A stretch of DNA of 64,000 nucleotides from Coffea arabica (Eukaryota; Streptophyta; Magnoliopsida; Gentianales; Rubiaceae), in the NCBI RefSeq assembly GCF_036785885.1, contig NC_092323.1, positions 10,300,501 to 10,364,500 of the forward strand. The letters run 5' to 3'. The notes under the pieces were generated by a model. The model had not been told where the DNA came from. It searched no databases and worked only from the letters and a program-made list of their open reading frames with translations. Made by a program: the position numbers and the translations under genes. Of this stretch, positions 1 to 64,000 are shown in pieces. How positions within the stretch are numbered: position 1 is the first letter of the stretch; each line of letters starts with the position of its first letter.

Positions 1-413
1 GCTCCCGCTCCCACTTGGCCTTGATTACATTCCACCAAGTCCGGGCAGCTCCCTCAAATTGAAAAACTGCAAAAGAAATTTGCCGCTCCTCTGTATATCC
101 AAGTGCGGCAAAGATATCTAGCATACGGTCTAACCAACACTCGGGTATGTCAGGGTTTGGTCCACCTACAAATTTAGGAGGGACAAACTTGTGGAACCGT
201 TCTAGCGCACGGTTCTCTCTATCATTATTCCCCCCCATGATCCCCAGTGTTCCCAGCATGTTGACCCTGCCCCTGACCTTGTTGGTTTACCATTCTCTCC
301 AATAAATCAGCCATCCGCTGAATGGCTGTAGCTACTTGGTCGGGTTCGTTTTCATTCTCTCCCTCCGGGCCTCGTCCGCGCCCCCTACCTCTACCTCGAC
401 CACCGGCGTCCAT
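1..413 (-). pseudogene. gag start of the Ty3/gypsy element, frameshifted
   Basis: The reading frame starts at 413 with a Gly-Arg repeat tract followed by a short helix rich in Met/Leu/Gln. It hits a stop at about 225 just after a run of seven G (on the minus strand) at 230-236. From that run onward a different frame stays open to the window edge. That frame encodes the typical gag start: an Arg-Phe-Lys-Phe-type motif, PPKFVGG, a Cys-Trp pair, a Met-Leu-Asp-Ile-Phe stretch and an Ala-Arg-Thr-Trp-Trp motif. One inserted base in the G run explains the break. It could be an inactivating mutation, a homopolymer sequencing error, or (less likely) programmed frameshifting. The element is truncated by the window. 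Confidence 0.7.
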
Positions 414-720
414 TTAAGTTCAAAACGGTCTATAATGGAAATAATGTGTGTGTTTAGTATTGCGGATATAAGCGACATAAAGAAATCGAGCCATAATAAG
501 AAGTACAAGAAACACACAAAAGATAACCTCAAAAAGGTCATACTACATATATACAAGTCATTTACAAAACACGCCAAAACAATACACAAGTTAACCGACA
601 TCCGGTCGGTTCAAAACCCAATACATACAAGAGCACTACGGCTCCAAAATCTGACCAAATCCACCATATAACACAACCCAAACGAGTAGCAGAGGAGTAA
701 ACAAAAATCCCAGAACGGCC

Positions 721-1281
721 CTACACGCTTCCCCTAGGGCCCCAGTCCCCAACCGATCCTAGGGTGTCGACCTCGTCCATCGGCTCCAGGCCGATAGCAC
801 GAGGCGGTGCCTCAGCAATCATGTCTAAGAGAGCCTCGCAATCAAGCATGATCCCCTGAACGCGTTCTCTCATCTGCCTCTTCATCGCTAGAAAGTGCTG
901 CTGTGTCTCGTGAAGCTGCTGACGAAAGGCATCAGTCCTTTCCTCCTCCTCTCTCAGGCTCTGCTCAGTCTCTCTAATGCGCATGGCCTGCCCATGGCCT
1001 ACGTGTCTGGCCTCTGCTAACGAACGGCCCAAACGCTCGTTCGCCTTAGCCAGGCGACGGCGCTCGTCATCGACAGCTAGAACCACCTCATCCGGGTAGC
1101 CAAAGGTATGCCTGCACTCACATGGCCGATTCATTCGGCCAAACGGTGAGTACATCACATAGGGCCCCCCGGCCCTCCTCTGGAATCGCAGCACTCGACG
1201 GCGCAATACCTGATTAACCGGGCCCCCAGCGCTCGGAGGGCGCGGTCCTGATCCGGATCCACTAGGCTCACCAGGCTCCAT
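721..1281 (-). CDS. Extra ORF between primer site and gag, coiled-coil protein
   Basis: An open reading frame of 186 codons starts about 140 bp downstream of the primer binding site and ends about 310 bp before the gag start, on the same strand. The N-terminus is rich in Gly/Pro/Ser. A middle part has a Cys-x-Cys-x-x-His motif (residues about 54-58). Residues about 70-150 are rich in Glu, Arg, Gln and Leu and look like a long coiled coil. I do not recognise a named domain. Most plant Ty3/gypsy elements have nothing between primer site and gag. Ogre/Tat elements do carry an extra ORF there, but they usually use a different tRNA primer. The ORF may be a real element-encoded protein or a leader ORF kept open by chance. 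Confidence 0.6.
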   Translation of the reverse strand: MEPGEPSGSGSGPRPPSAGGPVNQVLRRRVLRFQRRAGGPYVMYSPFGRMNRPCECRHTFGYPDEVVLAVDDERRRLAKANERLGRSLAEARHVGHGQAMRIRETEQSLREEEERTDAFRQQLHETQQHFLAMKRQMRERVQGIMLDCEALLDMIAEAPPRAIGLEPMDEVDTLGSVGDWGPRGSV

Positions 1282-1416
1282 CCCTACAAAATTTTAACAT
1301 TATCTGGTCAGTTTGACGGCATTTCAGCTTAAACGAGATCATTCAATCTTAAAAGAATCACGTAACCCTAATGCCTATTACATATGTCCCAAGTGCCCAA
1401 ATCCGCTAACTTAGGC

Positions 1417-1428
1417 GCTCTGATACCA
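1417..1428 (-). other. Primer binding site for initiator tRNA-Met
   Basis: On the minus strand the 12 bases read TGGTATCAGAGC, the standard complement to the 3' end of plant initiator tRNA-Met, starting two bases after the LTR end. This is where minus-strand DNA synthesis of the element would be primed. Its position confirms both the LTR boundary and the element's orientation. Confidence 0.9.
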
Positions 1429-1430
1429 CC

Positions 1431-2290
1431 TGTGACGACCCCACCGTACCCAGAGGCGTACCAAAGAGCTTAGCAGGCCGTCTGCCTAACTCGCGCTAGC
1501 ACTCAAAATCAAAACTAATAACAACTAGTCACGGCTCTTCTTCTTCTTCTTCTTCTCTTCACGGTTCTCTTCTCTTTTCTCTCTCTCTCTCACGGTTCTT
1601 TTCCTCTTTTCTTTCCTTTGTTGTTTTAACTCTAAGACTTATGCTTCTATGGTCTCTTATGTCTTAAGATTATAAGACATCACAACTCCCAACAACTATA
1701 GATATTTTGAAGTCTTGGCCAATCACAAGAAAGTATGCCAATTGCCTTTAAGTCCTTGCTTCCATGATTTCTTACTTTCTCAACTCTTGCCCAACTAACT
1801 TTCCTTTTCTTTCAAACTACTCCATAGAGCATATAATTAACCTAGGCTAAAACTCCTAATCACACTTAGCAATTACACTAATCACCCTTAACCTTACTTA
1901 CCTATTCCATACCAATCTTTATCACACTTAAAATTCAACAAGTAAACACTTCCATGTCACACCTAAAATTAGGGTATAATTCCAACTTAATCATTCTAAT
2001 TCACCACTTAACTAGAGTTTTTCCTTGATTAGGGTTTTCTACCCTTTTAAACCCACTTAACCCTATATAATACTATACGAAAACATACATACACATATCT
2101 AATACACATCTGAACATTCAATTGCCTTATAAATGGCTAACCAGGGTTTTGCTTTAAAATTTTCGATTTTTGAGCAATTAGGGTTTCTCAAATTCCCAAT
2201 TAGGGATTTTCGGATTATTTGGAATAATAATCACAGTAAAACTTATTATTTTCACATAAAATCACAATTTAGGGCAACCGGGGTCTCACA
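1431..2290 (-). repeat. 5' LTR of the Ty3/gypsy element
   Basis: The LTR is about 860 bp. On the plus strand it starts TGTGACGACCCC and ends CCGGGGTCTCACA, so both ends carry TG/CA and an imperfect inverted repeat. The primer binding site abuts it at the internal side, which fixes that boundary. It contains CTT/CT-rich runs near 1533-1590 and an AT-rich TATA-like stretch near 2053-2072 that could serve as the minus-strand promoter. The second LTR is not in the window, so age cannot be estimated. Confidence 0.85.
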
Positions 2291-3425
2291 AATGCTGAGT
2301 TCGAATTGAACTTGAACTACTTGATTGAGGTTTCGAGTCAAGCTTGAATATGTATATCATATATTCAAGAACTCGTTGAATTATATCAAGTACTCAGTGT
2401 AATATTTAATTAATATATTATAAATAATTAAATTACCTTTTTAATTTGCTTATTTGGAATATTTACGATCCTAACCATTTGTCAAGTTTGAGTACTTGAG
2501 TTTGAGCTCCCCAACTTCTCGAACCCTATCGAGTCGGGTTCGAGTGTTTCCAGTATAACGTTGAGTTGAGCTCGAGTTTTGTTTAAATAACTCGTCCGAG
2601 TACTGCTACTAGGCATTGAGTCCAAACTCGAGTATGGCAAATAATAGCATATTTATATATTTTATTTATGTAAATGTCAATTTTCTGCATGTATTATAAA
2701 ATTATAAAACCAAATCTCATAAAAAATAATTTTGACAAATATATTTAAAACATTTTAAAATATTTATTTATTATTGTACATGCATTGAGTATGTCTTAAG
2801 CACTAATTATTATTATACATATACTATATATAAAGGGAGAGGTGGGAGTTTGGAACATAAGTTTTTTTTGCCACTTTTTATATTTCCAACTTTATTCTGG
2901 TGAAAGTCATTCATAAACTTTTATTTGGGGGTGAATAATTATTATCACTTTATAAATTTTCATTTTTACCCTTATGAAAACTGTTATTACTTTAATTACC
3001 TACATATGTTGTCAAGATAACCACCCATGACCATTTTACTTTTAGCTATTTAAGCATATATTTTCAACATAATTATCTCTAAGGATTATAACTTCTAATA
3101 TAGAATTATTTTATGAAATAATTTTTTTGGTCAAACATATGAAATAAATTTAAAAGATCAAACTTTGTTCCAGCAATAAAAATTTTACGAGTGTGCATAT
3201 AGCACTAGTTATTATTACGGCGTGGAATTGAAGCTTTTTTGAAATTGAAGGAAATTAGGTGAAACAACTATTGAGGGAAAAAATGGCATTGATGGAATTT
3301 AGCTTAAAAAACAAGGCTGATGCATGAGGCAATATGCTTAAAATTTTTACGGAAATTGCGTTGTGGTTTTCTAGAATGAGAGCCAATAGAATTCTTTTCT
3401 GACATAGTAGTATGATCTTCAAAAA
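2291..3425. other. AT-rich spacer with GAGTT/CTCGA-type repeat
   Basis: No gene is visible. Positions about 2290-2640 are built of degenerate short units around GAGTTCGAGTT, TTGAGCTCGAG and their complements. Similar units appear again at about 52880-53430, so this is a dispersed repeat. The rest is AT-rich and includes a possible Helitron relic (listed separately). Confidence 0.6.
2811..3208. mobile_element. Possible non-autonomous Helitron relic
   Basis: The stretch starts near a TATACTATATATAAAGGGAG-like head. It ends with a small hairpin (GTGC, five-base loop, GCAC) that runs straight into CTAG followed by T. A CTRR end next to a hairpin and insertion before T are Helitron hallmarks. The expected 5' TC is not clear, and the hairpin is short. 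No coding capacity is seen. Confidence 0.25.
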
Positions 3426-3536
3426 TTTATTTCTTTCTCTCTCCTCTCATTCTAACTGGTTTTTAACACAGACCATTTTTCTTCATCTCTCTCTCTAAAA
3501 ACCCTAATTCAACACTTTCTCTCCTCTCTTTCGAAC

Positions 3537-4047
3537 ATGACAAGATCAGGTATTTCCGCCTTCATTGTATTTCCATTGCAATTAATTTTTGCTTATATTT
3601 TCTCACATGTGTGATTGAATTGTGTACAAGCACTTCTAAGCTTATTGAGATTTGTATAATTCTGTTGAATCAAGTTGTTGATTGTCTGAATTATGGTTGT
3701 TATTGGTGTAATTAATCGCTAGTTGTGTTAAAGATTGGATTTTGGTTGTTAAATCACGGGTTTGAATGAATTTTGGATTTTGGAGGTTCTAATTGTTGTT
3801 TGCTAATTGGTTGCATTGGATTGTTTTGTGGATGCTGACTTTATGATTTGATGCGGTGTGGGGATTGCTTAGATGACGAAATTTCGGTGATTCATGGAAA
3901 ATCTGATGTGGGTTTTGGATTTTAGTGATGAATATGAATTTTTTGTTTGGTGGAAATTTGAATTTTGTGCTAAATAGGTGCTTTTGATTTGTGTGGTTTG
4001 TAGAGTGAATGCTGTTTGAGCGATCAGTTGTTGCTGCGTAGATGTAG
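3537..4047 (+). promoter_or_regulatory. Three head-to-tail upstream ORFs ending in AUG-stop
   Basis: After splicing the leader intron, the first AUG (3537) encodes five residues and stops at TGA 4006-4008. The next AUG begins at once (4009) and gives a 10-residue ORF ending TAG at 4039-4041. A third AUG follows immediately (4042-4044) and is itself followed directly by TAG (4045-4047). The main start codon is six bases later, at 4054, and all four are in the same frame. Such a leader would be expected to reduce translation of the main ORF. The second and third uORFs do not depend on the intron model; the first does. Confidence 0.55.
3550..4003 (+). other. Intron in the 5' leader of the 4054 gene
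   Basis: The donor is CAG|GTATTT at 3550. The acceptor is a T/G-rich tract ending TTTGTAG at 4003. The first exon is a CT-rich leader, about 3425-3549, typical of plant 5' UTRs. A leader intron directly before a single-exon coding region is common in plants. The intron is inferred from splice signals and the T-rich composition of the interval. Confidence 0.6.
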
Positions 4048-4053
4048 AGAGAA

Positions 4054-5196
4054 ATGGAAGCTAATACTTGTGATATAAATCACTTGGATGCTGATGTGCT
4101 TTTACCGCCTCGAAAGCGGCTTCTTGCTGGGCTGAAAAGACAGAATTCTGATGTGAATCCGCAAACTCCTACCAGTGCTTCTAATGGTGGGAGCGAATTT
4201 GATTCCCGCGTTAATAATTTAATGAAATCTCATTTGAGTAACCCTAACTTATCAAATGAGGAGATTGTGGAGGCGTCTAGATTGGCTGCCGTAGAAGCAG
4301 CCAAGGCAGCACAGGCTGCTAGGGCCACAGCTGAAGAGAAAGCTGCAAAAGCAGCTAAGGCAGTGGCTGCTGCAAAGAGTGCCCTAGAATTGGTTGCTAC
4401 TGTCTCTGAGGAGATTGATAATGGAGAAAAATACTTGAAGAAGAACAAGATGAAGAAGCATGTACAAGTCCAAACTTTGTATAATAAGCCAAGAGGGTCT
4501 CAAGGATGGAAAACAGATGAAGAATTAGCTCGAAAGTTGCATCGGGCCATCAACAGTTCCCCGAGAATATTGAAGAACACTTCTACTTCTGACTCCAAAA
4601 GTCACAAACATAAGAAACTTAAAAGGTCATCTTCTTTTGAGAAGACAGCAGTTAGTAATGGTGGTACTGTTTTGCATGTAAACCAGGCTTTGGCTAGCAA
4701 TGGTAATGGTATAGCTGGTGGGATGGATCATGATGGTTCTGTCCAGGATGGTTACAGGGCAAAAGTAGATTTAAACATACCAAATTTCAATAAAGCTGAT
4801 GGACAGAAGATGGAAAGTAGGGAAATGTTGAAACATAGTAAACCTGACTTACTAATCATGGAAAATGGGGAACCAGATGCAGTTCAATCGAGTATGAAAG
4901 TTGGGGTTGATGATGATTCTGGCCTTGGTAAAAAGAAGGGGAAGATTAAGCAGAAAAAGTTGCCTTTGAGCATTTGTAGTATTAGGGATCTAGAGAACCC
5001 TAAGGAGGATCTGAAATCTAAGAGCTCGTCTACAACTGACAACAATAGGGCCAAAGTTATTGGCAATAGTAAGTCCATCTTTTCTGTAGGGCCTTCTAGT
5101 GAGGGTGTCATGCCAGTTGAGAGAACATCGATGTGGAAGTGTCAGGCATTCAAGGCTCCTGCTTGTGTCAAACAAAATAAAGTGATGCAGTCTTAG
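4054..5196 (+). CDS. Conserved plant nuclear protein of unknown function
   Basis: This is a 380-residue protein in one exon; I do not recognise a named family. Its N-terminus has a basic PPRKRLLAGLKRQ motif, a likely nuclear signal. Residues about 45-80 hold an Asn-Pro-Asn-Leu-Ser-type motif. An Ala/Lys/Glu-rich helix follows at about 72-116 and is likely a coiled coil. A conserved-looking WKTDEELARKLHRAINSSPR segment lies at about 152-171. Further Lys-rich clusters (HKHKKLKR, KKKGKIKQKK) support nuclear location. A DLNIP motif near residue 240 resembles, but does not exactly match, the EAR repression motif DLNxxP. The start was chosen as the first ATG after three in-frame stops. I infer a chromatin or transcription role only weakly. 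Confidence 0.8.
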   Translation: MEANTCDINHLDADVLLPPRKRLLAGLKRQNSDVNPQTPTSASNGGSEFDSRVNNLMKSHLSNPNLSNEEIVEASRLAAVEAAKAAQAARATAEEKAAKAAKAVAAAKSALELVATVSEEIDNGEKYLKKNKMKKHVQVQTLYNKPRGSQGWKTDEELARKLHRAINSSPRILKNTSTSDSKSHKHKKLKRSSSFEKTAVSNGGTVLHVNQALASNGNGIAGGMDHDGSVQDGYRAKVDLNIPNFNKADGQKMESREMLKHSKPDLLIMENGEPDAVQSSMKVGVDDDSGLGKKKGKIKQKKLPLSICSIRDLENPKEDLKSKSSSTTDNNRAKVIGNSKSIFSVGPSSEGVMPVERTSMWKCQAFKAPACVKQNKVMQS

Positions 5197-6950
5197 TGTT
5201 CATATCTGAATTTCAGCAATTGGCGGCTGCTATTGTAGGAGTTGTGAGCTGTGGTAGTTTTTTAAATTTATGCATTTCATATAGATTTGATCCCCCCCCT
5301 CCCCCTCACCCTGTTGGTTTTTTGCTTGTCAATGGCGTTGTAAGACTTGAAGTTACTTATGTGTATATTGAAGTTTTTTCAAATTGTTTGCTTACATTTC
5401 GTACCAACATCAATGTTTGGTTTTGCCCCAAAGCTTGAGGTCAAGGCATACATAAAATTTGAAATGTTCTTGATTGTTTGATGGTCGTATCTGCCGGAGA
5501 TGATGTCAGCTTGTGTAAAGTATTGCCGCATCAGATAGTTGAAATTATCATCATTGGTCAAGTGCACTAGGGGAAATGTCTAGATTTGTGGCCGTAGCCT
5601 CCATCCTTGATCACAGGGCTATTTGTTAAATCAGTTCAAGTTCTTAGTGAGTGGAACTTTTTGGACCTGTTTTAGGTGGTCTGTACTGTGGCATTTTTGT
5701 ATGGATTGTAGTTTTTTTCTAATGTTTGTTCTTGAGTTGTTTCGAGTCTATACTACCATAACACACAAGCGTGGCAGATGACAGATAGTAATAAAGGATA
5801 TAACATGTGCAAGTCTTGAATGATGATAGCAGTTCTGACATTGGGGATAGCAGTTTGTGGCGGTTTCACCTGGCTGTTTATGGATGCCCACACAGCATTG
5901 CTATTTGGGTGGTCTTCTCGTGGTTTGAAGCATAACTGCCCAAGTGTCCTGTTGGAAAGCCCCTTAATGATGATCTTCCTGCAGACGTAGGGAAATGAAA
6001 TGTTGAACAGACATGGGGGAGAGGTGTTGCTATCCGTTGCTTATATTCTGAACCCGAACTCAATCTGATTTGCTTTGACAGGCAATAGAAATTTATCTCA
6101 CTGGCTTCAATTCATTCTTCCACTTTTAGCATCTTCTCGATCAGTTTGCAACATTAGGTACTTTGAAGTCGTGTTTCTAGAATTCAACCTCTGTTGAAAT
6201 CATCACTCCTTAATGGTGCTAAAGTCAAAACGAAGGAAGATGGTGTTGGGACCTTGGGGTATTAACAGTACTGTCATTATGCATGTGCGCTTTGTTTTTA
6301 AGGCAAATTGAAGGAGTGTAATTAGGCCTATCCCCGATTTTCTTTTTTTTTTTTAATACTCTGATAATTATGGAAACATTGGTTTTATTTCTAAAAACAT
6401 AAGAAATAACATCCAATTGTTGTTTGGTGTGCCATCACAGCTACCTCTATCAAGTTGGTCAACCATGAAGTTGAGTGTTGTTGATTAGGTCATTGATAAA
6501 ATCTTTAAAACGATAGTATTGCTATTATCTTATAAATTTGAAACTCATAACATCTTAGAGTCTTTTGGTAGCTAGTTGCCATCCACTTGAAAACATGAAA
6601 TGTTATGCAGAACTCTGAAATTTTTCAAAAATTCACTTATGGAAAACGTCATTCCAACTTAAACATTGACTTGCTTCTTTAATATCTTTATTTTTTTCAA
6701 CCAAAAAAGTTCCTAAATGCAAACAAATTCTAATTTTTAAAGAATGATTAAAGTTGGATAATCTATGCTTTACCATTCAATGTTTTAACTTGGAATATTC
6801 TCTAGTTAGCCTGCTGTGAGGTTTATCTCAATTCTCCAATCACATTTATTTAGGGAAAAAATAACGGAGAAAACAAAGAGGGAGAGAAAAAGGAACAAAT
6901 TTAAAGACCGCCGCTTCTTTATTCACTTTCTTTCTAGGTTCTTATTTGTA
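5197..6950 (+). other. 3' UTR and AT-rich spacer
   Basis: This region follows the 4054 gene. The first part, up to roughly 5.8-6.1 kb, has T-rich transcript-like composition and may hold its 3' UTR; I could not place a polyadenylation site with confidence. The remainder is AT-rich with homopolymer runs and no supportable gene. Confidence 0.4.
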
Positions 6951-7797
6951 AGGAAAAAAGATTATTTTGGTCCCTCATTTTTGGAATCTTGGCCACTTTA
7001 ATTCTTTATCTATTACCATGATTATTTTAGTCCCTTATCAGTAACACAAAAAAAAAAAAAAAAAACTCAATCTAAGACTTCTAATGAAAATTTTAAAAAC
7101 TCTAACGGAGTTAGTCACGTGCACAATATGTGCACCATTGAAAATGACCATGTTGATTCATTAATGAGTTTGTTTGGATAAGAGTTTATTTGGATGATTT
7201 ATTTGAGATATATTACTGTAGCACTTTTTGTGATGTGATGTATGTGAGATAAAAAGGTGATTGGAAAGATAAAAAGGTGATTGGAATTTGTGAGAATAAA
7301 TTTTGCAAACCAAATTATCTTTGTCCAAATTATCTTCAGAATCGTGTCCAATTTTACCTCTATGTATGCCGCCACATTCCAATTAGGTGTGTGCGTGTGC
7401 TTTTTTTTTATGCTTTTTTTTTTTTTTTTGAAGATAAACTTATAATGTACGGAACCAAGTCAACCAACTCTATTCAGGTCTTTTGATTTCCTATTAAAAG
7501 TTTATAGTGAGTTTATTTTATGAAAGTGACAATTCAAGTGGTCGAAAGGATAAAATTCGAAACCACCTTGAAGATAACAGACCAAAACAGTCATTTTTAA
7601 CATTGCACATAAACGTGACTAACTCCGTTAGAATCTTTCAATTTTCTATTAGAGGTCCTGAATTATTATAATTAGTAGAGGTCCTAGATTATTATTATTA
7701 TTTATAAAGATAAGGGATTAAAATAGTCGTGGTTATAGATAATAGGCTAAACTACCAAAATCCTAAAGGCATGGAACTAAAATGGCCGTTTTCCCTA
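6951..7797. mobile_element. Long-inverted-repeat element (Mutator-like/foldback MITE)
   Basis: The left arm, about 6951-7152, and the right arm, about 7588-7797, are imperfect inverted repeats about 200 bp long. Matching landmarks in order are: the A-rich GGGAAAA end, ATTATTTTGGTCCC/ATTTTAGTTCC, TCTTTATCTATTACCATGATTATTTTAGTCCC against its counterpart, and the precise core CTAACGGAGTTAGTCACGT, found in both arms. There is no coding capacity. Long arms like these are typical of Mutator-like or foldback MITEs. A 9-bp target duplication was not clear; ATTTGTA and ATTTATA flank the ends imperfectly. The middle holds a second, unrelated MITE. Confidence 0.65.
7165..7335 (+). mobile_element. MITE copy nested in the long-inverted-repeat element
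   Basis: It begins with GAGTTTGTTTGGATA and follows the same body as the complete copy at 38594-38763 (TTTATTTGAGATAT, ACTGTAGCACTTTTTGTGATGTGATG, GAGATAAAAAGGTGATTGG). Its right terminus is degraded: the complementary TATCCAAACAAACTC is reduced to TGTCCAAAT. It sits between the arms of the 6951-7797 element, so it inserted after that element. Confidence 0.75.
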
Positions 7798-10457
7798 TTT
7801 ATAATCTTGAATCCTGTTTATATTTAGAGAGAGAGAGAGAGTGCCTGAACAAAAAGAGTACTCATAAATTGGTAAGTCGTAACTCTCTGGATGTTGCTTG
7901 AAAAAATATGCTACTAGTAGGTGTATTAAATTTAATAAAAATGCTCAGTGTATTCAAATATTTCACAAAAAGCAAACCTCAAAAAGAACATCAAAGCATT
8001 TTCGGAAAAGAATTGTATAGAATTTCAAACAATATTAACCCTTTGCATGAAAAAAAACAGAAGTTGTATAATGATTCGCATCTCTCTCTCTCTCTATATG
8101 TATATATATATACACACATATTGAAAAGAATAATAATATTGCTGTTTCTTTTTTTAAGAATAATATATTGTGATCTTGGAGCATCATTCTTAAGCTGTAT
8201 GCATGGGCAGTTAAGCACATCTTGCTCAGTGTCGACAAAATACGTGGCACGTTGGCTTGACGAAGACACTCGATCTAATACAAGAGAATGGATTTAAATA
8301 GTTCGGCCAACATCTGACGAAAGAGAGAATTTTGGTTAATTATGATGACTCTATGTCTGTCTACAAAGAAAACTAGATCAAAAGGCAATCGCTTTAGTTT
8401 CAAATTAATTAATTAGTAATAATTTTTATTTTGAGTTCAAAATGCAAAAATTTACCTAAGAAGTTTGTCTGTTTACTTCATGTTGACTACATTCATACCT
8501 CTTGTAGAGCATTTTTACATGAAATGCATGTATAACAGGTAGAAAAGTATATAGTGAGCACGAAATTAGGATAGAAAATTTGTGAAAAACTGTTAAACAT
8601 GATTTACTGTACAGGTGTAGTCTTCACTCTTCAGATTATTGTGATATATCATTCTAACAAGGATATTTTATTTTTCCTCTCAAATTTTGACCCTAAATTT
8701 AATTGTTACCATCTCTCCACAAAAGTATTTTAAAATATTTATTAAAAAATAAATAAATCTTATATACACTAACACTAACACTATATATGTTATCATCATT
8801 GGATTCAAGACATGTGTGCAAAAGTTGGAATTTAATTTCAAATTTTACATAGTTATCGTTCAGTAAAAACTGACAGTATACACACTATTATTGTAATAAA
8901 AATTAATCTAATTTAAGCACTCACATACAACTTGTTGCAAATTATAGTTGACAATTTTCGTAATTCGTCTTTGAGAGTCCTATTTACATTATAATTTCAG
9001 CATAGTGCAGTTTGGACGCTCAACGACAAAAAAATGTCCTGGTAAATTCCGCAAAATGTTCGAGGAATACAGGTAATATATCAGGAGTTGGGAAATCATC
9101 CAATTTTGCAAAAGTTGAGGATAAGATGGCTTGTCAATGAGTGTGGTTACTAAAAGAAGAACATCCTGAGTGGGTTGCCAAACAAGAAAAGAAGACTCGT
9201 GACAGTTGTATCTGTGATCCCAGAAGGGACTCCGAAGTCCAAACTGTGCAGCGCGCGAACTGGGCTTTCATTGTCAACACTTTCCGTAGCAGAAATGCAA
9301 TTTGCAAGAAATCACTTGCGCCCGTGCATTTCCAAACAATATTTCGGGGCAATCTCACATTCGGCACATCTCATTTCCTTGAGAAAACTACACAAGATTA
9401 TCCTGTTCCAATTTCAAGTATGATAGTGAAACTACAACCGGGCTAGAAAAGGAAAAGCTCTCTTCCAGGTCACGAGCAAACCAGAGGATAGTGTAAACGA
9501 CACTTCATTCACCTGGCCTACGATTCCGACGCATCTAATGGGCTTTTATCCGATATTGCTAATATTTCCTCTTTTACTTCTAACCGTATGCTGCTGAGTT
9601 TCAAAAACATAGACATTACTTATACAGAACAAATGCAAGAATACATTATGTCAAGTAGGTAATCAAGGTCAATTTGCAAAATTTCAGTTACAGTTTCAAA
9701 TTCCCAAAGATACAGCACTTGTACAAATTATGAATTAGTTGAAATTTAGCAGCCGGACCACCCCAAAAGCGAGTCAATAATGTCTTTCCATAACTGAGAT
9801 ATCTAAGCATCCATAAAAAACAAAGTTGATCGTGAAGGCAAAGCAAGCAGCTGCGATCCCATTATAGGACACCACAGGCCAATTGTTCAACTGCCGGAGG
9901 ACCACTTCAGTAACGCAACAGCGGAAGAAGCTTACACTTCCCATCTCAACATTCCACTTCTTCCAGTTGCCAGCTCAGGTTCCTCATCAGGCAATCATTG
10001 TCTTCCACTTGCCAGTTCCTCCAATATATTTGAGATACAAGGCAAGAACTCAACGTCAAAATCAAAGAATACTTGCACAGCCAGATAATCTGTCACTGAG
10101 TGTAGTCATATGATGATATCGAGTAGTTGTTCAGCTTCCTGTTCTCAAGAAGGGGATAGTTTCTGTAAGCCACAATTAAGGCTGCCTGGTAAGTAAAAAC
10201 GTTAAAGGCTAACCAAATTTGTGGACAGAGGTGACAACCATCTGGAATGCCTTTGTGCTACATAAATCAGCATCCAGGTCAATCTTCATGCATATCATTT
10301 CCTTGTGGAAATTCTTAACTATATTACATCTTAGGCAACAAAAAGATCAGGTACTATTACGACTTCAAAAAAACCCAAAAATAAACCATATGGAATAGTT
10401 ATACTGGTAGACACGGATGTAAAGAGGTACTGCAACCACCAAACCAATCCACCTACT
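7798..10457. other. Spacer and SRPK 3' UTR
   Basis: From 7798 to about 9600 I see no gene. The stretch has a CT microsatellite running into TA/CA repeats at 8080-8120, and short ORFs with no recognisable protein. From about 9600 to 10457 the sequence is likely the 3' UTR and downstream region of the minus-strand SRPK gene. No terminal exon beyond the stop at 10458 is required by the reading frame. Confidence 0.4.
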
Positions 10458-13495
<3,038 letters not shown>

Positions 13496-14087
13496 TTATC
13501 TCCAAATTACAGCAGAAATGAAGCTGAAGCAAGCTAAAAATCAGAAAATAATTTAGAAAGGAATGAAAGACTTGAAAAAAAAGTGGGAGAGATATATTCA
13601 GAGGAAACTGAAAAGAAGGAAAAGAACTGATTTATGTTGCTTTGCGAGTTAACTGTTTAGTATGGCATGTGGCCTTCAACACAAGGCTTCTCCTGTTTTT
13701 GCTCTTGTTTTTTCTCTCTTTTTTTCCCATTTTTCTAATACATATTTTTTATTTTTATAATTTTTAGTGGAAATAAATCAGGGTGAAGGGGTTGAATTTG
13801 CTTTCCGACTTTACCCATTTTGGGTTAATGTGGGAAGTCTACTTTTTATGGTCCTTGCATCTATGATTGTAAAATACTTCTATATTTTTACCTTGATTAT
13901 TTGTAGACATGAAAATTGGACTTGGCTCAAAAAATTATTTATTTGGAAGAGTTTTACAAACAATTGAGAAACATGTTTGGAGAATTTCTAAAGAGCAATG
14001 TTTTAGAAAATTACATTCCAAACAGAATTATCCTAAGATTTTACTATCTAAAGAGCTAGTGTCAAGGAAATTTGTTGGCAACATACA

Positions 14088-14745
14088 GGGCTTGTTCTCA
14101 ACTAATTTTTTGGATCTGATTTTAGCTTTTGATTTTTAAAAATCTCAACTCCTTTTAGAAATCTGATTTTAGATTTTTGTTGGTCCGAAAAAAACTAAAA
14201 ATCATAATCAGGTTTGGGTTGTTTTATGGTTCTGATTCTAGATTATTTTGTTGTGTAAATAAAAATACCCTCACAATTTTAGTATAATCACTAAAGTGTC
14301 TACAAGTCAGATAACCTATTCTTCCTCATCCCAATCTCTCATTCCTCCAGTACTAATCCCAATCTCTTTTATATTAATCCAATTCTCAAATATACTAATC
14401 TCTCCTATATTAATCCAATTTTCTCATACTAATTTAATTCTCAGATGTAGTAATCCAATTCTCATCCAATCTCTATAATTTACTCAATGATTACATTTAA
14501 TTTTTATAAATAAAGTAATTAATTATTTAAAAATTTATTCATTTAGCACAAATTTCTAAGTTTCTGGCACATAAGGATTATTTGGTCATTAACTTGTCAA
14601 AATTAGCTTTCCAACTTTTTTAAGAATACCTATGCATTCATTAAAATGGTTTTTCTAACGGCAAACGAGAACACATAAGTTAATTTTAAAAATTCGATTT
14701 TTAAGAATCAATCAGACAAAATCAGAAGCGGTTGAGAACAAGTCC
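14088..14745. mobile_element. MITE with GGNCTTGTTCTCAAC ends (hAT-like)
   Basis: The left end is GGGCTTGTTCTCAAC and the right end, reverse-complemented, is GGACTTGTTCTCAAC. The similarity continues inward for about 60 bp through CTGATTTT and TTTTTAAAAATC motifs. Inside, 14310-14475 is a string of degenerate units around TAATCCAATTCTC. No exact 8-bp target duplication was found. There is no coding capacity. Confidence 0.65.
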
Positions 14746-15220
14746 ATACTATACATGTGAATTTTATGTAAGCTTGAGGTATAAAACGATTGGATTTCTT
14801 TTAGGTTTGTTTAAATATATGATTATTTAAAAAAAAATCATACTTGCATCATAAACAAGCTTTTCAATTATTCTTTAGTTTTTCAAATATTTCTTTATCT
14901 CAAATACATCGTATCATAAAAAAATACTGTTATAATTATTTCATATAATATTTTAAATAGTACTGTATTCAACTAATGTTTTGATAGAGTATTTTTTGAA
15001 ATATTATTTAGAATAAGTACTGTAATACTTTTTGTGATGTGATATATATAAGATAAAAAGATGGTAAAAAATATATTAAAAAAATGAATTAAAAATATAT
15101 TTATAATACAAGCGAAATATTAATTCAAACAAGTATTCGATGACGTTATTAGATTTGAACATAAAACTCGATTCTCAATGTGTTTCTTGGTACGTCATGT
15201 AACTTTTTTATTACGTAACG

Positions 15221-15383
15221 GTTTGGATTGAGATAATTTAAAACAAAATAATTTATTTCACAAATTTCAATTACCTTTTTATCATCCCAATCACCTTTTC
15301 ATCTCACATATATCACATCATAAAAAAATTACAGTAATTATTTCAAATAAATCATCCAAACAAACTCTTATCCAAACAAACTC
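15221..15383 (-). mobile_element. MITE copy, GAGTTTGTTTGGATA family, inverted
   Basis: The right end is TATCCAAACAAACTC at 15369-15383. The body matches the reverse complement of the 38594 copy: AATCATCCAAACAAACTC, CACATATATCACATCA, CAATCACCTTTT. The left terminus is reduced to GTTTGGAT. Confidence 0.75.
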
Positions 15384-16237
15384 AAATTGTGTATGTTTGA
15401 TGGCGGCATAAAACAGGTCTATTAGTTGGGGTGGAGTAATCGATGGGGAAGATGTTGATATGCCTTAGCCAACCGCCATCTGCTTTAATTAAATTGGGAA
15501 AACAAATGATTAAGGTGGATACTATACCATTAATGATAATCTATGTATGCTGAAGAGCGAATTCAAATAGAAAATTTTGTTGCACGCAACGAATAAAAGA
15601 TTGTTGATGTGGAGTTTGTGCCTTTAACTTTTTTTTTTCTTTTTCTTTTTCTTTTTTTCCTAGGTAGCATGGATTGACATCTTTTGAGTACAGTTACTTC
15701 TACCCCGTATTTCATAGGTTCGTGCATTTGCGGTATTTGACAGACGACACTAGTGTAATGTAGCCTAATTCTGTCGTGTTAAAATTTGGCTTGATCCATT
15801 AATCATGCTTAATAATTGTGTTGAGGTTGATTGCACTTTTTCTGTGGGCAAGCCAAACTCAATTAATTTGTTTTTAATATGTTTATGCTTGTTGAAGCAA
15901 GTTGAACCCAACTTCGATATTTAATGACTAAGGTGAACCTTGACCGGAATTAGTTGGATTAGTTCAAGAACCAACCCTTAATTAGCATTTAATGTATAGT
16001 CTCCGCTTGAGTCAAGTATCAAATAAAAGATCCCGTTTAGATTATTATCTTTAACATATTTTTTATAAAAAAAAATATTATGACGATTTGATGTATAAAA
16101 GATAAAAAATATATTTATAAAAAATATTAATTTTTTTCTCAAAAAATAGCAATTCAAATATCCAACATCATCCTTGACTGCATTAAATAACAAACAAAGA
16201 AATAACTTTAAAGGCCAATTGCAGACTAGGACAGGAG

Positions 16238-16389
16238 ATTATTTGCCCAAATTTATTTGCTTACATCATCATTACAATTTTCAATACATCTTTTTATCTT
16301 CTCAATTACCTTTTTATCTCACATATATCACATCACAAAAAGTGCTACAATAAAAAATATCTCAAATAATTTACAATCCAAACACACTC
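16238..16389 (-). mobile_element. MITE copy, same family, inverted
   Basis: The body CTCAATTACCTTTTTATCTC, ATATATCACATCACAAAAAG and the terminus ATCCAAACACACTC match the family in reverse orientation. The left terminus is decayed. Confidence 0.65.
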
Positions 16390-16390
16390 T

Positions 16391-16584
16391 AGGTTTGTTT
16401 GGATAGGAAGTTATTTGAAATGTTTATTTTATTTGGAAAGGACGTTATTTGAAATAATTACTGTAGTACCTTTTTTATGATGTAATATATGAGAGATAAA
16501 AAAAAGGCTGAAAATTGTGTGTATGATGCAAGTAAAACAAAATCTGAAATTATTATTTGAAAATCTTGCAATCCAAACAAACCC
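16391..16584 (+). mobile_element. MITE copy, same family, forward
   Basis: The ends AGGTTTGTTTGGAT and ATCCAAACAAACCC form a near-perfect inverted pair. The body has ATTACTGTAGTACCTTTTTTATGATGTAATATATGAGA-like sequence characteristic of the family. It directly abuts the inverted copy at 16238-16389. Confidence 0.7.
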
Positions 16585-18600
16585 AAGAGTGTGACTCCAG
16601 ATGTTTAAAGGTCATGATAAATCCTCGGTAATTATATTGAACCGTCTAAAACTATTTGTCCATTTAAGCCACTCACCCCAAGGGAGGGGGAATGAACAAT
16701 TAGTTGTTCAATTATACCAGAACAACATAACACCTTCTGTAGTCCATCGTAAATTGTTTGTATAATATTAAGCAAATATGTTAAAATCAATTATTATTTA
16801 CGTGAATTCTATATATAATTATGCGTATCAAAATTTCGTAAAGTTGTTATATTCATCCTTGCATTTAAAAACTTTGAGCCATCATTGAATTTGTTTGAAT
16901 TGTAATTTATTTTTTAATTTTTATTTACTTGTATCATTAACATATTCTTAATCATCTGTTTTATTTCACATATATTATGTCAAAAAAGTGCTATAATATA
17001 TATATATTTTAAAAGTTATATCCAATAATCTACTATCCAAATTATTATTGTTTGGAACTAGCCCTTTGTCCTCATCCTAAAAAGGGCGTAGCGTTGCAAT
17101 GATTGACATTTTTGTATTTCGAGTCATGAAGGTCAAGTCACAGATAGTGTTGAAGCTGAAGTGTATAGCTTTTACACGGCCAGAGCGGTCCTGAGCTTTT
17201 ACACTTGGGGCCTTGAGCCATAATGACGATTGGAAACGTGTTACTTGGATAAAGTTTAAGAATAATTTAAAGCTCATCTTGTTCATATTAGTGATAAATA
17301 CTCCAGGTAAGGCAGTTTTGGAGTAGTTAGTGCTAAGGAATTTTTTAATAACTGCTGTTGTGTGGCTTAATCTATTGCTCATCCTTTATCAACCTATACT
17401 TTGTGCAAAAGAAAGAAAAAGAACAACGATAGTGGGCATAGTTATGCACTAATTGCTAAAGGGGAACTTCTCAAGCTTGGTGCCACTGTGGCATTACTAA
17501 GAAGAAAATGCCATATTTTTATGCTACAACTACTCTGTTTGGATTAGGTTTTATATATACGCTACTAGTTTTTCAGATATAAATCCAAGATAACACTTCT
17601 AAATGTATCTCAAAAACACCTGAATACATCAATCAAAGATACTAAAAAATAATAATTAGAAAAAATTACGATTCATTTTTTTCCTCTATTACCATTCCTA
17701 CTTCTGTCACCGCCGCTATCACCACCTCTCTTTCCATTCTTCGCTGTCCATTTTCCCTCTCCTTCTCCCCACCATCTCCACATTTGTTTGATCTACCTGT
17801 CAATTCAAAGGACAAAAAAAAAAAGACTTAAATAGTGATTTGTTTCTCTCTTTCATCTTTTTTTTTTATTTTTATTTTTTCACCTTTTCATATATCTCCA
17901 CACCTTTCTCATTCCAACTATCAGATCCAGAATTCAAATTCTGAACTTGACAATAAGAACAACTCTAAAAACCCTCCTTGATGAGAAGAACTCTTCCATC
18001 TTTTTATTGTAATCTCACATTTGAGAATTTCTTGTCTCGTTAATTTTTTAACCATTACTCTCGACTGATCTGACAAACTTTAAGTGGACTACGCATGGGC
18101 TGATCTTATGCAAGTTGGACTATAGAAGACAATTCGAGCAATAGTCCAAACAATAAACAAGTCCAGTCCACGACATAGCGCTAAGGACAACACTGAACCA
18201 GACCATTTTCTTTTTAACGCCCACCAAAAGAACCATTGGCCCAAATTTTTGCTAAATAATATGCAAAACCATTCCTCACTTTTGGCAATTTTATCAGTCG
18301 AATTTAACACTTTTGCCAATCACTTTTGGCAATTTATCATTAAAAGAGATTTTAGGTATTAATTTTTGAAAATACGTGATTAATTTGAAAAATTATTTAA
18401 GGGATTCAATATTTGTGATTGTCCGTATTCCAATGATTTATTAAGTGTAATTTAATTGTATTAACTAGTGCTCACCAGAAAAAATCATTTCTTTTTTTAT
18501 GTCCTTTTTTTTCAATATTGAAGTAGTAGGTAGTACCCCTTCTTTAATCAAAATTAATTGTCTAATAAAACCAAGGAGTTTATTTTTTTTTCAAACCAAG

Positions 18601-18864
18601 GAGTGTATTTGGATAGACAATTTTTTGGAGAAACTTTTTTAGTTGCAAAATTAAGTCAATTCATAATTATTTTTTAAAATTTTAATCATTTTATCTCATA
18701 CAAAATTTTCATTCCCACCGCTCTCTTGATAAAAAAACTGATATAAATTACATTTTTTCAATCCCACTTAATTTTTGCTAAAAAAACTGATATAAATTAC
18801 ATAACAAGAAGTGATATATTATCGTTACAGAAAATTGTTGTTCCAAATAATCTTCCGTCCAAGC
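18601..18864. mobile_element. Probable MITE, unclassified
   Basis: The left end GAGTGTATTTGGATAGACAATTTTTTGGA and the reverse complement of the right end (AGAGCTTGGACGGAAGATTATTTGGA) are similar, as expected for decayed terminal inverted repeats. Two direct copies of AAAAAACTGATATAAATTACAT lie inside, near 18733 and 18780. There is no coding capacity. Confidence 0.4.
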
Positions 18865-18865
18865 T

Positions 18866-19516
18866 CTGAGAGTCTATTTGATAACATAAAAAGTGCTGAA
18901 TCTGAACTTTTTCAGACATTCAAATGTTTTGAATGTTTGATAAATGAAAATCCATTTGTTGAACTTGTTAAGTAGTGTTGAACTTTTGTGTATTTTTTTC
19001 AGCACAAGAATCCTAACTGAATGCTTAATTCTGATAAGAATCAATAGAATTAGTTCAACTACCTTATCTTATCTACCAAATCTACCCTTGTTTCTTAGTT
19101 GTGTTTAAAATTCTTATACAATTAAGCAATTTAATATTCTCTATCTAATGATTTTCTATTTCTCTTTTCTCCCTTTTGAATGACTTTCACTTATTCTCCA
19201 CACTTCTCATATAATATAATTTATCTTTTATATTAATTTGATTTAAAAATAAATATTGTCATTTTCATACCTAACATTTTTAACTAATTAAATCATAGGT
19301 TCTATTTCTTTTTTGGATGAAAAGATATAAGGGCAAAATTGTCAAATTTACCTTATTAAGCATTCAGTTATAAATATTTATCAAACAGTATAAATAGTTT
19401 TAGTATTAAAATTCAGACATTCATAAATTTTTTTCAGTGTTTAAAATTCAGCAAATTAATTGTTTCAGTATTTAGATTTCAGAATTCAGATTCAGTTTTA
19501 TCAAACGGAACTTGAG
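18866..19516. mobile_element. MITE with CTNNAGTNNNTTTGATAA ends (hAT-like)
   Basis: The left end CTGAGAGTCTATTTGATAA pairs with the reverse complement of the right end, CTCAAGTTCCGTTTGATAA. Both ends then continue with CTGAATCTGAA. The element is about 650 bp, AT-rich and noncoding, and lies directly next to the 18601-18864 element. Confidence 0.65.
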
Positions 19517-20236
19517 TTAGTAAATTAAAATCGCTATCATTTGCAAGAATCCATATGAAAATTTCCACTACTGCACAAAAAAAAAAAAATACTGCAATAA
19601 ACAGGCTGTCCTACACTCCTACGCTCCAAGCCCAATTTCCAACACTACCCCTTTGTACAACTCGATTTCATGCATGCATCATGATACATCCCTTCAGTCA
19701 CATCGAACAGGAAACCCCACCAGCCACCCATTACATCAGTCCCCCATCAGAACCAGGGGTACATCTGTAAATCTATCCACCATTATTTCCTCCAATTTGC
19801 TAGATCCTTTTATTTTTCTTCGCCTCGCCCGAAACAGAAAATAATCCAAAACAAACCCCCAGCCTGGATCAAATCTTTCCGTCAATTGTCAAATATTAAA
19901 ATAAAAACCACGCACCTTCACCATTGCACTGTGATTTGTGCTCCCCATCGAAAGCACCAAATAAAAAAAAAAAAAGAAGAAACCAATCCCCTCTTCCATC
20001 GCCGGCCAACCAACGGCGGCGCTCCGCCGTCAGTATATAGTCTTTCAACATCAATTCACAATTACATCATCCGTCTGTTGGGACGGTGTCGTCGGATCGT
20101 TTAAACCCTTGCTTCCGTCCATTTTTATTTATGCGGAGAAATGAATTTGCATAGATTCTAATTGAGTAGATCCTTCTCGATCTTCGGAATCGAATTGAGC
20201 TGTTTTTTATTTTTGGTGACGATTCGATTGGGGAAA

Positions 20237-23200
20237 ATGGCGCAGAGTCAAACGCAGGCTCCGAATATGGATCAATTCGAGGTATATTTTAAGAGAGCAG
20301 ATTTGGATCAAGATGGTCGGATCAGTGGAAGCGAGGCCGTTTCCTTCCTTCAAGCCACAAATTTACCTCGACAAGTACTCGCTCAGGTTCGTACTACTTC
20401 CCTACTACTGCTTATGTTTTGTTCCATTCTCAATTTACTGAATTTTGCTGCTCTTTTATTTATTTATTTGTAATTTTCCAAAATTAGTTATTTTTTGGTG
20501 TATTTCTTAGTGGTTGTATTTCATAGTAAAATCACGTGCTTTAGTATAAAGTGTAAAGTTTGTGTTCTTGAATGTGAGAACCGGGTGAGAGTTGGTTAAC
20601 TGTGATTTTTCAGCTTCGTAGCTACTTTGACAGAAGTGGAGCTCGGGAAATAGGTGGTTAGGCTACTGGGATAAGTTGCAATCTTTTATAAATTATGGCT
20701 GTCATCCCTAAAGGAACAAAGGAAGAAAGGTAGAAAAAGAGAGATGTGCTAATAAGGAGTATATCGAGATGCACATGGTGCAAGAAAGATGGAATATGGC
20801 AGCGTGGATTCTTTGTGCGCTCTTGGAGATAGACCTTAAAGCTTGAAATTTGTGGTTTTTTACCCTTTTTCTGAATTTGGTTTTTGTTTTCTCATATTTT
20901 TAGTCCTTGATGGGAGATGTAAATGGTGTGGTGAATGGTTTTTGTGGATTTGAAAGTCGTAAATAGTAGTATGTTCAAAGTGGTGAATTCCAGATTGTTA
21001 AAGCCACAAATGTTGGCATGGATGGAAAGGGAATAAGGGATGCATCTTGCTTACCTTGCTCCCTCCTAAAAGAAAAGGAAACACGCAATAGTCTTTGCTT
21101 GATGCTACATGTAGGATAAGTTTGTTTGGTCGATATAAGGTTTGCAATAAATGGAACAGAGAAATAGGTGCCTTTGACTTAGTTATGTGCTCCTCTTGCC
21201 CTTGCGGTGGCAAATATCTTCTTCTGTTCATCTCTTTATATGTCTTCCTTTTCACAAGTGTGCCCAGCTACCCACCCCCCCGCAGACACAGAGATTTTGC
21301 TTAAGACATGCATGTTTTTCTGATTTCACTTTCGGTCTAAGTGAATTATGTAGCATTACTGTATGATAAGGTTATGTAATGCTTGATTCCACGAGATTTT
21401 ATTTTGAACAGCATATAACTGTTTAATAGATGTGTATACTTTCATGTAACAGTTGGCAATATTTGATATGTGACTAATATTCAGGATTTCATGTGATTTT
21501 ATCAGCTTTTGATGGTTTTGTCTTAGGTAAAACTCTAATATGCAGAGAGTCCTAGAGGCTTGTATGGGCTTATTTTATTGTGTATGTAAATGTCCCTCAT
21601 TATTTTTAAATACTCTTGCTAGCACCTGCTTTTTTCCTGTTAAAAATCAATACGACACTATTGTTTACATATTCCTCTCTTTCTTGCAAATGTTAATTAC
21701 AGTTTCATTTTTCAAATTTTTGTATTTTTGTGTTAATGGTGTAAAGTTAATCTTAAGTATTCCATCGTGTTATTTTAAATAGAGGACTACCACTATTAAT
21801 ACATCGCTAAAATACTGTCCTTTGTCTGTTCACAATATCATGGAAGAGAGAAATAGGTAAATACTGAGTTTGTTACTTATTTACGAGCGGGAACAGGTAA
21901 GGACTAGCAAAATGTTATCTTATTTTAGTAGTGCTGGAACTTATCGCTGACTTCTTTCGAGTGTGAAATGTGCTTATGATTGCACCTGGTGCAAAACCAT
22001 GCTCCAAAATGTGTATTTAGTATGTAAAGACTCATATATACCAAAGTAATTGTTATTTCACCATGTGGTTCATGGTGCATAATCATGCCCATGCTTTGTT
22101 AGAAAGTTTAAGGTAGTGAAAGTGATAATTGCTAGTTGTGTTCGCTTTTCATGCTACATTTATTATTATTTTTTTAATGCGCAAACAGTGATCTGGTGTT
22201 CTGTGTCTCAAGGAGCATTCTTTATTAATGTAACTTTAACTTAATTTTACTCATTCATTTTTGTTTGGTTGCCATGTTCCAGTTAGTGATTTGGATTCTC
22301 AAACTGCAGACTGCAGACCTGTAATTACCTCTTTTAATCAGATCGTTTTTCTGAAGTGTAATAATAGGAACAGGTCAATTTCAGTTTTATTTCTATTTGC
22401 ATTTAGTTCTGCTTTATGGCCTAGGCAGGGCCAGTCCATTAATGATATTGAGGTTTGAGCACCTTTTTGGGTGATTTCCATCTGAACAATTGGATCTCAT
22501 TTCTAATATAAGATCTTTGTCCTTTATCCAATCAATTATGCTGTTGTCTTGTCGAAATGTACTGCTGTTGTTTAATTCTTTTTCTAATGAGGCATGAATT
22601 TAAAATTGCGAATGAGTTTGTTATGTATATATTTGCAAATGTTTAGTGATACTACATTTCTGTTATTTTCAACTTTGTTTACATGAAATAGAATTGTTTA
22701 CAGTTCATATGCTGCTTTTTGAGATTTGAACGTTACATATTTGAAATGACTACTTTTGTGGTTTTTCGCAGATATGGACGATTGCTGATCAAAATCGAAC
22801 TGGCTTCCTTGGTCGTCAAGAATTTTATAATGCTCTTAAGCTTGTTACAGTAGCTCAAAGTAAACGAGAGTTGACACCAGATATAGTAAAAGCTGCATTA
22901 TATAGTCCAGCTTCAGCAAAAATTCCTGCTCCCAAAATTAACCTTACACCTAGCCCAGGCACTCAATCAAATTTTACAGCAGGGTCTGCTGTGCCACCAC
23001 AAAGTGCTACTGCTGCAGTGCCACCTCAAACTATTGGCATCAGGGCCTCGCAGGGACTTACATCTCAGCAAAGTCAAGTTATGAGGCCGCCTCGACCCCC
23101 ACTTCCTAGTGCTACTTTTCAATCTCCACAAGTTGTTGGCGGTCCACGAATGCCTCATCATGGAGGTATCGTGCCGGTTTCTAATCCTCCAAGTTCCTCT

Positions 23201-26200
23201 CCACCCCTTGGTGAAAACAATGTTGTCTCCCAGGCTGGACTTTCTTTTCAATCAAATAGAAGTGTGGGACCTGTAGGGCAGGATAGTTTTGCAGTGGCTG
23301 CATCTGGATTACCACCTTCTACACAACCTGGAGCACAAGCAGCCTCTGTCTTGCAACCTGCTTCATCTAAACCAAGTGATACTTCAGTCAGTAACCTTGT
23401 GGAAGTGAAAGATTCCAAAGCGTTTGCTGTGGCTTCTAATGGATATGCACCAGACTCACTTTTTGGTGATGTCTTTTCAGCTGCACCTATTCAAACAAAA
23501 CAAGATTCTACCAAAGTTACATCTGGTGTTAGCAGCTTACCTGTATCATCTGCAATTGTTCCAACATCTATGGGAGTGCAAACTGCAGTTACATCTAGTC
23601 CCCTTGATTCTACCAATGTTACAGCTGGTGTTAGTAGCTTACCTGTCTCATCTGCCATTGTTCCGACTTCATTGGGAGCACAACCTCCTGTGGGTAGTCA
23701 ACACCATCAAGGACAGTTACCAGTGAAGCCAAACCAACAATTTTTGACACAAGCATCCCCTGCATTGCCTTCTGGAGCTGTAAATTCTGCAGGTTGGCCA
23801 AGGATGACTCAGTCTGATATTCAAAAATACAGCAAAGTGTTTATGCAAGTGGACACTGACCGAGATGGAAAAATCACTGGTGAACAGGCTCGCAACCTTT
23901 TCCTCAGTTGGGGGCTGCGAAGAGGTGTGACGGCTTCGTTTGATGCAGAAACAAACACAAGCACACATGCACATATGTTTATATGAATTTTTCTTCTTTT
24001 GTTGTTTCTATAGTGTTGTCCTTGCTTGTGGCTTGCGGTGATTGTATGAAGCAATGTTACTTTACAGGTTCAGTGTGTAGAATCTACTTGTGCTATCTGC
24101 TGTCCATGAATTCACCATTTCTTAGTTTTAAAAGATCATCTAACTTCAACTGGTGCATTATCTCCATGACTTAATTTTGATTATCACTCTCCTATAAAGC
24201 TTGGATTGTTGTGTGGATGGTAACTCATGGATGTGGTCTTTCAAATGAGACATTCCTTGATTACAAATAGATCCTATCTTGGCGATTTCATTTTATTGCA
24301 AAAATAACCAGTGACTGGTGAGAAGCTATTGAACCTTTAAAAACCCCTCAGTTCTATTTTTTGCTTGAGATATGCCCTTTAAAACACTGATATCTTGAGT
24401 GAACTGTCCGTAGCATCTGGCACAATCCTTTCAACTCATTTGGTTTTGGGGCATGTTTTATTTTAGTTAGGAAAATTTATGAGGTTCAGTCATAAGAAGT
24501 TAAGGTATAGTGTTCTTTCTCCTCTGTTCTTGTCAGTTTTGGTCTGAATTGTCTGTTTATTGTAAAAGGTGTGACTCAGTTGTGAAATTAAATTGTTTTG
24601 ATGTGGCTTTTATTCTTGCCGAATTTGGTTCTGATTCTTCGAATGTTTTTTCCCCTTATGTGCTGTCATTAAGGTATTCGTTTTTGCTAAATATCTTTTG
24701 TTGAATATTAGTATCTCTTGGTCTTTCAGAGGTGTTAAAGCAAGTATGGGACTTGTCTGATCAAGACAATGACAGTATGCTTTCCTTAAGAGAATTCTGC
24801 GTTGCTCTCTATTTCATGGAACGGCATAGGGAGGGTCGGCCCCTTCCTACTGTGCTTCCAAGTGGTATCATGTTTGACGAGACAATGTTACCTGTCATGA
24901 ACCAACCTGTTGCACCTCAAGGAAATACAGTTTGGAGAGCTACTTCAGGTAGTCACTTTTATTTTTATTTTTATTTTTTTTTGCATTACAGATGATTCTA
25001 TCCAATGTTAGCTAGATCCATGATCCATTTCATTTGTATTAGCTTTTCAGCAACCACATTCTACGAAGCCGCCTCCTGGGAAGCCGCCTCGTCCTGTTCC
25101 TGTTCCTCAACCTGACGATTCCATGCACCCAAGTCGGCAAAAACCTAAAGTTCCTGTTCTGGAGAAGCATCTTTTGGATCAACTTAGCACAGAGGAACAG
25201 AATGCACTGAATGCAAAGTTTCAGGAAGCGTCTGATGCAGAAAAGAAGGTCAGTTTTGATTTTTCTATGACACGCTATTGTTAGCCCATCTCCTTGTTCT
25301 GTTACTTTTTGGGTACACAGCAGTCATGAACATATGCCAGCAGATGTAATGTTATCTGATTTTTATTCTGTTTTTTTTGTTCTTTTTTTTGTGGGGGGGG
25401 GGGTGGGGGTTTCTTGCTTGATGAAGTTGCTGGATCTGTAGCTTTGGTTCTGCCCTCTGAAATACCTATGTGGATTTGTAACCTCATGTAGTTGCATCCC
25501 TTTTCATCTTAACAATATAAGAACTGAATCCGACTATTGTTTCCGATGAAATTGGTCTGTTTTGCCACCTGGAATAATAGATGATAAGCAAAATTTCCAC
25601 ATTATTCTTCTGTTTTGTCAATTTCAGGTAGCAGAATTGGAGAAGGAGATACTAGATGCTAGAGAGAAAATTCAGTTCTATCATGCAAAGATGCAAGAAC
25701 TTGTGGGTATCTTTTCTCCTCTGTTGGACATCATTTGTCTGTTTAAATTTATGTACTGAACATTGAGCAGATTTGATTTGTCCATCGTCATAATTTAAGT
25801 TGGTCTTATTTCTTGTTTTGAAGTGGGTTACACATTATAAAAATCTTAATAGTTGAGGCTTCTTCAATATCAAGACTCAAATATTACACTATTGATATCG
25901 GTGAAAGAGCATTAATGGCATCTATTCTGTTCATTCCATTGATTCCAGATCCTGTACAAAAGTCGATGTGACAATCGACTGAATGAGATCACTGAAAGGG
26001 TTTCTGCTGATAAGCGAGAGGTAGTCCCTTTGATTGTGGCAATCAGTTACTCTCTCTTGTTTTCATTGGCTTTTGCCTAAGAGAAGTGTATTGTTGTTAA
26101 GGTGGAGTTACTGGGAAAGAAATATGAAGAGAAGTATAGGCAGGCGGGAGATGTGGCATCCAAATTGACAATAGAAGAGGCCACATTTCGGGACATTCAG

Positions 26201-28154
26201 GTAGCTTTTTGGATTCTTTTGCTAAGTGCTTCTGCCATTTGTGTCTGTTATTACCTTCTTCATGTTTCTTTCAACTTCTAAAATCTAATTGTACTATTCT
26301 TAATATTGCTTGATAAAGCGCATTTACAAATGTAATATTGTGCTTAACCCTTTGCAGGAGAAAAAGATGGAGCTTTATCGAGTAATTGTCAAAATGGAAC
26401 AAGATGGTGGCGCTGACAGTATTCAGGTACTTTTTACAACAGAGAGGTTTCTTGCTAATAAGATAAGCTTATTTTTTCTGATCCCAATTTTGGCATTCAC
26501 AGGAACGTGCTAATCGTATCCAGTTGGATCTTGAGGAGCTAGTAAAATCACTGAATGAACGTTGCAAAACTTATGGATTACGTGCCAAACCAACCTCACT
26601 AGTTGAGCTTCCATTTGGTACTTTCAGAGTCATAATTCCCCTTGGCCTTGCTGCTGATCTTCAATATTTTATTTGATTTATTTATATACTGAGTTGCAGT
26701 CCTATTTTACAGCTAGACAAGCAAAACGTAGATTTAAAACTTATGTGTAAAAAGTTTGAGTTATAGCATATCTCTTATTGCCTCAGTCGATGATTCTGTT
26801 TCCTGGTCAAGATGATTGTGGATATTTCATGGCTGCAACATCTAATCAAATGAAAACTTAGTCAGTGCCCTTGCTGGTTTGATTTATTTGGAAATATGTT
26901 ATCCCCACCTCTGGCATCCCCTTCCCTGTTTATGAATATGTCCAATTTTATTATTATTCCTAGAATCATGCATGTGATTTTCTTTATTGAGGCTGACCTG
27001 TTTGCCTGTTGAATTTGTTCAAGAACACGAGTTTGCTAGTTAAAATTCAAGTTATTTAAGTTTTTCTTGGCCATTTGCTGAAGTAAACCAATATAACCAA
27101 TAAAAGGACTGAAACTGCTGATGATGTTCTATACCAAGCTGGGGAAGTTGTAGATAGATCTCTCTTTATGATGATCTTAATACTTGTTCTATAAATAGTT
27201 GCCTTTTCATGTTATGGTTCTGTCTGTTAAAGTTGTAAGTTGATGATTTCGCTTGAGATCCAGTATCAGTACAACTGGTATTTGGTAGCTAGGTTGGGGA
27301 TTGTAGTTAATATGTGAATCTGGAAAAAATTGTTGACCTTTTTCCTGTTTCCAGTTAGCCTGTTTTGACTGTTCCGCTTTATATTTTACACTGCTGCACA
27401 TGTGTTTGAATTCATCCATAAATTGTGTATAGTGCTTTACATGATTCGATTATCTTTAAGGTTGGCAACCTGGCATCCAAGGAGCAGCAGCTGATTGGGA
27501 TGAAAACTGGGATAAGTTTGAAGATGAAGGTAATTTTGAGAAGTCATTTTTAGTACTTAGTTGATATTCACTTACGTTAGAAGTATGTCTTCATGGGGTA
27601 CTCGTCTTTGAGACTCTAAAACAGACTATCCAATACACTTGAAGTAATTTCCAAATGATGAGTCCTACTCATTGGTTGGTTGTTTTTTTGACACTTCAGG
27701 GTTTTCATTTGTCAAAGAGCTCACCCTGGATGTGCAAAATGTCGTAGCCCCACCTAAACCCAAGTCTTCATTGAGAGAGAAAGAAACATCAGTCAATGTA
27801 AATGGGGTTGATAAATCATCTGCTGATGCTGATGGTAAGGCAGAGAAGGCACGGAACACTAGCAATCAGAGACCTGAGGATGATGGAGCGAATGCCCAGG
27901 GTGAAGAGCACAGTGTGAGTAGTCCACCTGAGAGTCCAGCAAGAACTAATGCACTTGAGAGCGAATCTAAGGAGTTTGAAGATTCTTATTCTAAAAGGGA
28001 TATCAGTTATGATGGTTCACCCCATGCTACCCAGAGGTAATGTGGTTCCCGCCTCTCTCCCCCCAAAAAAATGGAAAAACTCAAATCTGTGGCAGCCCCC
28101 CAACTTATTCTTTTTCTTCTTTCTGCTTTAATGTTTGATAAATTGGGCATGACC

Positions 28155-28185
<31 letters not shown>

Positions 28186-29639
28186 CACCAAAATTGAAAT
28201 TGTTGTTCAATCGTCTCTCATGATGCACATTTAGCCTGCTCTTTATTGATTTTGGTTACTTCCTTTTAGTTTTATCTTGTAGTCTGTTTTGTGGAAGTAT
28301 CAACCTTCAATATCTCTTGCTATTGCAGTGAACATGGGGGTACTGAATCTGTGTTCATGCCGGACAAAGGTTTTGATGAACCAGGCTGGGGTACGTTTGA
28401 CACATCATATGATACTGATGCTGCATCAGAGTTCACTCATGTAACTAAGGTATCTGATCGTTTACTTTAGTGTCTTTTAATCATGTTTCTATTTTCGTTG
28501 ATTAAAAGGTTCATAACAGGCATATTCAGCTGGTGAGATTGCTCTTAAGTTTTATGAGGACTAAAAGATCTAGTCAATGAGCGTAGTTTCTTCATTTGTA
28601 GTTTATCTGACATCTCTTCTTTCCCAAAATCAAATATTTGGTAGTTTTAATTTATTGGTTGAACATGAGATAATTCGGGGTGCCAAAAGCTGCATTATTT
28701 ACCGCTTTAATATTCTTACAGGATGTACACTCTGAGAGGCAAAGTGATAATTTATTTGGTTCTGATGACTGGGGCTTAAACCCAATAAGAACTAGTACAG
28801 CTCGTGCGGATAATATGTACCCGAAGCAAAGCCCTTTTTTCGATTCTGTACCGAGCACCCCAAGTTACAATGTGGGTGGCTCCCCTCTTGCAGACAGCAT
28901 GTTCCAAAAGAAAAGTCCATTTGGCTTTGCTGACTCCGTTCCAAGCACACCAATGTACAGTTCAGGCAATTCTCCACAAAAATTTGGTGATGGGCCAGAA
29001 GAACGCTCTTTTAACAGTAGCTTCTCAAGATTTGATTCATTCAATATGCAAGATGGTGGACTGTTCACACCACGCGAACCACTACCCTTTTCAAGATTTG
29101 ATTCTATGCGCAGCACCAGAGACTCTGAATATGATCATGGCCTTTCCGCTTCACGTGATTCCCTAGCAAGATTTGACTCCTTCCGCAGCATGGCAGATTC
29201 TGATTACAACTTTGGCCCCTTCCCACCTGGTGAGTCGGTTGCTAGGTTTGATTCCATGCGCAGCACCAGAGGCTCTGATTTTGGTCAGGGATTTTCATCT
29301 TTTGATGATGCTGATCCTTTTGGGTCAAATGATCCTTTTAAGACTTCATTGGAAAGTCAAACACCGAGGAGAGACTCTGATGGTTGGAATGATCATTTTA
29401 AGACATCATTTGAAAGTCAAACTCCGAGGAGAGATTCTGACGGTTGGAATGATCCATTTAAGACATCGTTTGATAGTCAAACACCGAGAAGAGATTCTGA
29501 TAGCTGGAACGATCCATTCAAGACATCATTTGATAGTCAAACCCCGAGGAGAGATTCTGATAGGTGGAACGATGCATTCAAGACATCATTTGAAGGCCAA
29601 ACACCAAGGAGAGATTCTGATAGTTGGAAAGCTTTTTAG
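20237..29639 (+). CDS. EH-domain endocytic protein, AtEH/Pan1 type (TPLATE complex)
   Basis: Thirteen exons are inferred: 20237-20386, 22772-23924, 24730-24948, 25043-25248, 25628-25702, 25949-26020, 26102-26200, 26358-26426, 26503-26617, 27461-27529, 27700-28036, 28329-28449, 28722-29639; total 1200 aa, all phases consistent. Two EH domains are visible: residues about 12-95 (EF-hand loop DLDQDGRISGSE, IWTIAD) and about 395-490 (DTDRDGKITGEQ, VWDLSDQDND). They are joined by a Pro/Ser/Gln-rich linker. A coiled coil spans about 560-715. An acidic WDENWDKFEDEG motif follows near 730, and the C-terminus repeats FDS and NDPFKTSF units. Arabidopsis AtEH1/Pan1 and AtEH2/Pan1 with this layout belong to the TPLATE endocytic complex at the plasma membrane; the length is closest to AtEH2. 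The start MAQSQ was chosen because the upstream in-frame extension has no ATG. A short uORF lies at 20131-20154. Confidence 0.93.
28163..28185. repeat. AT microsatellite in an EH-gene intron
   Basis: A run of about eleven AT units lies in the intron between the eleventh and twelfth exons. Confidence 0.85.
29331..29630 (+). repeat. Five in-frame 60-bp tandem repeats in the EH gene
   Basis: Five consecutive 60-bp units start at 29331, 29391, 29451, 29511 and 29571. Each encodes a 20-residue unit of the form ND-F-KTSF-SQTPRRDSD-W (residues about 1099-1198). Units are highly similar in DNA, including silent sites, pointing to recent unequal exchange. They carry a Thr-Pro site and an Arg-Arg-Asp-Ser motif, both plausible phosphosites, and a DPF-like endocytic motif in three units. 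Confidence 0.95.
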
Positions 29640-31645
29640 TACGGTGTTTTCGTATTTTATTTGATGAGCTTTGTGTTTTCAGTAACTGTTAGCTTTTTCT
29701 CAAGGTGTTTGCCGGTGGAGGTTTTGGCAAGATGCTTGTTTCGTTTGGTCCTGCTAGTCTAAGAGAATCGAGTTGAACTCGAGAGAAGCCCTGGCCCTCT
29801 GTAATTTTACCAATTTGGTTCTTTTATTGTTAATTTTTTCTTATCAATTTTCCAAATTGACGAAAACTTTAGTGGTGCTTAGGCATATTCATTCCTTGGC
29901 TGTGTAAAATGTGTACGAGCATTATGCTATATTTTTTATTATGTTGGTATAGATCAATATTTGCTTGAACTAGGGCTTATCTTAACAACTTCTAGCACTT
30001 GTTTCTTGGACAATTGTCGCACATTCCTGGCGGATATTATATGGACTTCACAGTCATATCTCTCCTATTTTCGCTGCTCTTAGGTGCAATGTCATGAATG
30101 AAGGTACACCCCATCCGAGGGTTCCTTTCCATCAGCAGAAACCACAAAGGCAAATAAACAAATCTGGCACCTGTGTTGCACCAACAGTTTTTGTATGCCT
30201 GGTACTTTCCCATGGTATTGGCGACGTGTTTCCCCAGTTGAAGTTCTCGTGTGCGAGGTAATTTGACAAATGCAGACAAATGCAAGTTTGTGTTAGGTTG
30301 AGTTCAGTCGACATTAACATATCAGGCCTCCGGACTACAATGAATGGTTTTTTATGGATGCTAAAAATTGAATTAAAAGAAAAGTGAAACACCTCATTGC
30401 AACATCTTCCTCCTGCACATGCAAACACTAATCCACACCAGAGACAAAGAAGCAGCAAAATCAAAACAATGCTAGCACTACTCCACATCAGACACAAGAA
30501 TCTGAAAAGTCCTCACCAGAAGAGCCACCGAGTCACAGCCAAAGCCATAAACCCTCTGAGCCACAAGCAAATACTTTGCAGAATCTCCACCACCTCATAG
30601 AATGGTTTGATCACGGGTGGGAAAACAAAGAAATAGATATGCACATACTCAACGGAACAAGGCTGCTCAAATGTACCTGCACCCAAAGTTGGTTGTGCTT
30701 ATATCTTCTTATCCACCGAACGCAAAATAAACCAAAGCTCCAAATCTCCACACCCTAATGATATTAAAGCAGAAGCCCAAGCTTTTCCATAGACAAACAC
30801 ATTCGACCAACAAAAGGTTTCCAAAATAGGCCAATTTGTTAGAAAATCAAAAGATCTTCAGCAATCACTGCCTCCAAAGCTCGACTATTCCATTACATCA
30901 GCACATATCTCATAAGGGCCAAACGGTGTAAGAATTAAATACAACCAAGTTTGGATCGAAAACAGCTCCACATGTAGGCTGATGCAGGTACAATATAGCA
31001 ATTATTAGCTATAGAAATCATGTAGCTAATGCAAGCAACCTTGAGAATGGACAATCATTGCATCAACAGCAAACCTGCCAACAGGATCACTTACGACAAA
31101 GCCAAGGTCACCAAAAGATGTGATGCTAGGGACTCAACAATGAATTTAAGTCTTCTGTGACTATTAACAAGGAACATGATGCAGTGGTAAGCAAGGAAGG
31201 TTGTGCTCATTAATGAAGGACAGGTAATGGCAAGGGACTCCTGCTCCAGTTATAGCAATGAAGACATTGACACCAGTCTTGGTGTGGGAAGACAGGAGAT
31301 ACATAAGCGAGAACTAAGAAGTGGACTATCTTCCTTGAAACAATGAGCGCATCTGAGTATGAGCTCTCTTCATCTTTATCCAATTACACTCAATCAATAG
31401 CAGTTTCCGGTGGAAAAGCCAATTCCAGTACCATGGCAATTGCAGCTCAAAATTGGATTTAGTAAGTCCACCACTGTTTCTCCCTTACATTAAAACTCTG
31501 AGAAAGTGCAACAAAGAAGCCTAGAAAGAACAACTCTTGCTTCTCAAATATTCAGATTTTCAAATACGTGATTTGGTGAACTCCTCAGCCTTCATATTTC
31601 AAGATTAAACATGATAGCCTGCAGATTTGAAAAATGGATAAGATG
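29640..31645. other. 3' UTRs and spacer between EH and PPR genes
   Basis: The first few hundred bases, to about 29.95 kb, look like the EH 3' UTR. The rest is probably the 3' UTR and downstream region of the convergent PPR gene. Short ORFs here have no recognisable protein and no splice partners. Confidence 0.5.
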
Positions 31646-33511
31646 TTACGTTTTCATTATGCATTCCAACTGATTCTTTACATTAAACATGTTCCTGCCT
31701 TCTGACCAAACTGTTTTGCGACATAGGCATAAAACCAAAGCATTCCACGAATCATAATCAGGGATAATACCCTTCTCCAACATTTGCAGAAACAATACTA
31801 AAGCTGTTTGGAAATCCTCTTTAGAACAACATGTATTAACCATTAGGTTATAACTTCCAGCGTCAGGCAAGCATCCTCTTGCGATCATGTCTTCCATGAG
31901 TTTTACTGCATATCCAACCTTACCCTGCCTGCAAAGTCCACTAATCAGCGCATTGACAGTTGAAACGATAGGAGAATAACCCCGACCAACCATGTCAGTC
32001 AATAATTCTAATGCTTCCTTTATACGTTCTAGTTGGCAAAACACTTGAATCATCTTTGCATAAACCAGAGCACTTGGAGCACCGCCTTCCTCAGTCATCT
32101 GATCATAAATTTTCTTAGCTTCATCAGTACTGCCATTCTCACAGAGTCTTAGAATTTTAGAGCTCCTGCTTACAGATCTTGGAAATAACTTTTCCATCTT
32201 CATCAGAAACTCAAGTGCTTCATCAAATCGATTCTCCTTACACAGGCCATATATGATGCTGTTGTAAGGACTAATTTGACCACCAGAGCCCCGTTTACTG
32301 TCCTCCATCAGCTCCAAAACCTTAAAGCCATCTTCCATCTTCTCACCCGAACACAAGCCATGGATTAGTGTATCAAATGTGACAAAGTTCCAATCTATGC
32401 CAACCCTTTTCATCTCATCAAACATGTCAAGGGCTGAATCCAACATCCCAGAGTCGCAGAGACCAGAAATCAATGCATTATATGTGTCTGCGTTGGGCAG
32501 AAATCCTTTCATCTCCATCTCCTTCATTAGATGACGTCCAACCTTCACTTTGCCTAGTCTACAAAACCCTTTAATCAGAGTGTTATAGGCTACAATATCA
32601 AGGGTCCCTCCCATCCCCTCGACTCTTTCTAAAATCTCAACTGCATCAAAAGCACGCCCTGCATTGCATAGAGTTTCCACCACTTTTGTCACTGTAACCA
32701 CATCAGGCACAAACCCACTACCAAAGCTCTTTTCCAAAACCACAAGAGCCTGCACTAAGTTTTCCTCCCGACAGTAGGCAGATATCAAAGTATTAAAGGT
32801 GACATCGTTAGGCATTTCCATGTCACTCATCAAACTTCTAGCTCTCCCAACCTTACCATTCTTACAAAGAGCATGAATCAAGGTATTATATACTACAACA
32901 TTAGGCCTGATGCCTCGGGTCTTCATCACTTGCAAAAGCTTAAAACCATCCCCAATCCTACTAGTCAAGCAAAGCCCTTTCATCAAAATTCCATAAGTAT
33001 AATCATCACCCTGTACCCCACTGCCCATCATTTTCTTCCTGTAAAACTGCCTAGCAATATCAATATCTTCCTTCACTAGAACATCAAGTATAGAATTGTA
33101 TAGCTTCAAAGATGGAGTCTTTTCAAACTTAGAAACCAACTCAAGTACTCTGATCACATCTCTAATCATCCGCGCACGGCCAAGTCCCCGGACTATTGTG
33201 ATGAAAATGTCCTCCTCAGGTGGTGACCCAATTGAACCAGGCATTTCGTCGAGCAGTTGTTTGACAGTATCGAATCGTCGAAAAATGCAGAGCTTGTGAA
33301 TTAAAGCTCTGTAGGTGGACTGGGTGTGAGTAAACTTGGGAACTTTGGATGCCCATCTGAAGGTTTTTATGGCTTCGTTAGCACATTTCTGTTCTAGAAT
33401 TAGATGGGCTATTTGCTGGTGGGTGGGAACAGGTGTGGTAGAAATTGGATTTGATTGAATGTAAAAGAATAGTCTTTTATAGATTGCTCTGTTGAAGGAG
33501 TTGAGACACAT
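31646..33511 (-). CDS. P-class pentatricopeptide repeat protein, likely mitochondrial
   Basis: This is an intronless ORF of 621 residues. Its N-terminus is rich in Arg/Lys/Phe with few acidic residues, compatible with a mitochondrial presequence. From about residue 135 to 605 there are about a dozen tandem 35-residue PPR motifs with the typical [26 protein letters not shown] and [16 protein letters not shown] patterns. No E, DYW or SMR domain follows, so it is P-class. Such proteins bind organelle RNA for processing, stability or translation. The length and organisation fit Arabidopsis At2g17525, a mitochondrial PPR gene that I recall as lying next to an SRPK gene and IRE1a. The RNA target cannot be read from this sequence by eye. 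Confidence 0.92.
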
Positions 33512-34099
33512 TAGCTATGTTGTGCACGGAGTTGAGATTAATGTGCCTGTTTTATCAGACCTTGACCCAACCTTTATATAACATTACAAAAATACTACTT
33601 CAATGTTCAAGACCTGTTGTACATTCATAAACATATTTTCAAACGAAAATGTACATTTTATACACAAATGTGTATGCTTTGCGTTGTCATGTACAATTGA
33701 AGTATTGAACTAGCAAAATTTCTCTTTCTTGGGCCCCTGTTTTTTAAACATGGTCCAACACAGAGAGCTTAAGTCCATGATTCTCCAAGATACATGGAGA
33801 GAGCTAGTCAGCAATTACCGTTTGCTAGGAAGCCCGGGATGCCGAGGCTAATATTGACAAGAGCTACAATTACAAAAGCCAAAAAAAAAAAAAAAAAACT
33901 CCCGCTGGATGTTTGAAGATGACTCTTAAATGCCACAATGGCACTAAAAACTCTCAGATGCAGAGGCTCTTGTTTTCACGAACGTCGCAAATTTCAGCCA
34001 GACTCAAACTGAGGGGCAGCAGTTGACATTCAGAAAAACCCCACAATAATGGTTTTGAATCCCTGTCCAAAAATAATCTAGCATTTGACGATTGCTTTC
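33512..34099. other. Spacer between PPR and PP2C genes
   Basis: This short stretch holds the PPR promoter and 5' leader and the PP2C 3' UTR. An A-run lies at 33880-33898. Nothing else is seen. Confidence 0.5.
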
Positions 34100-36713
34100 T
34101 CATACATTGCTGCTGAGGACACCCTTTAAAAGATCCAAACCTTCAGCTGATATGCTCCGCCTTCTTTGCGTTTTAGGAATTTCAATACGAGGGGGTGGAT
34201 CAGGAGAGAAGCACACCACAAGAACAGTTAGATTATCACATGAATTGCGCTTGAGTGCCTCCCTGACGAGCTCCTTAGAGCACCTCTCAGGATCATTGTG
34301 CAGCATTAGCTCCTTCCTTGTGATTGTGACAGCACATTGGCTGCTCATAACGTCCCATAAGCCATCACATCCAATTATCAGAAACTCGTCTTCTTCCGTT
34401 AAGACCACCTCCTTCAACTCTGGCTCTGAGCTCAAGGGAAAACTTGATCCTTTGGAACCTTTCAAGTGCCAATCTCCTAGAGAACGTGATACTGATAGTT
34501 GGCCATTTAGATAACCATCATAAATGACCCCACCTAGTTTCTCGATTCTAATTTTTTCAGAGGTGGAGTTGGGCTTGTGGTCTGTTGACAGTTCAACTGC
34601 TCTTCCTCGTTTTCCCAGCACTGCTCTCGAGTCCCCAGCATTAGCAACCAGCATTGTCCTGTCAAAGCATTGAATAAACCGCTATGTTGAAAACTTCTTT
34701 AAGATCCACTTCTAAGATAAATGAGTGAATTATTAGCATATATGTCCTGCATTCCTCTCAAAGTCCGACCATGCAAAAAGCACAAGAAACAACTCGTGTC
34801 ACAATGGGTACTTAATACACCACTCCATATACAATTAAAAAGATTCACTATTTCGAAAGCTAAACTGTCCACTTGCTGACTGATTTCTTTATCCATCCTC
34901 TCTCCTCTTCTCCAATTGTTCTAGCCAGTCTATTCATTCTTAAAGCCCACTAGTCAACTAGTCTATGGATTTCACATCTATTTCCAAAAGCAACAATTAC
35001 CGAAAAACCACTAGTTGTCACCATTTTTATCAATTAATTCAGCTTCAATGCACACATATTACAGGATAGTGGCACTACTCAAAATTAGTTAGATTTCTTA
35101 CCGTCCTAACACTAGGGCAGTCAAAGCAGTGGTGCCAGAGGTTCTGTCAACAGTTTTAGCATCTGCCAGTGCATGATCAGCTTTAACAAAAGCATTCCGG
35201 ATAGCCCTTTTTACCACAGATGGGAAATATGAATCCTCAACAATGAAGTTAAGGATGTTCTTCTTAGTAAATGCTGCAGCATCGACTCCACAGTGCCCAT
35301 CAAATACCTGGAAGTCAAGTAATAACCATCCAGCTTAACTTCAGTAAAGCAATGTGGACAGTAATATCAGTAAGAAGTTTCAATTGAGACTTACTGCAAG
35401 AAGAATATTAACTCCACTATTGATTAAAATGAGAACCCATGCCCCAAAAAAAAAAAACAGAAAACAAACGAGAACCCATAACATCCAGAACTGGACTGGA
35501 TCAAAATTAACAAATACATCTGCAGATAGGACCACTACAAAATGGCAAAGGTATCAGGTTAAACATAACTATGCTGGTGTTGTTTCATCAGCCAGAACTC
35601 GTCAGCCTAAAACACCAAAGAAATTGATTTCTGCTGAATCTTCCAGACAAAATCAATCATATAGGTTTTGAGACTTGTATGAGACAAATTAAAAGCTGAA
35701 TTGAGTAACACACCCCATAAAAGGCTCCAGTAGGTGGGATATCCAAAGCCGCACTAACATGTTCGTGTAGATTATCGACACAGATAAACTCATCCTCCAT
35801 AAACTCTTTTGGTCCCTTCTCAGAGCAGCTTCCTGATCGAAAAACAGGTGAAAATTCTGGATTCTCACCTGATATTGTTACTCGACCAGTAAGTCCATTG
35901 TGTAATTCCTAGTTTTTAGAGCACATCAAGGAATTAGTGGAAGTCGTATTTCAGAAAACAAATTACAGAAGATACACGTAGTCCAAAATTGGAAGAGAAC
36001 TCGAAACAAGAAATATGTGAACAAAGAAGATCCATCGATTGTTAGACACCTCCTCTGAGATTCAATAAAGTGCATCTTGCAGTCCAGATCATTATCCTCC
36101 TCACTAAATCAGTTCATTTAGCAAAAATACATGGTAATTTGGATTTCAAATGAGTAAACCTCTGTACAAGTATCACCTGCATCTTTCAGATTTATAGTGT
36201 TATAACAAAGTTCGTTCAATTAACAGGCTACAGAACTCACGAGGATTTCATCACCATATGTCATCAAGGGCTAAAATCACAACACATAGGGCCGCTAATT
36301 GTCTTGTCGTCAAAGATCTAAACTTTGAACTAAGTGAAATTTGTGAGTGTGTAATTGTAACAATTCACCCAAATGCCTAGAAGATCATATTTAGAAGGAG
36401 TAGGCAAGCATATGCCACCTGAATCAGGATATCGGAAATTCTAGATAAATCAGAGAATCGCATAATACAAAGGCAAATATTAGGAACTAGTATCACATTA
36501 AGATTGAGACCGGCTCACCAAAGCAGGGGTGCCCGCCAAGATTGCTTGACTGATAGAATGCCTAATAACAGGGAGATTTCTTGGTGGTTTCCCTGCCTTT
36601 GCCAGGCTCTGATCATCCAATTCCTCCTCCTTATGACTTTCATTTTCAGTTACAGATGCATTTTTCTCCCTGAACCCGTTATCCAATTCACCATGACCCG
36701 TGCCTGGAGCCAT
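34100..36713 (-). CDS. PP2C-type Ser/Thr protein phosphatase (PP2C47-like)
   Basis: Four exons are inferred (minus strand): 36713-36519, 35908-35714, 35307-35102, 34658-34100; they join in frame to 384 aa. It is a metal-dependent (Mg/Mn) phosphatase. Conserved motifs in order are MEDEF (102-106, acidic metal ligand), VFDGHCG (131-137, metal-binding Asp133), SGTTA (about 184-188), [10 protein letters not shown] (about 205-214), [19 protein letters not shown] (Asp297) and CDNLTV (Asp340-Asn341). All residues expected for activity are present. The first 60 residues are hydrophilic and of low complexity. The closest family members I can recall are the Arabidopsis PP2C47/DBP1/PP2C27 group. I recall PP2C47 (At3g51470) as next to GLR3.6, matching the neighbour here. 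The substrate is unknown. Confidence 0.92.
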
Positions 36714-37189
36714 ATCTCCTCTAAAAAGTAACTAATTCAGTCCATACTTTTCTTGATAACGTTGTACTGAAAATAGTTAATACAACTCGACATAGAATTC
36801 ACCAAAAAGCTACAATAACACATGGATGGCTGTATAAATAAGTATTTTTTGATACTAACTCAAGTATATCACTCAGTTTAACGAGTATATCTTTTTCCCC
36901 ATAGATTTTACTATAGGCCATAGAAGATGCCCACATGACAAGACTTAAACTTTCATAGATTTCTGAGTAGAATACACAAAACCCAATTGAAAATTTATAA
37001 CAATTCCCCAAAAAACAAAAAAATTTTAGCAGAAAAACACAATCTCTTCTTATTGATGACAAGGAAAAATACCCAAAAAAAAAAGAGAAAAAGAACTAGA
37101 ATTGAAAAACAACAGAGATGAACAAGAGCATGGAAGTGAAGAGAAGATTGAATGAGTAATGGTAGAAGTACTAACATTGGCAAGTGGAA

Positions 37190-40100
37190 AAGGGAGGGCG
37201 GTTTGTTCGGGAATGGTAATAATCAATGGGCTCCGAGGGAAATGGCGACCCCAAGTTCGAGCTTTGACGACCGTTTTTGTAGGTGGTGGGAAAATAATAG
37301 AAATTTGGTGGGAGATCTATTTAACCGACTTGTGGGTCGTCCCTTTAGTGCCATGTGGCAGGCAGATTAGTAATTTGACCGCTTGGCTTTTTGTTTCTGA
37401 TCAGTGCATTAATAATTGGATTTACCAATAAAGTAAAAAAAGCCAAGTTAGAACTTCTCATTTTGTGTTTTGTCAACTCTTTCCAACAGTTGACAGTTAT
37501 ATATAACCATCATATATTGAAGTTATTGAAATATGTCCTCAACATGACATGAGATTAACGAATGATTATGGATTCTTAATTCAATTTTCAAGTCATTTTC
37601 TTTTTCATTTGCCTTTTATTGCAATTGTTGCGAGAGTAAAATCAAATAACATCATACGGGTGGGTAGTAGTGTAGTAATTATAGATACAAAGAATCATAT
37701 GGTCATATTAATTCATCCTGTTAAAAAATACAGAATAACTTTTTTTGGTACAATCCAAATTTTTCACTCATTTGACATCAATTTATTTTTACAAAAATTA
37801 CTCATGACAAGTGACAAATATATGGGAGAAAAGATGGATTGGATAGTACAGGAGGAGCGAACATAAGTAGGAAATCTTGGACTAAAAAGTGACAATATAC
37901 TAATTTATTCCTTTTGTTCTTGACAATTTCACGAAGACAAGTGACGGTTATACCAACATTTCCCTTTCCCAGTCTTGCCAATTTCACGGTGCTACAATTG
38001 CAAGCAAAAGCTGTGAGTTAAAGTGATTAAACTTATGTAGCAAATTTTAAATTATTACCCTTTGATTTTCTTCTTTTTTTTTCCGACAAATATAATAGTA
38101 GTTTCGTTTTTCACAAGTTATGGATAATTATTAATTATCCTATCTCTTGTGTACTGAAATCCTCTCCTCACAACCATAATTGATGTAACCTTTGGTTGAC
38201 TAGCAAATGTTATAATAATAGGAGTGATATCAAAGATTAAAGCAGCATCATTAGCTCATTTTGTCCATGTCTGAATTAGTCACAAAATGAGAGGCTGCCA
38301 GGTTGTCAAAAAGCAATGCCGACAGATGCATTTCTGCCTGAATTGCACGTTGCGGTTTGGTATGCAAGTGTTAATCTATGAACCAATAATGACATAAATG
38401 GAATAATCAGTTGTAAACCCTATTTTTAAGTACCGAAATTACTTAAAACAAACTAATAATGCCTTGTCTACATACCCAAAATAAATCTTGAATATGCAAA
38501 TTAGCTTAATTGGGTATTTATATTCCGGCTGCTAACATTACAATCTTAACTAACTCGATAAACCCCCGCAACATGAGAAAGTGAAATGACAATGAGTTTG
38601 TTTGGATAAGAGTTTATTTGGATGATTTATTTGAGATATTTACTGTAGCACTTTTTGTGATGTGATGTATGTGAGATAAAAAGGTGATTGGGAAAATAAA
38701 AAGGTGATTGGGATTTGTGAGAATAAATTAAGCAAACCAAATTCTCTCTATCCAAACAAACTCAATAGCTTTGGTTTAAAATAAATTTTTTTTGTAACAG
38801 TCAGCAATAGTTTATTTTACATCTACTCCTACTTTTACTCTAACTTATTTCTAGGAGGGGACTCAATTTGGCCAATAGAGAGATCGACGGGAACTGAATC
38901 AACATCAAACCAAACAGATGCACATCACACCTGTCTGAAATTTTTAGAAAGCCGCTTAACGTGTCAAACCTTGCTTCCCACCCTCAAGTCCATTGGCCAC
39001 TGGTGGTTGCATGCTCATCATGCTTGAGAATGCACTTTTCAGGTTAAAAAAATCAGGAATGTGTTTCACATGATAAAATAAAAAATTAATTAAAATTGTA
39101 TAGTGTACTGTAAGTGGTCCAAATGACGCATTGAATTTCTCTCCTAGGCCCCTGCGCATGAAGAAAGAACCCCATTTCCTGCTGCGGCCCCGAAATTGTT
39201 CTGGTTTCACGGGAGCTGTCATCTTGGACCTGGGACAATCTTTACTGGACCCTTGGGAAGTTTCACTTGTACAAATGTCCAATATACATTGTCGGACCAA
39301 TTTGGAGCTTGTCTTGTTTTGTTAAAGACTTGCAAGAACAGCTAAAAAATTTTCAAGAGAAAAGGATTGCCAAAGCTAAAAATATCTTGATAGCCAAAAG
39401 TAGAAGTCCAAGAAGACCATTTTCTAGCAAATACTTGTTCATGTGAATAGAGAGATCTTCATGATTGGTTTAGAATAGAATAAATTCCACTCTTGAAACA
39501 TGTAGTACTCTTAAAGACTATTTGGTTTATTAATACCAAACTGCGCAAATGGATCTTTTTTTTTTTCTTTGGGTCAAAAGCACAAATGGATCTTGAGCCT
39601 CAAAGCTTGTCGCTACATAAATAAGTTATCCTATAATAATATACATCATTTGACAAGTATATTACATTCACTTTAATGTGTAAATTTACGGCCGAAAAAC
39701 ATGGCATGTCATCTTATTTATATCAATCTCCATCAAACCTCCATTATCTTCCAAAAACTTGTTTAAGGTACTCAAAAAAGATGTGGCTGCACATAATCAA
39801 ATGACAGCCAACGGACCCCTCATGGAGGACTTTTCTCTTGCTGTCCAACTAGCATTATACTCCTAGTCCTAGACTAGATTGGCAAAATCTCGGTTACAAG
39901 TCATCCACATTTTTCTTGTGCATCCAGAGTCACCCACATTTCTTTGTTGGTGTGTTTAGTAGTCCACTACCAAACACGTCTGCGTCTACACGGACAGCAA
40001 ACGCATGCGCCATCCCGGAGCCACCAGCAACAGTGACAATCATCCCAGACTGGTACCAGTGAAAAAAGTGGGGTTTCATGAGCCATAGATGAATTGTTAT

Positions 40101-40310
40101 GGTGACAAATCTCTAGAAGTCTTTTAAAGGCAAACCCGTACAACCATCATTATGGAGTAGCTCTTTTTGACATAGAATTGTTTTGGTTGTCCAATTGGTG
40201 GAAGTGGGAAAAAAAGTGTGAAAAGTGGAATCCCAGCTTCTTCCAGTGCTACTTTTTGTTTCTGTCCATTTGTCATGACGCTTTCACGGGTCGAAGTGGA
40301 GGAAGAGTAA
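37190..40310. other. Spacer between PP2C and GLR genes
   Basis: It contains the PP2C promoter on the left, one complete MITE (38594-38763), AT-rich sequence, and at about 39.8-40.3 kb the less AT-rich promoter and leader of the GLR gene. Small ORFs such as the one at 38956-39300 show no recognisable domain, and I do not call them genes. Confidence 0.5.
38594..38763 (+). mobile_element. Complete MITE, GAGTTTGTTTGGATA family
   Basis: A 170-bp element bounded by perfect 15-bp inverted repeats, GAGTTTGTTTGGATA and TATCCAAACAAACTC. It is flanked on both sides by AAT, a likely 3-bp target duplication, which suggests PIF/Harbinger-type mobilisation. It contains the tandem words AAAAAGGTGATTGG twice. 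It is the best-preserved copy in the window and defines the family. Confidence 0.85.
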
Positions 40311-40321
40311 CGCCCCAATAT

Positions 40322-40856
40322 GTAAGCTTCTTTTCTGTGACCCTTGTTGATGCATTAGATGTTCAATCTTCTAAAGTTGGATTTTGCATGCTATTTTTTT
40401 ATCTGAAACCTCTTTCATAGTCCAGGTTCTACCAGCCTTATGTCCCTTTTTTATATTGCTTCCTGGTCTTTGTGTTTTTATTGCTTTAATAAGGAATGCA
40501 AAATGGGTCTCGCAGGAACGTTCTCATTTTCACAAGAATGGAACCCAAAATGAGTTTTTATGTCTATGAATTTGCTTCATGATTAGATAAAATTACGGCC
40601 TTTACTTAGAATAGGCTCATATTTCTTCTTTTTCATGGCATTCTTCCTTGCGAATTTTCATACTGTCATGGAAGTTAGTTTTACTTGATTTTCTTGTAAA
40701 TTGTTGATTATCAGTGGAAAACCATTTTTAAAGTTAAACCCAGAGTTTTATTAACTCTTTTGCATCTTATTTCGTTATCCATGCATAACAAGGCGAGTTA
40801 GTTGCACCTAAAATTTTAGTTCTTTTGTATCTTATTTTATTTTTTGTGCATAACAG
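40322..40856 (+). other. Probable 5' UTR intron of the GLR gene
   Basis: The donor AT|GTAAGC at 40322 matches the plant consensus. The T-rich interval ends in a TTTTTTGTGCATAACAG acceptor at 40856, 16 bases before the start codon. Inferred from splice signals alone. Confidence 0.45.
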
Positions 40857-40872
40857 GGAGAGTTCAGCAGTT

Positions 40873-44855
<3,983 letters not shown>

Positions 44856-45625
44856 AAGTGTGTGGGTATTTTGTGTATTCTTGCCTTGCTTTCTGTCACA
44901 GTGTCACCCCATGATGCTTGCTCCTTTGCTAGTTTAAACTGTAATTATGTGTACCTTGGTGCGGTGTTTTAGAAATCGAATTCTGGAAGAATGTGTCATC
45001 TGGAGCTCAGGTAACAGCTTTAACATAATGAAAAGAATAGAACAGGATTGTTTTTTCCATCGTCCCGTAAATGATGAAAGGTTTCTAATCATTGCTGGCA
45101 GCTATGCAGCCATTTCATATTTCAAGTCTCTTAACTTTGACAACAATAACTACCCTCTGGCAATATAAAATTATACGACCAAATTAAAGCCAGAAGCTAA
45201 ATCAGAAGGCAAATTGAGCACATTCACTAAAATCGATTTACAGGGTTGTCCTGACATTATCTATTGATTACCAGAGTAACATACAGGTAAATCAAACTCC
45301 ATTTGCCCAAAACACACAAGCATCTCTTCTCCCGCATAAACAAATTATTATAAGGGTAAGAAGACAAAACTGAGAAAAGGGTTCCTTGTTGAACACCTAA
45401 TGATTAGGGAGAGCTAAAATACAAGTTTAAAGAAAAATCAGTCAAGGAAAAAAAAAAAAGAGAGAAAGCAATGAAATTAGGTCAACATCATTAATTATAT
45501 AACCTGATAGTAGTAATATTTACATAGTTATCGTGTATATATTTCGTTTAATCATATTTACACGCATCATATTACAGCAGAGTGTTAAAAAACTAGACCA
45601 TAACTGGGTTATTGTCTGTCACAAA
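44856..45625. other. Convergent 3' regions of GLR and IRE1
   Basis: This holds the GLR 3' UTR and the IRE1 3' UTR on the opposite strand, about 770 bp in total. I see no other gene. A GA-rich run lies near 45440-45470. Confidence 0.6.
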
Positions 45626-48600
45626 TTACTGCATACTGCATTTGAAGTACTTGATAAAACATTCTTCTTCTTTGCAATACATGCTCATCACTCTGTATAC
45701 TTCAATCAATAGTTTAGGAAATCGACTAGCAAAATACTCGTCATAACCTTCTGGTACTGACCCCAAAATCTCCTGCAAAGAACATCAAGGTTATTATCAA
45801 ATTCACCATAAAGAGAAAATGCAAGTCAGAACAAGGAAAAAATAACACTTCAGGTGTCAATTAACTTAAAGCAAAAACATCTTTGGCATGTTATATGTAT
45901 AAATTTCACTTTGTATGTTTAACTAGCTCCATCAATGACTACCACATAGATGCAGATTTAGATCACTCTTCAACGGATGATTTTTGGGTGTTTTTTAAAT
46001 TTAAAATTTTATTGGGGTACTAGAGGAACCACACAGGTCAGCTAAAACATTTGTAATTGCATCATTATTCTCGAAAGTAGTATTTGCACAATGCATTATC
46101 ATCTTTGTGTGCAATCATCCGGGTGAATACAATCAAACATTGTATCTGCCAAGGATGCGAACAAGATATTGTTATAATAGCCACCCAATCATAGATGCAA
46201 TATCCAAATAATGATGTACAGGATGACATCTGTACTACTAGGAAACTTTGCATACTCATGGGATATGCAATGTTGTACCTCCTATCTTACACATTTTAAA
46301 CAAAGTCCAGCTCATCAGTCTACCTACTTTAAATTCTGTGATCAAATAACACTTTTTTACCAAAGGTGCTGATGGTAGAAAAGAACTTCCAGCAGAATAT
46401 AATTAATAAAAATTAACTAAAAAATTCCTAGCAAAGTTAAAATGTAAAAGCACCTGAATTTCCATGGGGAGCTCTCTATAATGATTCAACTTGTTACGCA
46501 TGACCCGCAGTAAGTCACGAACACTGTCATACTTATACCGCCTGTAGCAGCCAATATTATATAAGAATGCAGGTTCCAATTTTTCATCCCATTTTCCACC
46601 CAGAGCTATTGGTGCAGTAGCTTCTATTGCTTTTAATAGCTCAGAATCGGTTTCCCTATCTTCCAGTTCTACCCTATCACTTGTATCACGAAGAAATGAC
46701 AATCGCAGGTCAGCACTCCAAAACAATGGATGTGCTAGAACCTCTACTGCTTTTGGTCTGAATACAAGAAGAAAACAAGAGAGAAAGAAATAATTCAGCA
46801 ACCGAAATGTTAGGATAGTATCTAAAAAAAGTTCCAAAAATTGGATAAAATAGATTTCCTACAAATCGCAGAGTCAGTGGCCAACTCAACCAAAATCACT
46901 GAATCACTATGTAAATAAATTGTCTTTTTTCCAGCTGTCTTGCCCTACAATGCCTCTATTCCATACTTAGAATACTTCAAAATAATTGTTCATGAGTTTG
47001 AAACAAAGCATAGATTTCCAATTTGATTAGAAAGCAAGTTTTCCTACAATTCTATAGACTATCATAGACAACTGGTTAAACATAATCCTAAGCATGAATC
47101 TAGGACCAATCCTTAACAACTGGAAAGGTTGACCGGACTCAATTACCAGCTTGCAAGGTTACATTTCCTCAAGTGGAACAAGCTCCAGTGAAGAACAATA
47201 TAAACTTTATTTCCTCTTCCAGTTTTCATTTCCATAAAATCAATTTATATCCTTTCATATCTTAAATCAACAATATATTTTAAAACTAGGAAGAATGATA
47301 TTGTTTCATTTTACTTAGACATCCTTCCTGTGAGGACCCACTCCAGTTGGCAAACTAAACTTCATTCTACCGAGGAAAAAACAATTCAGTAAGGCCTTGC
47401 AGCAGCAATGTCCCTTACCTCATTTCTGCGTTAGGATTTAACAGATGGGAGAATAAATCCATTGCTTCAGGAATATGTTCGACCAAGAATAGGTCAACTT
47501 GGTTCTTTGTGATGTTGACATCACGTTCAAGACGATTTCCAAATGGATGTCTACCACCGGTGATGCAGAAAAATAGAACACAACCTAGACTAAATAAATC
47601 AACTGCTCTTGTTTGACGTCCAAGAAGAAGTTGTTCGGGTGCTTGCCATCCTGAACTTCCACAACCTGTAACAAGATATTAATTACATGAGCAAATAAAT
47701 GCACAGATAATATACTTGAAGCAATGAAATTTAAGGATAGCCACATTAATTCACAATGACAGCCTTGTTGTGAATCACTTACACCAAAGAAAAATCTAAA
47801 GAACCAACATCACATGCTGATCTATAGAGCCTCAATCCACAAGTTGTCCAGAATAAGATTAGCAGTCAAGATAACCGGTCGAAGGTGTGATTGCATGCAA
47901 ATTTACATCATAATAGGTAAGGTGCAACTACTTGCCTGTAGCATGCTGACCCAAGGAAGCCATATCCCCAGTGAGACGTTTGCTAATACCCATATCTGAG
48001 AGCTTTGCGCATAAAGATCTATCCTTGATTATCAAAACATTTTGGGGCTTCAAATCTCTATGAATGATTCCTAATTCATGTAGATGTACAAGTCCAGAAA
48101 CCACATCCCTGTCTTCCGGATTATTTTAGAAAAAGAGCAAAAAAAAAAAAGAAACAAAAATATATGAAAATAAAGAAAAATATAAACTAAAGCTCCAAAA
48201 AGTTGCCAGTAAGAAAAGATACACATAGAAGTGCATTGACATATTATATAACACCTAAGAAGAGTCAAATAATTAAAGATGTCAATTGCCGAGCCTTTTT
48301 CAACTACAAAAGCCTTATTCTCTTTCTCTTGAAAAGAAAGCAAAAAGACGAGAGAAAACTCATCACAGAGCATATTTGAACTGTTTTCTGTACACATCAC
48401 TTGTGCCATTAGCTCGTTAAAACTGATTCAATAGAAATGGAAGACTGCTGTATTGACTATAAATGGCATGCACATCAAAAATGAAAGTGGAAAATGGTCA
48501 AAGTTGTGGAATTGACTCATCAAGTATAGTCCAAACAGTTGGCACAATTATGTGGATTCCTACTTCCTAGCATGAGATTGTAGTAGTTGCAGACTAAATT

Positions 48601-51600
48601 CCTTAAGTATCTTTTAAACATTTTTACTGACCTCAATAATTTTAGCAAAATAGGAGAAGGGTAGCCATTTGACTTCCACAACTTGGGATCCTGTATAACA
48701 ACCTTCACAGAGTCCAAATGGATTCTGTACTTAGCCATATCCTCGACATCCAAGTTCTTGCTAAAAGCAAGATTTTCGGAAATGTCTGAGAACATGTGAA
48801 TAAGATCATCCAAGCTGCAAATACAACGCTCCAGTGCTAGATACACAAAATCTTGGTCTTGTTCCACTCCGTACCACCGCACTATGTTTGGATGCCTATC
48901 TGATGCAATAAGATTCTGAATCTCTTTAAAGGCAATATCATGATGAGCCCTGACAAGGCGTTTCACAGCAACTGGACGACCTTCATAAATGCCCTCAAGG
49001 ACAACAGTACCATTGCTCCCTTTTGCAATCTCTTTAGTGGTCACAAATAATTTGCCAATTCTACGTCCCTCTATATTAAAAGTTGGCTGAGAGAGGTTCA
49101 ACCACATATTCTTATCATCATCATCATGCATATTCGCACTATCTCCATTCGGATGCGTGTCTATGTCCTTTTTCTCTGCACTGCTACCACTCTTTCCAGA
49201 TTTTCTACTCTTCTTCCTCTTTGAGGGTACAGTTCCTGAACTTGTGTTGCTGGGATTGTCAACCAACATGAATTTTCTTGCAACTAGATGATAAATCACA
49301 ATTCCAACAGTAACAGCAAAAGGAAATGAAGAAATTGCACCAATCCTTTCTAAGACCACACTTAATCGACCACCAGGAGAAATTTTTAGTTCTTGCACAT
49401 TCGGCATCTCACCATCTTCTGTCGCTGAAGGCAAAGAAAGTACAAATTCTTCACCACTGATGTCATGAGAATCTAAAGATTTGCCAACATTTTGTTGTGA
49501 TGGAAGAAACTCTAGAACTTTGTCAACATTTGGTTGTGAAGGTAGCATAGGTTTTGGTATTGATGTTGGGAGCATTATTTCTGGAGAATGAGCCTCAGGA
49601 AGCCCACCACGTCTAAGGAAGGGTTCCAACATGTCATGATTGCGGAAGCGGTATACAAGAGCCCTAGATTGACATGGCAATGGCATGTTAAACCCGGGTT
49701 CAGAAAATCCTGAATTCAGGATAGCTCTGCCAAATGACCTCTCCATTTCTTCACAAAGAAAAGCAGCACCGATTTCAGCCACTGTCATATTCCACAGAAC
49801 TTTGTTTGAGTTTGGAGCAAAAGATGTCAATGCATAATCTGTTCTAGTGATGTAAAGGGGGAGCTCATCAGCCTTAAGGTCTGTAGATTGAGAAAGTCCA
49901 AGTCCTTCAACAGTGCTGTTATGAATAACGGTATTCTCACTGTTGTTCTGCTTTGGGCATGAAGACTCAGGAGTCCTATACGTGTAGATTAGCCTTCCAG
50001 TCTTGGCATCAACAAGAAATGCGGTGGTTTTTTTGGAACCAAGTACAATACCACCATCCTCAGCTATCTGAGGTGTTGAACTGATGTACTCCTCAAGAGT
50101 CTTTGTGAGTTTCTGGAAAGCACAAGTCAAGACTTATAAAACAACTACAATAAAGGTAGATGATTATAGAGAAATACATAGAAAAAATGAGCAGATGTAA
50201 TACCAGAGGATTGGTATCAACACTACTTCCGAAGGACAGCATTGAGCAATGACCGACACACTAGGACTAAGGAATTAAGTGTTCTCATGGAGAGAACCAA
50301 GCCTATACTAAGAACCAGATGCCACTCACATGGATACCTCAGAATCAGACAGTATGAGAGCAGAATCACTCAGACAGCTCTACAGAGGCGACCAGTTTGG
50401 CAAACACTCACAAAACCTGATTTTAGAGAAATTAATCTTTGAGAATAGATTGGAAACCTTACAAATAGGAAGTACCTGTGAACCACTATAAACAAAATCT
50501 TAAGGCATCAAATTTGTGTATACAGTAGTGTAGTGTAAAGAATGTTTTTGACCCAAACTATTAAACTATGTATTCTGAACAGAAGAGGCATGTACGAAAT
50601 CAATCACATTGGCAGACAAAACATGTGATGAGACTATCTTAGCGGATGCCTGAGGCATACTAGCCAAACAAACTGCTTACAGACCCTGTCATCAAATGTT
50701 ATATAGGCTCTAAGAAATGCTAACTCCTCGACAGTAAGATTTAGAGATATATTATTCAAAATCTGCGACCTCCACATGTGCTCACCATATTTAGTATTCA
50801 CACAAAAGCAGTAATTTAAAGCAGAGTGCAGAGATACTTCATTTTAGAGAAAGTGCTATAATTGAATGTACACAGAATATCAGACTCAACATCATATCCA
50901 TCAAAGTCTTCGAAACAAAATCTTAGAAATGTGATAGTAACAGCATACCAGTTTTCCAAGCCTGTTATGAGCATATAATTCCCAGTCATCCCCCAAATCA
51001 ATGTAGTAATCGCTTCCTAATCCAGATGTATTTTCTTTATCCTCATCCACTGGAGCCTGATATGATGAATAAATTTCAGATCCTGATTCAAATGACCAGA
51101 GTGGTTTCATAGAATCAAGCTCCAACAGAAAAATTGTCCCATCCAGAGCAGCGACTAGTGCAGTATCAGCTTCCCTGATTTAATCAAAGATGAAATCCAC
51201 ATGAATTCTATGGTTCACAGTGAGAGAAGACTTTCATTCAATCAGCACAGCACAAAATCAGATTTTGCACATAAACCTTCTCCATATTCTCCAGAATGTA
51301 AAGAATATCTTCTCATCAGCCTTAACCCAATCAACTAAGGCAATAGTACGCAACTAACAAAGAATCAGAAGGGGTATAAGCAATTATGCAATGCATTCTG
51401 AAAAGACACATTCTTGCAGTAAACTTAGCTCAATAAAGAGAGAGGGGGGGGGGGGAATCCAAAATTTTTTATCTTTAATCATCAGGTTCTTTCAGCTGAA
51501 ATTCAAGCGTTATTCCAAAACCCCAAATTTTTTTAACTTTCTGGCAGAAAATATAACGGTCCTGCCACCAATTCAAGTCCACTCTTTTTTTTTAATGGGA

Positions 51601-52012
51601 GCATGCTCTAATTTCATTTACCATTGCCAAAAACATAACAATAAATAAAAGATGGGACTTGTCAACGCCTACATGTACAAGCTAATCACAACAAAAATAC
51701 TCCTTTAAGCTTGTTTAAAAATGTCGAATCAGCTACTTAAATTTTGACAGCCAATTTCACAAAAAAAACAACATAATTCTACGCTCACATAAATAAGGAA
51801 AAACAAATACGGAAATAATAAAAAGTTAGCACAAAAACTGACTTGGAATCAGACAATAGAGACCGTTTGCCTGGGGTCCGGGGTGGATTTAACCCATTCA
51901 AATTTTTTCTCCCAGTTATGCTTTTGTACGCGTCCAAAGAATCGGCAGCGAACCCAGAAAAAATGAAAACCGATGCTAAAAAACAAATCAGAAGAAGCAC
52001 TGAAGAGAACTT
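45626..52012 (-). CDS. IRE1: IRE1, ER stress sensor kinase/endoribonuclease
   Basis: Seven exons are inferred (minus strand): 52012-51843, 51174-50949, 50112-48632, 48108-47936, 47665-47419, 46757-46454, 45772-45626; they join in frame to 915 aa. IRE1 sits in the ER membrane, senses unfolded protein and splices bZIP60-type mRNA. Visible parts: signal peptide MKFSSVLLLICFLASVFIF; lumenal PQQ-like sensor (to about 385); TM at about 391-411; kinase with GSNGTVV (497-503), Lys516, HRDLKPQN (642-649) and DMG (664-666, in place of DFG, which I recall as usual in plant IRE1); KEN RNase domain at about 765-915 with RNKLNHYRELP. A lumenal segment (about 323-347) contains two copies of an LPSQ(P/Q)NV-K--(E/D) unit. 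Residues LPCQSRALVYRF keep the plant lumenal pattern. An in-frame ATG at 52102 would add 30 residues before the signal peptide; I prefer 52012. The intron between exons 4 and 5 has a GC donor. Confidence 0.94.
47666..47935 (-). other. GC-AG intron in IRE1
   Basis: On the minus strand the exon ends GCTACAG and the intron begins GCAAGTAG; it ends TGTTACAG before GTTGTGGAAG. The frame joins HATG to CGSSGWQAPE of the kinase activation segment, which is conserved, so the exon end is well fixed. GCAAGT after an AG exon end is the standard context for the minor GC-AG class of U2 introns. No GT near the junction would preserve frame. Confidence 0.85.
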
Positions 52013-52289
52013 CATCGGCGATGTCAAAACTTGAAAGAGAACAAATCGGGTCAAAATATCGTCGGGGGCAAGAGCTTCACATAATTTATGAGGAATAATC
52101 AAGGAGGTAGATTAAGGAGGAGGAAATCTACGGGAAGGAAAATGATAGGCGGAAGAAAACGGATATTCCAAGCTTCCGAGAATAGCATTAAACGCGATGG
52201 ATTTCTCGGAGTCCGACGTCGAGGAGGTGGTGGTGGTGGTGGAATTCAGACTATTCAGTGGTTCTCTTGCCCAGCCTGCCTAGTTGTTC

Positions 52290-54340
52290 CTTAAGACTGA
52301 TGTAGTCAAACTTTTGATCGTGGGTTGTCGTCGATTAGTAGGACTTGAATCGTTTTGATTGGTTGCATTCAAATCACGCATTTGAACTTTCAATTGGATA
52401 ATATTTTCCTTTTTTCACTTTTCTTTTATTGCGGGACAATTTGCTGAAAAATACCCTTCACGTTTTCAAGTCTGTTAAACCTTACTGAATTATTTCAACA
52501 AAGAAAAAAAATAGAACTATATATAAAGTTCTTCCTCCGGATAAATAAAAAGTTGATATTTTTGAAGGAATTAAAAAGTGAACTTGATTCAATTTGGTGT
52601 TTCTAGTGAAAGAAAAAAAAAAACTACGTCCATATGTGTAAAGCTTTAGTAAGGTTTTGTATTCTTAACTCTATTGTCAACTAAGATTTCTTTTTCACAA
52701 TTGGCATCCTTCCTTCTTTTTTCTTTTTTTAACTCACTTCACATGTCACGAAACGAGATGCAATCTTTAAGTGAGGTGATAAGATTCCCAATGTTGAGGG
52801 TTATATATTTCTTACACTACAAAAAACAAAATAATGCACAAGATACTAGAGGTGTGCTGGCAAGCCAAACTACTTGGGAGTGATCAAACGCTATACTCGA
52901 CCTCGATTTGACAGAGTTTTAATTTGAGTTCGAGTTACTCCGTGCGTATAATGAATCGCGTCTCAATATTAGCATTTGGTACTTGAGTGCTCAGTAAGCC
53001 TAATTTAGCTATATTATTAAACAAAATAATGCACAAGATACTAGAGGTGTGTTGGCAAGCCAAACTACTTGGGAGTGATCAAACGCTATGCTCGAACTCG
53101 ATTTGATCGAGTTTTAATTTGAGTTCGAGTTATTCCGTGTGTATAATGAATCGCATCTCAATATCAGCATTTGGCACGCGAGTGCTCAGTAAGCCTAATT
53201 TAGCTATATTATTTATATAATATGTATATATATTAATCGTGAAATGACTATCATGGATTCATGTTTTAATAAAAATCTCGAGTCAAACTCCAATTTAATT
53301 ACGACTATCTCAAGTTGAGCTTGACTTTAATATTAAGTACTTGTTCGGGCTCAAACTCAAGATCGAGCAGCATCGATATTGATCGAAGCTAAACTTGAGT
53401 ATAGTGCTACTTGATTTCAACTTGACTCGATACTGCCCCTATGCGACACCATATATGCAATATTTGTGTTTAATCATGTCAAGTATAATTGCACTAATGC
53501 TCATCATCCATTGTGAATGATTTAGTGAAAGGTTGGTTTGAGTGTTAATATTAAAGGAATTATAAATAGGAGGTCTCAAATTCAAAATCTTCTATTTACA
53601 AAAAAATTTGTGAATGATTAGTTTTATATACAACAAAACATTTTCTTGGTAAAAAAAAATTTAGATTTCGACTTTGATCACCACGATTGATCAAAGGCAT
53701 GACTCATAGTATAAATTACCACCATGGATCAAGACATATCTTACAGTCATAAGTTGCTTACCGATTACTCATCAACAAAAACAAATTACTCATAAAGTAG
53801 TTGGTAACCAAAAGAGATTTAAGATTCTTCATGGATGTAAGTTAATAGATCAAATCCCTTGACCTGATTCTAAATCCATGATTTTTTGGAATAATTTCAC
53901 AGGTGGTTCAGTTTCCAAATTCCCCCTTGACTCATTTGAATCCTCTCTCCCAGTAAACTTGGATTTTTTGGAGTAAGCGTCCAACGAAAAAAAAAAAAGA
54001 TTACTCACCAACATAAGACTTTAAGAAAAAACACTTATTAAAATCAGAACTATGACTCTTAGCCCAAGACGATATGGGCTTGCTTTGAAAATATTAATAC
54101 GTTTCCAACAGAGTTTCATACGTTAACCCAATTGGATTTGCCTCCATCCATCCCAACTTTAATCTGGGCTATCGCCCAAGCCCCCTGTAAGGCTAAAACA
54201 GTGCCTGTTGCATGCTTCGTTGCCATCCCGCTCCATAAAATTTTTAACGGCAAAAATTTATAAAATATTCCGTCCGTCGAGATCAACCGGCACAGCTGCA
54301 GCTTGTGGGCAAGCCCTGCAAAAACCCCCCAAAAAACCTC
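52290..54340. other. Divergent spacer between IRE1 and RRP44A
   Basis: The about 2-kb interval between the two divergently transcribed genes holds both promoters. It contains a 195-bp tandem duplication (52824-53213) and a following GAGTT/CTCGA-rich repeat to about 53430. The remainder is AT-rich. No gene is seen. Confidence 0.6.
52824..53213. repeat. 195-bp tandem duplication
   Basis: Two adjacent copies, 52824-53018 and 53019-53213, both start AAACAAAATAATGCACAAGA and end TTTAGCTATATTATT. They differ by only a few substitutions, for example GTGTGCTGG versus GTGTGTTGG and ACTCCGTGCG versus ATTCCGTGTG. Each includes a GAGTTCGAGTT motif related to the repeat near 2.3-2.6 kb. Confidence 0.95.
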
Positions 54341-54372
54341 CACAACTATTCTGGAATCCTCATCAATTCATC

Positions 54373-57300
54373 ATGCTTAAGAGCAAGACCTTTGTCCGAA
54401 AAACTAGACAAGGAGCAATTCGCAAGGTCTGTCTCTTAATCTCCTTCCCTTGAATCTTCAATTTTATATGTCTTTCGAAATTATTTGTTTCTCAATCTTA
54501 GGATTCTTCTATTTTAGCTGCTGAGGTCGTAAATGTCAAGGAAACGCGAAAAAAAAACTAGGGTTTTTGCTTGTGAGCTTGAATTTATATTTTTAGTTTG
54601 AATAAAAATTACACTTGCAGGAAGTCAGGGAGCACTATCTGAGAGATGATATATATTGCGGCGCGCCATTTTGCAAAGTATGTGACGTTTCCGGTGCTCG
54701 CTTGAGTGACTCTGCCTCCACACTTCTCATTCTCGACACCAATGTTGTACTTAATCAAGTAAATCGTAACCTGTTTTTATATTTGTTATGTATACTTAAA
54801 AAGAGATTGCGTAGTATACTACAGTTATTTCTGTTGTTGATTTTTTTTCTTGTTGTTGATGGTTGTTGTAACATTAGATTGATTTGTTGGAGAATCCAGC
54901 GATTGATGATGTGGTTGTGCTGTCGGTGGTGTTACAAGAGGTTAAGAATAAGAATATTGGTATATATAATCGCCTTAGGGCTCTCTGCAGTAACTCTTCC
55001 AGGAAATTCTTTGTTTTCTCCAATGAACACCACAGGTATTTATTTATTTGTGTACGTAAAGTGCAGAAGATACATAAGCCCCAATGTGTATTCAAATTAT
55101 GTTTATTAGTATCCATCTGACTATAATAGTTTGCACTACAGTTGGTAGGCTCTAGGCTTCCCTTACGCATAGATATTTTCACATGTAACTTTAGGAATTT
55201 GTTTAAATGTCCGAGTTTTGTTGATTCACCAACTGACAGATTGCTGCCTTCGAAAGTTCGATGATTTTAGATCCCTCAAATGACTTCTTAATGTAATCAG
55301 CTTTTATATCATAAACATATTAGTTCGGTTTCATCTATGGTGCTGTGAATCTAGTTTTGAGAATAGTCAATGATAAGTTCTGAAGTTGCAGCATTGACAA
55401 TGTCCTTTGTCACGTAGATAGTGTATTTCTTTTACATGGTTTTAATTCATGTTTTCTCTTTTTGATTGCAAAGGGATACATATGTGAAAGAGATGGCTGG
55501 TGAAACTCCAAATGATCGGAATGACAGAGGTTTGTTGTTTTGCATTACACAAACAGAAAACATGTGTGCTTTATCATGTTATCAGGGTTGCAAGATTCAG
55601 TCAGCTGTGCATTGGGTATTGGGATTTGCATGCCTATGAATGTTGAGTGTCAAATACTACAACTTTTCTTCCTTCTAAATGGTTCACAAATTACTTCTTG
55701 TTATTTGAATTGGATGCTAGACCACTTGTTATAGTTTTTAATGGACATAAAGGGTTTAACAGTGCTTACCTGATTACGGAAGATGCTATATTTGTGAAAT
55801 TTCTGCACATGCATGTTACCACGGTTGTCTTCAAGCGAGATTCTGGTGACATCACACTTCAGAATGCAGCTGCTCCAAATTATAAAAGAAATACTCTAGT
55901 CTCTCCTGTGATTATTAAAATGCGGAAGTAGTGAAAAAGATGATAGTTGCATGTATGTTCTTTAATTGATGTGTCTGCATTTGATCTCATTTCCTAGTTC
56001 ATAAAAAATTATATTGGAAGTTTCCAGTTTCTTTTGCAGTGTTTTTTCTTGACCTTTTAAGGTTATTAAACACTTAAAACTTTGAAAGATGCCCAAAGTT
56101 CTTTTGGTCACATTAATACGAGATTCTTATTTCTTTATTAGTATCAGCATATGGGATGTTAGTTTTCTAGCATTCTCAATTTTTAATTTGGTCAAAACCT
56201 CCGTGACTAATTAGTCAAATGGGAATGAGCACTTGCCTAATCTTTCAGACCGAATTAGTTTTAGATGCTTCACTGTTCATTTAGCACCTCATGTTGATAT
56301 CATTGGGAGGTGTTACCAGGAATTTTCTTGTCTTTTTCTTTTTTCCCTCCTCCTATACACGCGAACAATTTTACTGGCACTACATAGAAATTTTTTTGTA
56401 TTGTCTTGAAGTCTAATACTAGGATGTACCACCGACATGTTTGTAATACTCTATCAGTTATGGTAGCTGTACAGACATGAAAGCATACAACTGTCAATAT
56501 AAGATGTTAAAAAACATTTGGTGCTCAAGTAGAGATGACTTATTTCAAGACCATGTATGGGTGTCCTAATAATTTGACTCTAATATTAAACTTCAGCAAT
56601 CCGAGTTGCAACACATTGGTATCAGAGTCACCTCGGTAATGTTGTTCGTATCTTACTACTCACAAATGACCGGGAGAATAAAAGGAAAGCATTGGAGGAG
56701 GGAATTTTGGCAGATACAGGTATAGCATAATCTCGTCATCATCTTTGTCCTTGTCTTCATTGCCACTTTATTGATGGTCATTGATACTAAAAGTGTTGAT
56801 GTAGCTGTTCTTTAGCTACTGCTGAGCCATCATTTTATGTATAGTACTTCATTCTCAATGTCAATTTATCATACTGGACATCCTGTGGCCCAATATTTGA
56901 TTAATAATGTCTAGCTGCTTTTCAGTTGAATCATACGTGAAGACACTTGGCCAGCCAGAGTTGCTAGACCTGATTGTTCAGCCTTCATCTGAGGATGTTA
57001 ACATGGAAGATGTGGAGGATCTGAGACCTTCAAAGAGAAAAGTCATCTACACTGAGGTATACTTTGAATATCTTGTTTACTTGTACTCTGATAAACAATC
57101 TTCTGTCTATTACTGCATTTACTTGTTATTTAATTATTGTGCAGCACAAGCCCATGTCAGAGATTACTTCTGGCTTGCTTCGAGGGATATATCATCAAGG
57201 AAAACTTCGTGTTAACCGTTACAATCCATTTGAAGCGTACGTTGGAAGTGAAAGCATTGGTGATGAAATAATTATCTATGGGCGTGCAAATATGAATCGA

Positions 57301-60300
57301 GCTTTTGATGGGGATGTTGTGGCTGTGGAACTTTTGCCTCAAGATCAATGGCAAGAGGAGGCATCCATAGCAATAACTAATGAAGGTTTTTACTTGTTCT
57401 CTTTTCTTTGAGGGCGTTATCTGGTTATTGATGACACAAACTACAAAAGTAGTGCTTTGGTGTTGAAAAACTAGTCCAAAACTTTCTTACAAGTCAAACA
57501 AAAAGGAAAGAAAATTTTCCTTTGCTTTCCTTTTATTTTGATGTTATCCGAACACTGTCTAGAGGGAAGCAGAGGAGCAAATTCTTTGTTCATTCACTTA
57601 TCATTGGATTTTGGAGGTAAGGTGGTTAAGATGAGTGTAGTATCTTGATACAGGATGAAGGCAGTTACTTTTCTTACCAATAAGTTAAGGATTTGTTCTT
57701 CATTACCTCCAGGGACACTATTGACTAAGCTTATAAGTTGAAGATCCCCACATACATGCATGATAAGTACTCCTTTACTATTTGTTTTATCTGACATCCA
57801 ATTAGTTGCGCAAATACTCTTCTTGTGGATGGAAGAAGTATGTGGATGTAAATATGCTTAATGATACGAATAAAAATAAATCTGTTGCCCCTGCACCGCT
57901 TCTTGGTCCTGAGCACTAAGTGATTCTTTAAGTTTAAATTGTTTGCCAGAATACTAGAAACTTTTTGACTTTGAAGCTGTTGAGGAGTATCATCCAGATA
58001 CGTGGGCGAAAGTACATGGACGAAACCAATACGAATAACTCTGTTGCCCTTGCTCCGCTTCCGTGTCCTGAGCACTAAGTGATTCTTTAGGTCTGAATTG
58101 TTTGCCAGAATACATGAAATTGTTTGGCTTCGAAGCTGCTGAAAATTATGATCTAAATGGAAGAAGCACTTCTCTTTGGAAGGATTAGTATGTTATAGAT
58201 ATTTGGCATTTCTTAATATCAAGTATACAGGCAGTTTTGTATCTATATTTATGCTGTTGTTCCAACCAACTTTGTTCAGTGGGATCCAAATTCCTTCCTA
58301 CTCTGTCATTATTCTAGCTAGTTCTACATTTAGTTTACAATCAACTTAACATATCCTTTGTTTCTTTATCTGCTTCATTTGATTCATCCATCCCTGTCTG
58401 TGTGGTTCTCACCCTTTTCCTCGCATTGTTTTTCAATGATGTCCTCTGCGAGAAAGGAGAAACCTGTGTATGTGTGTGGGAATTTGTGTTGAAGCTATGT
58501 GTTTAGTTAATTTTTTTTTGCAGAGGATGATGAGGAAGACGTTCATCTACCCCCAAGTAGTTCCGATGATGCTCCTAGAGCCACAAATCTTGTGCAAGGA
58601 TCAGCTGGGGTCTCAGGTTCTGTGCCATCCCGTCCTTGTGGACGTGTTGTTGGTATTATAAAACGGAACTGGCATTCGTAAGTTAAATACGTTTGTTATT
58701 GAATGCTAATTACCTGCATGATGTTATTTTTCGTTAAATTTGGTTGGCACTCATTGTTTCACTCCCCTCTTACCTCTTATCTATATATGATTTACTAAAT
58801 TACTATCTTGATGGGTTTTACTTTCAATTTCAAAAGAGAGTCTTCTTAAAGTATTAGACTCCTTGCATTGCAAGTCTCTAGATACTGTTCAATTTTAAAG
58901 TACTTACAGAAAACTCGTACAGATGAAAATGTTGTGTGGGTTTTTGCCAACTACCTTAATGTATTGCTCTTCTCTCATTGGGCTTTTGGTCTGCAAATTA
59001 CTGTTCGTAGTGATTGGAGATTCATTCATTTGAACTACTGCTTAGGATAGTACAGTCTTAAAGTTGCAAACAACTTTATTATATACAATACGGATTCTAT
59101 AGTGGTCTGGCAGGCATAACACTATTTCCTAGGGATTGCAATGGAGTGTAGGAATATCACCAATTTTACACTCATTTCAACCATAAATTCCTTGCATATT
59201 GCATCTCAACCATCAGCTTGATATGCTTAGCTTTTTGCAGAATTGATTTACACCATAAGAAGAAAATCTTCATGCTCTAATTCGAAGGCTAAACAAATCT
59301 TATTCAGAAATCGATTATCTGCAGATATTGTGGTTCGGTGGAGCCAATGCCTATGCCAGCAGGCAGTGGTGGTGTTGCCCATGCTTTATTTGTATCTAAA
59401 GACCGTAGAATTCCTAAAATCCGTGTACAAACGCGTCAGCTGGGGAACCTTTTGGACAAGAGGATCGTTGTTGCTGTTGATAAATGGGATATTTTGTCTC
59501 GATACCCATCTGGTCATTATGTGAGGACAATAGGAGTAATAGGGGACAGAGATACTGAAAGTGAGGTACGTGGCTATGTCATTGTTACACTTACAGTTCT
59601 GAAACAGAGTTTTGCATTAGCTCTGTATCTTCATGGTGTTTGTTTTCCATCTATTGTAGTTATACATGATTTTTCTCCTTTATACTTGTCATACTGAACT
59701 TTCTAGTCATCTGTGTTCTTTATATGAGCTTGAGATGCTTAAGCCAAAACAGCTGGGTATAACATATTGATTCATCACAATTTATGTGTAACAACTATAT
59801 TCTCTTATCATGTGTTTCAGGTTGTGCTGTTAGAGAATGATGTAGAATTCAAACCATTTTCCTCTCAAGTTTTAGCATGCTTGCCAGCGTTGCCTTGGTC
59901 TGCGTCTAGTGAAGATCTTGCCAATCCTATCAGGCAGGATTTGCGACAACTCCGTGTATTTAGTGTGGACCCTCCAGGTATGTAGTTCCATTTATATTTC
60001 TGAAATTTTTCTTCAATTTCTGTTTTATTATTTCTTTTTTTTTTTTTCTAGTTGTTCATTAACACCTTTCTTATGCTTATCATGGTGCATTAGGATAGCT
60101 TTGTTGTGTATTTCTAGTTTTAGCTGACATTCTTATTTTCATCTGGTGCAGGATGCAAGGATATTGATGATGCATTGCACTGTACAGCTCTTCCTGATGG
60201 AAATTTTGAAGTGGGAGTTCATATCCTTTGAGTTACATTTGTCCTTTTCCTGTGTCACCTTACATTACTCGTTACTGACTTTTCCCTAGTCTTCCCTGGA

Positions 60301-63300
60301 TGGTAAGTCGGGTTTTGTTGGGGGCGGGGCGCCGGGGGGGGGGAGGAGCAGGGGGTGATGTTTTAGGTGTGTTGGATTCTGCAAAAGAAATAATGAGCTA
60401 CCATGAGTAGTGCTCGTGTCAATTTTATTCTTTAACAACATATCAAATATTGCTGATGTCACAAACTTTGTTCACTCTGGAACACCACTTGATGATGAGG
60501 CTGCAAAAAGGGGTACCTCAGTCTACCTTGTTGAGCGCCGAATTGACATGCTCCCTAAACCCCTAACAGAAGGTGATACTTGCTTTGCATTTGAAAAAAA
60601 AAATGCACCATAGATTTATGAAGATTTTGCTGATTTTCGTCTATGCAATAGACAGTATAAGTTTTTGTTGATTTTGCAGATATATGTTCACTCCGAGCTG
60701 ATGTTGAGAGATTAGCCTTCTCTGTGATTTGGGTAAATTGTTCCTCTGTACATGATCAAATTTCTGCTATCCTTTTTCCTGATTTTCCAGTCGAAAAATT
60801 TTCTGGAATCCCCACTTTGGCAAGTGGCATGAAAGTGCAAACGTGGTACTATATAGAGTTTATCCACCTGTTGTACTTAACATGGTAATACTCCCAGTAT
60901 GCTGTATCTTGACATTGACCACTTATGATGGGATTTAGTTGTTTTAAGTGTTTGCTCCGTGATTGTGGGCATTGTTTTATCAGATGTCATTTTTAAGCTA
61001 ATTTTTTCCTGAAGAAGTGGTTATAAGTCCAATTTCTTCCTGTGTTGTTTACTCAATCATACTAGCAGAAGCTTATGCTGTCACTCAGATATTGCCAGGT
61101 CAATGATACTAGGTCATGAACAGACCCAGAAGAGGAGTATTTTAATAGCCACTTCAATTTCCATAACAGTTACATTCTTTTTTGGTTTTTGGAAGCAGTT
61201 ATTAATAAGCTACAGTTTCATTTTGGCAAGCAATAGCAAAGATTTTACAGTCAAAATGTGCAATTTAATGAGTTGTCATGGTTCTCAGTTTGTTGAATTT
61301 ATCTTGTCTAGTAAATAAATACGTGTCACTACACTGTCTACAGGGACTTTTTTCTTTAACACATCATATAACATGTTAAACACTTCTCCCTTTCAGGAAA
61401 TGACTCCTCAAGCAGAGATTATTTCCACGAAGTACACAAAAAGTGCAATAAAATCATGTGCAGCTTTGTCATACGTTGAAGCTCAAGCAAGGATGGATGA
61501 CAGGTGCTCCTATATTTTACTTCTATTGCAAATTGTTTTCTTGAACTTAAGGACAGACCTATCTCTGAAAGTACCATATTACTAGTTTGTTTCAGCATTA
61601 TTGTGATATTTGCTTTGAATCATAAATGATGTTTTTCAAGGAAAAATTGGACTATGTTGCTTGAATAATGAGCTGTGATGTTTATATAACATGTTGGATA
61701 TTGGGGTTATTGTTTATGTTACTTATTGTACTATTACCTTTCTTAACTAACCTCCTCTTTAATATCACAAATATTTTTTATTCTTTATCTGCAGTCGACT
61801 GGTGGATCCATTAACTACTGATTTGCGAAATATGAATGCTTTAGCGAAGGTATTGGCACTAGTCGTTTCATTCATTTTCCTCATCCCCACATTTGGGTAT
61901 GTGCGTTTATTATTGTGGACTACATCTTGAATTTTGCAGATCATGAGGCAGAGACGTATTGATAGAGGGGCGCTTACTCTTGCTTCTGCTGAAGTCAAAT
62001 TTCAAATTGATACTGAAACTCATGATCCCCTTGATATTGGTATGTCCATGCTCTTGTATTTGTGTTTACAATCTATACCTTTAGAACCTGCAATTAAGAA
62101 GTGCTCTTGACCTCTTGACAAGCAGATAGCAATGTCTAGATTGGGCAGAAATTCATTTTAGTGTCCAAACTGCTGAAGTTAGTGTTGGACCAATGTTGCC
62201 AACACCTCTTCTATGATTCCTGTTTAGAAGTTTGCAAGGTTGAGCAAAGATTACTTAGTGTGGGTTTTATGTTTGGCTTGTTGACATTGCCATCTTGAGA
62301 TGTGACCTTGAAATTCAAATAAACTAGCATATAACATCTATTACCATCATCACACCATTATAGGACAAGAAAAGTAAAAGTTAATGATCACCCCTCCCCC
62401 AATCACCATTTTTGACTTGTTTGCTGTAATCTTGTATAAGAGATAGTAGATGTTCATAAATGTTTTACTGGACGTGGTCATTTACTTGTCATTGGCTTAT
62501 GAATATTCACTATCCTGTTGTTCGGCCAGAATCATAGTTATATTTTGCATTAACCTTGTTTTAGGAATGTATCAAATAAGAGAAGCAAATCAAATGGTTG
62601 AGGAGTTTATGCTTGCAGCTAATGTTTCAGTTGCTGAAAAAATTCTCAAACATTTTCCCCTGTGCTCATTACTGAGGTACAGTATATATTCTTTTTAGTT
62701 GTTCTTTGTTGCAAATTCTAACACTGACAGAATTACTTTTTGTAATACTACTGTCTTTTACTTACCTTTTGGAATGAAATTGAGATTCATTTTCCATTAA
62801 TTTCAACAAAACATGCTTTGGTTACTCTCTCTCTCTCTCCCCCAAAAAAAAAGTGTGTATTATGGACAACTGGACTTTTAATTAAGCATGCTGATAAGAT
62901 GGATTTTCTGGGATGCAGCATTCTCAGAAATTGTAATATGGGTCGGCAACTGACTTACTGATTATTAAGAAATAAAAAGCTAATGGAATTGGATTAATTA
63001 ACCGGACAAACTGCTAATACTCAGGACAATATCCAATATTTTTGACTGACAGGAGAATAGTATGCTGATCTCAGTCTACCTTCTCATTAATCTCCCCTTC
63101 TTCTGGCTGCATTCTGTTAATTACCCTGCTGTCAGTCCAAGGGTGACATGCATCACTATGTCTTATTGTCGTGTTTGAGATCTATCTGTAGGTGTGGCTG
63201 TGCAGTTCTTTACTGTCTTGAGCAGTAAATTATCCCAATTATGCTTTCAGAAGGATTTCATTGGTGCATGTATTTTCCTTTTTATATAGTTAGTGAGATA

Positions 63301-64000
63301 GTGAAGTCTAAATACTAGTTGCTTAGGCTGTTCTGTTGATTTTCATATTATTAATCTATTGCAACTATAACATTTGCAGACGACATCCTACCCCTACAAA
63401 AGAGATGCTTGAACCTTTAATTCGAACAGCTTCAGCTGTTGGTCTCCAATTGGATGTGTCATCCTCAAAAGCACTTGCTGATTCGCTTGATAGTGCTGTG
63501 GTCAGAAAAGGATTGGATTTTTCTTACTTTTGTTTTTTGCAATTATAAATTTGTTTGCTTTCATGAATTCTTTGGCGCGTGGTTTCTGTTTGTCATTTTT
63601 TCCCCAACTTGCTACTACTTTAAAATGTGATGCATATGTTACATGAGCTTGTGCTTGTTTGAAGACACTGACTTTGACAATTAATTAATTTCCTTCTTTC
63701 TCTAGCATCATCTTTAATTTCTAGTGTAACATAATATCTGTAATTAAGTCCCTCTTGATTCAGAAGGAAGTAGTTCCAATGAAACTATTAGTGAAAGAAT
63801 GATGAAACAAGCTAGAAATACCTTTTGCATCTAAAATCCATGCACATCTTCACGTCTCTGGGTGGGTTTTGAACAGCCACATGGAGTCTGGCTGGCATCA
63901 ATATAGTTAGAAGGGTTTTAATGCATCTTAGATCCATGTGTTTAGGGGTACAACTTTGCATATAATTGGAGAATCTGCTTTTAAGTGAGTGATTCATCTC
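54373..64000 (+). CDS. RRP44A: RRP44A/DIS3 exosome exoribonuclease, 3' end outside window
   Basis: Eighteen exons are inferred: 54373-54426, 54621-54758, 54878-55035, 55474-55529, 56597-56719, 56926-57056, 57145-57385, 58524-58677, 59325-59565, 59821-59977, 60152-60220, 60447-60572, 60680-60732, 61397-61503, 61795-61849, 61940-62039, 62565-62676, 63380-63500; 732 aa, phases consistent. The C-terminal about 200 aa lie beyond the right edge. The protein is the catalytic subunit of the nuclear RNA exosome. It has a CR3 Cys motif (C31-x4-C36-x2-C39), a PIN domain with [11 protein letters not shown] (Asp57), cold-shock domains, and an RNB 3'-5' exonuclease domain with [12 protein letters not shown] (Asp488, 490, 491). 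All expected catalytic residues in the visible part are present. It matches Arabidopsis RRP44A (At2g17510) in layout. The junction 60220/60447 needs a non-GT-AG intron. Confidence 0.93.
57864..58170. repeat. 159-bp imperfect tandem duplication in an RRP44A intron
   Basis: Copy one starts near 57864 and copy two near 58029. Shared words include ATACGAATAA, CTGTTGCCC, GTCCTGAGCACTAAGTGATT and ATTGTTTGCCAGAATAC, spaced by 159 bp at the best-aligned GAGCACTAAG. The copies have diverged by substitutions and small indels. Confidence 0.85.
60221..60446 (+). other. Probable U12-type AT-AA intron in RRP44A
   Basis: The intron begins ATATCCTTT, the exact U12 5' splice-site consensus. Near its end is TTCTTTAAC (60428-60436), one base from the U12 branch-site consensus TTCCTTAAC. 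The branch A lies 11 bases before the junction, within the normal U12 distance. Removing 60221-60446 restores the RNase II family motif [11 protein letters not shown] without a gap. The 3' dinucleotide is then AA. The shared ATAT at both junctions makes the exact cut ambiguous, but only the AT-AA register places the U12 donor correctly. No GT-AG pair restores this motif. Confidence 0.8.
60320..60355 (+). repeat. G-rich tract inside the AT-AA intron
   Basis: Within 36 bases there are runs of five, four, ten and five G, including GGGGGCGGGGCGCCGGGG. It stands out in an AT-rich intron and meets the simple pattern for a G-quadruplex on the sense (RNA) strand. Confidence 0.8.

Follow-up and report, generated by a model that had tools for sequence, protein, structure and literature searches.

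Non-canonical termini occur in about 4% of the orthologous minor introns of plants, and almost 75% of these introns carry AT-AA ends, as given in passages of a report whose species were picked for many non-canonical minor introns and in which the share may run high (PMC10639083). Multiplying these figures, we obtain an AT-AA share of ~3% of orthologous plant minor introns, whereas another database puts "other" termini at 0 to 3.8% in four plants, according to passages of PMC7367187. AT-AA is accordingly a known minority type in plants, and as the commonest non-canonical minor terminus there (PMC10639083, in part) it is too frequent for AA ends to be called exceptional, as an earlier note on this DNA had done. 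For the human A-type (AT-AN) minor introns, with AT-AA among their termini, passages of PMC8280824 describe less efficient splicing, with retention or alternative splicing of 92% upon loss of CENATAC. A minor intron in an exosome gene is likewise on record, namely the U12 intron of EXOSC5 common to human and Arabidopsis, in passages of PMC2831892 that also quote the consensus ATATCCTT for the donor as well as TCCTTAAC. Moreover, transcripts that retain minor introns are broken down by the exosome, as stated in sections of two reviews (PMC8199999 and PMC6865273, the latter citing Niemela 2014), and RRP44A is essential in Arabidopsis, as noted in a passage of PMC3820695.

The intron described here, intron 11 of an RRP44A/DIS3 gene, appears to have the same termini as the plant AT-AA minor introns and to share with the A-type introns the AT start, the variable last base and the U12-type donor and branch site. 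That A-type set, which includes AT-AA, is human, whereas intron 11 comes from a plant. EXOSC5, a core exosome subunit, differs from RRP44A in not being the RNB subunit.

Gene model of RRP44A/DIS3

The window analysed is a stretch of 64,000 nucleotides (C14:10300501–10364500) from an assembly of 1.198 Gb in 131 contigs. Judged by its gene content and structure it is plant nuclear DNA, and the last 10 kb of the window are occupied by an RRP44A/DIS3 gene on the plus strand. The partial model of this gene comprises 18 exons (54373–63500), with a spliced product of 732 residues carrying the Pfam domains PIN_4, Rrp44_CSD1, OB_Dis3 and RNB; the union of PIN, CSD and RNB in one protein places it, on this partial model, within RRP44/DIS3. 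Open C-terminal coding segments, read by eye, continue beyond the window end in C14 within ~3 kb, up to a window coordinate of ~66.6 kb. A pseudogene was rejected, with no stop found in the 18 modelled exons of either the C14 copy or a second copy on C13.

GT-AG termini were found for 16 of the 17 introns in the partial model, the sole exception being intron 11 (60221–60446, plus strand; 226 nt, phase 1), for which the reading frame and the same ends in the second gene copy indicate AT-AA termini, and the donor and branch signals a U12-type assignment. It lies between exon 11 (60152–60220, 69 nt), carrying the Asp cluster and the first base of the His508 codon, and exon 12 (60447–60572, 126 nt), which opens with the last two bases of that codon. 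The last base of exon 10 together with exon 11 encodes 23 residues, followed by the first base of His508, and the exon 11 product aligns to the DIS3 chain of 6lqs (546–607). Intron 11 splits codon 508 (His) 17 residues after D488, D490 and D491, which we take to be the catalytic Asp residues, bearing out the placement just after the Asp cluster proposed before. The gene is AT-rich, but a G-rich tract (60306–60355; G or C at 39 of 50 positions) occupies the middle of this intron, and the two gene copies are set apart there by a 13-column gap. The intron also contains GTAAGT (60303–60308), a strong U2-type donor sequence that the C13 copy retains and that represents a possible cryptic or nested splice site.

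Elsewhere in the window, open frames on the minus strand (46403–50130) matched Ribonuc_2-5A (E 1.2e-27) and, below the Pfam cut-off, a protein kinase, and were assigned to an IRE1-type gene near RRP44A. A tandem duplication of 195 nt (52824–53213) showed two copies 94% alike. The Rfam scan of the window at the gathering score gave no match.

Conservation of the motif around His508

We compared the protein stretch interrupted by intron 11 with related sequences. The 22 PDB sequences listed (DIS3/RRP44, DIS3L2, DIS3L1, RNase R and SSD1) were of equal length over a 36-residue stretch, with no net insertion, and EVGVHIADVT was unbroken in the five plus three printed PDB alignments, mostly of DIS3 chains differing little from one another. 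VHI was kept by all 80 of the prokaryotic RNB loci compared, a set biased by NFEVGVHI having been one of six search patterns. These loci, the best 80 of 161 relatives from a scan of genome contigs, were all titled as bacteria and used for motif conservation only; a scan of viral contigs returned eight stretches, none of them a relative. Within the genome itself, the C20 copy of a paralogous RNB gene encodes RVGVHIADVSYFV inside a single open frame, with no intron at the VGVHIADV motif. This gene, present on C19 and C20, has a long open frame of 762 codons (744 from the first ATG in the C20 copy) and probably corresponds to RRP44B/SOV, a name we infer.

Placement of the intron 11 junction

Because of this protein motif, the reading frame at intron 11 is fixed. 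Enumerating all junctions with donors at 60160–60319, acceptors up to 60499 and introns longer than 30 nt, we found EVGVHIADVTNF to be exactly restored by six placements, all of them one-base slides of one junction, with the ends AT-AA, TA-AA, AT-AT, TC-TA, CC-AT and CT-TT. Only in the AT-AA slide does the intron begin with the U12-type donor ATATCCTTT. The AT-AT placement (60223–60448) leaves the protein unchanged while losing this donor, and is compatible with the sequence alone. By the reading frame and its identity in the C13 copy, the 3' splice site AA is placed at 60445–60446 on the plus strand, so that the AT and AA termini are supported by the frame and by two gene copies.

U12-type signals and their chance expectation

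Intron 11 was tested against the donor consensus ATATCCTT or GTATCCTT and the branch consensus TTCCTTAAC, which extends the quoted TCCTTAAC by a further T. Both signals were found on the plus strand, and both where the earlier note had placed them: the 5' splice site ATATCCTTT (60221–60229) matches ATATCCTT at 8/8 positions, and the branch site TTCTTTAAC (60428–60436) matches at 8/9, with the predicted branch A at 60435 (or 60434). The second A of TTCTTTAAC (60435) lies 11 nt from the intron end at 60446.

Based on window rates from both strands, real sites included, ATATCCTT would fall at one of six given positions by chance with a probability of ~3e-4, and a branch site of at least 8/9 would fall within a 13-position stretch with ~2e-3. 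Strung end to end, the introns of the gene itself offered an equally good branch site at ~1% of pseudo 3' ends (65 of 6872), again with the real site included. Counting both strands, the window has four occurrences of the 9-mer donor word ATATCCTTT; the word is not rare, and it is its position that is informative. Among the other 16 introns, the best donor match to either U12 consensus was 7/8 at 57057, in a GT-AG intron with a branch match of only 6/9, and the best branch match at 8–20 nt was 7/9 at 62040, with a donor match of 4/8. Intron 13 contains TTCTTTAAC too, but there the site stands 37 nt away from the intron end and the donor is GTAAATTG. The two signals thus occur together in intron 11 only, among the 17 introns. 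A scan of both strands of the window for U12-like pairs, with [AG]TATCCT as donor and a branch match of 8/9 or better 60–1500 nt away, yielded six pairings, three of which use the intron 11 donor.

Minor-spliceosome components in the genome

Searching the genome for minor-spliceosome genes, namely U12, U6atac and CCDC84/CENATAC, we found all three: the U12 snRNA gene at two places, on C3 and C4, U6atac with ten matches above the cut-off, some of which are perhaps pseudogenes, and a CCDC84/CENATAC homologue on C7 and C8. The stretch GTAAGGAA in the U12 snRNA of this same genome is predicted to pair with the branch site of intron 11 through seven Watson-Crick pairs and one G-U pair out of eight, with one A bulged.

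Comparison of the two gene copies

A 25-mer spanning the donor occurred exactly twice in the genome, on C14 and C13. The C13 copy aligns to that on C14 in two main pieces, one of 10,269 columns at 97.3% identity and the other of 3,001 columns at 96.4%. Donor, branch site and AA end are shared by the two copies, as are identical exons 11 and 12. The 18 exons show 21 differences in 2196 sites (0.96%), corresponding to 15 synonymous and six nonsynonymous codons and no stop, and the 17 introns 162 in 6926 aligned sites (2.3%). Intron 11 shows seven substitutions and 13 gap columns, mostly in the G-rich middle tract. Since the two copies are close relatives, the shared AA lends weak support to a long conservation of this end.

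Among the contig pairs C3/C4, C7/C8, C9/C10, C13/C14 and C19/C20, the RNB genes, CCDC84, U12 and some of the U6atac matches are each found on the two members of a pair, a pattern that suggests either phased haplotypes of a diploid or a recent duplication or polyploidy.

Alternative splice sites

Considering the junction together with the donor and branch signals, intron 11 of RRP44A is very probably a minor (U12-dependent) A-type (AT-AN) intron with AT-AA ends, and the alternatives were weighed against this reading. An AC acceptor was rejected, with AC ends at 60436 or 60439 shifting the frame and leading to a stop within seven codons. These same AC ends, each followed by an early stop, would be in keeping with a genuine AT-AA intron at which splicing also draws on AC or AG sites close by, or on a cryptic U2-type donor such as the GTAAGT word, so that part of the mRNA is unproductive; we consider such mixed splicing unlikely, since minor introns usually keep a larger distance than the 1 and 4 nt that separate these AC ends from the branch A.

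Splicing as a U2-type intron at an AG acceptor, the protein then carrying an insertion or deletion, would keep an open frame in four GT-AG and four GC-AG combinations. All eight, however, add or drop residues within the EVGVHIADVT core or next to it, against the equal length of the 22 PDB sequences listed, the unbroken motif in the printed alignments and VHI throughout the (pattern-biased) prokaryotic loci, which renders this explanation highly improbable. The AG at 60407 or 60410, named beforehand as a junction that would overturn the AT-AA assignment, does leave the frame open, but replaces His508 and adds a net 13 or 12 residues; as an insertion at an acceptor upstream of the branch site, it was rejected.

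The other such case, a sequencing or assembly error turning a canonical AT-AC intron into AA at its 3' end, we regard as the faintest of chances: a single base change would give the canonical end and the G-rich tract is of a kind potentially hard to sequence, but about 90 nt separate this tract from the 3' end, and the C13 copy argues against an error by keeping AA although it differs elsewhere in the intron.

Discussion

The AT-AA intron of RRP44A is, on the evidence presented here, a well-supported further member of a known plant type. Among the papers examined, we found none naming RRP44A intron 11, which may well be listed elsewhere, for instance in intron tables or databases. At2g17510 was absent among the literature matches listed for U12, DIS3 and minor intron, the U11-48K paper does not mention RRP44, and the main text of PMC10639083, as distinct from its tables, mentions neither "DIS3" nor "exosome".

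For an AT-AA intron 11, it is sound to infer that RRP44A would depend on the minor spliceosome. The U11/U12 di-snRNP would bind the donor and the branch site, U6atac would replace U11 at the donor, and the 3' cut would be made at AA, 11 nt from the branch A, and not at the AC ending 4 nt from it, presumably because AA is suitably spaced from the branch point. Upon retention of the intron, the first in-frame stop (TGA, 60229–60231, plus strand) directly follows GVHIL, closing the frame two residues past His508 and cutting the RNB domain short, in agreement with the truncation in mid-domain that the earlier note had foreseen for failed splicing. The retaining mRNA would probably be destroyed.

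Intron 11 may also be slow to splice, because human A-type minor introns, to which it is analogous, are spliced less efficiently. Since the exosome degrades unspliced minor-intron transcripts, a feedback loop is conceivable, formed by a slow minor intron in the catalytic subunit of the exosome, a hypothetical scheme to which we give little credence.

Intron 11 offers a clean test site for the choice of AA ends, and gene predictors restricted to GT-AG, GC-AG and AT-AC would misread the active site of RRP44A. As RRP44A is essential in Arabidopsis, a minor intron near the code for its active site would tie a core RNA-decay enzyme to the minor spliceosome.
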